Assembly: GCF_900111025.1 (NCBI RefSeq)
Contig: NZ_FOFN01000002.1
Location: forward strand, 248,001 to 312,000
Direction: 5' to 3'
Source of the DNA: Hyunsoonleella jejuensis
GTDB taxonomy: Bacteria; Bacteroidota; Bacteroidia; Flavobacteriales; Flavobacteriaceae
DNA: 64,000 bases
Positions 1 through 64,000 of the stretch are shown here, in pieces. Each line of letters starts with the position of its first letter. Within the stretch, counting starts at the first letter, position 1. The notes beneath the pieces are model-generated. The model saw only the letters and a list, made by a program, of their open reading frames with translations, had not been told where the DNA came from and searched no databases. The position numbers were made by a program, and so were the translations under genes.

Positions 1-148
1 TGCCCCTCCTTAATCCTCCCCAAGTGGGGAGGAAATACTCAAACTCTTTATAACCTATAATACCTTTTATTTTTTAGTTAAAAAAACATCTAATCTCTAT
101 TCCACAAAAGTATTCCCTTTCCTTTGGAAAGGGTTAGGGAAAGGCTTT
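1..148. repeat. Short element with inverted hairpin ends (MITE-like), same end family as the recG insertion
   Basis: The left end (2-32) is a pyrimidine-rich lead followed by a hairpin, CCTCCCC (15-21) and GGGGAGG (26-32). The right end (115-145) is the inverted counterpart: hairpin CCCTTTCC (115-122) and GGAAAGGG (126-133) followed by the complementary purine tract up to 145. The stems differ in sequence but stay paired. Between them lie about 80 bases of AT-rich DNA with no reading frame. The two ends of the insertion in recG (21743-21773, 22151-22180) have the same design. A non-autonomous derivative is an inference; the left boundary may lie outside the window. Confidence 0.6.
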
Positions 149-150
149 TT

Positions 151-825
151 TTATATAAAATACGCAATCCCAACACCTAAAATTATTGCAATAAACTTGC
201 TTAGATTAAATTTATGTCCTTCTCCACTTTCAAACAAAATCGTTGTAGAGATATGGAAAAAGATACCTATAACAATTGCGTTAATAATATGTGCCAGTTG
301 TTCATTAATATCAACAGTATTAGATATTAGCGTTCCTAAAGGTGTCATTATAGTAAACACCGTTAAAAATGTGATGATTTGAGTAGTACTAAATTTCGAT
401 TTAAATAAAAACATACTTACCAAAGCTGCAATTGGAATTTTATGTACTAAAACACCATAAACCATATCATTATGCTCATGTATGGGGAAGCCCTCTAAAA
501 AACTATGAATACATAAACTTATAAACAATAGCCACGGAAAGGCTGTTGAGTGGTTATGCACATGTACATGCCCGTGTTCTGCACCTTTAGAGAATAGCTC
601 TAAAACAATCTGCAGTAAAATGCCGCACATAATAAAGAGCCCTGTCAATTTGGTATCTAAATGATTATAAACTTCAGGTAACAGCTCAAAAAGGGTTAAA
701 GCCAATAAAAATGCACCACTAAACGAAAGTAACAACTTCGTATTCCAAGTGGTTTTATTCTTGGTAAGTTTTGCAATCACCAAACCAATTAAAACAGCGT
801 AAACAGGAAAAAGAAATTTATTCAT
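151..825 (-). CDS. ZIP family metal transporter
   Basis: This 224-residue polytopic inner-membrane protein would import divalent metal such as zinc or iron. It has about eight hydrophobic segments. The family signature is visible: CIHSFLEG at 105-112 in the fourth segment supplies the membrane His and Glu, and LVHKIP (His128) lies in the fifth. A His-rich loop (about residues 84-92, HGHVHVHNH) precedes the metal-site helices, as in other ZIP proteins. Length is normal for a compact bacterial ZIP. It is transcribed alone on the minus strand, 64 bases downstream of the methyltransferase gene. Metal specificity cannot be read from the sequence. Confidence 0.88.
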   Translation of the reverse strand: MNKFLFPVYAVLIGLVIAKLTKNKTTWNTKLLLSFSGAFLLALTLFELLPEVYNHLDTKLTGLFIMCGILLQIVLELFSKGAEHGHVHVHNHSTAFPWLLFISLCIHSFLEGFPIHEHNDMVYGVLVHKIPIAALVSMFLFKSKFSTTQIITFLTVFTIMTPLGTLISNTVDINEQLAHIINAIVIGIFFHISTTILFESGEGHKFNLSKFIAIILGVGIAYFI

Positions 826-889
826 TAAAATTTTAATTCAATTTAGTTTAGTTTCCACAAGAGTGAAATACTTAAATGTCGATTATCGA

Positions 890-1621
890 TTATTTAAAAA
901 TCATTACCAAACGGTCTGAAGTTGCTGTATGATACTTTTGCAATCTATAATCACCAAACACATCAAGTAAATGCACACCAGCCGCCTCAAATAGCACTTC
1001 AAAATCTGCTAAAGTAAATGCTTTTACCCGTTCCTGAAAATTAAACACTTTTCCATCCGCCTCAAAACTAATATCCTTCACAATATACCCATTGGCAACA
1101 TAACGCTTTTGGTAAAACGTTATACCATCCACAGTCTTAGTGTCTTCTGGTACCAAATTGGCAATTACGTGCTCTGTATTCATAAAGTCAATTACCGCGA
1201 AACCCGTGTCTTTCAAGTCGGCTTTAATCGCTTTAATGGTGTTTAAGTTGTCTTCATCATTTTCAAAATAACCGAAACTTGTAAACAAATTAAATACAGC
1301 ATCAAACTTTTTAGGGTAAGGCTTGCACATATCGTGCACCTCAAAACGCAACCTGTGGTTTTCAAATTGCTTCGCATAAGCAATACTGTTCGTGCTTAAA
1401 TCAATGCCAGTTACATCATATCCAATTTTGTTCAAATACCGCGAATGCCGGCCTTTACCACAAGCCAAATCTAAAATAGTACCATTCTCGGGTAGATTTA
1501 AATAATTTGTAAGATTATCCATAAATACTTGTGCCTCAGTAGCATCCCTGTCTCTGTATAAAATATGGTAAAAGCGCGTATCAAACCACGATTTAAACCA
1601 TTTAGCTGTATCTTCCGTCAT
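890..1621 (-). CDS. Class I SAM-dependent methyltransferase
   Basis: A cytoplasmic 243-residue Rossmann-fold methyltransferase. Motif I is ILDLACGKG at about residues 49-57, followed by the acidic end of strand 2 (TGIDLS, about 72-77), which binds the SAM ribose. The C-terminal half is a beta-rich domain seen in small-molecule methyltransferases of the Methyltransf_25 type. The substrate is unknown. It may be co-transcribed with the downstream ZIP gene (64-base gap), though nothing links their functions. The upstream spacer holds a palindromic repeat (1634-1760). Confidence 0.8.
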   Translation of the reverse strand: MTEDTAKWFKSWFDTRFYHILYRDRDATEAQVFMDNLTNYLNLPENGTILDLACGKGRHSRYLNKIGYDVTGIDLSTNSIAYAKQFENHRLRFEVHDMCKPYPKKFDAVFNLFTSFGYFENDEDNLNTIKAIKADLKDTGFAVIDFMNTEHVIANLVPEDTKTVDGITFYQKRYVANGYIVKDISFEADGKVFNFQERVKAFTLADFEVLFEAAGVHLLDVFGDYRLQKYHTATSDRLVMIFK

Positions 1622-1633
1622 ATATTCTTTTGG

Positions 1634-1760
1634 GGGTTACCCTTTCGGGTCGGGCTTTACGCTATATCTTTTAGTATTGGTGGCTTCGAGAACACTTCGA
1701 TAAACTAAGTAACCACCTCAGCCACCAACACTAAAAGGATGCCGCTGCAATCCCTAACCC
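1634..1760. repeat. Palindromic intergenic repeat, GGGTTACCC...CCCTAACCC family
   Basis: The element starts with a mini-hairpin, ACCC-TTTC-GGGT, and ends in the inverted CCCTAACCC. In the middle, an 18-base arm (1668-1685, CTTTTAGTATTGGTGGCT) pairs with 1720-1737 with one mismatch. A second copy of the outer parts, with a different centre, lies at 20269-20378. It fills the spacer between two divergent methyltransferase genes and has no reading frame. Confidence 0.75.
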
Positions 1761-1800
1761 ACTTATTTGCTATGGTCATTCATTTGCCGCAAAATTACAC

Positions 1801-1808
1801 TATTTTTG
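1801..1808 (+). promoter_or_regulatory. Bacteroidota -7 box upstream of the THUMP methyltransferase gene
   Basis: TATTTTTG matches the TAnnTTTG -7 consensus of the Bacteroidota primary sigma factor and lies 37 bases before the ATG at 1845. No convincing -33 TTG at the expected spacing is seen. Confidence 0.5.
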
Positions 1809-1844
1809 CAATCTTATCGGACATAATTTCATTGAGCGAAAACT

Positions 1845-3002
1845 ATGGGAGAAAATTTTAATATGGTAGCCAAAACCCTTTATGGTTTTGAAGAATTGCT
1901 AGAAAAAGAACTCACACAACTCGGAGCGATGCACGTAAAAAAAGGTGTGCGTGTTGTAGAATTTGTAGGAGACAAAGGGTTTATGTACAAAGCAAATTTA
2001 GCATTGCGTACCGCTATAAAAATTCTTAAACCCATAAAAACTTTTAGGGTTGATAATGAAAAAGACTTGTACGACAACATAAAAAACATGCCCTGGGAAA
2101 ATTACTTAAAACCCACAGGCTCTTTAGCGGTAGATGCTACCATACATTCTGATTTGTTTACACATTCGCTCTTTATTGCACAAAAAACAAAAGATGCTAT
2201 TGTAGACCGTTTTCGGGAAAATACAGGCCAACGCCCTAATGTGGATTTAAAGTTCCCCGATTTAAAAATAAATGTACGCATTGACCGAAAAGAATGCACC
2301 ATTTCTTTAGATTCTTCAGGAGAATCCTTACATAAACGTGGTTATAAATTAGCCACCAATATTGCACCTATAAACGAAGTGTTGGCAGCAGGATTAATTA
2401 TGCTATCTGGTTGGGACGGACAGTCTGATTTTATGGATCCTATGTGCGGCTCGGGCACAATACCTATTGAAGCGGCAATGATAGCCTGTAACATTCCACC
2501 AAACCTCATGCGAAAAGAATTTGCTTTTGAACGTTGGCAAGATTGGGATGTAGATTTGTTTGAAAAAATTGAGGAATCCCTGCTAAAGAAAACCAGAGAT
2601 TTTCATTACCAAATTATTGGGTATGATAAAGCACCAAGTGCCGTACGTAAAGCTCAAGAAAATGTGGCAAATGCGCAGTTAGATGATTTTATTACCATAA
2701 AACACGAAGATTTCTTTAAAACCCAAAAAGGCGGACAGGAAAAACTGCATATGGTATTTAACCCACCATACGGCGAGCGTTTGGATATCGATATGGAAAA
2801 ATTGTACGCCGATATTGGTGATACCCTAAAACAAAACTACCCAGGCACCGATGCTTGGTTTATAACCAGTAATTTAGATGCCTTAAAACATGTTGGCTTG
2901 CGCCCTTCTAGAAAAATACAGCTGTACAACGCTAAATTAGAATCGCGTTTTGTAAAATACGTGATGTATGAAGGCAGTAAAAAAGGGAAATACATGAAGT
3001 AG
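1845..3002 (+). CDS. THUMP domain-containing class I SAM-dependent RNA methyltransferase (RlmL/YpsC-like)
   Basis: A 385-residue enzyme that likely methylates a guanine N2 in 23S rRNA. The N-terminal half (about 5-160) is a THUMP RNA-binding region. The C-terminal half is a Rossmann methyltransferase with motif I DPMCGSGTIPIEAA (about 198-211) and the N-methyltransferase motif NPPYGERL (about 307-314). Length fits the stand-alone RlmL N-terminal/YpsC group, without the RlmK half of the E. coli fusion. The second ATG (1863, MVAKTLYG) is an alternative start. It is convergent with the helicase gene downstream. Confidence 0.88.
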   Translation: MGENFNMVAKTLYGFEELLEKELTQLGAMHVKKGVRVVEFVGDKGFMYKANLALRTAIKILKPIKTFRVDNEKDLYDNIKNMPWENYLKPTGSLAVDATIHSDLFTHSLFIAQKTKDAIVDRFRENTGQRPNVDLKFPDLKINVRIDRKECTISLDSSGESLHKRGYKLATNIAPINEVLAAGLIMLSGWDGQSDFMDPMCGSGTIPIEAAMIACNIPPNLMRKEFAFERWQDWDVDLFEKIEESLLKKTRDFHYQIIGYDKAPSAVRKAQENVANAQLDDFITIKHEDFFKTQKGGQEKLHMVFNPPYGERLDIDMEKLYADIGDTLKQNYPGTDAWFITSNLDALKHVGLRPSRKIQLYNAKLESRFVKYVMYEGSKKGKYMK

Positions 3003-3061
3003 TATGGGCATATAATAGAAAATATAAACATTACTTGTATTTACTATTACATCAATGCCTA

Positions 3062-5437
3062 TTACCCAATCACCTCTAACTTCGCAAAACGTAGCAATAA
3101 TTTTTTGTTCCCACCAGCCTCAAATTGTATTTCAGCCTTAGTATCTGCTCCGCTACCTTCAATTTTAAGCACTTCACCTTTACCAAAACGAATATGCTTT
3201 ACAATGTTTCCTACTACTAATTTGCTGTCAAACAAATTAGATGCCCCATTAGTGGTTTTAGAAACAGGTTTTAAATTTTTTGGTGTTGATACTTTAAACT
3301 TTTCAGGTTCTTTTTTTGTTGCTCCTTTTTTTGGTTTGAACTGTTTAGCAGGTTTATACCTGATTTTATTTGGTGACGCGATCTCTTTTGGTTCAACCCT
3401 TCGAGCATCCTCAGGATGAACATCGCCAAAAATACTAGCATCTAGCATAGGGTTATAGCGGCGCTCTTCGATTGGTGTAACAATATCCAAATACTGTTCG
3501 TCTATTTCTTCAATAAATCTGCTAGGTTCTGCATCAATCAATTTTCCCCATCGGTAACGAGATAAAGCATAGGTTAAATAGGCTTGTTTTTCTGCTCTCG
3601 TTAATGCTACATAAAATAAACGTCGCTCCTCCTCTAGTTCACTACGGGTATTCATGCTCATAGCGCTTGGGAACAAATCCTCTTCCAATCCTACAATAAA
3701 CACGTACGGAAACTCTAATCCTTTAGCTAAATGAATAGTCATTAATGCCACATGGTCGCTATCACCCTTATCGTTATCCAAATCTGTTGCCAAAGCTACA
3801 TCTTCTAAAAATTCTGCTAAAGACCCCGTGGCATCGGCTATTTCTTTTTGGCCCTCCACGAAATCTTTCATACCGTTTAGCAATTCTTCGATATTTTCCA
3901 TTCTAGCGACACCTTCGGGCGTACCATCCTTATTAAACTCCCTAATTAAACCGCTAGTTTTAGTAACGTGTTCTGCCAACTCGAAAACATCAGCAGTTTG
4001 GTTCATTACTTGGTAACTTTCAATTAGCGTCGCAAAATTTTCAAGTTTTGTTTTTGTGCCAGAATTAACATTAATATTTGCTCTATCTAAATTCTTTATA
4101 ACATCAAAAATAGGTTTATCATATCCATTGGCGGCAACTACTAATTTATCTACAGTGGTTTGCCCGATGCCACGTGGTGGAAAATTGATGATGCGCTTTA
4201 ACGCCTCTTCATCCGCAGGATTAATCACTAAGCGCAAATAGGATAATACATCTTTAATTTCCTTACGCTGGTAAAACGATAAACCACCATAAATACGGTA
4301 TTTAATATCTCGCTTACGCAAAGCATCTTCAATGGCACGGGACTGTGCATTGGTACGATACAACACCGCGAAATCACTATTGTGCACGTGCTCTTGCATT
4401 TTAGTCTCAAAAATGGTACTGGCCACATATCGGCCTTCATCGCCATCGGTTAAAGACCGGTTTACCTTTATTTTTGCGCCTTCTTCATTAGCTGTCCAAA
4501 CTATTTTTTCAAGCTTCGTTTGGTTCTTGTCAATGATAGAATTTGCCGCATTCACAATGTTTTTTGTAGAACGGTAATTTTGTTCCAAACGGAATACCTT
4601 AACATCGTCATAATCTTTTTGGAAATTTAAGATATTATTAATGTTCGCACCTCTAAAGGCATAAATACTCTGTGCGTCATCACCAACAACACAAATATTT
4701 TGAAATTTATCAGATAATGCCCTAACAATTAAATATTGTGAATGGTTGGTGTCTTGGTACTCATCCACCAAGATATATTTAAACCGATTCTGATATTTCG
4801 CCAACACTTCTGGAAAGCGTGTTAGCAACTCATTCGTTTTTAGTAATAAATCATCAAAGTCCATAGCCCCAGCCTTAAAACAACGCTCAACATATGCTTT
4901 GTAGATATCGCCCATTTTTGGTCTTCTTGCCATGGTATCGGCTTCAATCAGCTCAGGGTTTTGAAAATAAGCGCGAACCGTTATCAAACTGTTTTTGTAA
5001 GAAGAAATTCGGGACCGAATCTGTTTGTATTTATAAATATCCTTATCAAGATTCATTTCTTTGATAATTGAGGCAATTAATCTATCGGAATCTTGAGTGT
5101 CATAAATAGTAAAATTACTTGGATAGCCTAATCTATCGGCTTCAATGCGTAAAATTTTTGCAAATACCGAATGAAATGTTCCCATCCACAAGTTTTTGGC
5201 TTCACTAGCACCAACGATAGCTGCGATACGGTCTTTCATTTCGCGTGCTGCCTTATTGGTAAAGGTTAAGGATAAAATATTGAAGGGGTCTATACCTTTA
5301 CTCATCATATAAGCAATTCGGTATGTAAGTACTCTCGTTTTTCCAGAACCTGCGCCTGCAATTACTATCATAGGGCCTTCTATCTGGATGGTAGGCTCTC
5401 GTTGTGCGCTGTTTAATTGATTTAAATATTCTTCCAA
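3062..5437 (-). CDS. uvrD: UvrD/PcrA-type ATP-dependent DNA helicase (SF1A)
   Basis: A 3'-5' helicase acting in excision repair, mismatch repair and replication restart. Motifs in order: Walker A GAGSGKT, DEYQDT (Walker B), GDDAQSIYAFRG (III), LEQNYRST (IV), the TIHLAKGLEF block (V) and LFYVALTRAE (VI). The C-terminal tail is Lys-rich and ends in a Tudor-like segment (GNIVKHIRFGKGEV) that contacts RNA polymerase in PcrA. No ATG precedes the conserved N-terminus. I chose the TTG at 5437, which has an AGAGGAAA stretch just upstream and gives LEEYLNQLNSAQR as the usual UvrD beginning. A second in-frame TTG at 5515 would add 26 unlikely residues. It could equally be named pcrA. Confidence 0.9.
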   Translation of the reverse strand: MEEYLNQLNSAQREPTIQIEGPMIVIAGAGSGKTRVLTYRIAYMMSKGIDPFNILSLTFTNKAAREMKDRIAAIVGASEAKNLWMGTFHSVFAKILRIEADRLGYPSNFTIYDTQDSDRLIASIIKEMNLDKDIYKYKQIRSRISSYKNSLITVRAYFQNPELIEADTMARRPKMGDIYKAYVERCFKAGAMDFDDLLLKTNELLTRFPEVLAKYQNRFKYILVDEYQDTNHSQYLIVRALSDKFQNICVVGDDAQSIYAFRGANINNILNFQKDYDDVKVFRLEQNYRSTKNIVNAANSIIDKNQTKLEKIVWTANEEGAKIKVNRSLTDGDEGRYVASTIFETKMQEHVHNSDFAVLYRTNAQSRAIEDALRKRDIKYRIYGGLSFYQRKEIKDVLSYLRLVINPADEEALKRIINFPPRGIGQTTVDKLVVAANGYDKPIFDVIKNLDRANINVNSGTKTKLENFATLIESYQVMNQTADVFELAEHVTKTSGLIREFNKDGTPEGVARMENIEELLNGMKDFVEGQKEIADATGSLAEFLEDVALATDLDNDKGDSDHVALMTIHLAKGLEFPYVFIVGLEEDLFPSAMSMNTRSELEEERRLFYVALTRAEKQAYLTYALSRYRWGKLIDAEPSRFIEEIDEQYLDIVTPIEERRYNPMLDASIFGDVHPEDARRVEPKEIASPNKIRYKPAKQFKPKKGATKKEPEKFKVSTPKNLKPVSKTTNGASNLFDSKLVVGNIVKHIRFGKGEVLKIEGSGADTKAEIQFEAGGNKKLLLRFAKLEVIG

Positions 5438-5567
5438 AGTTTCCTCTTTTTCAACATGTGAAAATAACCATTGTTTGTGGTATATTCTGTTAGATTTATC
5501 AATAATTATAAACAATTCCTTTTAATTAATTTTTGAATATATTTAGCTTCTTTTTTAAATATATGCT

Positions 5568-7121
5568 ATGGATTCAGTTTTAAATGTTTTGTCCAGTATT
5601 CCTTGGTGGTTATGGGTTATTATTGTTTTGGTTTTAATCGCAATTCGTGATATTTTTCAGAGAAAGCATACTATTATTCATAACTTTCCTTTAGTGGGGC
5701 ATATTCGATATATGCTAGAAAGTATTGGTCCAGAGATGCGCCAATATTTTGTTGCCAATAATAGAGAGGAATTACCATTTAATCGTATTGAGCGCAGCTG
5801 GGTATATGCTTCCGCTAAAAAGGAAAACAATTATGAGGGATTTGGTACCGACAGAGATATTTACGCGCATCAGCATATCTTTATAAACAACGCGATGATG
5901 CCTTTTAAAATAAAAGAAGGGCATCCACATGCTATAGACAGTACATTTTTACCATGTGCCAAAGTTATTGGGGCTTATAACAAACGTAAGAAGCCTTATC
6001 GACCTGCTTCTATAATCAACGTTTCTGCTATGAGTTATGGGTCATTATCTGCAAAAGCTGTAGAATCACTAAATAAGGGTGTTGCTATGGCAGATGCGTA
6101 TCATAATACAGGTGAAGGAGGTTTGTCTCCTTATCATTGTAATGGCGGTGATGTGGTATTTCATTTTGGGACAGGTTATTTTGGTGTACGCTCTAAAGAT
6201 GGCGGGTTTTCCATGAAAAAAATGGTGAAATTGGTAGAAGACAATCCTTATGTTAGAGCTATTGAAATAAAACTTTCTCAAGGTGCAAAACCAGGAAAAG
6301 GTGGTGTGCTTCCAGGTAAAAAGATATCTAAAGAAATAGCTGAAATACGTGGTGTTGAAGTTGGTAAAGATGTGCTTTCCCCTCCTACTCACAAAGCATT
6401 TTCGACTGTACCAGAGATGGTAGACTTTATTGAAGCTATTGCTGAAAATACAGGACTGCCTGTTGGTATTAAAGCTGCCATTGGAAAACTAGAGCAATGG
6501 GAAGAGCTAGCAGATATTATGCTAAAAACTGGAAAAGGTCCCGATTTTATTACTGTTGATGGCGGTGAAGGTGGTACAGGAGCTGCGCCTCCAAGTTTTG
6601 CAGATCATGTATCTTTACCATGGGTATATGGGTTTGCCGACGTTTATAAATTATTTAAATCTAAGGGGTTATGCGACAGGGTGGTGTTTATTGGTAGTGG
6701 AAAACTAGGCTTTCCTGCAAAAGCTGCTATGGCATTTGCAATGGGAGTAGATTGTATAAATGTTGCGCGCGAAGCTATGTTAAGCATTGGGTGTATACAA
6801 GCACAAATTTGTCATACCAACCGTTGTCCTACCGGTATTGCTACCCAGAGTACATGGTTGCAAAATGGCATTGACCCTACTTTAAAGTCTGTGCGTTTAG
6901 CACAATATTTTAAGACATTTAAAAAAGAATTGGTAGAAATTACCCATGCGGCAGGTTACGAGCATCCGTGTCAGTTTAAAATGACTGATGTGGAAATGAA
7001 TGTAGATGATCATAATTTATCAAAAGAATTAGATAAAGCATATATGTATAACAAAACACCAGTGCCTTTTGATGGTATGCAACATCTTAAAGATTGTGTA
7101 TATTTGGGAGGTAAACACTAA
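5568..7121 (+). CDS. FMN-binding glutamate synthase-like protein, membrane-anchored
   Basis: A 517-residue protein equivalent to the FMN/Fe-S synthase domain of the glutamate synthase large subunit, without the glutaminase domain. Residues 12-27 form one N-terminal membrane helix. The TIM-barrel core contains GEGGLSPYH and VDGGEGGTGAAP (glutamate/FMN region). The 3Fe-4S motif has three Cys in CIQAQICHTNRCPTG, with GltS-like spacing. Family members lack the class II amidotransferase and are often misnamed glutamate synthase; the physiological reaction is unknown. It is followed after 27 bases by a small membrane protein gene, probably in the same transcript. Confidence 0.85.
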   Translation: MDSVLNVLSSIPWWLWVIIVLVLIAIRDIFQRKHTIIHNFPLVGHIRYMLESIGPEMRQYFVANNREELPFNRIERSWVYASAKKENNYEGFGTDRDIYAHQHIFINNAMMPFKIKEGHPHAIDSTFLPCAKVIGAYNKRKKPYRPASIINVSAMSYGSLSAKAVESLNKGVAMADAYHNTGEGGLSPYHCNGGDVVFHFGTGYFGVRSKDGGFSMKKMVKLVEDNPYVRAIEIKLSQGAKPGKGGVLPGKKISKEIAEIRGVEVGKDVLSPPTHKAFSTVPEMVDFIEAIAENTGLPVGIKAAIGKLEQWEELADIMLKTGKGPDFITVDGGEGGTGAAPPSFADHVSLPWVYGFADVYKLFKSKGLCDRVVFIGSGKLGFPAKAAMAFAMGVDCINVAREAMLSIGCIQAQICHTNRCPTGIATQSTWLQNGIDPTLKSVRLAQYFKTFKKELVEITHAAGYEHPCQFKMTDVEMNVDDHNLSKELDKAYMYNKTPVPFDGMQHLKDCVYLGGKH

Positions 7122-7148
7122 TTGCCCAAAAATAATTAACCAACAAAT

Positions 7149-7670
7149 ATGGATTCTAGCAGAATAATAGATTTATTTTTATTTACACTACCAGCATTAA
7201 TTACAGGATTAATCGCCTACTATTTTTTTAAAACCCATACAGAAAATGAAGACGGTAGAAGACGTTTTCTTTTAAAGAAAGATCTACAAACTACATCTAT
7301 GCCACTTCGTCTTCAAGCCTACGAAAGGTTAACTCTTTTTTTAGAACGCATCTCTCCAAATAAATTATTACTTAGAGTTAAGCCAACATCTTCTGATAAA
7401 GATGATTACGAAGCTTTGTTAATACAAAGCATTCAGCAGGAAATGGAGCATAACCTCACACAACAAATATATGTTAGTGAAAAATGTTGGAGTGTGATAA
7501 GTACAGCAAAAGCAGCAACAGTGCAACTAATACGAAAAGCTAATTTATCTGAAAAAACCGATTCGGCAGATAAGCTTCGAGAAGTACTTTTAACCGAAAT
7601 GATGGAGCGCCATTCACCTAGTGATGCTGCCATATCGATTTTAAAAGAAGAAGTTAGAGAATTATGGTAG
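7149..7670 (+). CDS. Conserved Bacteroidota membrane-anchored protein of unknown function (resembles DUF7935)
   Basis: A 173-residue protein with one N-terminal transmembrane helix (about 8-27), a charged linker (ENEDGRRRFLLKKD) and a helical cytoplasmic domain containing PLRLQAYERLTLFLERISP, a segment I recognise as conserved in Bacteroidota. No catalytic motif is visible. It lies 27 bases after the FMN-binding protein and is likely co-transcribed with it. Its last 9 bases overlap the end of the convergent patatin gene. Confidence 0.7.
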   Translation: MDSSRIIDLFLFTLPALITGLIAYYFFKTHTENEDGRRRFLLKKDLQTTSMPLRLQAYERLTLFLERISPNKLLLRVKPTSSDKDDYEALLIQSIQQEMEHNLTQQIYVSEKCWSVISTAKAATVQLIRKANLSEKTDSADKLREVLLTEMMERHSPSDAAISILKEEVRELW

Positions 7671-8588
7671 GGCATCAGTATCCAAACGTAATTCATTAGA
7701 TTTTCCTTGTTTACATCTGTTTTTTGCGTAATCCCAACCTTGTTGCCACCATGATGTCATGAGTTTTTTGTTGAAAATCAAAGAGTTTTCGGTTAATTTT
7801 GAGGGCGTATAATACAAATTGAGTTTTACACCTCTATTTTTTGCAGCCAATTTACCAATAGTAATATCATTGCGCTCTATTTGATCAGAAAGGTGCCCAA
7901 ATAAATTTATCAATAATGAAAATGGGTTTTTTCCTAGTACCTTATTATACTCCATACTTTCAGATTCTAAAACAATGGCATCAACTTCAGTTGCCCCTCG
8001 TAGAATTGCTTCTCTAATAGGAATTACACATCCTAAACCACCATCAGCATATTCAAATTCGTTTTTTGTAACTAGCGACATAAACGGAATATAATTACAA
8101 GAAATCCATATCCATTCACAAAACTCATCATAATCATAATCTTTGATAGACTTATACTCCACTCTATTTTTGGACAAATTTGAGACTGTTACCACAACAT
8201 CATCTTTCGTTTCCTTTATTTTATGATACTCGTCAATTGTAAAATGTTTTTTAATGTGGCGCCTTAAAGCTTTACTCTCTCCAAAGGTGCGTTTCATTTT
8301 AATAAATTGCCACAACGTGTTTAAGAAATCAATAGAAACGAATTCCCTATTACCTTTCTTTCTTATGGTAAACGGATTTACACTAAAAATATCGCGCTGT
8401 GTAACATTCGTGTACACATTATAAATTTTATCGATTTCTCCCGCTGCAAGATGCGGCACCAACAAACTACCTGTCGATGTCCCCAAAAACATATCATAGT
8501 CCCGCCCCTCAACTTCCATTAAGTATTGCGCAACACCACCAGCATACGCACCTTTACTTCCTCCTCCTGAAATAACTAGAGCTTTCAT
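7662..8588 (-). CDS. Patatin-like phospholipase family protein
   Basis: A 308-residue Ser-Asp dyad acyl hydrolase predicted to cleave phospholipid or other lipid esters. The oxyanion loop GGGSKGAY lies at 8-15, the nucleophile elbow GTSTG at 36-40 (Ser38) and the catalytic Asp in ADGG near residue 185. There is no signal peptide, so it is probably cytoplasmic. Its 3' end overlaps the convergent gene by 9 bases, leaving no room for an intergenic terminator. The 185-base spacer upstream, shared divergently with the giant adhesin gene, shows no clear promoter box. Confidence 0.87.
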   Translation of the reverse strand: MKALVISGGGSKGAYAGGVAQYLMEVEGRDYDMFLGTSTGSLLVPHLAAGEIDKIYNVYTNVTQRDIFSVNPFTIRKKGNREFVSIDFLNTLWQFIKMKRTFGESKALRRHIKKHFTIDEYHKIKETKDDVVVTVSNLSKNRVEYKSIKDYDYDEFCEWIWISCNYIPFMSLVTKNEFEYADGGLGCVIPIREAILRGATEVDAIVLESESMEYNKVLGKNPFSLLINLFGHLSDQIERNDITIGKLAAKNRGVKLNLYYTPSKLTENSLIFNKKLMTSWWQQGWDYAKNRCKQGKSNELRLDTDALP

Positions 8589-8773
8589 AATATCTTTTTA
8601 ATTCTTAAATATAATGAATACGTAAATACTATAAAGTAGGAACGTTATAATTGTCATTATACATAAGCAATTCTGGGTATTTTGTAGATAAAAATCACAT
8701 TATCTCGAAATTTTCAGTGCAAGCTAAAAAAGAATCTATATTTTAGGAACAGCTATTAACATAACTTTTTTTC

Positions 8774-11700
8774 ATGCTGAAGAAATCTTTTCTTATTGCA
8801 TTATTTTCCATAGTAATAATTGCATCTTTATTTGCGCTAAAAGACACATCCCAAAAAGTTCAATACTTAGTGAACAATGAACTTTCAATTTTACCACCTT
8901 CAGCCTCTATTTCTGGAACAACTGAGGTGTGCCTAAATAGTACACCAGCACCAGAGATAACCTTTACAGGATCTGGAGGTGTTGCACCTTACACATTCAC
9001 TTATACCATTAATGGAGGTGGAAATTTAACAGTATCAACAGCGGGTTCGAATAATTCAGTAAACTTGTCTGTAAATACAGGAACCACTGGTACATTTGCA
9101 TATCGATTAGTTTCTGTTGAAGACATTACTGGCGATAGTGAAGCTGCGTCTGGTACCGCCACTGTTACCATACATGAATTGCCAATAGTAGATTTTAACT
9201 TTACTAATGACAATACTTGTTCTGGAACGCCAGTAAATTTTACAACAAATATTTCTGGTGCTAGTCCTTTTACTTACAACTGGAATTTTGGGGATGGTAC
9301 CACATCTAACAACAATAACCCCACCCATGTTTTTGATGCACTAGGATGTGGTAATCAAATTTTTAATGTTACGCTTACTGTTACTGATGATAATGGATGT
9401 ACTGCTTCTATTACAAAACCTATAACTGTGCAACAAAAACCGTTATTAGATTTTAGAGATGTTGATAGTCCTTTTAATCCATTTAATAATTGTGGTAATA
9501 ACACGACAGATCCTTCTTACACGATTAATGTTGGAATAGACAATGTATCGCCTTGTATAAGCTCCTATGACGTGGACTGGGGCGACGGCAGCCCTGTAGA
9601 AACAGGTGTTACCTTTCCTGCTACACATACTTATACCCAATTAGGGTCTTTTAATATGGAAATTACTGGAAATGGCACTAATTGTAACAATACAGTAACC
9701 TATTTAATTAAGAACTCCAGCAATCCTACTGGTGCGATTGTAAATCCTGGAAATACCGTTAATTTATGTACACCTGTTGCCCCTATTGAGTTTGCAATAG
9801 GGTCATGGGCAACTAATCCTCCTGATACTAATTATCAAGTAGATTTTGGAGATGGAACCGTTGAAAATTATACGCAAGCACAGTTGGAAGCTTCTACATA
9901 TTTTAATGCCGCAGACCCTGTAAATTCTCAAGATTTCCCGATTCCCCATACTTATACCGAGACCAGTTGTCCTTTTAGTTATACTGTGTTTTTATTCATC
10001 ACAACATCATGCGGACAAACCAACCTAACGGCAGGACCCATTATTATTTTGCGAAAACCTGAAGTTGATTTTGAGGATCCACCGATTAGTTGTGTAAATA
10101 CGCCTGTTTTATTTGATAACACCTCGCTAAACGGTTATAGTAATAATTGTAGTATCAACGATGGTTATTTTTGGGATTTTGGTGATGGCAACACCTCAAA
10201 TGATCGAGATCCTACGCATACATATACCACAACAGGTACATTTACAGTATCTCTTTATGCTGAGAATTCCTGTGGCGTAACCGATACCATTACCAAAGAC
10301 ATTTGTATTGAAGCAGATTTAACAGCTGCTTTTACTTTAGATACAAATAACGGTTGTTCGCCCTTAGATGTCCAAACTACAAATACCACAGATTTAAGTG
10401 AAAGTTGTGGCGGCGTTACATATTTATGGGAAGTAACCTATGCCTCTGGTTTTTGTAGTACCGGAGTAGCTCAGTGGAATTTTACCAACGGTACAGATGA
10501 AAATAGTGCTAATCCATCTTTTGAATTTATTAGTGCTGGAACTTATACGTTGTCCTTAACCACAACAAATACCTGCGGAAGTGATATGGTTTCTGAAACT
10601 ATTGAAGTAAAGCAACCCCCTACTGTTGCTATTGATGCAGTTGCCGATTTTTGTGGTACGGCTTCGATAAACCCGACAGCTTCAGTTAATACCTGTGCGC
10701 CAGCTACAGAAACTGTAACTTACAATTGGAGTTTTCCAGGTGGAACACCAGCTACAGCAACAACACTCAATCCAGGAACTATTGTTTACAATACACCCGG
10801 CGTTTATCAAATAAGTTTCAGTGTAACATCAAGTTGTGGAACTACAATTGATACTGAAGATTTCGAAATTTTTCAAATTCCAACACTAACAAATACAGAT
10901 TTAACGCAAACAATTTGTTCTGGAACTGCGACGACTGAAGTGAATCTCACATCAGATATTACAGGAACAACCTTTACATGGTCTGCCACTGCACCTCCTG
11001 GTGTTACAGGTTTTGTTACAAATGGCACTACTAGCACCATACCTGTTCAAACGATTTTTAATTCTAATACGACTTCAGAAGATGTTACCTATACCATAAC
11101 ACCTTCTAACGGCAATTGTGATGGCGCACCTGTTAATTTGGTTATCACTGTTGACCCTGCACCAGAATTCACAAGTCAGCCGCAATCTGAAACTATATGT
11201 TTAAATGGTTCAATTAATCAATTGTCTGTCTCTGTTAATGGTCCCGGAACCCCAAGCTATCAGTGGTATTCAAATACCGCAAATGATACTGCTACAGGAA
11301 CTGCAATTACGGGCGAAACAAATGCGACGTATACACCTCCAAACACTCCTGTTGGTGTAACATTTTATTATGTGATAGCGTCATTTACCTCTGGTGCTGG
11401 ATGTAATGAGATTACATCCAATACAGCTAGAATTGAGGTGGTTGAAAGTATTCAAATTGATACCAATCCAATCCCAACTCAAAGCATATGTGTCGGTGGT
11501 AGTTTTGCAACAGATTTAACCATAACGCATTCTGGCGGTACTGGAACTATTACCTATCAATGGTATTTAAATACTACAAATTCTAATACTGGAGGTACAG
11601 CAATACCTGGTGAAACAGGAATAAGTTACACCTCTGCTGTTTATAATACTCCAGGTACATTTTATTATTACGTTACCGTTACGGCAAGTGGCAGCGGGTG

Positions 11701-14700
11701 TGCCCCTGTAACGAGCGAAGTAGCAGAAATTAGGGTTGTAGACGATCCAACAATCACATCTCAACCTATAATAAGCCAAGAATTATGTCAAGGCTCAACA
11801 CCTCAAGATTTAGAAATTCAAGTTACTGGTGGATTAGGAACAAATTACGAGTTTCAATGGTACAGTAATACAGCCAATGCGAATACTGGTGGGACTATCA
11901 TTACAGGAGCAACTAACGCTATTTTCACACCTCCAACCACCGCGGTTGGCACCTTATATTACTATGCTGAAATTACACAACCTAACCCTGGATGTAGTGT
12001 TGTAAGTGATGTCTCAGAAGTTATCATAAACCAAGCACCTACAATTACCAATCAGCCAATTTCTGAAACTATTTGTTTTGGTGAAGCATTCAATACACTA
12101 TCTGTGGCATTTGCAAACGGTGTTGGTACACCAACATTTCAATGGTATTCAAATACTGTAAATGATACGACAACGGGCACTCCCATTGCTGGTGAAACAG
12201 GAACTACATATACACCGCCTTCTGGAATGGTTGGTACTGTGTATTATTATGCAATCATTACATTTTCATCTGGTGGTTGTACTGAGATTACTTCTATAAT
12301 TTCTGAACAAACCGTTAATGAGACGCCAGATATTAGCGATAAAACAGATATTATTTGTAGCGGAAATGCTTTCACCATAACACCAGATAGTACTGGAGGT
12401 GATACCGCACCAACGGGAACAACCTATACATGGACAAGCCCTGTAATAAATCCTGCAGGGACTATTACTGGAGCTTCTCAAGAAACAACGCCTCAACTAT
12501 CAATAAGTCAAACACTAACTAACACTACAACAAACCCGTCAACAGTAACATACACAGTAACGCCTAATTTAGGAGCTTGTATTGGTACTGATTTTCAAGT
12601 TGTAATTACTGTAAATCCCTCGATAAGTATCACATCCATTCAAACGAATAGTAGTTGTTATTTAGATAATGGAGGTGCTTTAGATATCACAATTTCTGGT
12701 GGTGTGCCGTTTTCAACAGGGAATCCGTATCAAATTAATTGGACAGGACCGAATGGGTATACTAATACTTCAGAAGATATTTCAAATTTAGCACCAGGAG
12801 ATTATACAGTGTCTATTTTAGATGATGGTGGTTGTCCGTTTTCTGAAACATTCGCCATTACAGAGCCTGATGAATTGATATTCAGTACGATCGATTTTGA
12901 TCCAGAAACAATTTCTTGTTTCCAAGAAGATGATGGCGCTATCGGTATTGACGTTTCTGGTGGTACAGTACCTTACACTTATAGCTGGACAAGAAATGGT
13001 GCGCCATATAGTACAGATGAAGATTTAACTAATTTACCACCTGGAACTTATGAAATAACTGTCACTGATGCCAATAATTGTAATCCAATTATTCAAAGTT
13101 TTTCGGTAATTGAACCTCCAGAATTGCAAGCCACTTTAAATACTCAAGTTGATGTTATTTGCTTTGGTGAAGCTACTGGAGAAATTAATGTAAATATCAC
13201 AGGCGGCAGACCTTTTGAGATATCACCTGGTGTCTTTGATTATGCATATAATTGGACAGGGCCTAACGGATTTGCAAGTACAAATCAAAATTTAACGGGA
13301 CTATTTGCGGGGACTTATAATGTAACGGTTACAGATCGCTCTAATTGTACCGATACATTGGAAGTGATAATAGACCAAACAGACGAGATTATAATTGATA
13401 TAACTGCCACGGAAATTGAATGTTATAATGATAATGATGCATCCATAACCATTGATACTATTTCTGGCGGAAATGGACCATATACCATAGCTTGGAGTAA
13501 TTTAGGCTCTGGGCCTGTTCAAAATAATTTATCACCAGGTACTTATGTCATTACCGTAACTGATGCTACAGATTGTATTAAAGAAGCCACTGTGGTAATT
13601 GATGCACCTCCAATTTTTAGAATTACCCCAGAAGTAACTAATGTATCGTGTTTCGGTGCTAATGACGCTAGAATTGTACTTAATTTAGAAGGCGGTATTG
13701 AACCTATTGATTTGAATTGGGATGACGACCCAACTGCAGGTGTAGAACGTAACAACCTTGGCCCAGGCACTTACACGGTTACAATTACCGATGGAAAACC
13801 TTGTGTAATTACCGAAACTTTTGTGATTACCGAACCTGCTGCGGTTAATATATCTGGCACTAAAACGGATGCTTTAGATTGTGCTGATGCAAATAGTGGC
13901 GCGATAAATGCAATTATTACTGGAGGAACCCAACCTCTCACCTATTCATGGTCTAACGGAGCTAATACTGAGGATTTGAATAATATTCCACCAGGCGATT
14001 ATACACTTACGGTTACTGATGCTAACAATTGTGAAATCTCAGATACTTTTACCATAAACAGATTTGAACCGCTAGAAGTTGCTGTGGAAACAGATACCAG
14101 TTTTGATTGTGACGCTAAAACTGTCGATCAATCGTTTATAGCCCAACCTAGTGGTGGTGTGCCGCCTTATCAAATCTCATGGTCTAGCGGAACGGTTAGT
14201 GGGGCAAACAATGAAATTATGCAAACCAATGTGAATGGTTTGGTGGTTATTGATGTAACGGATAGTATAGGCTGCTCAATATCGTTTTCGTACAATGTTG
14301 CTATTCCAGAATTGGGAGACCCCAATTTCACTTTAACTTCAGAAGCTATTACAAATTTTGGGTTTTATTCTATTGAAGACCCTATCCAATTTACCAACAC
14401 TTCAAGTGGTAATTATGTTGGTATGTCTTGGGATTTTGGTGATGGCAATTTTTCAAGTGAAGAAAATCCTATTCATACCTACAAAACCGTTGGAACCTAT
14501 ATAGTAACACAAACTGTAATTTATCCTTTTGATTGTGTGTATACCAGAACATTAACATTAAATATTCAGAAAGGCTATAGCTTAATAGTCCCTAATGCAT
14601 TTACACCTAATGATGATGCGCTTAACGACTACTTTTTACCCTCGCAAATTGCGTTATCTAACATGAAATTTGAGATTTATGATACTTGGGGAAGTATGGT

Positions 14701-14851
14701 GTATTCTGAAGAAGGCGAAAGTCTTAGAGGATGGGATGGGAAAATCAAGGGCTCAAATGCAGAAAACGGAAATTATTATTATACGTTTTCTGGAGATACG
14801 TTTTATGGCGAAACCATTACCAGTAAAGGTGTAGTTGTTTTAATTAAATAA
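8774..14851 (+). CDS. Giant T9SS-secreted adhesin with PKD, Ig-like and SprB repeats and type B sorting domain
   Basis: A 2025-residue cell-surface protein. A signal peptide or anchor is at 1-22. PKD-like domains follow (WNFGDG, VDWGDG, WDFGDG motifs) from about 135 to 700. Four tandem Ig-like repeats (about 795-1185) share SQP...ETIC openings and QWYSNT. About seven SprB-type repeats (1280-1850) share the TV(T/S)D-type ends and ISGG motifs. A last PKD domain (about 1850-1930) precedes the gliding-motility-associated C-terminus (about 1935-2025) with VPNAFTPNDDALNDYF and GWDGKIKG, the T9SS type B signal. It is followed by a PorP/SprF gene, the usual partner for attachment or secretion. Likely role: adhesion or gliding; the ligand is unknown. 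Confidence 0.92.
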   Translation: MLKKSFLIALFSIVIIASLFALKDTSQKVQYLVNNELSILPPSASISGTTEVCLNSTPAPEITFTGSGGVAPYTFTYTINGGGNLTVSTAGSNNSVNLSVNTGTTGTFAYRLVSVEDITGDSEAASGTATVTIHELPIVDFNFTNDNTCSGTPVNFTTNISGASPFTYNWNFGDGTTSNNNNPTHVFDALGCGNQIFNVTLTVTDDNGCTASITKPITVQQKPLLDFRDVDSPFNPFNNCGNNTTDPSYTINVGIDNVSPCISSYDVDWGDGSPVETGVTFPATHTYTQLGSFNMEITGNGTNCNNTVTYLIKNSSNPTGAIVNPGNTVNLCTPVAPIEFAIGSWATNPPDTNYQVDFGDGTVENYTQAQLEASTYFNAADPVNSQDFPIPHTYTETSCPFSYTVFLFITTSCGQTNLTAGPIIILRKPEVDFEDPPISCVNTPVLFDNTSLNGYSNNCSINDGYFWDFGDGNTSNDRDPTHTYTTTGTFTVSLYAENSCGVTDTITKDICIEADLTAAFTLDTNNGCSPLDVQTTNTTDLSESCGGVTYLWEVTYASGFCSTGVAQWNFTNGTDENSANPSFEFISAGTYTLSLTTTNTCGSDMVSETIEVKQPPTVAIDAVADFCGTASINPTASVNTCAPATETVTYNWSFPGGTPATATTLNPGTIVYNTPGVYQISFSVTSSCGTTIDTEDFEIFQIPTLTNTDLTQTICSGTATTEVNLTSDITGTTFTWSATAPPGVTGFVTNGTTSTIPVQTIFNSNTTSEDVTYTITPSNGNCDGAPVNLVITVDPAPEFTSQPQSETICLNGSINQLSVSVNGPGTPSYQWYSNTANDTATGTAITGETNATYTPPNTPVGVTFYYVIASFTSGAGCNEITSNTARIEVVESIQIDTNPIPTQSICVGGSFATDLTITHSGGTGTITYQWYLNTTNSNTGGTAIPGETGISYTSAVYNTPGTFYYYVTVTASGSGCAPVTSEVAEIRVVDDPTITSQPIISQELCQGSTPQDLEIQVTGGLGTNYEFQWYSNTANANTGGTIITGATNAIFTPPTTAVGTLYYYAEITQPNPGCSVVSDVSEVIINQAPTITNQPISETICFGEAFNTLSVAFANGVGTPTFQWYSNTVNDTTTGTPIAGETGTTYTPPSGMVGTVYYYAIITFSSGGCTEITSIISEQTVNETPDISDKTDIICSGNAFTITPDSTGGDTAPTGTTYTWTSPVINPAGTITGASQETTPQLSISQTLTNTTTNPSTVTYTVTPNLGACIGTDFQVVITVNPSISITSIQTNSSCYLDNGGALDITISGGVPFSTGNPYQINWTGPNGYTNTSEDISNLAPGDYTVSILDDGGCPFSETFAITEPDELIFSTIDFDPETISCFQEDDGAIGIDVSGGTVPYTYSWTRNGAPYSTDEDLTNLPPGTYEITVTDANNCNPIIQSFSVIEPPELQATLNTQVDVICFGEATGEINVNITGGRPFEISPGVFDYAYNWTGPNGFASTNQNLTGLFAGTYNVTVTDRSNCTDTLEVIIDQTDEIIIDITATEIECYNDNDASITIDTISGGNGPYTIAWSNLGSGPVQNNLSPGTYVITVTDATDCIKEATVVIDAPPIFRITPEVTNVSCFGANDARIVLNLEGGIEPIDLNWDDDPTAGVERNNLGPGTYTVTITDGKPCVITETFVITEPAAVNISGTKTDALDCADANSGAINAIITGGTQPLTYSWSNGANTEDLNNIPPGDYTLTVTDANNCEISDTFTINRFEPLEVAVETDTSFDCDAKTVDQSFIAQPSGGVPPYQISWSSGTVSGANNEIMQTNVNGLVVIDVTDSIGCSISFSYNVAIPELGDPNFTLTSEAITNFGFYSIEDPIQFTNTSSGNYVGMSWDFGDGNFSSEENPIHTYKTVGTYIVTQTVIYPFDCVYTRTLTLNIQKGYSLIVPNAFTPNDDALNDYFLPSQIALSNMKFEIYDTWGSMVYSEEGESLRGWDGKIKGSNAENGNYYYTFSGDTFYGETITSKGVVVLIK

Positions 14852-14933
14852 AGAAATGAAAACTTACATATGAAAGTAAGATTTAAATCATATACTAATA
14901 CATTTTGCATCTTGAATAAAAATGATTCAAATA

Positions 14934-15094
14934 TGTCAGTTCGAGTGATTTTGAGATTATTGAAGTCAAAATATATTTTGATTGAAGATACCGAGCGAAG
15001 CTCAAAATTGTATCGAGAACTAATTTGCAGATTAAAATTCTTATTCTCGATACAAATTTTACTCATTTCAATCGTAAAATTCACTCGAATTGAC
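14934..15094. repeat. Large imperfect inverted repeat, TGTCAGTTCGAGT...TATCGAGAAC family
   Basis: The left unit (14934-15020) begins TGTCAGTTCGAGT and ends TGTATCGAGAAC; the right unit (15043-15094) is its inverse, ending ACTCGAATTGACA. Each unit folds on its own: ATTTTGAG with CTCAAAAT in the left, AATTTTAC with GTAAAATT in the right. The left unit also carries a perfect 16-base palindrome (14966-14981). A single unit of the family is at 20412-20456. It fills the spacer before the PorP/SprF gene and happens to stay open in that gene's frame. Confidence 0.75.
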
Positions 15095-15103
15095 AGAATT
15101 TTT

Positions 15104-16111
15104 ATGAATTTCAAAAAGTATTATGTCATTATCATTATCACTTGCTTTTGTTTTAAAGCACAAGCGCAAGACCCTATTTTTAGTCAGTATTTTATGGTGC
15201 CCGAAACCTTAAATCCGGCCTTTTCAGGGTTTGAGCAAGCTACTTATTTTGGAGTGATGCATCGTACACAATGGCCGTATTTAGATTTACAAGTGGATAC
15301 AAATTATGCCTTTTTTAATACATGGTTAGAAAATGCTAAGGACGGTATTGGCGTTGGTTTTAGTTTTTTAAATCAGCGTGAAAATAGCACGAGTTATAAT
15401 CATTTTCAGTTTAATGGCAATTTTGCTTATATCGTTGGGTTGAATAACGATTGGTATTTTAGACCAGCTATAGAAGTTGGTTATGGCATGAAATCGTTCA
15501 ATTTTAGAAATTTAGTCTTATCCGATCAAATCAATATAAATGCAGGAACTGTTAATGCAACATCGGCAGATCCTTTTGCATCTAATGCCAATAACAATAT
15601 AGGGTTTATAGATTTTACTGCAGGTTTTGTTTTTGATAAAAAAAATAGAGCGAATGGTACCGATTTATGGTTGGGTGCCGCAATTAAACATTTAAATCAA
15701 CCAAACATTTCATTTTTTGATAATGGCAATGTACCGTTAGATATTTTTTATACCATACATGCCAATTACAAATTTCCCTATTACGATTATAACGATATGA
15801 TACTTTCGGCAAATTATATGCAGCAGGGTGCCTATAATAGATTAGATTTAGCTGCAACCGCCAAATTGAGCAAGCTGTTTATTGGCGCCATGGCTGTGAC
15901 AAATCCTGCTAAGAATAGTGGAAACAGTCATCTATTAACTTCAGTAAATGCTTTGGTTGGTTTAGAGTTTGAGCGTTTGAGGTTCGGATTTTCGTACGAC
16001 TTCAACACTTCAAATATTGGAAGAACAGATGGGATTTACGAATTGTCCATCACTTATTTAGCGGATTGTTTGGTGTGTAGAAGCCCTACTAATAATGAGC
16101 GTAGAAAATAA
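15104..16111 (+). CDS. Type IX secretion system membrane protein, PorP/SprF family
   Basis: A 335-residue outer-membrane protein of the PorP/SprF family, whose members pair with giant type B-sorted adhesins. I placed the start at the ATG at 15104 because it gives a signal peptide (MNFKKYYVIIIITCFCFKAQA) followed directly by the family opening QDPIFSQYF and LNPAFSG. The frame is open back to 14870, but those 78 residues are translated from a palindromic repeat. The rest alternates aromatic and polar residues as in a beta-barrel. It lies 252 bases after the adhesin gene on the same strand, so it is probably that adhesin's SprF-like partner. Confidence 0.9.
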   Translation: MNFKKYYVIIIITCFCFKAQAQDPIFSQYFMVPETLNPAFSGFEQATYFGVMHRTQWPYLDLQVDTNYAFFNTWLENAKDGIGVGFSFLNQRENSTSYNHFQFNGNFAYIVGLNNDWYFRPAIEVGYGMKSFNFRNLVLSDQININAGTVNATSADPFASNANNNIGFIDFTAGFVFDKKNRANGTDLWLGAAIKHLNQPNISFFDNGNVPLDIFYTIHANYKFPYYDYNDMILSANYMQQGAYNRLDLAATAKLSKLFIGAMAVTNPAKNSGNSHLLTSVNALVGLEFERLRFGFSYDFNTSNIGRTDGIYELSITYLADCLVCRSPTNNERRK

Positions 16112-16117
16112 TATTGC

Positions 16118-16150
16118 GTCATTACGAGGGAAGAATGACCAAAGTAATCT
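16118..16150. repeat. Degenerate GTCATTnCGAGG repeat unit
   Basis: The unit begins GTCATTACGAGGG and ends in AGTAATCT. A related degenerate unit is at 23041-23072. It lies directly against the 27-base paired hairpins at 16158-16233 in the porP/M1 spacer. Confidence 0.4.
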
Positions 16151-16157
16151 AAAGGTT

Positions 16158-16233
16158 TGTCATTCTGAACTTGTTTCAGAATCTAAGGATCTAAAACGGT
16201 TTTAATAGACCCTGAAACAAGTTCAGGGTGACA
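16158..16233. repeat. Paired palindromic repeat, TCTGAACTTGTTTCAGA family, copy 1
   Basis: Two inverted 27-base units (16158-16184 and 16207-16233). Each unit is itself a hairpin: ATTCTGA/TCAGAAT in the first and ACCCTGA/TCAGGGT in the second (read on the opposite strand), both with loop ACTTGTT. The stem differences are paired on both sides. It lies between the convergent ends of the PorP/SprF and M1 peptidase genes, where it could also act as a transcription terminator. Copy 2 is at 18384-18459. Confidence 0.8.
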
Positions 16234-16242
16234 AGGTTTATC

Positions 16243-18288
16243 CTAATTCCGTTCCAAAAGCGATTTTGCAAATTGTTTAAATCGCCAATTATGATGAGAA
16301 GTCGCTTGCTTTAGATTTTCTTTACAACTGTTATTGCAAGCTTGTATTTGATGTAAATATTGAAATGCATTCTGCCGCACTTCAAAGCCATACTGTGAAC
16401 TTGTATAATCTGTTAGCTCTTGAAAATACTTTGATTTATTATCAGCCTCATAGTCCTCAGTAATCAATGCTAAAGTCAACCAAAGGATGCGCACGTTCTT
16501 ATCATTAAAACCGATGACAGATTTAGTTTGATTTAAATATTTAGTTCTATCCTCAGGGAAATTATTCCATAAATTAAATAAAGCTGTTTCAATAGTGATA
16601 TAAGATTTATCGCTTAAAAGTGATTCGTAATATCCTTTTAATTCTGAAGGAATGTCCGTTAAGTTTTGTGCAATAGCTTGACGTACTTTGATATCCTTGA
16701 TAGCAAATGTAGATTCTGAAATACGGTCTTTTACTTGGGCAACTATTCTAGCATTTCGAAATGAATCATTAGAATTAATCATATACACCTTACAGATTTC
16801 AGGGTGATTTTCGCAATCTAATGGATAATAGTCTTGAGATAAACTCGTGTCTTCTTTCGTTCCATGTGCAGTATGAACAGTAGTTTTATGAGCAAAAAAG
16901 TATGACTTTAAATCCTCAAAATATAACTCTGATGATTCCAACCATTTCTCAACAAATTCGCTCAAATCCTCTCCACTGCTCTTTTCAACTTCAGAAATAA
17001 AATCATTAGTCTCTACATTTTTAAATTGATGTTTTTCTAAATAATTTTTAATGGCAATTTTAAAAGCTTCATCTCCAACCTTTTCTCGTAACATATGCAA
17101 CACCCAACATCCTTTTTTATAAAACGTCGTACTACTCGATTTTGGGTCTAACAAGGCGGTACTTTGTCCTGCTTTGTCCTGAGCTAATAACTCCTCGGCA
17201 TATTCGTATAATTGCCAATAGTAATAATCCTCTCCAAAAATGTCTTTTTCCGCAAGAAGTGCATAATAAGTAGCAAACCCTTCTTGCAGCCAGTGATGGG
17301 TTCCAGAAGTAGCCGTTACTAAATCACCAAACCATTGATGCGCTAATTCGTGTGCATTAATGTTCACAAAATTTTTATCTACAAACGCAATAGAATCCAC
17401 TACAAAAGCATCAGAATACATATTGAGACTTGTATTCTCCATGCCTGCATACAAAAAGTCTTTTACAGGGACCATCTTGTAGTTTTGCCATGGATAAGGA
17501 AAACCAATTTCTTCCTCTAAAAAATCAAATATTTCTTTAGTGTAACGATATGTAGGTTCAAACTTTAGAGCATCCTCAGGGTAATAATACATTTCTAAAG
17601 GCACTCCACTTTTGGAGTATTCTACTTTTTTATTGTATTTACCTATGGCTAGGGCTACTAAGTAACTAGGCATTGGTTGTTGCATGTCGTAGTGCCATGT
17701 TGCCGTTGAGTCGTTGAGTTGTTTAGCTGTTAAGTTGCCGTTTGCTATAACTTCGTAGTCTTTATCAAAGGTTATGGATAAATCAAACTCAATTTTCTCG
17801 TTCATATCATCTATACTTGGCAACCAATTACTGGTGTATTTGCCTTGACCTTGGGTCCAGACCTGCCCTCTTTGGTGATTGAGGTTCTCGAAATCACCAT
17901 TTTCATTTTCCCAATCAATAAAGTAAAGCGCTTTTTTTGGGGAAGTTTCGTAATTTAGAATCAATTCAAAATTCTGCTCTTTTTTAAAATTATTATAAAC
18001 GATTATTTGTTTTGAATTGTTTAAATATTGTATTTCGAAATATTCAGTGTGTATATGAGGTCTAACTTCTGATAATTGTAGGCTACTAAGTGCTATGTTT
18101 TGAGCATCTAAATAAATAGAATCAATATCCTTTAGAATCTCAAATTGATATTGAATACGCCCCTCAACCTGTTTTTCTATGGGATTGATACTAATTTTAG
18201 CTTTTGCTGTTTTAAAATCAACATAATCCGTTTGTTGCGCAACTAAAAAGTTCACACAAAAACATAAGAAAAGAAAGATTCGTTTCAT
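16243..18288 (-). CDS. M1 family zinc aminopeptidase, secreted
   Basis: A 681-residue gluzincin peptidase that removes N-terminal amino acids. A signal peptide is at 1-18 (FLFLCFCVNFLVAQQ), so it is exported, probably to the periplasm. It has the exopeptidase motif AGMEN (GAMEN variant), the zinc motif HELAH (His313, Glu314, His317) and the third ligand Glu336 in WLQEGF, 19 residues later as in M1 enzymes. Length is shorter than E. coli PepN (870) but usual for the Bacteroidota group lacking the full C-terminal domain. It is convergent with porP; paired palindromic repeats flank it on both sides. Confidence 0.92.
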   Translation of the reverse strand: MKRIFLFLCFCVNFLVAQQTDYVDFKTAKAKISINPIEKQVEGRIQYQFEILKDIDSIYLDAQNIALSSLQLSEVRPHIHTEYFEIQYLNNSKQIIVYNNFKKEQNFELILNYETSPKKALYFIDWENENGDFENLNHQRGQVWTQGQGKYTSNWLPSIDDMNEKIEFDLSITFDKDYEVIANGNLTAKQLNDSTATWHYDMQQPMPSYLVALAIGKYNKKVEYSKSGVPLEMYYYPEDALKFEPTYRYTKEIFDFLEEEIGFPYPWQNYKMVPVKDFLYAGMENTSLNMYSDAFVVDSIAFVDKNFVNINAHELAHQWFGDLVTATSGTHHWLQEGFATYYALLAEKDIFGEDYYYWQLYEYAEELLAQDKAGQSTALLDPKSSSTTFYKKGCWVLHMLREKVGDEAFKIAIKNYLEKHQFKNVETNDFISEVEKSSGEDLSEFVEKWLESSELYFEDLKSYFFAHKTTVHTAHGTKEDTSLSQDYYPLDCENHPEICKVYMINSNDSFRNARIVAQVKDRISESTFAIKDIKVRQAIAQNLTDIPSELKGYYESLLSDKSYITIETALFNLWNNFPEDRTKYLNQTKSVIGFNDKNVRILWLTLALITEDYEADNKSKYFQELTDYTSSQYGFEVRQNAFQYLHQIQACNNSCKENLKQATSHHNWRFKQFAKSLLERN

Positions 18289-18383
18289 ACGGATAAAGCT
18301 ATCAAAGATTGCTCCAAAAACAAAATTGGATTTTTAAAAAACAAACAGTAATTACAGAAACCAAATGAACAAGAAAACAAACG

Positions 18384-18459
18384 TGTCATTCTGAACTTGT
18401 TTTAGAATCTTAAAGTTAGTAAGCATCAATTGAGAACCTGAAACAAGTTCAGGTTGACA
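18384..18459. repeat. Paired palindromic repeat, TCTGAACTTGTTTCAGA family, copy 2
   Basis: Inverted units at 18384-18410 and 18433-18459. The stems are ATTCTGA/TTAGAAT (one G-T pair) and AACCTGA/TCAGGTT. Compared with copy 1, the right unit has changed on both sides of the stem (ACCCTGA to AACCTGA), so pairing is kept. It lies in the 194-base spacer between the PHP-ACT gene and the M1 peptidase gene, both read on the minus strand. Confidence 0.8.
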
Positions 18460-18482
18460 AAAAGTGATATTTAGATATTATG

Positions 18483-20174
18483 TTAAAAACTATGAAACTC
18501 AATCAAATTAGCTTCATAATACTGATTGCCTAATTTAGTCAATAAGTTTCTAATAATATTACTATCGCCACTAACAGCAAGTGCAGAATACCCAACTTCG
18601 TTGAGCTTTCCTAATCGCAAATCTTTGATATTAATGTTTTTGGAAGCTAGAGCAGACAACAGAATAAGTAATACTCCTGGTGCATTGTGATGTTTCGTTA
18701 AAATAACTTTTTCGCTTAAAGCCAAATTTAACTTAACGCCATCCATTTCTAATAAATAAACACCTTTGCTATAGTAATTTGGTAGTATTGCATTCTCTTT
18801 ATAGGTGAGGTCTTTAAAAAGCCCAACATCAGTGCCTTTCAGGAATTCCATGGCTGTAGATACATTTCCGTTAGAATCATCGATTGATAAAAACGCGGAG
18901 GCAGTACCATCATTATTCGATTTTAAGCGTGCTGTTTCTACATTAATACCTTCCGAAGCTAAGGTGTTAAACAGCGAAGATATTACTCCAGGCTCATCCA
19001 TATGCTCAGAAAATAAACCATTTACAATACGTTGTGTATTCTTTGGAATTTCGTTGGTAACAGTTATAGATTTCCCAAACTTTCTAATTCTAATTGCATT
19101 GTATTCGCCCATACTGGTAGCGCTTCTATACAAATCCACAAATTCAGAAAAAGAACCCCCAAAAGAAAAGTCTGGGATAATACGACGCTGCGTATCATCT
19201 AAACGCTGATTTAGTAACTCAATACCCTTATTTAAAACTGTGTATTTTACTTTTAAATCATGATCGTCGTAAATCGTTCTATTCTCTGGAATAAGCTTAG
19301 AGTAACTTACATAACTCTCATAACCTGCTTTTTGTATGTACTCTAAACTTTCTTTATAATTCAGTCCGTAGTATTTCACATGATGTGTGTCAGTACCCAC
19401 ACAAACTGGTATTTGCAGTTCGTTGGCATATCTTAAAATACTTTGAGTTGGATATACACCTACGCCTTTAAACTCGCCTGCCATATTCACATCTAGCGAT
19501 AAATTTCTATCCGCAATTAATTCTAAAAGCGTACGAAATTTATTCGCTAAAGGATGAGCGCTCGTTTCAAAATTAATTAAAGCTTCAGGCATATCTACAT
19601 TCAGTTTTGGCAAATCAATATGGCCAATAATCTGAATCATATCCCCAAAACTCTCAATCATCTGAATCATTTCATTAAAATAGCCATCCCAATAATTTTC
19701 CAAACTGCCTCTTAGCTTCAGTAATTCCTGTGCTTCTTCTTTAGAACCATCATAAGGCAAACCTTCTGGCGCAAAATGAACAGAACCAATCACATAATCG
19801 GCATCTTCAGCCTGAAAAATTTTAGAACGACTCCACTGTAAGCCCAAATCTGGCCCCATCCACTCTAACTCAACACCGTATTTAATATTGATTTGCCCTT
19901 CGTATTTTTCACGCAAATTAGCAATACGTTTTGGGTAATTTAAATACGAACGATTCCCACGAATAAACTTCACATTCGTCTCACGTTCTGCAATGTATCT
20001 AAAACTCGTTAGTCTTGGTGAGTGTATAATAAACGTTATACTTGGGTTGCCAGCTTCAATAGCCTTATCAATAATATCTTCTAATTTATCGATACCATGT
20101 TTTACATGATCTTGTTCAGTACCAGCATGAATACCATGTGTTTCCCAAATAAATTCGTTAAGCTTTCTCATCAA
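18483..20174 (-). CDS. PHP-domain phosphoesterase fused to C-terminal ACT-like domains
   Basis: A 563-residue cytoplasmic protein. Residues 1 to about 300 form a PHP metallo-phosphoesterase domain of histidinol-phosphatase type: HGIHAG near the N-terminus, IIHSPR, GVELEW, GSVHF, GHIDLPK and GTDTHH provide the expected metal ligands. After a helical linker come two ACT-like modules (about 375-460 and 470-563); the first, with DEPGVISSLFNTLASEGINVETA, resembles the regulatory domain of phosphoglycerate dehydrogenase, and the second has NAPGVLLILLSALASKNINIKDL. Ordinary HisK-type phosphatases are about 270 residues, so this is roughly twice the usual size. An amino-acid-regulated phosphatase is inferred; no his or ser genes are nearby. 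Confidence 0.75.
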   Translation of the reverse strand: MMRKLNEFIWETHGIHAGTEQDHVKHGIDKLEDIIDKAIEAGNPSITFIIHSPRLTSFRYIAERETNVKFIRGNRSYLNYPKRIANLREKYEGQINIKYGVELEWMGPDLGLQWSRSKIFQAEDADYVIGSVHFAPEGLPYDGSKEEAQELLKLRGSLENYWDGYFNEMIQMIESFGDMIQIIGHIDLPKLNVDMPEALINFETSAHPLANKFRTLLELIADRNLSLDVNMAGEFKGVGVYPTQSILRYANELQIPVCVGTDTHHVKYYGLNYKESLEYIQKAGYESYVSYSKLIPENRTIYDDHDLKVKYTVLNKGIELLNQRLDDTQRRIIPDFSFGGSFSEFVDLYRSATSMGEYNAIRIRKFGKSITVTNEIPKNTQRIVNGLFSEHMDEPGVISSLFNTLASEGINVETARLKSNNDGTASAFLSIDDSNGNVSTAMEFLKGTDVGLFKDLTYKENAILPNYYSKGVYLLEMDGVKLNLALSEKVILTKHHNAPGVLLILLSALASKNINIKDLRLGKLNEVGYSALAVSGDSNIIRNLLTKLGNQYYEANLIEFHSF

Positions 20175-20268
20175 CTAAATGCGTTTGTTTTTAAAGAAGC
20201 CCAAATTTAACCATTATTAAGAAATACCGATGTAAAAGTGCAAATAATTAGAGTTTAAAAATCTATAT

Positions 20269-20378
20269 GGGCGTTACCCCTCTTGGTCGCTGAGGCTCTC
20301 GAAGCGTGGTCGGGCTTTCACTAGTCGCTCTCTGCGAGAAGCTCCAACATGCCGTTCAATCCCTAACGCGGGCGCACT
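20269..20378. repeat. Palindromic intergenic repeat, GGGCGTTACCC...CCCTAACGC family
   Basis: The ends are inverted (GCGTTA at 20271, TAACGC near 20373). The GGTCGGGCTTTC and ATGCCGTTCAATCCCTAACG blocks match the repeat at 1634-1760. Compared with that copy it has extra sequence between ACCC and GGTCGGGC, including GGTCGCTGAGGCTCTCGAAG, and a different central hairpin (TCGCTCTCTGCGA). It looks like a composite of two repeat types. Confidence 0.65.
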
Positions 20379-20411
20379 TGCCCATTTTTAGATTACCCAA
20401 AATTATCTGCA

Positions 20412-20456
20412 TGTCAGTTCGAGTAATTTCGAAGCATGAGAAATTGTATCGAGAAC
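20412..20456 (+). repeat. Single unit of the TGTCAGTTCGAGT...TATCGAGAAC repeat
   Basis: The unit has the same outer blocks as the left unit at 14934-15020. Its internal stem is AATTTC/GAAATT, different from both units there but still paired. It lies 45 bases before recG. Confidence 0.65.
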
Positions 20457-20500
20457 CTTTTTAACTTCCAACTTACAGCACATTTGCTTAAATTCGCTCT

Positions 20501-23038
20501 ATGTCTGTTAATCTACAAACTCCCATAGACTATTTAAAAGGTGTTGGTCCTAATCGTGCCGATTTGCTACGGAAGGAGCTAAATATTCATACCTATCAGG
20601 ATTTGCTAAATCTATTTCCAAATAGATATATTGACAGAACACGGTTTTACAAAATAAATGAAATTCAGCAAAACAGTGCCGAAATACAGGTTGTTGGTAA
20701 AATCACTGGCTTTAAGGAGGTAGCTCAAAAACGTGGAAAACGTTTGGTGGCAACATTTCAAGACGACACAGGAACGATGGAATTGGTGTGGTTTAGAGGT
20801 CAAAAATGGATTAGGGAAAGTTTAAAACTAAATACGCCTTATGTCATATTTGGTAAAACAAATTGGTTTAGTGGGCGCTTTAGTATGCCACATCCAGATA
20901 TTGAAACCATTGATGAGCATAAAAAAGGGTTGAGCTCAGGCATACAACCTATTTACCCTTCAACAGAGAAATTAAGCAATAAAGGCATTAGCAATCGTGT
21001 AGTTAGTAAAATTGTACAACAGCTATTTTTAGAAACTAAAGGACGATTTGTAGAAACCCTATCGACATCCATACTTTCAGAACTAAAGTTGATCAATAAA
21101 TCTGAAGCCTTATTAAATATACATTTCCCAAAAACACAAGAGTTACTGGCAAAAGCACAATATAGATTGAAGTTTGAAGAGCTGTTCTATATTCAATTGC
21201 AGCTAATCTTGAAAAACTTAATTCACAAGTCAAAAATTAAAGGTTTTCAGTTTGAAACAGTTGGCGATTATTTCAACTCATTTTTTAAAGACCATTTGCC
21301 ATTTGAATTAACCAATGCGCAAAAACGTGTTTTAAAAGAAATTAGAGCCGACTTAGGAAGTAATGCCCAAATGAACCGATTGTTACAAGGCGATGTTGGT
21401 TCTGGAAAAACTATCGTGGCCTTTATGTCGATGCTAATGGCGCTTGATAACGGTTACCAAGCCTGTTTAATGGCACCTACTGAAATTTTAGCAACACAAC
21501 ATTTTACTGGACTAGAAGAATGGTGTAGATTATTGAATATAAGCATAAAACTGTTAACAGGATCCACTAAAACGTCGGTTAGAAAAGAAATCCATGCAAA
21601 CCTAGAAAACGGACAATTACAGATTTTAGTAGGCACCCACGCTCTATTAGAAGACAAAGTAAAATTCGCAAATTTAGGACTTGCAATAATAGACGAACAA
21701 CATCGCTTCGGAGTCAAACAAAGAAGTAAGTTGTGGAAAAAGAGCCCTCCTCAGTCCTCCCAAAGGGAGGAAGCCAAAGCGGTACGCATGAAATATATGA
21801 CTGCGCGTCCTTCTGTTTATAAACTGCTTAAAGAATTACAAATAGAAAATAAAAAACATTCCACTGAAGCCGAACGTGCGTTATGGGAATCTTTACGTGG
21901 TAAAAAGTTAGACCATAAGTTTCGAAGACAGCACATCATTGATGAGTTTATCGTTGATTTCATTTGTATTGAAAAAAACCTAATCATTGAAATTGATGGT
22001 GGTTATCATACCACCATTGAACAAAAAGAAGCCGACGAACTGCGTACCAAAATTTTAAACGAAATTGGATTCAAAGTCATACGATTCACAAACAAACAAG
22101 TATTAGGAGATTTAGATAACGTTTTAAATTATATAGGGAAAGAGTTAAAAAGCCTCCCCAGTGGGGAGGTTGGAGGGGCTTTCATCCCACCACATATATT
22201 GGTTATGACCGCTACTCCTATACCGCGGACATTGGCCATGTCCGTTTATGGCGATTTAGACATTTCGGTGATTGATGAATTGCCACCGGGGAGAAAATCT
22301 ATTAAAACCGTACATCGCTATGATTCTAATCGATTAAATGTATTCAGATTTATTAGAGATGAAATTGCAAAAGGTCGACAAATTTACATTGTATATCCGT
22401 TGATTCAAGAAAGCGAAGCTCTGGATTATAAAGATTTAATGGACGGTTATGCCAGTATAGAGCGTGATTTTCCAAAACCAGAATACCAAATCTCCATTAT
22501 TCATGGTAAAATGAAACCAGCCGATAAAGACTATGAAATGCAACGTTTCATAAAGGGTGAAACCCACATTATGGTAGCTACTACAGTAATTGAAGTTGGT
22601 GTGAACGTGCCTAATGCTTCGGTAATGATTATTGAAAGTGCAGAACGTTTTGGCTTATCGCAGTTACATCAATTACGCGGACGTGTGGGGCGTGGTGCTG
22701 AACAGAGTTACTGTATATTAATGACAAGTCATAAATTGAGTAACGATAGCAAGACACGTTTAGAAACCATGGTGCGTACCAATGATGGTTTTGAAGTAGC
22801 CGATGTGGACTTAAAGTTACGAGGGCCTGGTGACATTATGGGCACGCAACAAAGTGGTGTTCTTAATTTAAGAATAGCTGATATTGTTAAGGATAAAGCT
22901 ATTTTACAGCAGGCAAGGTTTTATGCAAAAAAGGTGTTGACTTCCGATCCTTCGCTGAAAAGTGCTGAGCATAAAGTGATATTAAATACCTATGCACAAT
23001 TGGCTAAGTATAAGAATATTTGGAATTATATAAGTTAG
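20501..23038 (+). CDS. recG: ATP-dependent DNA helicase RecG with in-frame DUF559 nuclease insertion
   Basis: RecG remodels stalled forks and recombination intermediates. All helicase motifs are present: wedge/OB domain about 60-150, Walker A GDVGSGKT, motif Ia APTEILATQH, DEQH box in IIDEQHRFGV (about 396-405), motif III TATPIPRT, motif V TTVIEVGVNVPNAS and motif VI QLRGRVGRG. The protein is 845 residues, whereas RecG is normally about 700. The excess is one block of about 148 residues (415-562) between motif II and motif III, which is a complete DUF559 domain bounded by hairpin repeats (see 21743-22186). Without it the sequence would join LWKK to PPHILVMTATPIPR, as I expect for a normal RecG. 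Whether the product is active is not known. Confidence 0.93.
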   Translation: MSVNLQTPIDYLKGVGPNRADLLRKELNIHTYQDLLNLFPNRYIDRTRFYKINEIQQNSAEIQVVGKITGFKEVAQKRGKRLVATFQDDTGTMELVWFRGQKWIRESLKLNTPYVIFGKTNWFSGRFSMPHPDIETIDEHKKGLSSGIQPIYPSTEKLSNKGISNRVVSKIVQQLFLETKGRFVETLSTSILSELKLINKSEALLNIHFPKTQELLAKAQYRLKFEELFYIQLQLILKNLIHKSKIKGFQFETVGDYFNSFFKDHLPFELTNAQKRVLKEIRADLGSNAQMNRLLQGDVGSGKTIVAFMSMLMALDNGYQACLMAPTEILATQHFTGLEEWCRLLNISIKLLTGSTKTSVRKEIHANLENGQLQILVGTHALLEDKVKFANLGLAIIDEQHRFGVKQRSKLWKKSPPQSSQREEAKAVRMKYMTARPSVYKLLKELQIENKKHSTEAERALWESLRGKKLDHKFRRQHIIDEFIVDFICIEKNLIIEIDGGYHTTIEQKEADELRTKILNEIGFKVIRFTNKQVLGDLDNVLNYIGKELKSLPSGEVGGAFIPPHILVMTATPIPRTLAMSVYGDLDISVIDELPPGRKSIKTVHRYDSNRLNVFRFIRDEIAKGRQIYIVYPLIQESEALDYKDLMDGYASIERDFPKPEYQISIIHGKMKPADKDYEMQRFIKGETHIMVATTVIEVGVNVPNASVMIIESAERFGLSQLHQLRGRVGRGAEQSYCILMTSHKLSNDSKTRLETMVRTNDGFEVADVDLKLRGPGDIMGTQQSGVLNLRIADIVKDKAILQQARFYAKKVLTSDPSLKSAEHKVILNTYAQLAKYKNIWNYIS
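21743..22186 (+). mobile_element. DUF559 nuclease element inserted in frame in recG
   Basis: About 444 bases, a multiple of three, interrupt recG. The left end (21743-21773) has hairpin TCCTCCC/GGGAGGA; the right end (22151-22180) is its inverted partner with hairpin CCTCCCC (22153-22159)/GGGGAGG (22163-22169). Between them an internal ATG (21788) opens a DUF559 protein of the Vsr-like PD-(D/E)XK nuclease group: HSTEAERALW, KFRRQHIIDEFIVDF, then IIEIDGGYH and GFKVIRFTN. The likely catalytic residues are Asp486, Glu497 and Asp499 in RecG numbering. There are no intein splice residues or group I/II intron features. The exact boundaries are uncertain by a few bases. Confidence 0.8.
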
Positions 23039-23040
23039 TC

Positions 23041-23115
23041 GTCCATTAGAAGGAGGAACGACTGAAGAATATTTTACTCTGATGCAGACATTCCTTCGCT
23101 TGCGCTCTGAATGAC
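23041..23115. repeat. Degenerate GTCATT...AATGAC inverted repeat after recG
   Basis: The left unit begins GTCCATTAGAAGGAGGAACG; the right unit, read on the other strand, begins GTCATTCAGAGCGCAAGCG and contains its own small stem (CGC-TT-GCG, flanked by ATTC/GAAT). It is related to the unit at 16118-16150. It occupies the recG 3' end just before the terminator. Confidence 0.45.
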
Positions 23116-23116
23116 A

Positions 23117-23146
23117 AAAAAAAGCGACCGAATTGGTCGCTTTTTA
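23117..23146. terminator. Bidirectional intrinsic terminator between recG and rpsA
   Basis: Stem AAAGCGACC (23121-23129), loop GAATT, GGTCGCTTT (23135-23143), with an A tract before and a T tract after. It can therefore end transcription from both the convergent recG and rpsA genes. Confidence 0.85.
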
Positions 23147-23167
23147 AATATCTAAATCAACAGAAAA

Positions 23168-25003
23168 TTATTTCTTCCCGTCCATTTTATCTTTAAGAGC
23201 TTGTAAAGCATCGTTAGCATCACCTAAAGTAGGTTTTGCTTCTGCAGCAGCAGTTGCAGCTTTTTTAGCAGCAGCTTTTACGTTTGCAGCTTCTTCAGCT
23301 TTGTGGATTGCAGCATGAGATGCTACAACGCGTTTAAACTCTTTATTAAATTCTATTATCTTGAATTCTGCTTCTTCACCTTTTTTAAGCTTAGAACCAT
23401 CTTCTTTCTCTAAGTGACGTTGTGGTACAAAAGCAACGATATCTTCGTTAAATTCTATTGTAGCACCTTTGTCAACTATTTCAGAGATGGCAGCAGTGTG
23501 CGTTGAATTTAAAGCAAATTCAGTTTCGTACTTATCCCAAGGGTTCTCAGTAGTTTGCTTATGTCCTAAACTTAGTTTACGACCTTCAACATCCAACTCA
23601 AGAACTATAACATCAAGTTTGTCTCCAACTGCACAGAACTCAGATGGGTGCTTAATTTTCTTAGTCCAAGATAAATCAGAGATATAAATTAATCCGTCGA
23701 TACCTTCTTCTAATTCAACAAAAACACCAAAGTTTGTAAAGTTGCGTACAACACCTGTATGCTTAGATCCTAATGGGTATTTGCTTGTAATATCTGTCCA
23801 TGGATCTGGCGTTAATTGCTTGATACCAAGAGACATTTTACGATCTTCTCTATCTAAAGTTAAGATAACCGCTTCAACCTCATCTCCTACAGAAACGAAA
23901 TCTTGAGCAGAACGTAAATGTGTAGACCAAGACATTTCAGAAACGTGAATCAATCCTTCAACACCATCAGCAACTTCGATAAATGCACCGTAATCTGCAA
24001 TTACAACTACCTTACCTTTTACTTTATCACCAACTTTCACCTCTTCTCCAAGAGCTTCCCATGGGTGCTTGCTTAATTGCTTAAGGCCTAATTGGATTCT
24101 TGATTTATCTTCATCAAAATCAAGGATTACAACGTTAAGTTTTTGGTCTAATTCTACGATTTCATTTGGATGGTTAATTCTAGACCAAGATAAATCTGTG
24201 ATATGAACTAAACCATCAACGCCACCAAGATCAATAAATACACCGTAAGATGTGATGTTCTTCACGATACCTTCTAATACTTGACCTTTTTCTAACTGAC
24301 CAATAATCTCTTTCTTTTGTTCCTCGATATCGGCTTCAATAAGCGCTTTATGAGACACTACTACGTTTTTGAATTCGTGGTTGATTTTCACAACTTTAAA
24401 TTCCATAGTTTTATTTACGTACTGGTCGTAATCCCTAATAGGCTTCACGTCAATTTGAGAACCTGGTAAGAATGCTTCGATACCGAATACATCTACAATC
24501 ATACCACCTTTAGTTCTACACTTAACAAAACCATTAACGATTTCTCCAGTTTCGTGTGCTTTATTCACTCTATCCCAAGCCTTGATTACGCGCGCTTTAC
24601 GGTGAGATAACACTAATTGACCCGTTGCGTCTTCACGCACATCAATCAATACTTCTACTTTATCGCCTACTTTAAGGTTTGGATTGTAGCGAAATTCGTT
24701 TAAAGAAATTACACCTTCAGATTTTGCATTAATATCAATAATGGCATCTCTGTCGGTAATATGAATTACAGTACCTTCAACAACCTCGTCATCTAAAGTA
24801 TCTACGAAATTTTCTGCTACTAGTTTTTCAAATTCTTCAAGTTGCTTGTCGTCCACCTCATCAATACCTTCTTGATAGTTGTGCCAGTTAAACTCTTTTA
24901 AGAATTTTTCAGGATTTTTTTGAGCTTCAGAAACCTCTGGAGCTTCAACAGTTGTAGCTTCAACCATTACTTGGTCTTCAGCTTGTTTTTTTTCTTCAGC
25001 CAT
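23168..25003 (-). CDS. rpsA: 30S ribosomal protein S1
   Basis: A 611-residue mRNA-binding ribosomal protein needed to bring mRNAs to the 30S subunit, important in Bacteroidota, whose genes often lack Shine-Dalgarno sites. An acidic N-terminal extension (1-60) precedes six tandem S1/OB repeats (about 70-570). The best conserved are GQVLEGIVKNITSYGVFIDL, KVKGKVVVIADYGAFIEV and HTGVVRNFTNFGVFVEL. The Ala/Lys-rich tail (about 575-611) is low complexity. Length is a little over E. coli S1 (557). The leader is about 115 bases from a TATTTTTG -7 box (25123-25130) to the ATG. Confidence 0.97.
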   Translation of the reverse strand: MAEEKKQAEDQVMVEATTVEAPEVSEAQKNPEKFLKEFNWHNYQEGIDEVDDKQLEEFEKLVAENFVDTLDDEVVEGTVIHITDRDAIIDINAKSEGVISLNEFRYNPNLKVGDKVEVLIDVREDATGQLVLSHRKARVIKAWDRVNKAHETGEIVNGFVKCRTKGGMIVDVFGIEAFLPGSQIDVKPIRDYDQYVNKTMEFKVVKINHEFKNVVVSHKALIEADIEEQKKEIIGQLEKGQVLEGIVKNITSYGVFIDLGGVDGLVHITDLSWSRINHPNEIVELDQKLNVVILDFDEDKSRIQLGLKQLSKHPWEALGEEVKVGDKVKGKVVVIADYGAFIEVADGVEGLIHVSEMSWSTHLRSAQDFVSVGDEVEAVILTLDREDRKMSLGIKQLTPDPWTDITSKYPLGSKHTGVVRNFTNFGVFVELEEGIDGLIYISDLSWTKKIKHPSEFCAVGDKLDVIVLELDVEGRKLSLGHKQTTENPWDKYETEFALNSTHTAAISEIVDKGATIEFNEDIVAFVPQRHLEKEDGSKLKKGEEAEFKIIEFNKEFKRVVASHAAIHKAEEAANVKAAAKKAATAAAEAKPTLGDANDALQALKDKMDGKK

Positions 25004-25449
25004 GTGCTGATCATTAAATTTGTATTCTGTATGCTTCGAAAAGTTAACCGCTTAACACACAGAAGTGTTATAAAATTTTTTTTCTCCTCTTTATCTTTTC
25101 GATACTGCGCTAAAAAGGAGTGCAAAAATATACATTTTCAAACAATTAGCCTAATTTTTTAAAAATTTAGAGCACTATAATAATCTGTATTCGGTATATG
25201 CCTTTTAGGTTAGGCTTTTCTGCCGTTGATGGTATGAAAAACAAAAGTTTATCATGCGTGCAATCAAAGGGCCCTACTAAAGAAGGTTATTGAATAAACG
25301 TTAGTTAAAGTATGCTAGCTATTGGTGTCTTTATTATGAATGATAAAAACTATGTTTAAATAAATTTGTTTGCCTTAAGAAATAAGTAAAACTCAAAAAA
25401 ATCTGTATATTGTTCTGCGGAAAGTTAACTATTAAAAACACTAATTATT
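25004..25449. other. 446-base intergenic region between divergent rpsA and LysM genes
   Basis: It holds the rpsA leader and -7 box on the minus strand. The rest (25150-25449) is AT-rich without a convincing frame, RNA gene or repeat. Immediately upstream of the LysM gene no exact TAnnTTTG is present; TATATTGT near 25407 is the closest. Confidence 0.5.
25123..25130 (-). promoter_or_regulatory. Bacteroidota -7 box for rpsA
   Basis: On the minus strand the sequence reads TATTTTTG, matching TAnnTTTG. It lies 120 bases upstream of the rpsA ATG, implying a leader long enough for autoregulation; no specific structure was recognised. Confidence 0.5.
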
Positions 25450-25827
25450 ATGGTAAAAGCTAAATATCAACCCGTTTTGGAGTTAGGTGAAAAATTAAAC
25501 ATCCAAAATGGAGACGTAAAAGAAGAAAACGGACAATTAAAAGTATGGGGTACAGCAAATACACCTTATGAAAAAGACTTGCTCTGGGATAAAATAAAAG
25601 AAATAGGAGGTGAAAACCCTTCCGATATTATGGCAGATATTAAAGTGGCAGACGCTAGTGTATATCATCGTCATACCGTAAAAAGCGGTGAAACACTTGG
25701 TAAAATAGCAAAACAGTATTACGGGAATCCTTCAAAATACCAAGCTATTTTTAAGGCAAACTCTGATATACTAAAAAATCCAGATTTGATTTATCCAGAT
25801 CAAGAATTGATTATCCCGAATTTATAA
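25450..25827 (+). CDS. LysM-domain protein related to potassium-binding protein Kbp
   Basis: A 125-residue protein without a signal peptide. Residues 76-124 are one LysM domain (HTVKSGETLGKIAKQYYGNP to YPDQELIIPNL). Residues 1-70 resemble a shortened BON-type region (LKVWGTANTPYEKDLLWDKI). The same order occurs in E. coli Kbp (YgaU, 149 residues), a cytoplasmic K+ sensor, and the lack of a signal peptide fits that rather than peptidoglycan binding. The function here is inferred by architecture only. It is monocistronic with a terminator right after it. Confidence 0.75.
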   Translation: MVKAKYQPVLELGEKLNIQNGDVKEENGQLKVWGTANTPYEKDLLWDKIKEIGGENPSDIMADIKVADASVYHRHTVKSGETLGKIAKQYYGNPSKYQAIFKANSDILKNPDLIYPDQELIIPNL

Positions 25828-25853
25828 GGTATAGAAAGTAAGTTTACTGAATT

Positions 25854-25886
25854 AGGTTGTCATTTCTAAATTGGCAACCTTTTTTA
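25854..25886 (+). terminator. Intrinsic terminator after the LysM gene
   Basis: Stem AGGTTGTCA (25854-25862) pairs with TGGCAACCT (25872-25880), 9 pairs including one G-T, followed by a run of T. The T tract runs into the stop codon of the convergent cmk gene. Confidence 0.75.
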
Positions 25887-26579
25887 TTCAATCCCTTCAG
25901 TAGTCATTTTCACCAAACGCAAAATTTTTTCAAACTGTTCCTCTAAAGTCAAATCTGAATTATCAATTTCAATAGCATCTTTCGCCTTAATTAATGGCGA
26001 CTCTTCGCGATGGCTATCAATATAATCACGTTCGGTAACGTTTTGCAATACTGCTTCATAGGTTATGTCATCACCGCGTTCTTTAAGTTCTTTGTAGCGT
26101 CGTTGCGCTCTTTTTTCTGCAGATGCTGTCATGAAAAGTTTTAGTTCAGCATTAGGAAACACCACAGTACCAATATCGCGACCATCCATAACCACACCCT
26201 TATCCTCTCCTATTTTCTTTTGAATAACAACTAATTTTGCACGCACTTCCGCGACTGCAGCAACTTGACTCACAAAACCGGAAATTTCTAAAGTACGTAT
26301 TTTACGTTCTACATTTTCACCATTAAGATATACCTCAGCATAACCTAAAGCGTCGTTAAACTTAAAACTCAATTCAATTTTGTCTAATTGATGGATAAGT
26401 GCTTCTTTATTAAAGTCGCCTTTAGAAATCAGTCCGTTTTGAAAAGCATAGAGCGTAACCGCTCTGTACATGGCACCAGAATCAACATAAATATAACCTA
26501 GAGCTTTAGCCAGCTGTTTTGCAACAGTACTTTTTCCTGTAGAAGAGTAACCATCAATAGCTATGGTGATTTTATTCAT
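25884..26579 (-). CDS. cmk: (d)CMP kinase
   Basis: A 231-residue cytidylate kinase phosphorylating CMP and dCMP with ATP in pyrimidine salvage and nucleotide supply. The P-loop is GYSSTGKST (about 9-17). The NMP-binding region has VDSGAMYRAVTLYA; MDGRDIGTVVFP and the LID region with AEKRAQRRYKEL follow. Length is typical. It is the last gene of the lon-LysM-porQ-cmk run on the minus strand, 96 bases after porQ; porQ next to cmk is a common Bacteroidota order. Confidence 0.96.
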   Translation of the reverse strand: MNKITIAIDGYSSTGKSTVAKQLAKALGYIYVDSGAMYRAVTLYAFQNGLISKGDFNKEALIHQLDKIELSFKFNDALGYAEVYLNGENVERKIRTLEISGFVSQVAAVAEVRAKLVVIQKKIGEDKGVVMDGRDIGTVVFPNAELKLFMTASAEKRAQRRYKELKERGDDITYEAVLQNVTERDYIDSHREESPLIKAKDAIEIDNSDLTLEEQFEKILRLVKMTTEGIE

Positions 26580-26675
26580 TGTAAGAGTTTGAAACGGCTA
26601 AAGTACTTAAAGTGCTCTAAAGTTAAAAGTACTATAATTTTTAATATAGATTATATAACACTTAATGCCATTTTA

Positions 26676-27695
26676 TTATTGTAAATCAATTTGCAATCCG
26701 AAGAAATTAGAATTAGCTGCACTAGTGTATTTTGCATGAGTGTAGCTAAATCTCAATTTGTTAAGTTTTATTGAAAACCCTGCGGAAAGACCAGAAAAAT
26801 TGCGTTGATCGATTATTCTTAACTCCTCACCACGTCTGAAATTATAACCTAATCGAATATTAAAACCGCCTTCGGGGAATAATTCTGCACCAAGAATAGT
26901 ATGCCTAATTAATTGTCCAACGAAACCTATTTTTTCTTGAGTTTGATTTCCTGATAAATCGCTCGTAACCCTAGCAGGATTAGGTCTCGCTATTGGCCAA
27001 TCTTGAAGATTCTCAAAAGTTACATGCCATCTAATTGGCACATGTTCTAAAGTCTGCGACATGCCAAAACCAATTTCAAAAGGTAAGGGCTCGTTTAAAC
27101 CCGCATATGTTGTTATTTGCGATCCTAAGTTTCTCACAACTAGTGCCGCATGAAAATCTAAATCTTCATCGATATATAACAAACCTAAATCTACTGCAGC
27201 ACCAAAGGAATTGTACTGCTCCAATTTTGAGGTTATCAACTTTAAACTACTTCCAAAGTAAAAATCAGAATACCCAATTTGTAAAGCGTAACCTATTGAT
27301 AACGCCGTTTCGCTACCTGTAAAAGTACCTGTAGAAACTCCGTTCTCGTCATAACCATCAAAAGCGCCATAGTTGATATAGGTAATGCCTCCATGAATGG
27401 TTTGCGTACGCCTGTCTATAGTATAAGCATAAGATGCCGTACCGTAACTTATCCCCCCTAAGTAACTCGTATAATTTAATGCTAGCTGGTTATCCATTTC
27501 AACATTAATTGTTGCTGGATTAAATAGACCTTGTGTAACATCATAATCAACATTGGTAAACACTTTACCGCCTAAAGCGGCCTGTCTTGGAGAAGATACT
27601 AAGTTTAAAAACTGATAGGTGCTCTCACCTCCTACTTGCGCCATAGCAAGAGCTGTTAACGAGAAACAAAATAGAGTAATAATTTTCCTTAGCAT
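26676..27695 (-). CDS. porQ: Type IX secretion system protein PorQ
   Basis: A 339-residue outer-membrane beta-barrel of the T9SS attachment complex (with PorU, PorV and PorZ), which binds secreted cargo at the surface. A signal peptide is at 1-19 (FSLTALAMAQVG). The family opening is GGESTYQFLNLVSSPRQAAL, followed by GG and FNPA as in PorV/PorQ. Strongly alternating barrel strands run to a C-terminal aromatic-rich end. It stands 74 bases after the secreted LysM gene and upstream of cmk. It works with the T9SS cargo protein encoded at 8774-14851. Confidence 0.92.
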   Translation of the reverse strand: MLRKIITLFCFSLTALAMAQVGGESTYQFLNLVSSPRQAALGGKVFTNVDYDVTQGLFNPATINVEMDNQLALNYTSYLGGISYGTASYAYTIDRRTQTIHGGITYINYGAFDGYDENGVSTGTFTGSETALSIGYALQIGYSDFYFGSSLKLITSKLEQYNSFGAAVDLGLLYIDEDLDFHAALVVRNLGSQITTYAGLNEPLPFEIGFGMSQTLEHVPIRWHVTFENLQDWPIARPNPARVTSDLSGNQTQEKIGFVGQLIRHTILGAELFPEGGFNIRLGYNFRRGEELRIIDQRNFSGLSAGFSIKLNKLRFSYTHAKYTSAANSNFFGLQIDLQ

Positions 27696-27769
27696 ATTTA
27701 CCTCGCAAAGTAAATGAATCTATCTTAAAACGATAGCATGTAGTATTTATTTTTTAGGTATGGATATTT

Positions 27770-28354
27770 CTATTTGAGGCGAAGTTTTTGGCCTATATAA
27801 ATATTATTGCTTTTTAATCCATTTAATTGCATCAAAACTTTAACGGTAGTACCATTCTTTTTTGAGATACTATATAAGGTATCACCTTTATTGACGATGT
27901 AAAAACTTGCGGATTCTACAATTTTATCAAAGTAATTTACCTTGAGTTTTTGCCCAACACTAATTAATGTAGTTTCCAAATTGTTTGCTTCTTTTAATTG
28001 ATTTAAGGAAACACCATATTTTTTCGCTAATCCGAATAAGGTTTCACCTGATTTCACAACATGAAAAACGGGCGCATTGTTGCTTATTACTGTTGTATCT
28101 TTCTGAACAACCTTTACTTCTGAAATTTTTGAAGTATCAACGCCTTTTATTGGTGTATCAGAATTAAACCCTAAAGGTTTTATGGTATCCGTATTTAGAC
28201 CGTCAACAAGAATAAATTCACCAGTTGACAAATTTAATTTCGCTGGCTTTCCGTTTAGCAAAACATCTTTATAAGTAGCTTTGTTTTGTGCCAACATTAT
28301 ATTGCCAGCACAAAACAACAAAATGAACATTAAAGCTTTAAAGCTTTTTAGCAT
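27770..28354 (-). CDS. Secreted protein with two LysM domains
   Basis: A 194-residue exported protein. A signal peptide is at 1-22 ([14 protein letters not shown]), then a short Thr/Lys-rich region. Two LysM domains follow at about 97-142 ([20 protein letters not shown]) and 150-194 ([19 protein letters not shown]), expected to bind peptidoglycan. No catalytic domain is present. Its start lies 17 bases inside the end of lon, so the two genes are translationally coupled or at least co-transcribed. Confidence 0.85.
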
Positions 28355-30788
28355 CTTTAACTTTTTGATTAGTTATGGCAATATCTATCACCTGGCTCAT
28401 ATCCGTAACGTAATGAAACGTTAATCCCTTAAGATATTCTGGTTTTATTTCTTCAATATCACGTCTGTTATCCTCACACAACAAAATTTCTTTTATTTTG
28501 GCGCGTTTTGCTGCTAGAATTTTCTCTTTTATACCTCCAACTGGCAACACTTTTCCACGAAGTGTTATTTCACCCGTCATTGCTAAACTTTTCTTAACCT
28601 TTTTCTGTGTAAACAAGGACACTAAAGATGTTAACATCGTAACGCCTGCGCTAGGGCCATCCTTAGGTGTTGCTCCTTCTGGTACGTGAATATGTACGTT
28701 ATATTTTTCGAATACCTCAGGATTAACACCAAATTTATCTGCATTAGATTTAATATACTCCATCGCTATTGTAGCAGATTCCTTCATTACTTTACCTAAA
28801 TTACCAGTAATACTTAATGTGCCTTTTCCTTTAGATAAAATAGATTCGATAAACAGAATATCACCACCAATACTCGTCCACGCCAAACCGGTTACTACCC
28901 CAGCAACATTATTATTCTCGTATTTGTCGCGTTCTAATTTAGGACCTCCCAACACCTCAATAATATCTTGGTTGGTAACTTTAATGTTATAGTCCTCTTC
29001 CATAGCAATATTTTTAGCAGCATGACGCACCATTTTTGCTATTTGTTTTTCTAGACCACGTACACCAGATTCGCGTGTGTATCCTTCAACTATTTTTTCT
29101 AACTGAGGCTTGCCGATTTTTAAATGCGACGCATCTAAACCATGCTCTTTCAACTGTTTTGGTAGTAGATGTCTTTTAGCAATTTCTACTTTTTCTTCAA
29201 TAGTGTACCCCGTAACGTTAATAATTTCCATACGGTCTCTCAATGCAGGTTGAATCGTTGCCAAACTGTTAGATGTGGCAATAAACATCACTTTAGAAAG
29301 ATCGTAACCCATTTCTAGGAAATTATCATAAAACTCGCTGTTTTGTTCAGGGTCTAGCACCTCCAACATAGCAGAAGATGGATCGCCTTGATGCGAATTT
29401 GATAGCTTATCTATTTCATCCAATACGAACACAGGATTTGAAGTTCCCGCTTTTTTTAAGCTTTGAATGATGCGCCCTGGCATGGCACCAATGTAAGTTT
29501 TACGGTGTCCGCGAATCTCTGCCTCATCGCGTAAACCACCAAGGGACATTCGCACATATTCCCGTCCTAAGGCCTCGGCAATAGATTTACCTAAGGACGT
29601 TTTACCTACACCCGGAGGACCATACAAACAAAGAATAGGCGACTTCATATCGTTACGCAATTTTAAAACCGCTAAATACTCTATAATTCTGCGTTTTACA
29701 TCGTCTAAACCGTAATGATCTCTATCTAAAATCTTTTTAGCGCGTTTTAAATCGAATAAGTCTTCGCTAAACTCATTCCATGGTAAATCTAAAATTAGTT
29801 CCAAATAATTGCGCTGTATCGAATATTCTGATACTTGCGGGTTCATACGTTGCAACTTCCCTATTTCCTTTTCAAAATGTTTAGCAACGTTTTCATCCCA
29901 GAGCTTGTCTTTTGCCCTGGCTTTCATTTCGTCTATCTCTTCGTCATGACTAACACCTCCAAGTTCTTCTTGAATGGTTTTCATTTGTTGGTGCAAGAAG
30001 TATTCGCGCTGCTGCTGGCTCATGTCCATTTGCACTTTAGACTGAATATCGTTTTTTAGCGCTAGCTTTTGAAATTCAACATTCATGTGCTTTAATGTTG
30101 CCAACGCACGACTTTTAAGATCGTTATTTTCTAAAAGTTCCTGTTTTTCAGAAACTGAAAGATTCATGTTTGAAGACACAAAATTCACTAAAAATGAATT
30201 GCTCTCAATATTTTTAATGGCGAAAGATGCTTCACTGGGAATATTTGGACTCTCCTTAATAATCTCTAAGGCTAAATCTTTAATAGAGTCTATTATTGCA
30301 GAAAACTCCTTGTTTTTTTGAGCAGGTTTAGCTTCAGGTAAATCCTGAATGGTCGCTGTTATATAAGGCTTTTCAGTTACTACTTCCTCTACTCTAAACC
30401 GTTTTTTACCTTGTATGATAACCGTAACGTTACCATCTGGCATTTTTAAAACTCTTAAAATGCGAGCTACGGTACCGATGCTAAAAATATCTTTCGCTTT
30501 TGGGTTTTCTATAGTTTCGTCCTTTTGGGCCACAACTCCAATAACCTTACTGCCTTTATTGGCATCATTAATGAGTTTTATGGAAGTGTCCCTTCCTGCC
30601 GTTATAGGAATAACTACTCCGGGAAACAATACCGTATTACGTAAGGATAAAATAGGTAAAGACGCTGGGAGCTGTTCATTATTTATGGCCTCTTCATCTT
30701 CTGGTGTCATTAACGGAATTAATTCTGAGTTTTCATCAAAATCCTGTAATGACAAACTGTCAAATGTAATTAAATTAGATTTCTTCAT
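28338..30788 (-). CDS. lon: ATP-dependent protease Lon (endopeptidase La)
   Basis: An 816-residue cytoplasmic AAA+ protease degrading misfolded and regulatory proteins. The N-terminal LON substrate domain is at about 40-240, followed by a coiled linker. The AAA+ module has Walker [10 protein letters not shown] and Walker [11 protein letters not shown]. The protease domain has the Ser-Lys dyad: Ser in [11 protein letters not shown] and Lys in [13 protein letters not shown]. Length is typical for Bacteroidota Lon. Just upstream of the ATG, two copies of an ATGAC-like word occur about 9 bases apart (30800-30815), possibly a stress element, but this is weak. The LysM gene overlaps its 3' end. Confidence 0.97.
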
Positions 30789-30949
30789 ATTGCTATATAA
30801 GTCATTCTGTCATTAAAACTAAAATGTACTTTTTTCAAATTCATTATTCATAATTAAAAACAACTGAATATCAGGTATTTAATCAGTTTACAGTTGCTTT
30901 CTTAAAGTATTATTTTCAATAGTTATGCCAACTAGAATAAATAATGCCC

Positions 30950-31621
30950 TTATATTTTCCCCATCTTTTGTAAAACAAAAAGTATCACAATAGGTATAGC
31001 AAGTATGGCTACCATTAAAAGGTTGTTTTGTAATAGCGAGGGTACTAAAATTAAGGTGATGAAGTAACCGCCAACAGCACCTCCAAAATGCGCATCATGC
31101 CCTATATTGCCAATACGTTTTTTCATACCGTAAATAGAATACAACAAATAACCAATGCCCAAAACAAAACCAGGTATTCCCAAATCTACGTCTCCAATTC
31201 TTGAGGGCAAAAATAAAAAGTAATAATCACGTTTTGGACGTAATAAAATAGCCGAATACAATATACCTGTAACCGCACCGCTAGCGCCTACTGCGCTGTA
31301 ATGATATTCATTTTTATGAAAGTATAAAGACAGTAGGTTTCCTGCTAATAAACTGCCTATATAAACGATAAAGAAATTGAATTTCCCTATATCAAAAATC
31401 ACCAAATCAGAGAACAGGTATAAGGCAAACATATTAAAAAATAAATGTGTAGTATCTGCATGTAAAAACCCAGAACTAAACATTCTTATCTGCTCGCCAC
31501 GACGAATAGCACCGATATTAAATTTATATTTTTCAAAAAAACTAAAATCGTTGAAGCCTTTGTATGAAATCATTACATTGGCAGCGATAATCACGATAGT
31601 AATAATATCTAAATTGCCCAT
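30950..31621 (-). CDS. Rhomboid family intramembrane serine protease
   Basis: A 223-residue inner-membrane protease with six or seven hydrophobic segments. The catalytic Ser114 is in VGASGAVTG (GxSG) and His178 in DAHFGG (AHxGG). FLHADTTHLFFNMF near 52-65 is the conserved segment that includes the HxxxN motif (His59, Asn63). Length is that of a minimal rhomboid without an extra cytosolic domain. Substrates are unknown. It is divergent from the acyltransferase gene. Confidence 0.92.
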   Translation of the reverse strand: MGNLDIITIVIIAANVMISYKGFNDFSFFEKYKFNIGAIRRGEQIRMFSSGFLHADTTHLFFNMFALYLFSDLVIFDIGKFNFFIVYIGSLLAGNLLSLYFHKNEYHYSAVGASGAVTGILYSAILLRPKRDYYFLFLPSRIGDVDLGIPGFVLGIGYLLYSIYGMKKRIGNIGHDAHFGGAVGGYFITLILVPSLLQNNLLMVAILAIPIVILFVLQKMGKI

Positions 31622-31652
31622 AACCTAGTAAACGTTTAAAATCAAATTAACA

Positions 31653-31660
31653 TATCTTTG
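31653..31660 (+). promoter_or_regulatory. Bacteroidota -7 box for the acyltransferase gene
   Basis: TATCTTTG matches TAnnTTTG, 24 bases before the ATG at 31685. The -33 region shows no clear TTG. Confidence 0.5.
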
Positions 31661-31684
31661 CGCTTACAAATCTAAAACTTATAA

Positions 31685-32566
31685 ATGCATTTTATAGCGT
31701 ATATTCTTCTTTATCCTCTATTATATTTAATTTCTATTCTTCACTTTAGGATATTATATGTTGTTTCTGATGTGCTATACTTATTAATTTATCGAATTTT
31801 TGGCTATAGAAAAAAGGTAGTTGCCAGCAACTTGAATTTAGTGTTTCCTGAAAAATCTCCAGAAGAAATTAAGCGAATTACTAGAGTGTTTTATCACCAC
31901 TTATGCGATATGATTTTAGAATCTGTTAAATCCCTGACAATTTCTGAAAGTGAAATGAAAAAACGTTTTACGTTTACTAACGTCGATTTAATTCAAGATA
32001 TAGAAAAACAAGACAAAAGTATAATATTAATGTGCGCGCATTATGGGAGCTGGGAATGGATTTTCATACTTCAAACTTACGTGAAGTCAAGAGGAAATGC
32101 TGTTTACAAACAATTGGCTAATAAATATTTTGACAGGCTAGTAAAGCGTATTAGGGCTAAATATAACAGCTACTTAATTACTACAAAAGAGATTATCCCA
32201 ACATTGATACAACAAAAGCGAGAAGGGATTTTATCTATAAATGGTTTTGTCTCAGACCAATCCCCCAAACTTAATAAAGCATTTCATTGGAATCAATTTA
32301 TGGGTGTTAACGTACCTGTGCACACTGGAGCAGAAATGCTCGCAAAAAAACTAGACATGGCTGTTGTTTTCTTCAAAGTTAAAAAAGTAAAACGCGGGTA
32401 TTACGAAACTACGTTCGAAACGATAACGCTCAATCCAAAGGAATTTGAAGATTATCAAATTACTGACATCTTTTTAAAATTAGTTGAGGATCAAATACAT
32501 GAAGCTCCTGAGTATTATCTCTGGACACATAAACGTTGGAAACATAGGGACAAATCCCCCAAGTAA
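31685..32566 (+). CDS. Lysophospholipid / lipid A (LpxL/HtrB-type) acyltransferase
   Basis: A 293-residue membrane-associated acyltransferase. An N-terminal hydrophobic anchor (1-40) precedes the catalytic HX4E motif, His119 to Glu124 in CAHYGSWEW, as in LpxL/LpxM. Later blocks such as SDQSPK and HTGAEMLAKK also match the family. It likely adds a secondary acyl chain to lipid A, though the family also contains other lysolipid acyltransferases. It is divergent from the rhomboid gene and convergent with glmM after a 24-base gap. Confidence 0.85.
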   Translation: MHFIAYILLYPLLYLISILHFRILYVVSDVLYLLIYRIFGYRKKVVASNLNLVFPEKSPEEIKRITRVFYHHLCDMILESVKSLTISESEMKKRFTFTNVDLIQDIEKQDKSIILMCAHYGSWEWIFILQTYVKSRGNAVYKQLANKYFDRLVKRIRAKYNSYLITTKEIIPTLIQQKREGILSINGFVSDQSPKLNKAFHWNQFMGVNVPVHTGAEMLAKKLDMAVVFFKVKKVKRGYYETTFETITLNPKEFEDYQITDIFLKLVEDQIHEAPEYYLWTHKRWKHRDKSPK

Positions 32567-32590
32567 TTCACTACCAACAAGCCATAAACT

Positions 32591-33979
32591 CTAAGAGTTA
32601 GCAATCGCTTTAATCTCCTCAATAAACTTATCGGCTAAACTATCGGCTTCTTCTTGGGATTTTGCTTCAGTATAGATTCTAATAATAGGTTCTGTATTAC
32701 TTTTACGTAAATGGACCCAACTTTCAGAGAAATCTATTTTTACCCCGTCAATAGTAGTTAGTTGTTCGTTTTGGTAACGGTCTTCCATAGCTTTTAAAAT
32801 GCCATCGACATCCAAACCTGGGGTTAGCTCAATTTTCTTTTTGCTCATAAAATAGTTAGGATATGTTTTACGCAACTCACTAACCTTCATGCCTTTATCA
32901 GCTAATAAACTTAAAAATAAGGCTATACCAACCAAGGCATCTCTTCCGTAATGCAACTCAGGATAAATAATACCACCATTGCCTTCGCCACCAATAACTA
33001 CTTTATTTTTCTTCATTAATTTTACCACATTTACCTCTCCTACTGCTGAGGCTTCATAGGTACCACCGTGTTTTTCAGTAACATCTTTAAGTGCTCGTGT
33101 TGAACTCATGTTGCTCACAGTATTTCCTGGAGTGCGGCTCAACACATAATCTGCACAGGCCACTAAGGTGTATTCCTCACCAAACATATCTCCGTTTTCA
33201 TCCATAAAAGCTAAACGGTCCACATCAGGATCTACCACAATACCAAAATCCGCCTTGTGCTTTTTTACAGCGTCCGATAAATCTGTTAAGTGTTCTTTTA
33301 AAGGCTCTGGGTTATGAGGAAAATGCCCGTTAGGCTCACAATATAACTTTATCACATGAACACCTAAACGCTCCAATAGTAAAGGAATTACAACACCTCC
33401 AGTAGAATTTACGCCATCAACAACTACTTTAAAACGTTCTGCCTCTATAGCTTTTACATTTACTAATGGTAAATCTAAAACTTCTATGATGTGTAAATCA
33501 AAATACGCCTTATTCTTGGTGATTTTACCTAAGTTATCCACATCTGCGAATTCAATGGTATTGCTCTCAGCAAGTTCTAAAATTTTTGCGCCTTCAACGG
33601 CATCCAAAAATTCTCCTTTTTCATTTAAAAGTTTCAATGCATTCCATTGTTTAGGGTTATGGCTTGCAGTTAAAATAATACCGCCATCGGCATGCTCCAT
33701 AGGTACTGCAACCTCAACAGTTGGTGTAGTGGATAAGCCTAAATCTACAACATGAATGCCCTGCCCTACTAAAGTTTGCATCACCAAACTTTGTATCATC
33801 TTTCCAGAAATTCGCGCATCTCGTCCAACTACAACTTTGTAGTTTTCTTTTTTACGATTTTCTTTTAACCAAGCGCCATAAGCCGCGGCAAATTTTACTG
33901 CATCGATTGGCGTTAGATTTTCGCCTATGGTTCCGCCTATGGTTCCTCGAATTCCTGAGATAGATTTTATAAGAGTCAT
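32591..33979 (-). CDS. glmM: Phosphoglucosamine mutase (alpha-D-phosphohexomutase)
   Basis: A 462-residue cytoplasmic enzyme converting glucosamine-6-phosphate to glucosamine-1-phosphate for UDP-GlcNAc, peptidoglycan and lipid A synthesis. The phosphoserine loop TASHNPK contains Ser106. The Mg2+ loop is DPDVDRLA, the sugar loop GGEGNGG, and the phosphate-binding loop RKSNTEPIIRIYTEA near the C-terminus. Length fits GlmM; phosphomannomutase in the same superfamily cannot be fully excluded. A TATATTTG -7 box lies 24-31 bases upstream of the ATG. Confidence 0.88.
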   Translation of the reverse strand: MTLIKSISGIRGTIGGTIGENLTPIDAVKFAAAYGAWLKENRKKENYKVVVGRDARISGKMIQSLVMQTLVGQGIHVVDLGLSTTPTVEVAVPMEHADGGIILTASHNPKQWNALKLLNEKGEFLDAVEGAKILELAESNTIEFADVDNLGKITKNKAYFDLHIIEVLDLPLVNVKAIEAERFKVVVDGVNSTGGVVIPLLLERLGVHVIKLYCEPNGHFPHNPEPLKEHLTDLSDAVKKHKADFGIVVDPDVDRLAFMDENGDMFGEEYTLVACADYVLSRTPGNTVSNMSSTRALKDVTEKHGGTYEASAVGEVNVVKLMKKNKVVIGGEGNGGIIYPELHYGRDALVGIALFLSLLADKGMKVSELRKTYPNYFMSKKKIELTPGLDVDGILKAMEDRYQNEQLTTIDGVKIDFSESWVHLRKSNTEPIIRIYTEAKSQEEADSLADKFIEEIKAIANS

Positions 33980-34002
33980 GTCGTATTTTTAAAGTTTAAG
34001 CA

Positions 34003-34010
34003 CAAATATA
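34003..34010 (-). promoter_or_regulatory. Bacteroidota -7 box for glmM
   Basis: The minus strand reads TATATTTG (TAnnTTTG), 24 bases before the glmM start at 33979, so the leader is short. Confidence 0.5.
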
Positions 34011-34058
34011 CAGTTTCAAAATTGTATTTCTTAAACTGGAATTACGTAAATTTCCACA

Positions 34059-34655
34059 ATGAACTATTTAGCGCATATTTACCTTTCTGGGGATAACGAT
34101 TTGGTAACTATTGGGAATTTTATTGCAGATGGCATCAAGGGGCATCGTTATAAAAAATATCCCAAGGAAATTCAAATAGGAATACTTCTTCATCGCCATA
34201 TTGACACCTTTACTGATGCTCATAAAACCGTAAGACTTAGCACCAAGCGACTTCATGAAAAATATAGTCATTATTCAGGTGTTATCGTTGATATTTTATA
34301 CGACCACTTCTTGGCAAAAAATTGGCAGAATTATAGCAATGTTCCATTAAAACTGTATGTTGAACATTTTTATGCCTCACTTGAAGATAATTTTGCGATA
34401 CTTCCAGCACGAATTCAAAAAATGATGCCATACATGATTGCTGATAATTGGCTCTTAAGCTACGCGTCTATCAATGGTATTGCAAAGGTATTGTCTGGCA
34501 TGAACAGAAGAACCCAAAATAGGTCTGGCATGAATGAAGCTGTGAATGAACTAGAGGAGTTTTATAGTGAATTTGAAACAGAATTCACCGCTTTTTTTGA
34601 AGAACTTATAGCTTTTTCAAACAAAAAAATCATTGAATTAAACCGTACCGTATGA
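34059..34655 (+). CDS. Acyl carrier protein phosphodiesterase (AcpH-like)
   Basis: A 198-residue HD-type hydrolase expected to remove 4'-phosphopantetheine from holo-ACP. The opening MNYLAHIYLSGD is family-typical. His/Asp ligands are seen in GNFIADGIKG, LLHRHIDTFTDAH and VDILYDHFLAKNW. Length matches E. coli AcpH (193). Its stop overlaps the following gamma-glutamyltransferase start by 4 bases (ATGA-type), so the two are co-translated although no functional link is evident. Confidence 0.88.
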   Translation: MNYLAHIYLSGDNDLVTIGNFIADGIKGHRYKKYPKEIQIGILLHRHIDTFTDAHKTVRLSTKRLHEKYSHYSGVIVDILYDHFLAKNWQNYSNVPLKLYVEHFYASLEDNFAILPARIQKMMPYMIADNWLLSYASINGIAKVLSGMNRRTQNRSGMNEAVNELEEFYSEFETEFTAFFEELIAFSNKKIIELNRTV

Positions 34656-36349
34656 TGAGGTCTATTCCTATATTTTTACTTTTCTGTTTTCTATGTTTTA
34701 AATGCAAAAAAGAGCTAAGGAAAACCAATGACAACAGAGGTGTAATAGCAAAAAATGCCATGGTAGTTTCTGCTCGGGCTGAAGCATCGCAAATAGGTAT
34801 AGATATTCTCCAACTTGGTGGTAATGCCTTTGATGCTATGGTGGCTACAGAACTGGCGTTAGCGGTATCATATCCTGTTGCTGGTAATTTAGGCGGCGGC
34901 GGTTTTATGGTTTATAGAAGTGCAAATGGAAATATAGGTTCTCTAGATTATAGAGAAAAAGCCCCTTTGGCAGCAACTAGAGATATGTATTTAGATGATA
35001 GCGGAGACGTAATACCAGGTAAAAGTACTTTGGGTGTTGCTTCCATTGGCGTACCGGGAACTATTGCAGGTGTTTTTGAGGTTCATAAAAAATTTGGGAC
35101 ATTACCTCTTGAAAGTCTTTTAAAGCCAGTAATAGAATTAGCAAAGAAAGGCGTTGTGGTTACTAACAAACAGGAAAAAAGAATTCAGCATTACCAGCAA
35201 TTTTTTAAGAAAGTTAATAAAGATTCCATCATTTTTGACGCACAATGGAAAGCTGGAGACACCATAAAGCATGCGGCCTTAGCCAAAACCTTGGAGCGTA
35301 TTTTAAAATATGGAAGAAACGAGTTCTACAAAGGCGAAACGTCTAAAGTTATAGTAAAATTTATACAAGAACATGGCGGCATTATAACAGAAGAAGATTT
35401 GGCAAGCTATAAAGCGAAATGGCGAAAACCCATTACTTTTAATTATGATGATTTGCATATTATTTCAATGGGGCCACCATCAAGCGGCGGTATTTGTTTA
35501 GGACAAATAATGACAATGCTAGAACCTTTTCCTTTAAACGACTATGGGTATAATTCCTTAAAAACAATTCAAACCATTACAGAAGCTGAAAGGCGTGCTT
35601 ATGCAGATAGGAGTTTTTATTTAGGCGATCCAGATTTTGTAAAAATACCGGTCAGTATTCTTTTGAATAGAGCGTATTTAAGTGGCCGTATGCGGAATTT
35701 TTCTTTTGAAAAAGCAACAGCATCTGAATCTTTGTCCCATGGAAATATTCAAATTAACGAGAGCACTGAAACTACGCATTATTCTATTGTGGATCAATTT
35801 GGAAATGCTGTTGCGGTTACAACCACTCTAAACGGTGCTTATGGCTCCAAACTATACAGCAATGAACTAGGCTTCTTTTTTAATAATGAAATGGACGATT
35901 TTAGCAGCAAACCAGGAACGCCTAATATGTTTGGATTAATTGGTGGCGAGGCCAATAGCATAGCTCCAGAAAAGCGCATGCTAAGCTCTATGACACCAAC
36001 AATTATAGAAAAAAATAATAAGCTATTCATGGTTGTAGGTACCCCAGGGGGCTCAACCATAATCACATCTGTTCTTCAAACCATTTTAAATGTACACGAA
36101 TTTAACATGACCATGCAACAAGCCGTAAATGCTCCACGTTTTCATCATCAATGGCTGCCAAATCATATTCTAGCAGAGCCAAATGCATTTGATGACCTGC
36201 TAAAAACAAAACTGGAAAATTTGGGGTACCCTATAGAAGAACGCGAATCAAAAATTTTAGGCAAAGTAGATGGAATACTTGTTTTAGAGGACGATGCGCT
36301 CGAAGGTGGCGCAGATTATCGAGGTGACGATACCGCCATCGGTTTTTAA
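34652..36349 (+). CDS. ggt: Gamma-glutamyltransferase
   Basis: A 565-residue exported N-terminal nucleophile hydrolase cleaving glutathione and other gamma-glutamyl compounds. A hydrophobic N-terminus (3-16) is followed by Cys18, possibly a lipoprotein, although the lipobox is poor. The large subunit has GGNAFDAMVA and GNLGGGGFMVYR. Autocleavage is expected before Thr374 in ETTHYSIVD, which becomes the catalytic residue; the small subunit carries GTPGGSTIITSVLQ. Length is normal. Its start overlaps the acpH stop by 4 bases; an immediate second ATG is an alternative start. Confidence 0.94.
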   Translation: MMRSIPIFLLFCFLCFKCKKELRKTNDNRGVIAKNAMVVSARAEASQIGIDILQLGGNAFDAMVATELALAVSYPVAGNLGGGGFMVYRSANGNIGSLDYREKAPLAATRDMYLDDSGDVIPGKSTLGVASIGVPGTIAGVFEVHKKFGTLPLESLLKPVIELAKKGVVVTNKQEKRIQHYQQFFKKVNKDSIIFDAQWKAGDTIKHAALAKTLERILKYGRNEFYKGETSKVIVKFIQEHGGIITEEDLASYKAKWRKPITFNYDDLHIISMGPPSSGGICLGQIMTMLEPFPLNDYGYNSLKTIQTITEAERRAYADRSFYLGDPDFVKIPVSILLNRAYLSGRMRNFSFEKATASESLSHGNIQINESTETTHYSIVDQFGNAVAVTTTLNGAYGSKLYSNELGFFFNNEMDDFSSKPGTPNMFGLIGGEANSIAPEKRMLSSMTPTIIEKNNKLFMVVGTPGGSTIITSVLQTILNVHEFNMTMQQAVNAPRFHHQWLPNHILAEPNAFDDLLKTKLENLGYPIEERESKILGKVDGILVLEDDALEGGADYRGDDTAIGF

Positions 36350-36419
36350 GTGTTTTATTTCTCTAACTCGATGATATTTGATACTTTAGACATGTAGAAG
36401 CCTCAATCTACTTTAAATA

Positions 36420-37118
36420 ATGAAACTGAAGAAACCAATAAAAATCATTCTTGGAGTAGTTATCTTTTTAACGCTTCCAAGTTTCTTGTTTTTTGGTTTT
36501 TTATACTTTAAACACCATCAAGACCTTCCATTAGGTACCGAAGGTAAATCTGCCGATGATTTAGCAACAAAAATGCTTGTATCCTTAAACTATGAGGCTT
36601 ACACAAGTACTGATTACATTGAATGGACCTTTAAAAACAGGAGACACTACGAATGGGAAAAAACCAAAGATATTTGTAATGTTTTTTGGAAAGATTACAA
36701 AATAAAGCTCGATTTAAAAGACCATAATGAGAGTAAGGCCTATGTTCACGGATTTATTATTGAGGGTGATATGGGAGAGGATTTAGTAAATGAAGCGCAA
36801 AACTATTTTGAAAAGGATGTTTTTTGGCTTATTGCACCTTTTCAAGTATTTGACCAGGGCGTTTCTCGAAAACTTGTAAAACTTCCTAACGATACATCTG
36901 GCTTATTAGTAAGTTATAAAAATAAAAATACGTACCTATGGCACTTTGATGATTCTGGCAAACCCAAAAGTTTTAACATGTGGGATTCTAGATCGCCCAT
37001 AGACGGTTTAGAAGCAACTTGGAGCAATTGGCAAATTGCCGAAACTGGAGTAAAACTGCCTACATTTCATAAAATATTATTTTTTGGATTGGAAATTTCA
37101 GACATCAAGACAGATTAA
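36420..37118 (+). CDS. Uncharacterised single-span membrane protein
   Basis: A 232-residue protein not recognised. An N-terminal transmembrane or signal-anchor helix (9-28) is followed by a soluble domain of about 200 residues outside the inner membrane, rich in Trp and Tyr (YEWEKTKDICNVFWKDY, YLWHFDDSGKP, WSNWQIAETGVKLPTFHK). The end, with ATWSNW and KLPTFHKI, recalls a beta-sheet lipocalin or outer-membrane-lipid-carrier kind of fold, but this is only an impression. It stands between ggt and uvrA on the same strand, with spacers of 70 and 85 bases. Confidence 0.6.
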   Translation: MKLKKPIKIILGVVIFLTLPSFLFFGFLYFKHHQDLPLGTEGKSADDLATKMLVSLNYEAYTSTDYIEWTFKNRRHYEWEKTKDICNVFWKDYKIKLDLKDHNESKAYVHGFIIEGDMGEDLVNEAQNYFEKDVFWLIAPFQVFDQGVSRKLVKLPNDTSGLLVSYKNKNTYLWHFDDSGKPKSFNMWDSRSPIDGLEATWSNWQIAETGVKLPTFHKILFFGLEISDIKTD

Positions 37119-37203
37119 TTGCGTCGGGTTTTAACGCTTTTATAACATCAACCCTACTTTATTTTTAAACTCAAAAGACGTAACTTCGCAACTTTGCGTT
37201 GCT

Positions 37204-40041
37204 ATGACTGAATTTGAAGAAAAAATTGAGGTAAAAGGTGCCAGAGTGCACAACCTAAAAAATATTGATATTTCTATTCCTAGAGAGAAATTGGTAGTTA
37301 TTACAGGTTTGTCTGGAAGCGGAAAATCCTCACTTGCCTTTGATACCATTTATGCTGAAGGCCAACGGCGCTATATTGAAACATTTTCTGCATATGCACG
37401 TCAGTTTTTGGGTGGTTTAGAACGACCAGATGTTGATAAAATAGATGGTTTATCCCCTGTAATTGCCATAGAACAAAAAACCACCAGTAAATCCCCTCGC
37501 TCCACGGTAGGCACTATTACCGAAATTTACGATTTCATGCGTTTATTGTTTGCGCGAGCAAGCGATGCCTACAGTTACAATACAGGTGATAAAATGGTAA
37601 GCTACAGTGACGAACAAATTAAAGACCTTATTTTAAAAGATTTTAAAGGGAAACGTATTAATATTTTAGCGCCAGCAGTGCGCTCAAGGAAAGGACATTA
37701 TCGTGAGCTCTTTGAACAAATAGCAAAACAAGGCTTTGTTAAAGTAAGAACAGATGGCGAAATAAGAGACCTTGTGAAAGGCATGAAACTAGACCGTTAT
37801 AAGACGCACGATATTGAGATTGTTATAGATCGTTTGGTGGTTAATGACAATATTGACAATGATAAACGTCTTTCAGAAAGCATTAATACCGCTATGTATC
37901 ACGGTGATGATGTTTTAATGGTTATAGATCAAGATACTGACAAAGTTCGCTATTTTAGTAGAAATTTAATGTGTCCGTCCTCTGGAATCTCCTATCCTAA
38001 CCCTGAACCCAATAATTTTTCTTTCAACTCGCCAAAAGGTGCCTGTGCTAAATGCAACGGTATTGGAGAGCTGTACCAAGTGAATATAAACAAAATTATT
38101 CCTGATGATTCTCTGTCAATTAAAAACGGAGCACTAGCACCGCATGGACCAGAAAAGAAAAGTTGGATTTTCAAACAGTTTGAAACCATTGCACAACGCT
38201 TTAATTTTAAACTTACAGATGCTTATAAAGATATTCCTGAAGAAGCTAAGCAAGTCATTTTATTTGGTGGGAAGGAGAAATTCTCAGTTGAAAGTAAAAC
38301 CCTAGGTGTAACCCGAGATTATAAAATAGATTTTGAAGGTGTTGCTAATTTTATAGAAAACCAATATAACACTGCAGATTCAACATCTTTAAAACGTTGG
38401 GCAAAAGCATACATGGATAAAATTAAGTGTCCTGTTTGTGAAGGTTCAAGGTTAAAAAAGGAATCATTATACTTTAAAATTAATAATAAGAATATTGCTG
38501 AACTTGCTAGTACAGATATTGTAGAATTAACAGCATGGTTTAACAAGTTACACAACTATCTATCTGAAACTCAATTAAAGATAGCTGAAGAGGTTGTCAA
38601 AGAAATAAAAACAAGATTACAGTTTTTACTCGACGTAGGTTTAGATTATTTGGCATTAAATAGAAGCTCAAAATCGTTATCAGGCGGTGAAGCACAACGT
38701 ATAAGGTTAGCAACCCAAATTGGGTCTCAACTCGTAGGCGTATTATATATTTTAGATGAACCTAGTATTGGCCTTCATCAACGCGATAACGAAAAACTAA
38801 TTAATTCATTAATCTCCCTTCGTGATATTGGAAATTCAGTAATAGTTGTAGAGCACGATAAAGATATGATTGAACGTGCCGATTATGTTATTGATATTGG
38901 GCCAAAAGCAGGGAAATATGGTGGAGAAATTATAAGCATTGGTAATCCTAATGAGCTAAAAAAACACAATACCCTTACTGCAGATTATCTCAATGGTAAC
39001 AAAGAAATTGAGGTTCCTAAAAAGCGTAGGAAAGGCAATGGCAAATTTTTGGAACTGAAAGGGTGTACCGGGAATAATCTTAAAAACGTTTCGGTTAAAT
39101 TCCCTTTAGGCAAGATGATAGGCGTCACAGGAGTTTCAGGTAGCGGAAAATCTACTCTAATTAACGAAACCCTTTATCCTATTTTAAATGCACATTATTT
39201 TAATGGCGTAAAAATACCGATGCCTTACAAAAGCATCAAAGGATTGGAGCATATCGATAAAGTCATAGACATCAACCAATCACCAATAGGCAGAACTCCC
39301 AGAAGTAACCCCGCAACCTATACCAAAACATTTGACGAAATTAGAAGTTTGTTTGCCAAAGTACCAGAAGCTATGATTCGGGGCTATAAAGCAGGGCGTT
39401 TTAGTTTTAATGTTGCTGGCGGACGCTGTGAAACCTGTAAAGGTGGTGGTTTACGGGTAATTGAAATGAATTTTTTACCTGACGTTTATGTAGAATGCGA
39501 AACCTGCCAAGGCAAACGGTTTAACAGGGAAACCCTAGAAATTCGGTATAAAGGCAAAAACATAAGTGATGTTTTAAACATGACCATAGATGAAGCTGTT
39601 GGCTTTTTCGAGCACATTCCAAAAATCTATAAAAAGCTTAAAACCATACAAGATGTTGGTTTAGGCTATATTACCTTGGGGCAGCAAAGTACTACATTGT
39701 CTGGAGGAGAAGCCCAACGCATTAAGTTAGCTTCAGAATTAAGCAAACGAGATACCGGCAACACATTCTATATTTTAGACGAACCTACAACAGGGTTGCA
39801 TTTCGAAGACATTCGCGTTTTAATGTTAGTCTTAAATAAGTTGGTAAATAAAGGGAATACCGTTTTGATTATTGAACATAACTTGGATGTTATAAAAACA
39901 GTAGATCATATTATCGATATTGGGTATGAAGGTGGAAATGGTGGAGGAAAAATTGTGGCAGAAGGTACCCCAGAGGAAATCATTAAGGATAAAAAAAGCT
40001 ACACAGCAAAATTTTTGAAGAGAGAAATTGAAGTCTCTTAA
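37204..40041 (+). CDS. uvrA: Excinuclease ABC subunit A
   Basis: A 945-residue DNA-damage recognition ATPase of nucleotide excision repair. It has two ABC ATPase modules: Walker A GLSGSGKSS near 34 and GVSGSGKST near 642, each with an LSGGEAQR signature (SLSGGEAQRIRLA and TLSGGEAQRIKLA). Zinc-binding Cys pairs are CAKCNGIG, CPVCEGSR and CETCKGGG...CETCQGKR. The N-terminus EKIEVKGARVHNLKNIDI is typical. Length is normal. The spacer before it has only a partial -7 box (CAACTTTG). Confidence 0.98.
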   Translation: MTEFEEKIEVKGARVHNLKNIDISIPREKLVVITGLSGSGKSSLAFDTIYAEGQRRYIETFSAYARQFLGGLERPDVDKIDGLSPVIAIEQKTTSKSPRSTVGTITEIYDFMRLLFARASDAYSYNTGDKMVSYSDEQIKDLILKDFKGKRINILAPAVRSRKGHYRELFEQIAKQGFVKVRTDGEIRDLVKGMKLDRYKTHDIEIVIDRLVVNDNIDNDKRLSESINTAMYHGDDVLMVIDQDTDKVRYFSRNLMCPSSGISYPNPEPNNFSFNSPKGACAKCNGIGELYQVNINKIIPDDSLSIKNGALAPHGPEKKSWIFKQFETIAQRFNFKLTDAYKDIPEEAKQVILFGGKEKFSVESKTLGVTRDYKIDFEGVANFIENQYNTADSTSLKRWAKAYMDKIKCPVCEGSRLKKESLYFKINNKNIAELASTDIVELTAWFNKLHNYLSETQLKIAEEVVKEIKTRLQFLLDVGLDYLALNRSSKSLSGGEAQRIRLATQIGSQLVGVLYILDEPSIGLHQRDNEKLINSLISLRDIGNSVIVVEHDKDMIERADYVIDIGPKAGKYGGEIISIGNPNELKKHNTLTADYLNGNKEIEVPKKRRKGNGKFLELKGCTGNNLKNVSVKFPLGKMIGVTGVSGSGKSTLINETLYPILNAHYFNGVKIPMPYKSIKGLEHIDKVIDINQSPIGRTPRSNPATYTKTFDEIRSLFAKVPEAMIRGYKAGRFSFNVAGGRCETCKGGGLRVIEMNFLPDVYVECETCQGKRFNRETLEIRYKGKNISDVLNMTIDEAVGFFEHIPKIYKKLKTIQDVGLGYITLGQQSTTLSGGEAQRIKLASELSKRDTGNTFYILDEPTTGLHFEDIRVLMLVLNKLVNKGNTVLIIEHNLDVIKTVDHIIDIGYEGGNGGGKIVAEGTPEEIIKDKKSYTAKFLKREIEVS

Positions 40042-40225
40042 GAGCCTGTTTAAAAAATAAGCTAGTCCAACTGCTTCTAAATCAATTAAGTAACAGGAAT
40101 AATCCTTAAGCTGTTTTAGGAATCAAGAAACTTTATTATCATGAGAAGTATACTTTAGATTGTTGCATTACTTCATAATATCGTACAAGGCAGGAAACCG
40201 CTTTAAATGTATTATTACATGACAC

Positions 40226-40264
40226 AAAAAAGGGATAAACTTTTCTTAAGTTTATCCCTTTTTT
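40226..40264. terminator. Bidirectional intrinsic terminator upstream of the LOG-family gene
   Basis: Perfect 15-base arms AAAAGGGATAAACTT (40228-40242) and AAGTTTATCCCTTTT (40248-40262), loop TTCTT, flanked by A and T tracts. It lies 185 bases after uvrA and 45 bases before the next gene, so it most likely ends the uvrA transcript. The 40042-40225 stretch between holds no gene. Confidence 0.8.
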
Positions 40265-40308
40265 GATATGCTTTTGTTATTTTGCGCATAAAAAATAGAT
40301 GAATTTTA

Positions 40309-40998
40309 ATGAGAAAAGAACAAAGACATAAAAGTTGGAACGAAATTAAAACTAATGATTCTTGGGCCATATTTAAAATTATGGGCGAGTTTGTTACCGG
40401 TTTCGAAAAAATGAGTAAAATAGGCCCATGTGTTTCTATTTTTGGTTCAGCTAGAACAAGACCAGAGGATAAATACTATGAATTAACCGTTAAAGTTGCG
40501 GAAAAAATTGTAGAATCAGGGTACGGTGTTATTACAGGAGGAGGTCCAGGTATTATGGAAGCTGGTAATAAAGGCGCTCACTTAGGTGGAGGCACATCGG
40601 TAGGATTAAACATAGATTTGCCTTTTGAACAGCATGATAATCCCTATATAGATTCTGATAAAAGCTTAGATTTTGACTATTTTTTTGTTAGAAAAGTAAT
40701 GTTTGTTAAATACTCTCAAGGCTTTGTTGTAATGCCAGGTGGTTTCGGGACACTTGATGAACTATTTGAGGCCATGACACTTATTCAAACTCATAAAAGT
40801 GAAAAATTTCCCATAATACTTGTTGGGAAATCCTTTTGGCAAGGACTAATCGATTGGATTACATCCACACTTTTGGAAAAGAACGGAAATATTAGTCCAA
40901 AAGACATGGATTTAATTCATTTGGTGGATACGGAAGATGAGGTGATTTCAATCTTAGATGCTTTCTACAAAGAGTCAAGATTATCACCAAACTTCTAA
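40309..40998 (+). CDS. LOG family (Rossmann-fold) nucleotide phosphoribohydrolase-like protein
   Basis: A 229-residue cytoplasmic protein of the TIGR00730/LOG family. Members include enzymes that release bases from nucleoside 5'-monophosphates, such as cytokinin riboside monophosphates and, in bacteria, AMP. The two signature motifs are GGGPGIMEAGNKGA (about 84-97) and PGGFGTLDELFE (about 144-155). A short N-terminal extension (1-35) precedes the core. Its substrate here is unknown. It sits alone behind a strong terminator. Confidence 0.88.
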   Translation: MRKEQRHKSWNEIKTNDSWAIFKIMGEFVTGFEKMSKIGPCVSIFGSARTRPEDKYYELTVKVAEKIVESGYGVITGGGPGIMEAGNKGAHLGGGTSVGLNIDLPFEQHDNPYIDSDKSLDFDYFFVRKVMFVKYSQGFVVMPGGFGTLDELFEAMTLIQTHKSEKFPIILVGKSFWQGLIDWITSTLLEKNGNISPKDMDLIHLVDTEDEVISILDAFYKESRLSPNF

Positions 40999-41090
40999 AA
41001 TTTACCATACACCTAATATCTAAGGGAAGCACTATATAATTCATTATATTGTGGCGCCTTGTTTCAAATCTAATAAATTAAACGTATAAT

Positions 41091-43922
41091 TTGAAGTTCA
41101 GTGTTTTAACTTACTTGTTATTACTAGCCTGCGGTTTTATAGGTTATGGCCAAAACAGCATCAATATTAAAGCTAAATTTGATGTTGAAGAAAAGCGCAT
41201 TACCATAAACCAAACTATTACTTACCAAAACACTTCGCAAGATACGCTTCATGATGTTTATTTAAATGATTGGAACAATAGCTATTCTTCGAAAAAAACT
41301 GCTTTAGCTATACGATTAGCAGATGAATATATAAACAGATTTCATTTGGCCAAAGACGAACAACGCGGCTATACTGATGTTGCAGCAATCCTTCAAGATA
41401 ACGATACGTTGTCATTTACCAGATTAAAAAACCAAATAGATGTAATTAAGGTAAAGCTACCAAAACCAATAGGTCCTAACGAATCTTACACCATTTCACT
41501 TAACTACATTATTAAAATTCCTAGCAGTGAATTTACTAGCTATGGATATACAAAAGAAAACGACCTTAGTTTAAGGTATTGGTATATCACACCAGTAGTT
41601 TATGATGGTGCTTGGCAATATTACAGTAACAAAAATTTAAATGATTTGTATAAGCCTAAGTCTGATATAAAACTTGAGCTATCGTATCCAAAGAACTACA
41701 AACTAACTTCAGAATTAAATGTTATTGCCTCTTCTGAAGATAAAGAAAATACAACCACGGTATTGTACGGAAAGGATAGAATAAATAGCAAACTACATTT
41801 AAATAAAAATCTAAGATTTAAATCAATAAAGAACAATAAAATAGAACTTGTTTCAGATTTATATGATAACGATTTACAGGTTGTGGAAAAAGTACTCATT
41901 AACGATAGAATTATGAGCTACATAACCGAAAATCTTGGACCATATCCTCATGAAAAGTTGTTGTTAACTGAAATAGACAATGCTAACGATCCTGTTTATG
42001 GACTTACATCTCTACCTAAATTTTTACAACCATTTTCAGATTCTTTTGAATATGAAATGCGCTTATTAAAAGTAGCTTTACATAATTATCTAGAGAACAC
42101 GTTAATAGTAAACCCTAGAAAAGACCATTGGCTTCTGGACGGATTTCAAATATTTTTTCTCATAAAATACGTTGAAGACCACTATCCAGACATGAAATTT
42201 ATGGGCAAACTAGCCAATATTTGGGGAATTAGGTCTTTTCATGCTGCAGATTTGCACTATAATGATAAATATACACTAGCGTATATGAGTATGGCAAGGA
42301 CAAACCGGGATCAGCCCTTGACAATGCAAAAAGATTCCTTATTAAAATTTAACAGCAATATTGCCAATAAATATAAAGCAGGCATTGGTTTACAATATTT
42401 AGATGATTTTATAAATCATGATGTTTTAGAGCATACTATTAAGCCTTTTTTGCAAGAAAACAGGTTGCAGCCAACCTCTACGGAAGCTTTTGAAACATTC
42501 CTAAAATCTAGAACTGATAAGAATATTGACTGGTTTTTTGAGGATTATTTAAAAACCAGAAAAAAAATTGATTTCAAAATTAAAAAAGTTGAAAAAACCG
42601 AAGACTCTATAACAGTTACCATAAAAAATAAGCGTGACAACGATATGCCAATATCGCTTTACACCTTGAATAATGATAGCATTATTTCTAAGTATTGGAT
42701 AGAAGATATAGGTAAACAAAAAAGACTTACTATTCCGAGGAATGATGCTAACAAACTAGTTTTAAACTACAACAATGCAGCACCAGAGTTTAATTTAAGG
42801 GACAACTGGAAATCTTTAAAAGGCTTCTTTTTTAACAATAAACCTTTGCAGTTCAGGTTATTTCAAGATGTGGAAGACCCCAATTACAATCAAGTATTTT
42901 TTATGCCTATAGTAGAATTTAACAATATTTACGATGGCCTTAATTTAGGGGCTAAGGTTTATAATGGCACCTTATTACGGCGCAATTTAAGATACAAGAT
43001 ACAACCACAGTATTCGTTAGGCTCAAAAACACTAACCGGAGGCGCATCTGCTTCAATGACGCATTTTTTGGAAAACAGAAATTTATACGCATTAACATAT
43101 GGTGCAAGTTATAGCTACAGCAGTTATGCAGAAGACTTATTTGTAAGGCGTATAACGCCATCAATTTCGTTTTTATTTAGGGAAGACGATGATTTTAGGT
43201 CGAATAAAAGAAAATTGCTACGTTTTAGGTTTTTAGATTTTCACCGTGATAGAAATCCATTAAATCCAAATAGTAGTGACGAACCCAATTACAGTGTTTT
43301 TAATGCGCGCTATATTCATTCCAACGATAATTTAATAAACTTTAGCAAATGGTATGCAGATTTTCAATTAGCAAGAACATTTAGTAAAGTATCATTTAAC
43401 TATGAATATCGAAAACTATTTGAGAGCAATAGACAATTAAACGTACGATTCTTTAGTGGTATTTTCTTGGATAACAATAACGATATAAATTCGAACTACT
43501 TTAGTTTTGCCTTAGACCGCCCTACAGATTATCTATTTGAGTATAATTATTTGGGACGATCAGAAGCCTCTGGTATTTTTAGTCAGCAATTTATAGAAGC
43601 AGAAGGAGGTTTTAAATCAAAATTAGAAGTGCCCTTTGCCAACCAATGGATGAGCACTGCAAATGTTAGCACAACGCTGTGGAAGTATATTTTGGCCTAT
43701 GGTGATTTTGGACTTGTTAAAAACAAATTCAATGCACCAAAATTTGTATACGATTCTGGAATACGCATTAATTTAGTTACGGATTATTTTGAAATCTATT
43801 TTCCGGTATACTCCAATTTGGGTTGGGAAATAGCACAAAAAGACTACGATCAAAAAATAAGGTTCAAATTTACTGTAGACCCGGAATCACTTTTAGGATT
43901 ATTCAGAAGACGTTGGTATTAA
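41091..43922 (+). CDS. M1-like (gluzincin) protein with degenerate zinc site and C-terminal barrel-like region
   Basis: A 943-residue exported protein. The start must be the TTG at 41091: an in-frame stop lies at 41079 and the next residues form a good signal peptide (FSVLTYLLLLACGFIGYGQ). Residues 20 to about 510 follow the M1 aminopeptidase layout, but the HExxH site reads HNYLE (His331) and the third-ligand motif reads WLLDG instead of WLxEG. The usual Glu and second His are therefore gone, and it is probably not a zinc peptidase. From about 590 the sequence has alternating barrel-like strands to a C-terminal FRRRWY, suggesting outer-membrane insertion. Confidence 0.75.
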   Translation: MKFSVLTYLLLLACGFIGYGQNSINIKAKFDVEEKRITINQTITYQNTSQDTLHDVYLNDWNNSYSSKKTALAIRLADEYINRFHLAKDEQRGYTDVAAILQDNDTLSFTRLKNQIDVIKVKLPKPIGPNESYTISLNYIIKIPSSEFTSYGYTKENDLSLRYWYITPVVYDGAWQYYSNKNLNDLYKPKSDIKLELSYPKNYKLTSELNVIASSEDKENTTTVLYGKDRINSKLHLNKNLRFKSIKNNKIELVSDLYDNDLQVVEKVLINDRIMSYITENLGPYPHEKLLLTEIDNANDPVYGLTSLPKFLQPFSDSFEYEMRLLKVALHNYLENTLIVNPRKDHWLLDGFQIFFLIKYVEDHYPDMKFMGKLANIWGIRSFHAADLHYNDKYTLAYMSMARTNRDQPLTMQKDSLLKFNSNIANKYKAGIGLQYLDDFINHDVLEHTIKPFLQENRLQPTSTEAFETFLKSRTDKNIDWFFEDYLKTRKKIDFKIKKVEKTEDSITVTIKNKRDNDMPISLYTLNNDSIISKYWIEDIGKQKRLTIPRNDANKLVLNYNNAAPEFNLRDNWKSLKGFFFNNKPLQFRLFQDVEDPNYNQVFFMPIVEFNNIYDGLNLGAKVYNGTLLRRNLRYKIQPQYSLGSKTLTGGASASMTHFLENRNLYALTYGASYSYSSYAEDLFVRRITPSISFLFREDDDFRSNKRKLLRFRFLDFHRDRNPLNPNSSDEPNYSVFNARYIHSNDNLINFSKWYADFQLARTFSKVSFNYEYRKLFESNRQLNVRFFSGIFLDNNNDINSNYFSFALDRPTDYLFEYNYLGRSEASGIFSQQFIEAEGGFKSKLEVPFANQWMSTANVSTTLWKYILAYGDFGLVKNKFNAPKFVYDSGIRINLVTDYFEIYFPVYSNLGWEIAQKDYDQKIRFKFTVDPESLLGLFRRRWY

Positions 43923-44047
43923 ATAATTGTTAGTATTTGTGATGTTTTTATAAGAATAATATAAAATAAATCTTCTTTAATTCATTTATTTATGTTTTTC
44001 ATATATTTTTAAGAGTTTTTTTAATTGGAAAAACCCTGAAATTTCCT

Positions 44048-44055
44048 TAATTTTG
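44048..44055 (+). promoter_or_regulatory. Bacteroidota -7 box for the 2-oxoacid dehydrogenase gene
   Basis: TAATTTTG fits TAnnTTTG; a TTG at 44024-44026 lies about 21 bases further upstream. Transcription would begin near 44062, downstream of the in-frame TTG at 44053, which supports the ATG at 44080 as the true start. Confidence 0.55.
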
Positions 44056-44079
44056 CATGCGCTGTTAACCAACTTAATC

Positions 44080-46491
44080 ATGCAAGAACTCACCGAATTG
44101 AAAGACAATATATCATTTGACGATTTTAAAGCTGAAGTTTTAAACGATTATAAAATTGCCGTTCAAAGTCGTGAATGTAGTTTGCTGGGGCGCCGGGAAG
44201 TACTTACAGGAAAGGCTAAGTTTGGTATTTTCGGCGATGGTAAAGAAGTGCCACAATTAGCAATGGCAAAGGCTTTTAAAGTTGGCGATTGGCGCTCTGG
44301 TTATTATCGTGATCAAACATTTATGATGGCTATTGGCGAGTTAACCGTAGAACATTTTTTTGCAGGCTTATATGCCAATACTAATTTAGAGTTAGAACCT
44401 ATGTCGGCAGGACGCCAAATGGGTGGGCACTTTGTAACGCATAGCATAGACGAAAATGGTAATTGGAAAGATTTAACCAAACAATATAACTCTAGTTCAG
44501 ACATCTCTCCTACCGCAGGACAAATGCCTCGACTTTTGGGATTAGCGCAGGCATCAAAAGTATATAAGGAATTAAAAGATTTAAATGCTAAAAAGTTTTC
44601 TAAAAACGGTAACGAAGTAGCTTGGGGCACCATAGGGAATGCTAGTACAAGTGAAGGATTGTTTTTTGAAACCATCAACGCTGCTGGAGTATTGCAAGTA
44701 CCAATGGTAACTAGTATTTGGGATGATGAATACGGTATTTCGGTTCATGCAAAATATCAAACAACAAAAGAAAATATATCAGAAATCTTAAAAGGGTTTC
44801 AAAGAGACAAAGACAACAAAGGCTTTGAAATTTTACGAGTTAAAGGATGGGACTATGCGAATTTAATTCAAACCTACCAGGAAGCAGGAACTATAGCAAG
44901 GGAAGAGCATGTGCCTGTAATTATTCATGTTACTGAACTAACACAACCACAAGGACACTCTACTTCAGGCTCCCATGAACGCTACAAATCAGGAGAACGT
45001 CTGCAATGGGAATCAAATCACGATTGCAACAAGAAAATGCGAGCATGGATTATTGAAAGTGGTATTGCAACCAATGAAACGTTAACAAATATTGAGCGCA
45101 CTATAAAACGTGAAGTTAAACAAAGTAAAACCAAAGCGTGGACCACATTTTTAGCTCCAATTAAAAAAGAACAAAATGAAGTAATTACACTTTTAGAAAA
45201 GCTTTCAAAAGCTAGCACTAATGGTGTGTTTATCTCGAAACTTAAGGATACGCTTGCCAAAATAAATGAGCCAACTAGAAAAGATATTTTGTCTAATGCG
45301 AGAAAAGCGCTGAGATATACTATTGCCGAAAACTCTAATGAAAGTGCACAATTAAAAAGCTGGATTAATACCAATATAAAAAAGACTCAGCCAGAATTTA
45401 GCTCTCATTTATATTGCGAAACCGATAAATCTACTATAAAGGTTTCTGAAATTCAGCCCGTTTATGATGATACATCTGAACTCGTGGATGGCAGAATTAT
45501 TATCCGTGATAATTTTGATGCTATCTTTAGCAAGCATCCAGAAACGCTGGTTTTTGGTGAAGATACTGGTAATATTGGTGACGTAAACCAAGGTTTGGAA
45601 GGGCTACAGGAAAAATACGGAAAATTACGTGTTGCTGATACTGGTATTAGAGAAGCCTCCATAATTGGACAAGGAATAGGCATGGCATTAAGGGGTTTAC
45701 GCCCCATTGCAGAGATTCAGTATTTAGATTATGTACTCTATGCACTTAATGTAATTAGTGATGATTTGGCAACGCTGCATTATCGTACAAAAGGAAGGCA
45801 AAAAGCACCTTTAATTATCAGAACTCGCGGTCACAGATTAGAAGGTATTTGGCATTCTGGTTCGCAAATGGGAGGCTTATTAAATTTAATTCGTGGTGTT
45901 TTAGTCTTAGTACCTAGAAACATGACAAAGGCTGCCGGTTTTTATAATACACTTTTAGAAGGCGACGATCCCGCGCTGGTAGTAGAATGCCTCAATGGCT
46001 ATCGCTTAAAGGAGAGACGTCCAAACAACATGGGTAATTTTAAAACTCCTGTTGGTGTGGTTGAGACAATAAAAGAAGGCACGGATATCACTTTAGTATC
46101 TTACGGATCGACCTTACGTTTGGTAGAACAAGCTTCAAAAGAATTGTTAGCTGTTGGTATAGATGCTGAAATTATTGATGTTCAATCTTTAGTGCCTTTA
46201 GACATCAACCATGATATTGTGAAAAGTGTAGCCAAAACCAATCGCGTTATGGTAATTGATGAAGATATGCCTGGTGGCGCTTCCGCATATATTATGGATG
46301 CTATTTTAAATGAGCAAAATGCATTTCAATATTTAGATAGTGCTCCTAAAACTGTAACAGCCAAACCGCACCGTCCGGCATACGGTAATGATGGCGATTA
46401 TTTCTCCAAGCCTTCTGTCGAGGATATTTTTGAAGCTGTTTATGATGTGATGCACGAATTGAGCCCTGTTGATTTTCCAAAACTGAGATAA
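44080..46491 (+). CDS. Alpha-ketoacid dehydrogenase E1, fused alpha and beta subunits
   Basis: An 803-residue thiamine-diphosphate enzyme, the E1 component of a branched-chain or related 2-oxoacid dehydrogenase. The alpha-like half (about 20-370) has SLLGRREVLTGKAKFGIFGDG, GRQMGGHF and the ThDP region WGTIGNASTSEGLFFE. The beta-like half (about 455-803) has FGEDTGNIGDVNQGL, RVADTGIREASIIGQGIGMA and VIDEDMPGGASAYI. In most bacteria these halves are separate proteins; the fused form is common in Bacteroidota. No E2/E3 genes are adjacent. The start at 44080 was chosen because of the promoter position; an upstream TTG would add nine residues. Confidence 0.9.
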   Translation: MQELTELKDNISFDDFKAEVLNDYKIAVQSRECSLLGRREVLTGKAKFGIFGDGKEVPQLAMAKAFKVGDWRSGYYRDQTFMMAIGELTVEHFFAGLYANTNLELEPMSAGRQMGGHFVTHSIDENGNWKDLTKQYNSSSDISPTAGQMPRLLGLAQASKVYKELKDLNAKKFSKNGNEVAWGTIGNASTSEGLFFETINAAGVLQVPMVTSIWDDEYGISVHAKYQTTKENISEILKGFQRDKDNKGFEILRVKGWDYANLIQTYQEAGTIAREEHVPVIIHVTELTQPQGHSTSGSHERYKSGERLQWESNHDCNKKMRAWIIESGIATNETLTNIERTIKREVKQSKTKAWTTFLAPIKKEQNEVITLLEKLSKASTNGVFISKLKDTLAKINEPTRKDILSNARKALRYTIAENSNESAQLKSWINTNIKKTQPEFSSHLYCETDKSTIKVSEIQPVYDDTSELVDGRIIIRDNFDAIFSKHPETLVFGEDTGNIGDVNQGLEGLQEKYGKLRVADTGIREASIIGQGIGMALRGLRPIAEIQYLDYVLYALNVISDDLATLHYRTKGRQKAPLIIRTRGHRLEGIWHSGSQMGGLLNLIRGVLVLVPRNMTKAAGFYNTLLEGDDPALVVECLNGYRLKERRPNNMGNFKTPVGVVETIKEGTDITLVSYGSTLRLVEQASKELLAVGIDAEIIDVQSLVPLDINHDIVKSVAKTNRVMVIDEDMPGGASAYIMDAILNEQNAFQYLDSAPKTVTAKPHRPAYGNDGDYFSKPSVEDIFEAVYDVMHELSPVDFPKLR

Positions 46492-46505
46492 TAATACTAT
46501 TTTAG
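46492..46505 (+). promoter_or_regulatory. Candidate operator, 14-base word upstream of the AraC regulator gene
   Basis: TAATACTATTTTAG lies 20 bases before the regulator's start. A word identical in 13 of 14 positions (TAATACTATTTAAG) is at 47728-47741 upstream of the doxX-led genes. Such sharing is consistent with a binding site for the encoded AraC protein, but AT-rich DNA makes chance matches more likely. Confidence 0.35.
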
Positions 46506-46525
46506 AGTTCTAAAATTAGTAGTTC

Positions 46526-47698
46526 TTGTTTCCCGATTTTAATATTCGTAGTACTCCGCTTTTAATCCTTGTTATTCAGGGCTTAGTATTTGCGATTCTA
46601 CTTCTTATTAAGTTTAAAAGGAAAGGCAACCTATCTGATTTGTTCTTAGGCTTGATATTACTCTTAACATGCTACAGTCAAACATGCTATACAGTAGGTT
46701 TTATGGGGTGGTATAATGAGTTTAGAACAACCAAAATAAATTACTTTTTATATAATGTAGCTATTGCTTTGGGGCCATTAATTTACCTCTACGTAAAATC
46801 CGTAACCAAATCAAACTTTAGGTTTAAAAAGGTGTATTGGTGGCATTTCGCTTTTGTATTTACATTTATAGCTTATAGGCTAATCATTTTCAGCTATGAT
46901 GCCCTACAACCGGGTTTTAATGAAACGCAAAATGGTATATTAAAAATCGCTATTGATGAAGCTATTGTACAACCCGTAATGGGATTTATAGAATTTCCTT
47001 TTATGCTATTATATCTGGCATTCACTTTACAGTTATTTTATAATTACAGAAAAAGAATTAAGCAATATTTTTCTAACACCTACAAGCTAGAACTTAATTG
47101 GATACTAAGCTTTTTGATTTTATTCAGCTTATTGTTTTTATATGACACACTACAAACTGTTATTGGTGCATTTGTTACAGACCTAAATTACGAACAGCGA
47201 TGGTGGCTTAATCTGCTTAGCGCTTTAGTTACACTTTATATTGGCATCAAAGGTTATTTTACTGATACCACAAAATTAAATAAACTCAACTTTACATTTT
47301 CTCCTAGTCTAGAGGCGATACCTCAAGTTTCGTATACTAAAACAGACAAATCTATTTCAGAAAAAGATATTACAGCTATAAAATCTTTGATGGAAGACAA
47401 CAAAGTTTACTTAAATCCTGAATTAAACTTATCAGATTTAGCAGAACAAGCCAATATGTCTCGCGGGCAACTCTCTGAAGTTATAAACTCTGGATTCAAT
47501 AAGAACTTTAACGATTTTGTAAACATGTATCGTGTTAATGCATTCAAGGCAATGATAAAAGAAGATAAACATAAACAATTGTCTTTATTGGGTATCGCCC
47601 AAGAATGTGGCTTTAATAGCAAAGCGACTTTTAACCGTGTATTTAAAAAACTAACCAACCACTCACCTACCGAATACCTAAAGTCTACAACAACTTAA
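46526..47698 (+). CDS. AraC family transcriptional regulator with N-terminal membrane domain
   Basis: A 390-residue protein. Residues 1 to about 240 contain roughly seven transmembrane helices; residues 285-388 are an AraC-type double helix-turn-helix (NLSDLAEQANMSRGQLSEVIN and LSLLGIAQECGFNSKATFNRVFKK). It would sense a membrane or extracellular signal and act on nearby promoters. The start codon is TTG at 46526: an in-frame TAG lies at 46520 and the next ATG is about 50 residues inside the membrane domain. It precedes the DoxX/DUF2807 cluster by 97 bases, its likely target. Confidence 0.85.
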   Translation: MFPDFNIRSTPLLILVIQGLVFAILLLIKFKRKGNLSDLFLGLILLLTCYSQTCYTVGFMGWYNEFRTTKINYFLYNVAIALGPLIYLYVKSVTKSNFRFKKVYWWHFAFVFTFIAYRLIIFSYDALQPGFNETQNGILKIAIDEAIVQPVMGFIEFPFMLLYLAFTLQLFYNYRKRIKQYFSNTYKLELNWILSFLILFSLLFLYDTLQTVIGAFVTDLNYEQRWWLNLLSALVTLYIGIKGYFTDTTKLNKLNFTFSPSLEAIPQVSYTKTDKSISEKDITAIKSLMEDNKVYLNPELNLSDLAEQANMSRGQLSEVINSGFNKNFNDFVNMYRVNAFKAMIKEDKHKQLSLLGIAQECGFNSKATFNRVFKKLTNHSPTEYLKSTTT

Positions 47699-47712
47699 GA
47701 CGTCTCAAATCG

Positions 47713-47741
47713 TATTTTAAGTCCTCCTAATACTATTTAAG
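47713..47741 (+). promoter_or_regulatory. Candidate AraC operator upstream of the doxX-led cluster
   Basis: Direct repeats TATTTTAAG (47713-47721) and TATTTAAG (47734-47741) start 21 bases apart, two helical turns, as expected for AraC-family sites. The second is part of the 14-base word shared with 46492-46505. A CAAATTTG partial -7 box follows near 47768. Confidence 0.35.
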
Positions 47742-47795
47742 CCGTTCAATACATCTGAATGTTTCAAATTTGCTCTGTCGAACAAAAAACGAAAC

Positions 47796-48290
47796 ATGAT
47801 GAAAATTCTAAAATTATTAATTACACCTAATACCCAGACGCACTGGCTTGCAGATCTAGCTTTTGGAACTATTAGGTTTATCTGCGGAATACTTTTGGCT
47901 ATAGATTTCGGTGCCTCAAAGTTTGGAATGCCTTGGACACCAAGCCACAGGAACTTAAATTTGTTTGAAGTCACTGCATGGTTTCCTGAAGATGTTGCTT
48001 CCTATGGAGGTGTTTTTGCCATTGCCCCAATATTTTTCGCATGGATGGGTGCTTTTAGTGAAGCCGTTGGAGGTATTTTTTTTGCACTAGGTTTAAACAC
48101 TAGAATTTCAGCATTTCTTATAATGTGTACAATGCTTGTCGCCATTTTTATGCAAAAATGGGGAAATGGCACTTGGCATATGCTACCTGCAATGGGTTTT
48201 CTATGGGTATCTATTTATAACCTTTACTTAGGTTCTGGACGCTTCGGAATCGATTATTTAATCAATAAAAACTTAAAAAAAACATCATGA
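47796..48290 (+). CDS. DoxX family membrane protein
   Basis: A 164-residue inner-membrane protein with four hydrophobic segments of the DoxX type (FGTIRFICGILLAIDFGASKF, FAIAPIFFAWMGAFSEAVGGIFFALG). Family members are linked to redox or quinone-related functions, but none is certain here. It is the first gene of a tight four-gene cluster (overlap of 4 bases with the next gene) downstream of the AraC regulator. An immediate second ATG (MMK) is an alternative start. Confidence 0.82.
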   Translation: MMKILKLLITPNTQTHWLADLAFGTIRFICGILLAIDFGASKFGMPWTPSHRNLNLFEVTAWFPEDVASYGGVFAIAPIFFAWMGAFSEAVGGIFFALGLNTRISAFLIMCTMLVAIFMQKWGNGTWHMLPAMGFLWVSIYNLYLGSGRFGIDYLINKNLKKTS

Positions 48291-48778
48291 AAACTTATTT
48301 AACAATACTAACAATACTTCTAATTATAGGAGTAAATTTTGGACAAGCAAAAATTTCTATATCTGATTTTAAAATGCTGAATAACACCTCTTGGGAGGGC
48401 AAATTAACCTATAAAAATTATAGCGATAGTAAGTTAGTATCCATTCCAACTACAATGCAGATTCAAGTAGCTGATAACGCATTAGTCCAAAAATTGCAAT
48501 ATACCTACGAACCTGAAGAAAATATAACTTCAAAAACTAAGATAAAGAAAAAAGGAGCTTACTTAGGAAAACAAAAAGTGATTGAAAAAATAGCAAATAA
48601 GGATGGCATATTAAAAATCGTCACCATGGCAAAAGGTAAAGATGCCAACAAAGAAGCAACCCTATACTTCACTTATGAAATTACTTCGAACACGTTCAAA
48701 ACCATTAAGGAAGTTCAGTTTGATGGCACTAACGAACGCATTGTTCGAAATACCTATAGTTACACAAAAATTAATTAA
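48287..48778 (+). CDS. Secreted protein of unknown function in the DoxX cluster
   Basis: A 163-residue protein with a signal peptide (1-20, ILTILLIIGVNFGQA). The mature part is beta-rich (NTSWEGKLTYKNYSDSKLVSIPTTMQIQVADNA), with Lys-rich turns, and lacks known motifs; it looks like a small lipocalin-type barrel. Its start overlaps the doxX stop by 4 bases, so expression is coupled. It ends 10 bases before a lipoprotein gene. Confidence 0.7.
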   Translation: MKTYLTILTILLIIGVNFGQAKISISDFKMLNNTSWEGKLTYKNYSDSKLVSIPTTMQIQVADNALVQKLQYTYEPEENITSKTKIKKKGAYLGKQKVIEKIANKDGILKIVTMAKGKDANKEATLYFTYEITSNTFKTIKEVQFDGTNERIVRNTYSYTKIN

Positions 48779-48788
48779 AACTTAAAAA

Positions 48789-49178
48789 ATGAAAACAATT
48801 ATTCATATCGTAATACTAATTTTCCTTCTTATGTTGACTGGCTGCGTTCAAGAGACCCATACAAAAACCATAAAGTTTAAGTTGGACATGCGGCAGGTAA
48901 AATCTAGCGCTGATGTTGGTGTAAGAGGTACAACAAAACCTTTGTCTTGGGGAAAAACCTTCTACTTAACAGATACTGATAATGATAGTATTTATGAAGG
49001 CATAATAGAACTAAATTCTGCGAACTTTGGCATAGAATTTAAGTTCGTAAATCAGAATGACCAGTTTGAGCTTCAAGACCAAAACAATCGTACCATAAAA
49101 TTTGAGTACAAACCCGAAACCATGCTCTACGAGGCGGTATTTAACAATCCATACGGTAAAACATCACTATTAAAATAA
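48789..49178 (+). CDS. Small lipoprotein with starch-binding-like beta-sandwich domain
   Basis: A 129-residue protein. The signal sequence ends in the lipobox LTGC (Cys19), so it is an envelope lipoprotein. The mature part (KTIKFKLDMRQVKSSADVGV, then VRGTTKPLSWGKTFYLTDTDNDSIYEGII) resembles the short CBM20-like domain found before serine hydrolases in Bacteroidota, here without any enzyme attached. It may be a free-standing carbohydrate- or protein-binding domain. It is embedded in the DoxX cluster with spacers of 10 and 5 bases. Confidence 0.65.
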   Translation: MKTIIHIVILIFLLMLTGCVQETHTKTIKFKLDMRQVKSSADVGVRGTTKPLSWGKTFYLTDTDNDSIYEGIIELNSANFGIEFKFVNQNDQFELQDQNNRTIKFEYKPETMLYEAVFNNPYGKTSLLK

Positions 49179-49183
49179 AAATT

Positions 49184-50065
49184 ATGAAAAAAATTGCTCT
49201 GATGCTAATACTTGTTGCAGCAACAGGATTAGCCCAAATTAAAGGAAATGGAACTATTGAAACCAAAATATTTCCATTGGAAAATGTAAAGCAAATTAAA
49301 ATAAATCTTTACGCCAACGTTACCATAGACGCAAAGGCAAACGAGGAATTAACCATTGCAACCGATGAAAATTTATTTGATTTAATTGATAAGGAAGTTG
49401 TAAATGGTGTCTTGTATTTAAATCAAAAAAAATGGATTTCGCCATCTAAAAAACCAATAATTACAATCGGGGCGCCTTATTTATATCGTGTAGAACAAGG
49501 CACACATGATACCACAAAAATTATAAATGTGGATAATGAGGAACTCCGTGTTATTGCTCCCGTAGGCAAGGTGTTTATTGAAGGGAAAACTAAAGAATTA
49601 CGTTTAGGCTCTGAACTTTCCACTATTGATGCTTCTAAAATAAAAGCAGAAAAGGCATTTATAAACCTTTGGAGCCGTGGTACCGTAACAGTAAATGCCA
49701 CCGAACACGTTTGGGCAAAAGTCTCAAATAGCGGTAAACTTATTTTAGTTAATGAGCCAAAGTCCAGAAACATTAAAACAGATAAAAATGATTATAATAC
49801 TGAGATAGCATCTGAAACAGCTCTCCCTAGGTTCATTAAGTTTAAAATTAGAAACAATAGCTTGAATCGCCATAACTTCTTTGTTGTAGGTCCAAAACCT
49901 AATGGAACTAAATTTGGTTACGGATTTCCTTTAATGCCACGAGCTCTTAGAAAAGAAAACTGGACTACTGGCACAAAAGTTTATAAAGTGAATAAACTAG
50001 GCTTTAGAAAGTTATTGGTAACCATTAGTGCAGACGATGAAAATAAAATAGTAGACCTTTTCTAA
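49184..50065 (+). CDS. DUF2807 (head GIN) domain-containing secreted protein
   Basis: A 293-residue exported protein with signal peptide 1-17 (LMLILVAATGLAQ). Residues 25-210 are a right-handed beta-helix of the putative auto-transporter adhesin head (GIN) type: FPLENVKQIKINLYANVTID and later rungs VNATEHVWAKVSNSGKLILVNE. The last 70 residues (NSLNRHNFFVVGPKPNG to DLF) are not part of that domain and I do not recognise them. It closes the AraC-controlled cluster, 5 bases after the lipoprotein gene. Confidence 0.75.
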   Translation: MKKIALMLILVAATGLAQIKGNGTIETKIFPLENVKQIKINLYANVTIDAKANEELTIATDENLFDLIDKEVVNGVLYLNQKKWISPSKKPIITIGAPYLYRVEQGTHDTTKIINVDNEELRVIAPVGKVFIEGKTKELRLGSELSTIDASKIKAEKAFINLWSRGTVTVNATEHVWAKVSNSGKLILVNEPKSRNIKTDKNDYNTEIASETALPRFIKFKIRNNSLNRHNFFVVGPKPNGTKFGYGFPLMPRALRKENWTTGTKVYKVNKLGFRKLLVTISADDENKIVDLF

Positions 50066-50144
50066 TAAAAGGTAGTTATACATTAAATATATAATGCCAT
50101 TCTGAATATTGTTTAATCTAATAATATATTCAGAATGGCTTTGC

Positions 50145-50175
50145 TTTGTGATATAAATTGGTCTGTTTATCTTTA
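50145..50175 (+). promoter_or_regulatory. Bacteroidota promoter for the small gene at 50195
   Basis: -33 TTTG (50145-50148) and -7 TATCTTTA (50168-50175, one mismatch to TAnnTTTG), separated by 19 bases, 20 bases before the ATG. Confidence 0.5.
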
Positions 50176-50194
50176 GCACAAATCAAAAACAGAA

Positions 50195-50668
50195 ATGAAA
50201 GCCGTAAATCTCCCTGAAATAAAAAAAGAGTTAAACATGCTTTCAAGTGATGAATTGCAGCAACTCTGCCTACGTTTGGCGCGTTTTAAAAAAGAGAATA
50301 AAGAGTTATTGACGTATTTGCTTTTTGAATCGCATAATGAAAGTGGATACATTGCTACTGTAAAAATATTTATGGATGAAGAGTTTGAATTGATAAATAC
50401 CAACAACTTTTATTACATCAAAAAAAGTATTCGTAAGATCTTACGAAACGTAAAAAAGTTTATCCGCTACTCACAACAGAAAGAAACTGAGGTTGAACTC
50501 CTACTCTATTTTTGTGGAAAACTTAAAGATTTTACACCAAGTATAAAACGTAGCACGCAATTGGTGAACATGTATGAAAGACAACTTTTACTAGCTAAAA
50601 AAACCATAGCCAAACTCCATGAAGATTTACAGTATGATTATAACTTGATGTTGGAGGATATGGAATAA
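50195..50668 (+). CDS. Conserved hypothetical helical protein
   Basis: A 157-residue cytoplasmic protein, not recognised by function. It is almost wholly helical and charged, beginning VNLPEIKKELNMLSSDELQQLCLRLARFKKENKELLTY and ending in an acidic tail. The repeated KKSIRKILRNVKKF helix is strongly basic, so a nucleic-acid or ribosome contact is possible but not shown. It has its own promoter and a 95-base spacer to the next gene, which also has its own promoter box. Confidence 0.65.
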   Translation: MKAVNLPEIKKELNMLSSDELQQLCLRLARFKKENKELLTYLLFESHNESGYIATVKIFMDEEFELINTNNFYYIKKSIRKILRNVKKFIRYSQQKETEVELLLYFCGKLKDFTPSIKRSTQLVNMYERQLLLAKKTIAKLHEDLQYDYNLMLEDME

Positions 50669-50737
50669 TTAAGACATAATAAAAGTTAAATATTCTCAAA
50701 TTAACATTAAATATTTCCGCCTTTTACTTTACGGAGT

Positions 50738-50745
50738 TATATTTG
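50738..50745 (+). promoter_or_regulatory. Bacteroidota -7 box upstream of the VTT-like gene
   Basis: TATATTTG is an exact TAnnTTTG match, 18 bases before the ATG at 50764, giving a very short leader. Confidence 0.5.
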
Positions 50746-50763
50746 TTGTCCCCATAAAGGACA

Positions 50764-51381
50764 ATGAAGCAAAAACCTAAAGTTAAATCTGAAAAGTCGC
50801 GTTTGCAACTATTGCATCAGTACTACTCGTATACGGGTTTTTACGCTTTTGTATGGCAAGCTATAAAAAAGGCTTTACCATATATTATTGGAGCAATAGC
50901 CATAATTTATATAGTAAACCACTTTTTTAATATTAATGAAGCCTTAATTAAATTAACTGAAATACTTCCATCTCATGGCGTATTAAGTTTCTTTTTTGTT
51001 TCTGAAACACTTTTAGGACTAATCCCTCCAGAGATATTTATTGCTTGGTCTGGTAAAATGCCCAACCCTTGGGGTTATTTAAGTATTCTTGCTGTATTAT
51101 CATATACTGCCGGTCTATTGGCATATCACTTAGGGAAGATGATTACTAAAATCCCTTCTGTTCACAACTATTTAGAAGTTAAAATGAAAAAGCAGTTAAA
51201 AAACTCGAGAAAATGGGGCGGTTTTCTAATAATAGTTGGTGCACTTTTACCACTTCCTTTTTCAATTTCCTGCATCGCTGCTGGCATCATCAAGTTCCCT
51301 TTTAAAATTGTTGCATTATTTGGGGCTTTACGATTGTTGCGATTTGTGATTTACGGATTGGTTATTTTCAATGTGTTGTGA
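50764..51381 (+). CDS. Polytopic membrane protein, DedA/VTT-like
   Basis: A 205-residue inner-membrane protein with five or six hydrophobic segments. The segment LLGLIPPEIFIAWSGKMPNPWGYLSILAVLSYTAGLLAYHLGK resembles the re-entrant E...PP loop and following helix of VTT (SNARE-associated/DedA) proteins, and GGFLIIVGALLPLPFSISCIAAGI resembles the second re-entrant loop. Members of that family act as lipid scramblases or flippases. The N-terminal 20 residues are basic and cytoplasmic. The assignment rests on these two loops only. A terminator follows. Confidence 0.65.
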   Translation: MKQKPKVKSEKSRLQLLHQYYSYTGFYAFVWQAIKKALPYIIGAIAIIYIVNHFFNINEALIKLTEILPSHGVLSFFFVSETLLGLIPPEIFIAWSGKMPNPWGYLSILAVLSYTAGLLAYHLGKMITKIPSVHNYLEVKMKKQLKNSRKWGGFLIIVGALLPLPFSISCIAAGIIKFPFKIVALFGALRLLRFVIYGLVIFNVL

Positions 51382-51424
51382 TTACAGTTTCTCACAGTAG
51401 ATTTTTAATGGAACTATAGCACAT

Positions 51425-51456
51425 AAAAAAACCAGAACATAAATTCTGGTTTTTCA
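51425..51456. terminator. Bidirectional intrinsic terminator
   Basis: Arms AAAAACCAGAA (51427-51437) and TTCTGGTTTTT (51444-51454), loop CATAAA, between the convergent VTT-like gene and the gene at 51478-51858. Confidence 0.85.
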
Positions 51457-51477
51457 TGAATTAGTTTAGTTATAGTA

Positions 51478-51858
51478 TTAGAGCCATTCTCTAAAATAGT
51501 CCATCATTTCCTCCTTTAAGTCATAATGCAGTTTAATATAAGTTCGCATATCATCTTTTAAGGTGTGCTGTTCGTTTTGTAAACGTCCATCAATATTCTC
51601 GTTATAATCAGCTTTATTAATATTTGCCATTTTATTTCTGCAGCGATGCATTAGTTTTGAAATGGCATTCTTTTCAATCATTACTCTATTTTGAAAATTT
51701 TCAAGAGGTACCGTAGCTCGTTTTCCAAACTCGCGCCCTGCAATTTCCTCTAGTTTTTCTTCAAAGGTTTCCATTTCATTAAAATGAAAACGTAACTCTC
51801 TTTTCCAGGTTTCTAAATTAAATCTTAGATCACTTAAATAATTTGCTTTAGTTATCAT
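51478..51858 (-). CDS. Uncharacterised helical protein next to the EF-G paralogue
   Basis: A 126-residue, highly charged, probably coiled-coil cytoplasmic protein (LRFNLETWKRELRFHFNEMETFEEKLEEIAGREF). It has no recognised domain. It starts 19 bases after the end of the EF-G-like gene on the same strand and is probably co-transcribed with it, which suggests a ribosome- or stress-related role, but only by position. Confidence 0.65.
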   Translation of the reverse strand: MITKANYLSDLRFNLETWKRELRFHFNEMETFEEKLEEIAGREFGKRATVPLENFQNRVMIEKNAISKLMHRCRNKMANINKADYNENIDGRLQNEQHTLKDDMRTYIKLHYDLKEEMMDYFREWL

Positions 51859-51877
51859 GGTTATTATTCTTTATAAA

Positions 51878-53986
51878 TTATACTTCTTCCTTTACTAATT
51901 GATTCTGAATGTTATTAGGTACTGGTTGGTACGACGAAAATTTAGAACTAAATGTAGCTTTTCCCTGCGTTAAAGACCGTAAATCGGTTGAATAGCCGAA
52001 CAACTCAGCTGCTGGAATAGTACATTTAAGTATCTGATAATTGTTTGCAGTATCAAAACCCTGAATAATGGAACGCCTTGATTGTAAGTCGGTCATCACA
52101 TTACCTACCATATCTTCCGGAACTTTAACCGTTAATTCATTTGTGGGTTCTAACAATTTAGGATTTGCATTTAGGAATGCTTCCTTAAAAGCATGTGCTC
52201 CAGCAATTTTAAAGGATATATCGTTAGAGTCCACCGAGTGCATTTTACCATCATAAACCATAACTCGCACATCTCTAATATAAGATCCCGTAAGAGGCCC
52301 TTCTTCCATAACTTCTAAAACACCTTTCATTACGGAGGGTAAATAGCGTAAATCTATTACACCTCCAACTATACAATTATAAAACACCAATTTACCGCCC
52401 CAAGGTAAATCTACCTCTTCTTTTCCTCTAATATTGAAACCTTCAGGCTCTGGAATACCTTCATACCATGGTTCTATTTTTAAATGTACCTGAGCAAACT
52501 GTCCCGAACCACCAGACTGTTTCTTATGACGATAATTAGCAGTGGAGGACCGTTGAATAGTTTCCCTATATTTAATCTTTGGTTTCTTATAGGTGACTGT
52601 AATATTGTAATGATGTTTTAAACTCCAATCAATCGTTGCTAGATGCAATTCGCCTTGACATCCCAATATTTGCTCCTTAGACTCTTTAGAATACGTTATT
52701 AGTACTGTTGGATCTTGCTTATGAATACGTTTAAGCGCTTCACTTAACTTTTCATCGTCTGCTTTGTTTTCAACGCTCACAGCTTTACTAATCCTGGGTG
52801 CAGGATATAAAATAGGTTTTATGGTAATTGGAATATTGCCACTATATAGAGTGTCGTTGGTCTCGGTAACCTTAAGCTTTAGTGTAGCACCTATATCTCC
52901 AGTGGATAGTTTATTAACGGAATGTCTTGTCTTCCCATCCATAATAAATAATTGGTTAATCACTTCTTCTTCATCCGTTCTAGAGTTTGTTAACCTATCA
53001 TTGATATTCACCTCTCCTGATTTTACCTTAAAAAATGTAATTTGACCAAGATTTGCCTGGTACAATGTTTTAAATACAAACAAAGAGGTTGGTGCATCTG
53101 GTTTGGGCATTATAGATTCGCCCTCTAAACTCTGCTCAGGTTTTAAATCGGCTGCCGCAGGCGCAACATTATCAATAAATCCCATAAGTCTGCCACTTCC
53201 CATATCCTGTAATGCAGAAACACAAAATACAGGGAATAAATCATGGTTTAGCATACCAGCCTTGATACCTTGACGCATTTCATCTTCGTTGAGCGTACCT
53301 TTTTCAAAATACAATTCCATTAATGCTTCATCGTTTTCTGCAGCTTTTTCTACCAACTCATTATGTAAATATTCCGCTTTCTCCTTTTCATTATCAGGTA
53401 TTTGGATTTTTTCTGGTTTTCCGCCATCAGGTCCAAATTTGTAGCATTTCATCTTTAAGACATCGATAATACATTGAGAGCCATCAATTTTTAAAGGGTA
53501 TTGAATCTGTACAACATTATTACCAACAAGCGTTTTTATGCTATCATAAGCTTCGTCGAAATTACAATCTGCACTATCGATTTGATTTACAATAAACAAG
53601 GTTGGTTTATTGTATTTATCTATATAATTCCAGATAATTTCTGTGCCAACCTCTACTCCATGTTTTCCGTTTATCACGGTAGCTATTGTATCTCCCACTC
53701 TTATAGATGAAATAATCTCTCCTATGAAATCGTCCAACCCTGGAGTATCAATAATATTAATTTTGTAATTCCGCCACTCTGTATGAATGGGTGTTGCGAA
53801 AACCGATGCTTGCCTTTCATGTTCTATATCATGATAATCGGCTACCGTATTATTATCCTCAATAGTACCGCGCCTGTTAATAAGTCCAGCCTCAAACAAC
53901 ATAGTTTCAGCTAATGTGGTTTTACCACTGTTGTGGGCTCCTACAAACACCACGTTTTTAATGTGTTTATGGTCAAATATTTTCAT
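51878..53986 (-). CDS. Elongation factor G-like translational GTPase (EF-G paralogue)
   Basis: A 702-residue protein with the full EF-G domain order: G domain (1 to about 270), domain II (about 300-390), then III-V with RHKKQSGGSGQFAQVHLKIEP (domain IV) and a terminal ALPL-type region. G1 is GAHNSGKTT rather than GHIDAGKTT, G3 is DTPGLDDF rather than DTPGHVDF, and G4 is NQID rather than NKMD. Replacement of the switch II His by Leu affects the residue that activates GTP hydrolysis in EF-G. It is therefore a second, divergent EF-G, not the essential one, and its role is unknown. Confidence 0.85.
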   Translation of the reverse strand: MKIFDHKHIKNVVFVGAHNSGKTTLAETMLFEAGLINRRGTIEDNNTVADYHDIEHERQASVFATPIHTEWRNYKINIIDTPGLDDFIGEIISSIRVGDTIATVINGKHGVEVGTEIIWNYIDKYNKPTLFIVNQIDSADCNFDEAYDSIKTLVGNNVVQIQYPLKIDGSQCIIDVLKMKCYKFGPDGGKPEKIQIPDNEKEKAEYLHNELVEKAAENDEALMELYFEKGTLNEDEMRQGIKAGMLNHDLFPVFCVSALQDMGSGRLMGFIDNVAPAAADLKPEQSLEGESIMPKPDAPTSLFVFKTLYQANLGQITFFKVKSGEVNINDRLTNSRTDEEEVINQLFIMDGKTRHSVNKLSTGDIGATLKLKVTETNDTLYSGNIPITIKPILYPAPRISKAVSVENKADDEKLSEALKRIHKQDPTVLITYSKESKEQILGCQGELHLATIDWSLKHHYNITVTYKKPKIKYRETIQRSSTANYRHKKQSGGSGQFAQVHLKIEPWYEGIPEPEGFNIRGKEEVDLPWGGKLVFYNCIVGGVIDLRYLPSVMKGVLEVMEEGPLTGSYIRDVRVMVYDGKMHSVDSNDISFKIAGAHAFKEAFLNANPKLLEPTNELTVKVPEDMVGNVMTDLQSRRSIIQGFDTANNYQILKCTIPAAELFGYSTDLRSLTQGKATFSSKFSSYQPVPNNIQNQLVKEEV

Positions 53987-54197
53987 TGGTTTTATATTTT
54001 AGTGTTGTTGGTAATATTTTTATTGTGTAGAACAGAAGTGTAAAACTTTAAAGATGTTATAAAGCTACATTCTATTTTTATAAAAAAACATGACTAATGT
54101 TAGCTACTTAATTTTGAAGTGATTAATCTTTATAATTAGTATTGCAATGGTTAATATAAAAATGTGTATCCATAGCTTTATTTTGGTCCATCTGCCT

Positions 54198-54205
54198 TAT
54201 TTTTG
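54198..54205 (+). promoter_or_regulatory. Bacteroidota -7 box for the DUF3817 / MscS genes
   Basis: TATTTTTG matches TAnnTTTG, 15 bases before the ATG at 54220. It would serve both overlapping genes. Confidence 0.5.
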
Positions 54206-54219
54206 CATAAATTTCATCT

Positions 54220-54507
54220 ATGTTTTCAATTATAAATATTTTCAGAATTGTAGCTTTTTTAGAAGGTGTATCTTATGTATTATTGCTTTTTATAGCTACA
54301 CCCATTAAATATGTAGCTAACGATCCACAATATGTGAAGCTTTTGGGAATGCCCCACGGATTATTGTTTGTGGCTTATTGTGCGTTAGCATTTCTTATAA
54401 AATCAGACCTCAAATGGTCTCAAAGAACATTTGGAATTGTACTTTTAGCTGCAATCATTCCATTTGGCACATTCTATATCGATAGAAAATATTTGAAAAT
54501 TGCATGA
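54220..54507 (+). CDS. DUF3817 domain-containing membrane protein
   Basis: A 95-residue inner-membrane protein with three transmembrane helices. The family signature is visible: FRIVAFLEGVSYVLLLFIATPIKY near the start, GMPHGLLFVAYCALAF in the middle and AAIIPFGTFYIDRKYL at the end. Its function is unknown throughout the family. Its stop overlaps the start of the MscS-type channel gene by 4 bases, so the two proteins are made together. Confidence 0.88.
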   Translation: MFSIINIFRIVAFLEGVSYVLLLFIATPIKYVANDPQYVKLLGMPHGLLFVAYCALAFLIKSDLKWSQRTFGIVLLAAIIPFGTFYIDRKYLKIA

Positions 54508-55799
54508 TGATTCAAACTAACACCAAAACCGAAGAAAACATAGAACAATCTTTAGATTTAAAGCGACTAATTTTTGAAAAGCTTATAGATTTTGGTGTGT
54601 CTGAAGAAGTAGCTGCATATTTAAATATGTTAGTGCTTTTGGTTGGCTTATTAATCATTATCTTCTTGATTGATATTGTTATTAGAAAACTACTCATTAG
54701 TGCTTTTAATCAATTTGCAAAACGTTCTAAGACAAATTTTGATGACCTTTTAGTTAGCAATAAAGCACCAAGAAACATTGCGCACATAATACCATTATTA
54801 ATCGCTATAGAGTTTGTGCCTGATGTTTTTACTGATTTTTACAATTTCGAGATTATTGTTGAAAAAATCTTGAAAGTATTTGCGATTGTATTAACATTAT
54901 GGATTGCTAGGAGTCTTTTACATACAGTTAGAGACTATTTAAAAACGCTACCAAGGCTTAAGGATAAACCCATAGAAAGCTATATACAAGTGTTTATGAT
55001 TTTTGCTTGGTTGGCAGGTGTCATGTCCGCAATAGCGATTATTACCGGTATCCCTTTTTTAAAATTTCTTACAGGGTTGGGTGCTATATCTGCCGTAATC
55101 ATATTAGTATTTAAAGACACTATTTTAGGGTTTGTCGCCAGTATCCAAGTATCGATAAACGATATGTTACGAATTGGAGATTGGATCACATTTGAGAAAT
55201 ATGGCGCTGATGGTGATGTAATTGAAATTACCCTTGCGACTGTAAAAGTGCAAAATTGGGATAAAACAATCACCACGATACCAACGTATGCTTTAATTTC
55301 TGATTCCTTTAAGAATTGGCGTGGTATGACAAGTTCTGGTGGTAGGCGTATAAAACGTGCTGTAAATATTAAACAACATTCTATTAAATGTCTTTCAGAA
55401 GCTGACATTGAATCACTTAAGAAAATTGAACTTATAAGGTCATATCTAGAAAAACGACAACAGGATATTACTGAATTCAACACGTCACATAACATTAATA
55501 AAAGCATGCCATTAAACGGTAGAAATCTCACGAATGTTGGTGTGTTTAGAAAATATGTGCAAACGTATATTGAACGCCATTCGGCCGTTAATAAGGATAT
55601 GACAATTATGGTGCGTCAATTGGCACCAACTTCACAAGGCTTACCTATTGAAATTTATGCTTTTAGTACCGATAAACGCTGGGTAAACTACGAATATATA
55701 ATGGCTGACATTTTTGATCATGTTCTAGCAGCGGTTCCTTATTTTGGTTTAGAAATTTTTGAATACCCCTCAAGTATTACGCTAAACACGGAAAAATAA
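54504..55799 (+). CDS. Mechanosensitive ion channel (MscS) family protein
   Basis: A 431-residue membrane protein. Four or so transmembrane helices occupy about 40-225; the pore-lining helix and following beta domain are ITGIPFLKFLTGLGAISAVIILVFKDTILGFVASIQVSINDMLRIGDWI, with ATVKVQNWDKTITTIPTYALI after it. It fits the YbdG/MscS-like type with a long C-terminal cytoplasmic domain (about 290-431). It protects against hypo-osmotic shock. The start is ATG at 54504 or the next codon. It is convergent with the leucine operon. Confidence 0.9.
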   Translation: MMIQTNTKTEENIEQSLDLKRLIFEKLIDFGVSEEVAAYLNMLVLLVGLLIIIFLIDIVIRKLLISAFNQFAKRSKTNFDDLLVSNKAPRNIAHIIPLLIAIEFVPDVFTDFYNFEIIVEKILKVFAIVLTLWIARSLLHTVRDYLKTLPRLKDKPIESYIQVFMIFAWLAGVMSAIAIITGIPFLKFLTGLGAISAVIILVFKDTILGFVASIQVSINDMLRIGDWITFEKYGADGDVIEITLATVKVQNWDKTITTIPTYALISDSFKNWRGMTSSGGRRIKRAVNIKQHSIKCLSEADIESLKKIELIRSYLEKRQQDITEFNTSHNINKSMPLNGRNLTNVGVFRKYVQTYIERHSAVNKDMTIMVRQLAPTSQGLPIEIYAFSTDKRWVNYEYIMADIFDHVLAAVPYFGLEIFEYPSSITLNTEK

Positions 55800-55832
55800 A
55801 AAACCCTATGAATAAAAACTCCATAGGGTAAT
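55792..55832 (-). terminator. Intrinsic terminator of the leu operon
   Basis: ACCCTATG (55803-55810) pairs with CATAGGGT (55822-55829). On the minus strand the hairpin is followed by a long T-rich run (TTTTTTATTTT), so it ends leuB transcription; in the other direction the tail is A-rich and only weakly terminating for the MscS gene. Confidence 0.75.
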
Positions 55833-55853
55833 AAAAATTTATCTTTTAGAAGT

Positions 55854-56909
55854 CTATATATTATTTGCCAACCAATCGCCTACTTCACTTGTGCCATATG
55901 ACTTACCACCATCTGCTAAATCTTCAGTAACCACACCTGCGTTTAGTGCATCATTTACCACATTTCTAATAGCTTTACCCTCTTCTAATAATCCGAAGTT
56001 TTCAAACATCATAGCAGCAGATAATACGGTTGCCATAGGATTAGCAATGTTTAAACCTGTTGCTTGAGGATAAGATCCGTGGATTGGTTCAAACAAACCT
56101 ATATCAGACCCTAAAGAAGCTGATGGCATTAATCCCATAGATCCAGAAATTACAGAAGCTTCATCGGTTAAAATATCCCCAAATAAGTTTTCAGTAATTA
56201 ATACATCATAACTATTTGGCCATTGTACCAAACGCATAGCAACGGCATCCACAAATTCATAACTTACTTCAACCTCAGGATAATCTTTCTCCATAGCTTG
56301 CACGGTCTCTCTCCACAATCTAGAAGTTTCTAAAACATTAGCTTTGTCTACACAACATAACTTCTTAGAGCGTGTCATAGCCAACTCAAAACCTTTTTTT
56401 GCTAAACGCTGTACTTCAGCCCTTGTATAAACACAATTATCATAAGCAGTTTCACCTTCTTCTCTTCTGCCCTTTTCCCCAAAATAAATACCTCCGGTTA
56501 ATTCACGTAAAAACACTAAATCTGTACCTTCAATTCTTTCTTTCTTTAATGGTGATTTATCCAATAACGAAGGAAATGTAAATGTTGGCCTCACATTAGC
56601 AAACAAGCCTAAAGCTTTACGCATTTTTAATAATCCTTGTTCTGGCCGCACCTTTGCTGATGGATCGTTATCAAATTTTGGGTGACCAATAGCGCCAAAT
56701 AATACTGCATCGCTACTTTTACAAATTTCATGCGTTTCATCTGGATAAGGCTCTCCTACAGCATCAATAGCTGCTGCACCAGTTAATGCTGGTTTCCAGT
56801 TAATTTCATGTCCAAATTTCTTAGCAACTGCATCACTAACTTTTACAGCTTGATCTATGACTTCTGGCCCTATGCCATCTCCCGCTAAAAGCGCTATATT
56901 TAATTTCAT
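55854..56909 (-). CDS. leuB: 3-isopropylmalate dehydrogenase
   Basis: A 351-residue NAD+-dependent enzyme, third step of leucine synthesis, oxidising and decarboxylating 3-isopropylmalate. It shows LLAGDGIGPEV near the N-terminus, the substrate region with arginines in RPEQGLLKMRKALGLFANVRP, ELTGGIYFGEKG, and the metal/NAD block NLFGDILTDEASVISGSMGLMPSASL. It is the last gene of leuCDAB, 17 bases after leuA, with a terminator directly downstream. Confidence 0.97.
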   Translation of the reverse strand: MKLNIALLAGDGIGPEVIDQAVKVSDAVAKKFGHEINWKPALTGAAAIDAVGEPYPDETHEICKSSDAVLFGAIGHPKFDNDPSAKVRPEQGLLKMRKALGLFANVRPTFTFPSLLDKSPLKKERIEGTDLVFLRELTGGIYFGEKGRREEGETAYDNCVYTRAEVQRLAKKGFELAMTRSKKLCCVDKANVLETSRLWRETVQAMEKDYPEVEVSYEFVDAVAMRLVQWPNSYDVLITENLFGDILTDEASVISGSMGLMPSASLGSDIGLFEPIHGSYPQATGLNIANPMATVLSAAMMFENFGLLEEGKAIRNVVNDALNAGVVTEDLADGGKSYGTSEVGDWLANNI

Positions 56910-56926
56910 GTGTTTGGTATGTATTC

Positions 56927-58447
56927 TTAATTAACAATAATATTTAGCATTTTTTCCGTGGCCTTAATCGCAGAAACTGTTTGGTCACTGTCCAAGCCTC
57001 GGGTTTTAAATTCTTTATCAGGGTTTCTCCAAGTGATAATGGTTTCGCACAACGCATCAGAATTACTTCCAGGTGGAATCCTTACTGCATAATCAATTAA
57101 ATTAGGTAGTAATATCTTCTTTCTTTTGAATATGTTCTTGACGGCATTCATGAAAGCATCGTATTGCCCATCCCCTTGTGCATTTTCTTCAAATATTTCA
57201 TCCTCAATAGTTATAGATACGGTCGTGGATGGCTTCAACCCCTTAGAATGTGTTAATACATAAGAGTTTACCGTTACCTTTTCTTCATAAGTCCTGTCTA
57301 AAACATCTGAAATTATGTATGGTAAGTCCTCTTTAGTAACCACTTGTTTTTTATCACCTAATTCAATAATACGCTGGGTAACCTTCTTTAAATCCTCATC
57401 ATTTAATTGCAAACCTAACTGTTGTAAATTCTTCTGGATATTTGCTTTTCCAGAAGACTTTCCTAAAGCGTATTGACGTTTCCTTCCAAAACGCTCTGGC
57501 ATTAAATCACTAAAATATAAATTCTTTTTATTGTCTCCATCAGCGTGAATTCCAGCAGTTTGAGTAAATACATTTGCGCCAACAATAGGTTTGTTTGCAG
57601 GAATCATTACACCTGAAAAATTCTCAACTAATTTACTTACAGTGTACAATACTTTTTCATTTACACCCATTTCAATCTCAGGCATAAAATCATTAATCAC
57701 TGCAATAGTACTGCTCATAGGTGCATTTCCAGCACGTTCGCCCATACCATTTACAGTTAAATGCAAACCATCTGCACCAGCTTTTAGACCTTCCATGGCA
57801 TTGGACACGCCCAAGTCGTAATCGTTATGTGCATGAAAATCAAAATGTAAATCTGGATATTTATCCTTTATTTCTCTTATAAAATCAAATGATTCTTTAG
57901 GCGTTAAGACACCTAATGTATCAGGTAGCATGATTCGGGCAATATTTTGTGTTTTCAAAAACTCTAAAAACTCATACACATAGTCTTTAGAATTTCGCAT
58001 ACCATTACTCCAATCTTCTAAATACACATTAGTTATAATAGCATTTTTAGTTGCTAAATCAATTACCTCTTTAACTTCTTCAAAATGCTGTTTAGGCGTC
58101 TTTTTAAGTTGATGGGTTAAATGATTTAATGACCCCTTAGTTAATAGGTTTTGAACCTTTGCTCCTGCTTCAACCATCCACTTAATGGACACGCCTTTAT
58201 CCACAAAAGTTAACACTTCAACTTTATCTATATAGTTGTGTTCAGCAGCCCAATCTGTGATATCTTTTACCGCTTGAAATTCTCCTTCAGACACTCTTGC
58301 TGAAGCAATTTCAATACGGTCTACCTTCAATTCCTCCAATAAAAGTTTAGCAATAGTTAATTTTTCCGACGCAGAAAACGATACAGTAGAGGTTTGCTCA
58401 CCGTCTCGTAACGTCGTATCCATTATTTCTATTCTCCTTTTGCCCAT
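56927..58447 (-). CDS. leuA: 2-isopropylmalate synthase family protein
   Basis: A 506-residue acetyl-CoA-dependent synthase committing 2-oxoisovalerate to leucine. The HMGL-like TIM barrel begins IEIMDTTLRDGEQT and has the metal site HFDFHAHNDYDLGVSNAMEGL and VNGMGERAGNAP. A C-terminal LeuA regulatory domain (about 375-506) binds leucine in this family. The position between leuD and leuB supports leuA. The sequence is of the divergent Bacteroidota type, so a citramalate synthase-like activity is a possible alternative. Confidence 0.87.
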   Translation of the reverse strand: MGKRRIEIMDTTLRDGEQTSTVSFSASEKLTIAKLLLEELKVDRIEIASARVSEGEFQAVKDITDWAAEHNYIDKVEVLTFVDKGVSIKWMVEAGAKVQNLLTKGSLNHLTHQLKKTPKQHFEEVKEVIDLATKNAIITNVYLEDWSNGMRNSKDYVYEFLEFLKTQNIARIMLPDTLGVLTPKESFDFIREIKDKYPDLHFDFHAHNDYDLGVSNAMEGLKAGADGLHLTVNGMGERAGNAPMSSTIAVINDFMPEIEMGVNEKVLYTVSKLVENFSGVMIPANKPIVGANVFTQTAGIHADGDNKKNLYFSDLMPERFGRKRQYALGKSSGKANIQKNLQQLGLQLNDEDLKKVTQRIIELGDKKQVVTKEDLPYIISDVLDRTYEEKVTVNSYVLTHSKGLKPSTTVSITIEDEIFEENAQGDGQYDAFMNAVKNIFKRKKILLPNLIDYAVRIPPGSNSDALCETIITWRNPDKEFKTRGLDSDQTVSAIKATEKMLNIIVN

Positions 58448-58534
58448 TGAAGGTTTTTACAAATTCACAAAAAGCATTTCATAATCAAATGGAATGCTTT
58501 TCACAGTTAATATGTTTTTTGATGTGCCAACACA

Positions 58535-59134
58535 CTAGAAAGGTCTTGTTTCAGCAAATGCTCTCACTTCTTCTTGCATATTTTGAAGATAATCAATATC
58601 ATCAAAACCATTTAGCATATTGCCTTTTTTGTATCCATTGATATCAAAAGATTCAGATTCTCCAGTTGATAATAAAGTTACTGTTTGGTTTGGTAAATCT
58701 ACTTTTATTTCTGTTTTAGGATCTGCTTCAATAGCATCAAATAATTTTTGAGAAAAATCAGCTGAAACTTGAACAGGCAATACACCTATGTTCAAACAGT
58801 TATTTCTAAAGATATCTGCAAAAAAGGAAGAGATAACACAACGTAATCCGAAATCGTAAACCGACCATGCTGCATGCTCTCTTGAAGATCCAGAACCGAA
58901 ATTCTTACCTCCAACTAATATTTTAGAACCTTCATATTTTTTGTCATTCAAAGGGAAATCTGCAATAGGATTGCCTTCAGAATCGTATCTCCAATCACGG
59001 AAAAAATTATCTCCAAACCCTTTACGCTCCGTAGCTTTTAAAAAACGCGCAGGAATGATTTGATCGGTATCCACATTTTCTATTGGAAGCGGATATGCTG
59101 TACTTGTTAAAACTTCAAATTTATCGTAAGCCAT
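58535..59134 (-). CDS. leuD: 3-isopropylmalate dehydratase small subunit
   Basis: About 199 residues, the swivel domain that with LeuC isomerises 2- to 3-isopropylmalate. Family motifs: YPLPIENVDTDQIIPARFLK and GKNFGSGSSREHAAWSVYDFGLRCVI. I chose the ATG at 59134 (MAYDKFEVL) because the seven residues upstream, from an ATG at 59155, are translated from a repeat-like spacer. It lies 87 bases upstream of leuA and 94 bases after leuC. Confidence 0.96.
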   Translation of the reverse strand: MAYDKFEVLTSTAYPLPIENVDTDQIIPARFLKATERKGFGDNFFRDWRYDSEGNPIADFPLNDKKYEGSKILVGGKNFGSGSSREHAAWSVYDFGLRCVISSFFADIFRNNCLNIGVLPVQVSADFSQKLFDAIEADPKTEIKVDLPNQTVTLLSTGESESFDINGYKKGNMLNGFDDIDYLQNMQEEVRAFAETRPF

Positions 59135-59228
59135 GTTATTTTTGCTTTTGGCCATTAGCTATTCGCTATTGGCTAACTAGTATTTTTATTCTTGTGCTGA
59201 TGGCAAAAAGCCAACCGCTAACAACCAT
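59135..59228. repeat. Repeat-like spacer between leuC and leuD
   Basis: It contains tandem GCTATT-like words (GCCATTAGCTATTCGCTATTGG, about 59151-59172) and a second half with AAGCCAACCGCTAAC. It resembles degenerate intergenic repeats. It is not needed for either coding frame and may tune leuC/leuD stoichiometry, which is speculative. Confidence 0.35.
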
Positions 59229-60635
59229 TTAAGCTGTTACTTTAATTAATGTTCTTGGGTCGGTTACCACACCTTCAACCGCAGTAGCTGCTGCTACTAG
59301 CGGAGAAGCCAATAAGGTTCTAGAACCCGGTCCTTGACGTCCTTCAAAATTACGGTTAGATGTAGATACTGCTAATTTCCCTGCAGGTACTTTATCATCG
59401 TTCATTGCTAAACATGCAGAACAACCTGGCTCCCTTAACACAAAACCAGCTTCTTCTAAAATCTTATCTAAACCTTCTTCTTTTATCTGATCCACAACTT
59501 TATGCGATCCTGGAACTAACCACGCTGTAATATTATCTGCTTTTTGGCGACCTTCAACAATAGAACAAAATGCTCTAAAATCTTCAATACGTCCGTTTGT
59601 ACACGATCCTAGGAATACATAGTCTACTTGTTTTCCAATCATATCATCACCTTCATTAAACTTCATATAGCCTAATGATTTTTTATAGGTTGCAACACCT
59701 CCCTGAACATCTTCTGCCATAGGTATAGATTGCGTTACACCCATTCCCATACCTGGATTTGTTCCGTAGGTAATCATAGGCTCAATATCGGCGGCATTGT
59801 AATTAAACTCTACATCGAATTCAGCATCATCGTCAGTTTTAAGCGTTTTCCAATATGCCATCGCCTTATCCCAATCTGCCCCTTTTGGTGTGTGTTTTCT
59901 ACCTTTAATGTACTCAAAAGTTTTTTCATCAGGAGCAATCATACCGCCACGAGCCCCCATCTCAATAGATAGGTTACAAACCGTCATACGGCCTTCCATA
60001 GACATGTTTTCAAAAACATCACCAGCATATTCTACAAAATATCCTGTAGCACCAGAAGTTGTTTGTTGCGAAATAATGTATAACGCTACATCTTTAGGTG
60101 TTACGCCAAAACCAAGTTCTCCATTTACATTAATACGCATTTTCTTTGGCTTAGGCTGCATAATACATTGTGTAGACAATACCATTTCAACCTCAGAAGT
60201 ACCAATACCAAAAGCAATAGCACCAAAAGCACCGTGTGTTGATGTATGCGAATCTCCACAAACAATTGTTGAACCAGGTAATGTAATACCATTTTCAGGT
60301 CCTACAATATGCACTATACCGTTGTTTCTGTGACCTAATCCCCAATGCGAAATACCATATTCGGCAGCATTATTTGCTAATGCTTCAAGTTGGTTTGCAG
60401 ATAGCGGATCGGCTACTGGCAAATGTTGGTCCCAAGTTGGTGTGTTATGGTCGGCAGTAGCAAAAGTACGCTCTGGGTACATCACGCCAATTCCTCTTTG
60501 TTTTAGTCCAACGAAAGCCACAGGACTTGTAACTTCATGTATAAAATGACGATCAATAAAAAACACGTCAGGTCCATCTTCTATTTTTCTAACAACGTGA
60601 GAATCCCACACTTTGTCAAATAATGTCTTACTCAT
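59229..60635 (-). CDS. leuC: 3-isopropylmalate dehydratase large subunit
   Basis: A 468-residue aconitase-family enzyme holding a 4Fe-4S cluster. The cluster cysteines lie in [13 protein letters not shown] and in [12 protein letters not shown]. The start [15 protein letters not shown] and [25 protein letters not shown] are typical. It is the first gene of the operon; a good promoter lies 67-97 bases upstream. Confidence 0.97.
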
Positions 60636-60701
60636 AAATAATAAAGGTTTGTTTTTGAATAATATCGAAACCCGTTTTAAGTTCCAATTTATTACAGTTT
60701 A

Positions 60702-60732
60702 CAAAGTTATAGTTAATTACATTTATTCAAAA
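60702..60732 (-). promoter_or_regulatory. Promoter of the leuCDAB operon
   Basis: On the minus strand the -33 TTTTG (60732-60728) and -7 TAACTTTG (60709-60702) are separated by 18 bases, an excellent Bacteroidota primary promoter. The leader to leuC is about 60 bases. I see no T-box-like structure or Leu-rich leader peptide. Confidence 0.65.
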
Positions 60733-60853
60733 GATTAGAGCACATTGTTATTTTATTTTTATAAAATATACAATGGAGCGCACATTAACTGAATTTTATG
60801 CAACAAAATCGAAAAATTGATTGTAATTTTTAAAGAGCAACAGTAACTACCTT

Positions 60854-61237
60854 TTACAATCTGTCTTTTACATACTCAACTTGTGTTTTTCCATGAGGTA
60901 AAACCTTGCCATCTGGCCCAATATTTACCATTACAATATTAGAAATAGTGATGATGGTTTCTCGCGTTCTCATATTTCTAACCTCGCAACTCAAGGTTAA
61001 GGAAGCTCTACCAAATTTTATAGCTTTAATACCAATTTCAATTACATCACCTTGTTTTGCAGATGATTTAAAGTCTATTTCACTAATGTATTTTGTAACA
61101 ACTTTTTGATTTTCTAATTGAACAATACTGTATAGGGCCGCTTCTTCATCTATCCATTCTAAAAGACGACCTCCAAAAAGAGTTCCGTTTGCATTTAAAT
61201 CTTCTGGTTTAATCCATTTTCTCGTATGAAATCTCAT
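60854..61237 (-). CDS. Acyl-CoA thioesterase, hotdog fold
   Basis: A 127-residue single hotdog-domain protein of the YciA/BACH type, hydrolysing acyl-CoA. Residues 1-40 show the expected TRKWIKPEDLNANGTLFGGRLLEWIDEEAAL, in which the Asn-Gly and acidic Asp-Glu pair form the active-site region. The core continues VTKYISEIDFKSSAKQGDVIEIG. It probably acts as a multimer. It follows the DUF72 gene after 17 bases and is likely co-transcribed with it. Confidence 0.88.
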   Translation of the reverse strand: MRFHTRKWIKPEDLNANGTLFGGRLLEWIDEEAALYSIVQLENQKVVTKYISEIDFKSSAKQGDVIEIGIKAIKFGRASLTLSCEVRNMRTRETIITISNIVMVNIGPDGKVLPHGKTQVEYVKDRL

Positions 61238-61254
61238 AATTATTATTTAAGTCT

Positions 61255-62142
61255 TTAAAATAATGTTTTTTGGGAATCTTCATTAGGTATGGCTAAATTG
61301 CAACCAAGTACCTTATTTAATTCTTTAATAAAATAAGCAGATAGTAATGGTGATTCTTTTTCAATATTTTGATGTACGAAAAAATCAATCTCTTTAATAC
61401 CTTGCGCCTTCCAAAGCTTTAAACGCTCTACCCAATCGTCTAATCGCCTATAATCACTTTGATGGTTTGCTCCTACATAACGCACAAAAGCTGTAGCATT
61501 TGTTAATCGCATATGCATTAAATCGCGCCTGCCAGCAGTATCTACAATTACGTTTGAAATGTTATTGGTCTCCAAAAGTTGATATAAATCTTCAGCAATT
61601 GCTTTATCGTTATACCAGTCCGTATGTCTAAACTCTATAGCGAGGGGGATTTTCTTTGGCCAACTTTCTGCAAAACGCACAACACGATCAAAATCTTTAG
61701 GTTTAAAATTACTGTGCATCTGTAAAAATATAGTACCTAATTTTTCTTTTAAATTTGAAGCGTTATACAAATAGTGCTCTACCACTTCGTTTGTATCGTT
61801 TAGTAGTTTCCAATGGCTGATTTCTTGGTTTAGTTTTGGGAAAAATTTGAATCCTTCAGGAGTTTTATCATACCAAGTAGAAAATTGTTCTGCAGGAAAT
61901 ATTCTGTAAAAGGTAGCATTGAGCTCTATAGAGTTAAATTGCCTTGAATAATATCCTAATTCATCTTTAGTTCCTCTTGGGTAAAATCCTTTTAAGTCTG
62001 CCCTGTTCCATTTGGCACAACCCACATATATCTCAGGAATATTGTCATCTTTAACAGCGTTTAAAACACGTTTGGTTTCTGGGTGATCTTTTGGTAATGT
62101 AAAATCTATATCTTGTGGATTATTAACACTTCCGAATTTCAT
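61255..62142 (-). CDS. DUF72 domain-containing protein
   Basis: A 295-residue TIM-barrel protein of the DUF72 family. Recognisable blocks are YVGCAKWNRADLKGFYP, FNSIELNATFYRIFP, KFFPKLNQEISHWK, LPLAIEFRHTDWYND and VDTAGRRD...MRLTNATAFVRYVG. The biochemical activity of the family is not established. It is upstream of the thioesterase gene on the same strand (17 bases), probably one transcript. Confidence 0.88.
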   Translation of the reverse strand: MKFGSVNNPQDIDFTLPKDHPETKRVLNAVKDDNIPEIYVGCAKWNRADLKGFYPRGTKDELGYYSRQFNSIELNATFYRIFPAEQFSTWYDKTPEGFKFFPKLNQEISHWKLLNDTNEVVEHYLYNASNLKEKLGTIFLQMHSNFKPKDFDRVVRFAESWPKKIPLAIEFRHTDWYNDKAIAEDLYQLLETNNISNVIVDTAGRRDLMHMRLTNATAFVRYVGANHQSDYRRLDDWVERLKLWKAQGIKEIDFFVHQNIEKESPLLSAYFIKELNKVLGCNLAIPNEDSQKTLF

Positions 62143-62258
62143 TTTAAATTTTTTCTAAAGATAAAAAACTTCGATGTTAATAACCTCGTTAACAATTAAG
62201 AATCGATCCTGAAATTTCAAGGTTTTTATTTCGATACTTTTATTGAAAATCTCCATAA

Positions 62259-62675
62259 ATGGACTCTAGAGCATTCAACCTAAAACAAATCCGTCCTGAA
62301 ATTTTAAGCGCTACTATTAAGGAAAATATGAGTACCGACGAACGTTTTCAAAATTTGGTGTTGCGCCCCATTATTAAATTTCAAAATGACCTGTTAATTG
62401 CAGTATTTAAAAACTATATCACCAAACACAAATCGGTGTTTTATGATTTGTCTTTGGAAAAGCGTATGCTTTACATTGAAAACGCTATTCAAAAAGACAT
62501 GAAACTGCGTAATTCCATGAAAGGGATGATTATCGGTTTGTTTACAGTTGAAGACTACGAGATTTACATTCAAAATTCTTCTGCGCTAAACAAGCGTATG
62601 ATGACGATTGTAAAAGAGCGGTTATTGAGCCATATTCAGCTGTTTGAGAGACCTGAGGTTTTGGTCGCAGTTTAA
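62259..62675 (+). CDS. Conserved hypothetical protein
   Basis: A 138-residue cytoplasmic, helix-rich protein, without a motif I recognise. It begins MDSRAFNLKQIRPEILSATI and includes LRPIIKFQNDLLIAVFKNYITKH, KRMLYIENAIQKDMKLRNSMKGMIIGLF. Similar proteins in this family group are sometimes labelled glyoxalase, but no metal-binding pattern of a glyoxalase is seen. It stands alone on the plus strand between two minus-strand pairs and ends 7 bases before the convergent transporter gene. Confidence 0.65.
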   Translation: MDSRAFNLKQIRPEILSATIKENMSTDERFQNLVLRPIIKFQNDLLIAVFKNYITKHKSVFYDLSLEKRMLYIENAIQKDMKLRNSMKGMIIGLFTVEDYEIYIQNSSALNKRMMTIVKERLLSHIQLFERPEVLVAV

Positions 62676-62682
62676 CGTATTT

Positions 62683-63477
62683 TTATTTACTCAACTTTAA
62701 AATCCGTAATGCACCTTGAATAACCAGAACGAAAACTATGGTGCCTATTATTAAATCTGGCTTGCTAGAATTTAACCAATTTACCAATATTCCTGCGATG
62801 ATCACTCCTAAATTGATAATCACATCGTTAGATGTGAAAATCATACTTGCTTTCATGTGTGCCTGGTTCTTACTTTTTGATTTTTGCAAAATATAAAGGC
62901 AAATTGCATTTGCAATAAGCGCAAATATGGATACAACAATCATTGTGGAAAAATTAGGTAGTTGTTCCGCCCCAAAAAACCGTCTTAGAACTTCAATAAA
63001 TCCTATCACTGCCAAGGTTATTTGAAAATAGCCAGCAATTTTTGCAATTTGTTTTTTCCTAATCAATGTTCCGCCAACAGCCAACAAACTTAAGCCATAT
63101 ACAAAACTATCGGCAAGCATATCTAAACTATCAGCAACAAGCCCCATAGATTTAGAAATAAACCCTGTGGCAATCTCAATAATAAAAAACACAAAATTTA
63201 TAGTAAGAACAGTCCAAAGTAGTTTTCTCTGACTCGTGTTTTCGTTGAGATTTATGTCTTCAGATTTTTCGCTGGATATTTTTTTTCCTCCTAAATTCAA
63301 ATCGAGAATTGAGGTTTCAATAAGTTCAGCATCATCATGATGGTATACGGTTAATCTTCGGTTTGGTATATCAAAATGCAAATTCACGACACCTGCAATA
63401 CCATCTAACTTCATACGGATAAGATTCTCCTCAGAAGGGCAATCCATTTTAGTAATCTCAAAAATTGTTTTATTCAT
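62683..63477 (-). CDS. Cation diffusion facilitator (CDF)-type transporter with N-terminal HMA-like domain
   Basis: A 264-residue metal/proton antiporter. Residues 1-70 have a heavy-metal-associated-like fold (FEITKMDCPSEENLIRMKLDGIAGV, with a single Cys in MDCPSE), then six transmembrane helices with GLVADSLDMLADSFVYGLSLLA in the second pair, providing the CDF Asp ligands, and later IFTSNDVIINLGVIIAGILV. The CDF C-terminal cytoplasmic domain is missing, a short-form variant. It ends 7 bases from the convergent gene at 62675 and is 12 bases downstream of the DUF2461 gene. Confidence 0.85.
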   Translation of the reverse strand: MNKTIFEITKMDCPSEENLIRMKLDGIAGVVNLHFDIPNRRLTVYHHDDAELIETSILDLNLGGKKISSEKSEDINLNENTSQRKLLWTVLTINFVFFIIEIATGFISKSMGLVADSLDMLADSFVYGLSLLAVGGTLIRKKQIAKIAGYFQITLAVIGFIEVLRRFFGAEQLPNFSTMIVVSIFALIANAICLYILQKSKSKNQAHMKASMIFTSNDVIINLGVIIAGILVNWLNSSKPDLIIGTIVFVLVIQGALRILKLSK

Positions 63478-63489
63478 TAAAAAAAATTC

Positions 63490-64000
63490 CTAATCAATCA
63501 AAGACACTCCATTCAAATCGGTAGTTAGTACATCACTCATATAATCAAAAAATAGGCGAATAGTTTTAAAAGCGTAATCAACTTCCGTTAAAAAACTAGC
63601 ATCTAAAACTTCTTTGTCTGTATATTTTTTAGTGAAGATGTACTGCTTCTTTTTAATCAAATCTATCGCTGGATGCTCTTTACTAAAGCCCTTGGGTGCA
63701 GTTTTAACTTCATCACCAACAAATGAATCACCCCAAATCGAATTAAATTTTTTATTTGCCAAAATCTCGCGAATTTCAGAATCATCCATTCCAAATTCTT
63801 TACGAATACGTAATAAATCTTCTTTAGCAGGTTCCCAAAAGCCTGTTGCTATAAAACTTTCGTTATTTGGTTGTATATGTAAATAATAACCACCTCTTAG
63901 TCGTGGTTTTGTTCTGTGAAACGATCCGCCAAAATGCGTTTTGTATGGCAACTTATTTTTTGAAAAGCGGACATCACGATATATTCTGAATATTTTAAGT
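63490..64000 (-). CDS. DUF2461 domain-containing protein, 5' end beyond the window
   Basis: A family of uncharacterised proteins (TIGR02453) about 220 residues long. The frame on the minus strand is still open at the window edge: bases 64000 to 63952 encode LKIFRIYRDVRFSKNK, the conserved start of the RDVRFS block, running into LPYKTHFGGSFHR. The visible part is about 170 residues, so some 50 N-terminal residues lie outside. PYKTHFGG, GYYLHIQP and TGFWEPAKEDL are the family motifs. The function is unknown. It lies 12 bases upstream of the cation transporter gene. Confidence 0.9.
   Translation of the reverse strand, partial: LKIFRIYRDVRFSKNKLPYKTHFGGSFHRTKPRLRGGYYLHIQPNNESFIATGFWEPAKEDLLRIRKEFGMDDSEIREILANKKFNSIWGDSFVGDEVKTAPKGFSKEHPAIDLIKKKQYIFTKKYTDKEVLDASFLTEVDYAFKTIRLFFDYMSDVLTTDLNGVSLID

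Follow-up and report, generated by a model that had tools for sequence, protein, structure and literature searches.

The recG gene of Hyunsoonleella jejuensis raises the question of how a complete nuclease domain comes to be translated inside a helicase, and what kind of genetic element such a domain might belong to. The gene lies in the stretch of DNA analyzed here (the window, 64,000 nucleotides in full), where it forms a single open frame of 845 codons, as an earlier sequence-only reading of the window had claimed. The relevant features are the following.

20501..23038, plus strand: recG, a single open frame of 845 codons with the element inside
21743..22180, plus strand: the element, AGCCC...GGGGCT, 438 bp (codons 415-560), between the DEQH box and the TAT motif
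21743..21771, plus strand: left end, tag AGCCCTCCTCAG and hairpin TCCTCCC-AAA-GGGAGGA (21755-21771), translated SPPQSSQRE
21851..22147, plus strand: DUF559 (PF04480) nuclease domain, amino acids 451-549, with E458, D486, E497, D499, H503 and D512; PDB matches 3hrl and 3r3p
22153..22180, plus strand: right end, hairpin CCTCCCC-AGT-GGGGAGG (22153-22169), TT and tag GGAGGGGCT, translated within SLPSGEVGGA and inverted relative to the left end
22181..22231, plus strand: host sequence directly 3' of the element (FIPPHILVMTATPIPRT), conserved from PPH onward; putative recognition DNA

The RecG domains recognized by Pfam were the wedge, DEAD, Helicase_C and RecG C-terminal domains, and the full DUF559 domain that had been claimed was located between the two helicase halves, DEAD and Helicase_C (amino acids 451-549, E 3e-30, 104.7 bits against a curated cut-off of 20.6). 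The insert begins with AGCCCTCC at 21743 and ends with GGAGGGGCT at 22180, its ends having been placed by analogy with two element copies in the MetH gene of another genome (G248). The block described earlier, 148 codons from 21743 to 22186, had an exact start, but its end lay 6 bp too far, the element being 146 codons long; with the corrected ends, its removal leaves a RecG of 699 residues rather than about 697. The element is translated throughout (SPPQSSQREEA...SLPSGEVGGA). Its placement in a helicase loop between motifs was borne out, but it is not a pure insertion, a short variable loop of the host having been swapped out. Host proteins presumably remain functional, the insert being placed in a variable loop, a view based on intact host frames and on the single full RecG among the matches listed for the own genome (four RecG matches there). 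Structure prediction with AlphaFold gave a poor model for the full-length RecG (pLDDT 57, pTM 0.30), which was left unused.

Both ends of the element are composed of a C-rich tag and a 7-bp hairpin and are imperfect inverted repeats of each other, so that the element carries terminal inverted repeats, as transposons and insertion sequences do. Both hairpins stand in the recG frame and are translated, in line with the initial description. A first repeat search at the element gave no match; in a looser search the inverted ends were among six weak pairs, and the 7-bp hairpins were missed, being shorter than the length limit. Near the start of the window (2-148, unstranded) there is also an intergenic hairpin pair in the style of the element ends, in inverted order with tags outward and without an ORF, possibly a non-autonomous (REPIN-like) relative of the element. 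In all families, the purine strand of tag and stem contains four G runs, which could, as an idea only, form a G-quadruplex.

Within the nuclease domain, E458, D486, E497, D499, H503 and D512 were invariant in 35 of 35 diverse DUF559 copies, and we take these six to be the catalytic residues; Asp486, Glu497 and Asp499 had been picked out correctly beforehand, and the other three join them. D486, E497, D499, H503 and D512 were all kept in 104 of 110 domains and in 30 of 34 RecG copies. The DUF559 profile matched PDB entries 3hrl (E 6.7e-33) and 3r3p_A, labelled 'Mobile intron protein' (E 7e-07), the latter presumably I-Bth0305I, an EDxHD homing endonuclease. Judging from its active-site residue pattern, which agrees with that type, the element nuclease is Vsr-like and EDxHD-type. 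The internal ATG noted at 21788 is present, but a conserved start of the nuclease's own finds no support across hosts: an ATG preceded the domain core in 27 of 34 RecG copies and in 2 of 13 MetH copies (10 of the 13 with GTG and TTG). Carriage of the element by phages was set aside, as a viral scan with RecG-type copies gave one distant match (27% identity). The own genome also contains a weak partial DUF559-like match in a 228-aa frame (L002, G000:C2:804987-805115, profile positions 66-108), and four other genomes of the genus have akin partial matches; these perhaps represent a different nuclease-like family.

The occupancy of the site was analyzed in related genomes. RecG matches were detected in 59 of 60 genomes (own included), and the whole insert in five of them (G000, G008, G003, G017 and G006). 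Among the 30 best RecG loci (own included), five were full, 21 were cleanly empty (linker of at most 8 residues) and four carried short scars, which supplies the empty site that the sequence-only reading had proposed to look for. Two of the scars are single hairpins, the right end only in G002 and the left end only in G004; in the other two (G011 and G020) no hairpin was seen by eye. A contig scan with five RecG-type element proteins, which detects nothing beyond close relatives and takes no account of empty sites, gave 26 confirmed loci elsewhere, all 26 of them in recG at the same site. Occupied recG genes were found in Hyunsoonleella flava, Jejuia, Tamlana, Algibacter, Aestuariivivens, Aestuariibaculum and Wocania, as well as in Flavivirga, Flavobacterium difficile, Tenacibaculum, Aequorivita, Croceitalea, Polaribacter filamentus and some MAGs. 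An assembly error at the element, named beforehand as an outcome that would overturn the reading, is excluded, and an assembly or annotation artefact of any kind is vanishingly improbable, because the same architecture recurs in independent assemblies, at 26 of 26 loci. A recent insertion private to this genome was likewise rejected, the same recG site being occupied in many genera.

On a RecG tree of 55 rows (insert removed; L130 and five RecGs identical to others left out), the presence of the element required 13 changes, at least 10 of them forced by starred branches, compared with a mean of 18.5 for shuffled labels (6 of 500 shuffles were as low as 13); presence is thus somewhat clustered. 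A single host clade of occupied RecGs was rejected (AU p 7e-46), as was one clade of the four occupied RecGs of the window's genus (p 3e-7); for L005 and L006 as a host clade, a pair named after the trees were seen, p was 0.019. The other outcome that had been named in advance as damaging, the same block at the same site without repeats, was found in part: the block is widespread in Flavobacteriaceae RecGs, but the repeats are present and the occupancy is patchy. For these two reasons, a fixed ancient RecG domain is not the simplest reading. Patchy occupancy of the same site together with empty alleles is the distribution expected of a homing element.

The sequence-only reading had also suggested a search for DUF559 ORFs with similar hairpins, and related in-frame units were indeed found in many unrelated genes. 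In total, DUF559 (E<=1e-15) was detected in 86 of 249 Flavobacteriaceae genomes, with 137 matches, of which 45 lay in open frames of at least 346 aa. These long frames comprised 19 of LeuRS, eight of HemD, seven of RecG, seven insertions in MetH (in six genomes) and one each of IleRS, HisD, a type ISP enzyme and a PLP-dependent enzyme. In the window's genus, LeuRS carried the element in two of 12 genomes (G002 and G004). One of the 19 LeuRS with the element (L106, G146) is split over two frames in an incomplete assembly, which represents either a real break or a sequencing error. In a phylum sample, from which 40 stretches (one a filler) were retrieved for reading, DUF559 occurred in at least 147 of 345 genomes, and many of the matches listed, from other families, lay in frames 800-1480 aa long. 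Hosts were named by Pfam for 29 proteins in all, which included HsdR, HsdM, type ISP, Eco57I-type and other DNA methylases, two UvrD helicases, methylmalonyl-CoA mutase, a GATase_5 amidotransferase, HemF, an M23 peptidase, HisD, HemD and a histidine-biosynthesis protein read as HisF; in one protein (L282) Pfam found DUF559 and its relative MTES_1575 only. For LeuRS, MetH, IleRS and every RecG except that of the window, the host was assigned from sequence motifs. Frames were read from stop to stop, and the N-terminal cases (HemD, HisF-like, HemF and the PLP enzyme) are open, predicted fusions. In eight proteins (L111, L077, L085, L087, L096, L118, L120 and L091), DUF559 is N-terminal to HemD in one open frame, seven of these assignments (all but L091) resting on Pfam; the nucleases beside HemD form a clade of their own.

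The element family thus occurs as in-frame palindromic inserts in unrelated genes, in the manner of the Rickettsia palindromic elements. The insertions in RecG, IleRS and the first sites of LeuRS and MetH lie directly upstream of a conserved motif; the two LeuRS sites precede TTRPDT and MPGWAGSSW. A single MetH gene of G248 carries two copies, whose alignment runs for 418 positions, from AGCCCCCC to GGGGGGCT, and stops there. At the second MetH site the element was absent in the seven relatives where the site pattern matched, one of them with another repeat there. Twelve IleRS genes of one genus comprised three full alleles, eight with a clean loop and one (L218) with a different palindrome in the loop. 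The host loop was overwritten in both genes (NADLIDKGTT in IleRS, about EVGHEKFI at MetH site 2), and no target-site duplication was seen by eye at recG, MetH site 2 or IleRS. Since the loop is lost and no such duplication was seen, clean insertion with target-site duplication was rejected, and entry does not correspond to textbook transposition. The different in-frame repeats of L218 (G286 IleRS) and L185 (G026 MetH site 2) encode peptides like GSRQPELVPGSHDE and RHAKLDSASQ, which indicates that these loops collect several kinds of repeat.

The nucleases cluster by host site. In a tree of 90 DUF559 domains, a short domain for which 20 forks stayed open, all 31 RecG rows formed one clade (97/81) with the IleRS row as sister, all seven MetH rows formed another (100/98), and LeuRS fell into several groups (5 changes); overall, the host labels required 10 changes, versus a shuffled mean of 50.9. 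Rates were calculated according to Nei-Gojobori with an own script. Among 31 RecG copies, element pN was correlated with host pN (r 0.80, median ratio 1.1), and, since the two divergences mostly run together, most RecG copies look vertically inherited. Of 45 pairs reported, four were saturated, and in 40 of the 41 others the element dN/dS was 0.018-0.16. The nuclease is under purifying selection, and from these low values most RecG element copies appear old and constrained. Such values are very low for a selfish gene and, like the parallel divergences and the partial clustering on the RecG tree, weigh against the explanation that we prefer, that of a homing element.

The exceptional pair, L144/L150 of Aequorivita (element dN/dS 0.44, dS 0.06), differed at 14 of 441 positions in the element versus 215 of 2040 in the host (p 1.5e-07), and its flanks, where co-conversion would show, at 5 of 123 positions on the left and 23 of 132 on the right. 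These values point to an element-centered transfer, probably with vertical descent in most other pairs. The other nine Aequorivita pairs showed no gap between element and host. Weaker signals were obtained for L148 (Tenacibaculum) against L141 and L142 (p about 1e-4) and L147 (p 0.005), and for L141/L142, L005/L006 and L004/L006 (p 0.004-0.015), while L098/L140 went in the opposite direction (p 0.03); among the 22 chosen pairs, the transfer was clear only in L144/L150 and absent in most.

The same figures bear on a possible domestication of the nuclease. In that history, RecG would have gained the domain at an early date, and other enzymes independently of it; the domain would then have taken on work for the host, for instance the processing of DNA next to the helicase, and would now pass on vertically while often being lost. 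The low dN/dS values, the correlation of pN with that of the host and the retention of five motif residues in 30 of 34 RecG copies would all fit such a history. Nevertheless, like units occur in LeuRS, MetH, IleRS, HemF, HemD and others, where DNA processing would be senseless, full and clean empty alleles are found within one genus, the right hairpin is under synonymous constraint, and one pair (L144/L150) shows element-centered transfer, and we consider domestication unlikely.

The constraint on the ends was apparent throughout the family. In a count restricted to frames of at least 300 aa and domains of at least 85 aa, 94 of 110 distinct in-frame DUF559 domains had at least one end with a strict GC hairpin (left 79, right 74, both 59), compared with 17 of 436 control windows taken at those loci; the sequences are related and the counts not independent, but hairpins flank these domains more than expected by chance. 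The 16 copies with a strict hairpin at neither end were counted against a homing element. In RecG, 22 of 34 copies had both strict hairpins, and 24 of 34 the left one. The stems vary by paired changes (CCTCCC/GGGAGG, CCCTTCCC/GGGAAGGG, CCCCTCC/GGAGGGG). When 27 of 31 RecG-type sequences were compared (four near-copies left out), third codon positions of the right end had a mean identity of 0.77 over 8 codons versus 0.50-0.57 elsewhere, a value equalled in 20 of 100000 random sets and 0 of 520 windows; the left end reached 0.81, over 5 codons only. The first glycine of the right end was encoded by GGG in 24 of the 24 copies keeping it. The right hairpin is therefore under constraint at the DNA level, as expected if the ends have a role as DNA. 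Domains that had lost motif residues were without a strict hairpin in 3 of 6 cases, versus 13 of 104 for the others (Fisher p 0.04), which is suggestive, in few cases, of a joint loss of both.

Hairpins of this kind also occur on their own. A recG-type pattern gave 35 matches in 10 of 38 genomes, some of them the recG ends, whereas the reversed control gave none, and the own genome contained three further copies, all intergenic and near a gene end or start. A GC hairpin lay within about 350 bp of 19 of 20 free-standing DUF559 rows, a count made without a control. Together with the single hairpins at the recG sites of G002 and G004, these observations would suit a model in which only the REP-like hairpin is mobile, spread through repair or some unrelated enzyme, with the DUF559 gene as a passenger between hairpins or a controller. 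It is distinctly unlikely, in our judgment, given that nuclease and ends are common to the two MetH copies as one unit, that the nuclease clades track the host site and that the nuclease residues are kept in 104 of 110 domains. Three free-standing DUF559 genes (L040, L045 and L084) lie amid several copies of other hairpin families, e.g., TCCCTCCTTGTTAGGAGGGA and TCCCCTCTAGGAAGAGGGGA, and the MetH of L280 (G042, another family) has a DUF559 with two hairpin-like repeats per side, resembling a nested or composite element.

From the above, we infer homing, and the recG element is probably a homing-endonuclease-like mobile element with REP-like hairpin ends that persists as a translated loop insertion. 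The earlier claim of a mobile element tolerated through its open host frame accords with the full, empty and scar alleles, the many genes, the two MetH copies and the constrained right hairpin. The nuclease, produced either within the fusion or by internal initiation, would cut an empty allele near the DNA of the conserved motif beside the loop, and repair off an occupied copy would then copy the element in and overwrite the loop. Rare ectopic copying may found new sites, and the in-frame ends without a stop would permit residence in essential genes without splicing. Copies may decay, leave a hairpin as a scar or disappear altogether, and the vacated site could fill again. The wider proposal has, in our estimate, an even chance of being correct, namely that of a Bacteroidota-wide class of autonomous selfish elements, a third way of residing in coding DNA besides introns and inteins, in which an EDxHD-type homing nuclease with REP-like ends and without a stop codon forms an additional translated loop in essential proteins, homes beside conserved motifs and decays to hairpin-encoded peptides.

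In the open-access literature, at the level of titles and the starts of abstracts (subscription journals and most preprints being outside this scope), no such element was found described. Inteins are in-frame, mobile, nuclease-bearing inserts beside conserved motifs of essential proteins, and the element resembles them in its frame, its nuclease and its location. Unlike inteins, it must stay in a tolerant loop and lacks splicing residues, none being present at the junctions K414/S415 and A560/F561, as the comparison drawn in the sequence-only reading had held; an intein was rejected by eye on the ends ...VGGA/FIPPH, which have no C-terminal HN and no following C, S or T. REP sequences, with their RAYT, and REPINs are short tagged hairpins that occur in inverted pairs and as dispersed solo copies, features shared by the element ends. 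The nuclease is presumably PD-(D/E)XK-like, in contrast to the Y1 transposase of RAYT, and the tag is AGCCC-like rather than the GTAG or CGTC mentioned for REP in an excerpt of PMC3733652.

The EDxHD homing endonucleases, of which I-Bth0305I is named, are described in part of PMC3943268 as mostly of phage origin, in introns or free-standing. The element shares with them a related catalytic domain (3r3p, E 7e-07) and site-specific, patchy occupancy, and differs by lying in frame in chromosomal genes, with hairpin ends and no recognized intron or intein; cleavage and homing are predicted for it. Rickettsia palindromic elements, according to passages of PMC10969869 and PMC3733652, are palindromic repeats translated in frame in unrelated protein genes, as is the element. 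There they measure about 150 bp and encode a conserved short peptide, whereas the element has 438 bp, encodes a nuclease domain and occupies identical sites across many species. In fungi, LAGLIDADG genes in frame with mitochondrial rps3 (PMC7902536, in part) likewise join sequence of homing-endonuclease type to a host protein gene, but they are mitochondrial, of LAGLIDADG type, confined in that account to one gene and themselves intron-borne. The Caulobacter DUF559 protein VsrA is needed for the DNA damage response in cells lacking ScmA; it shares the domain, but is a free-standing gene with a proposed role in mismatch repair (excerpt of PMC12907096).

Homing genes are thought, in the portion of PMC3943268 consulted, to require introns or inteins for harmless entry into essential coding sequence. 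In contrast, the nuclease element lies unspliced in RecG of this genome and in LeuRS, MetH and IleRS of its relatives, which suggests that selfish genes can inhabit coding sequence with neither an intron nor an intein. If the element homes, this would explain why many enzymes of Bacteroidota carry an additional nuclease domain in a patchy fashion, a domain of unknown function would gain a role, and REP-like palindromes would be tied to a new nuclease partner. The full, empty and scar alleles are at hand for studying how selfish DNA settles in proteins.
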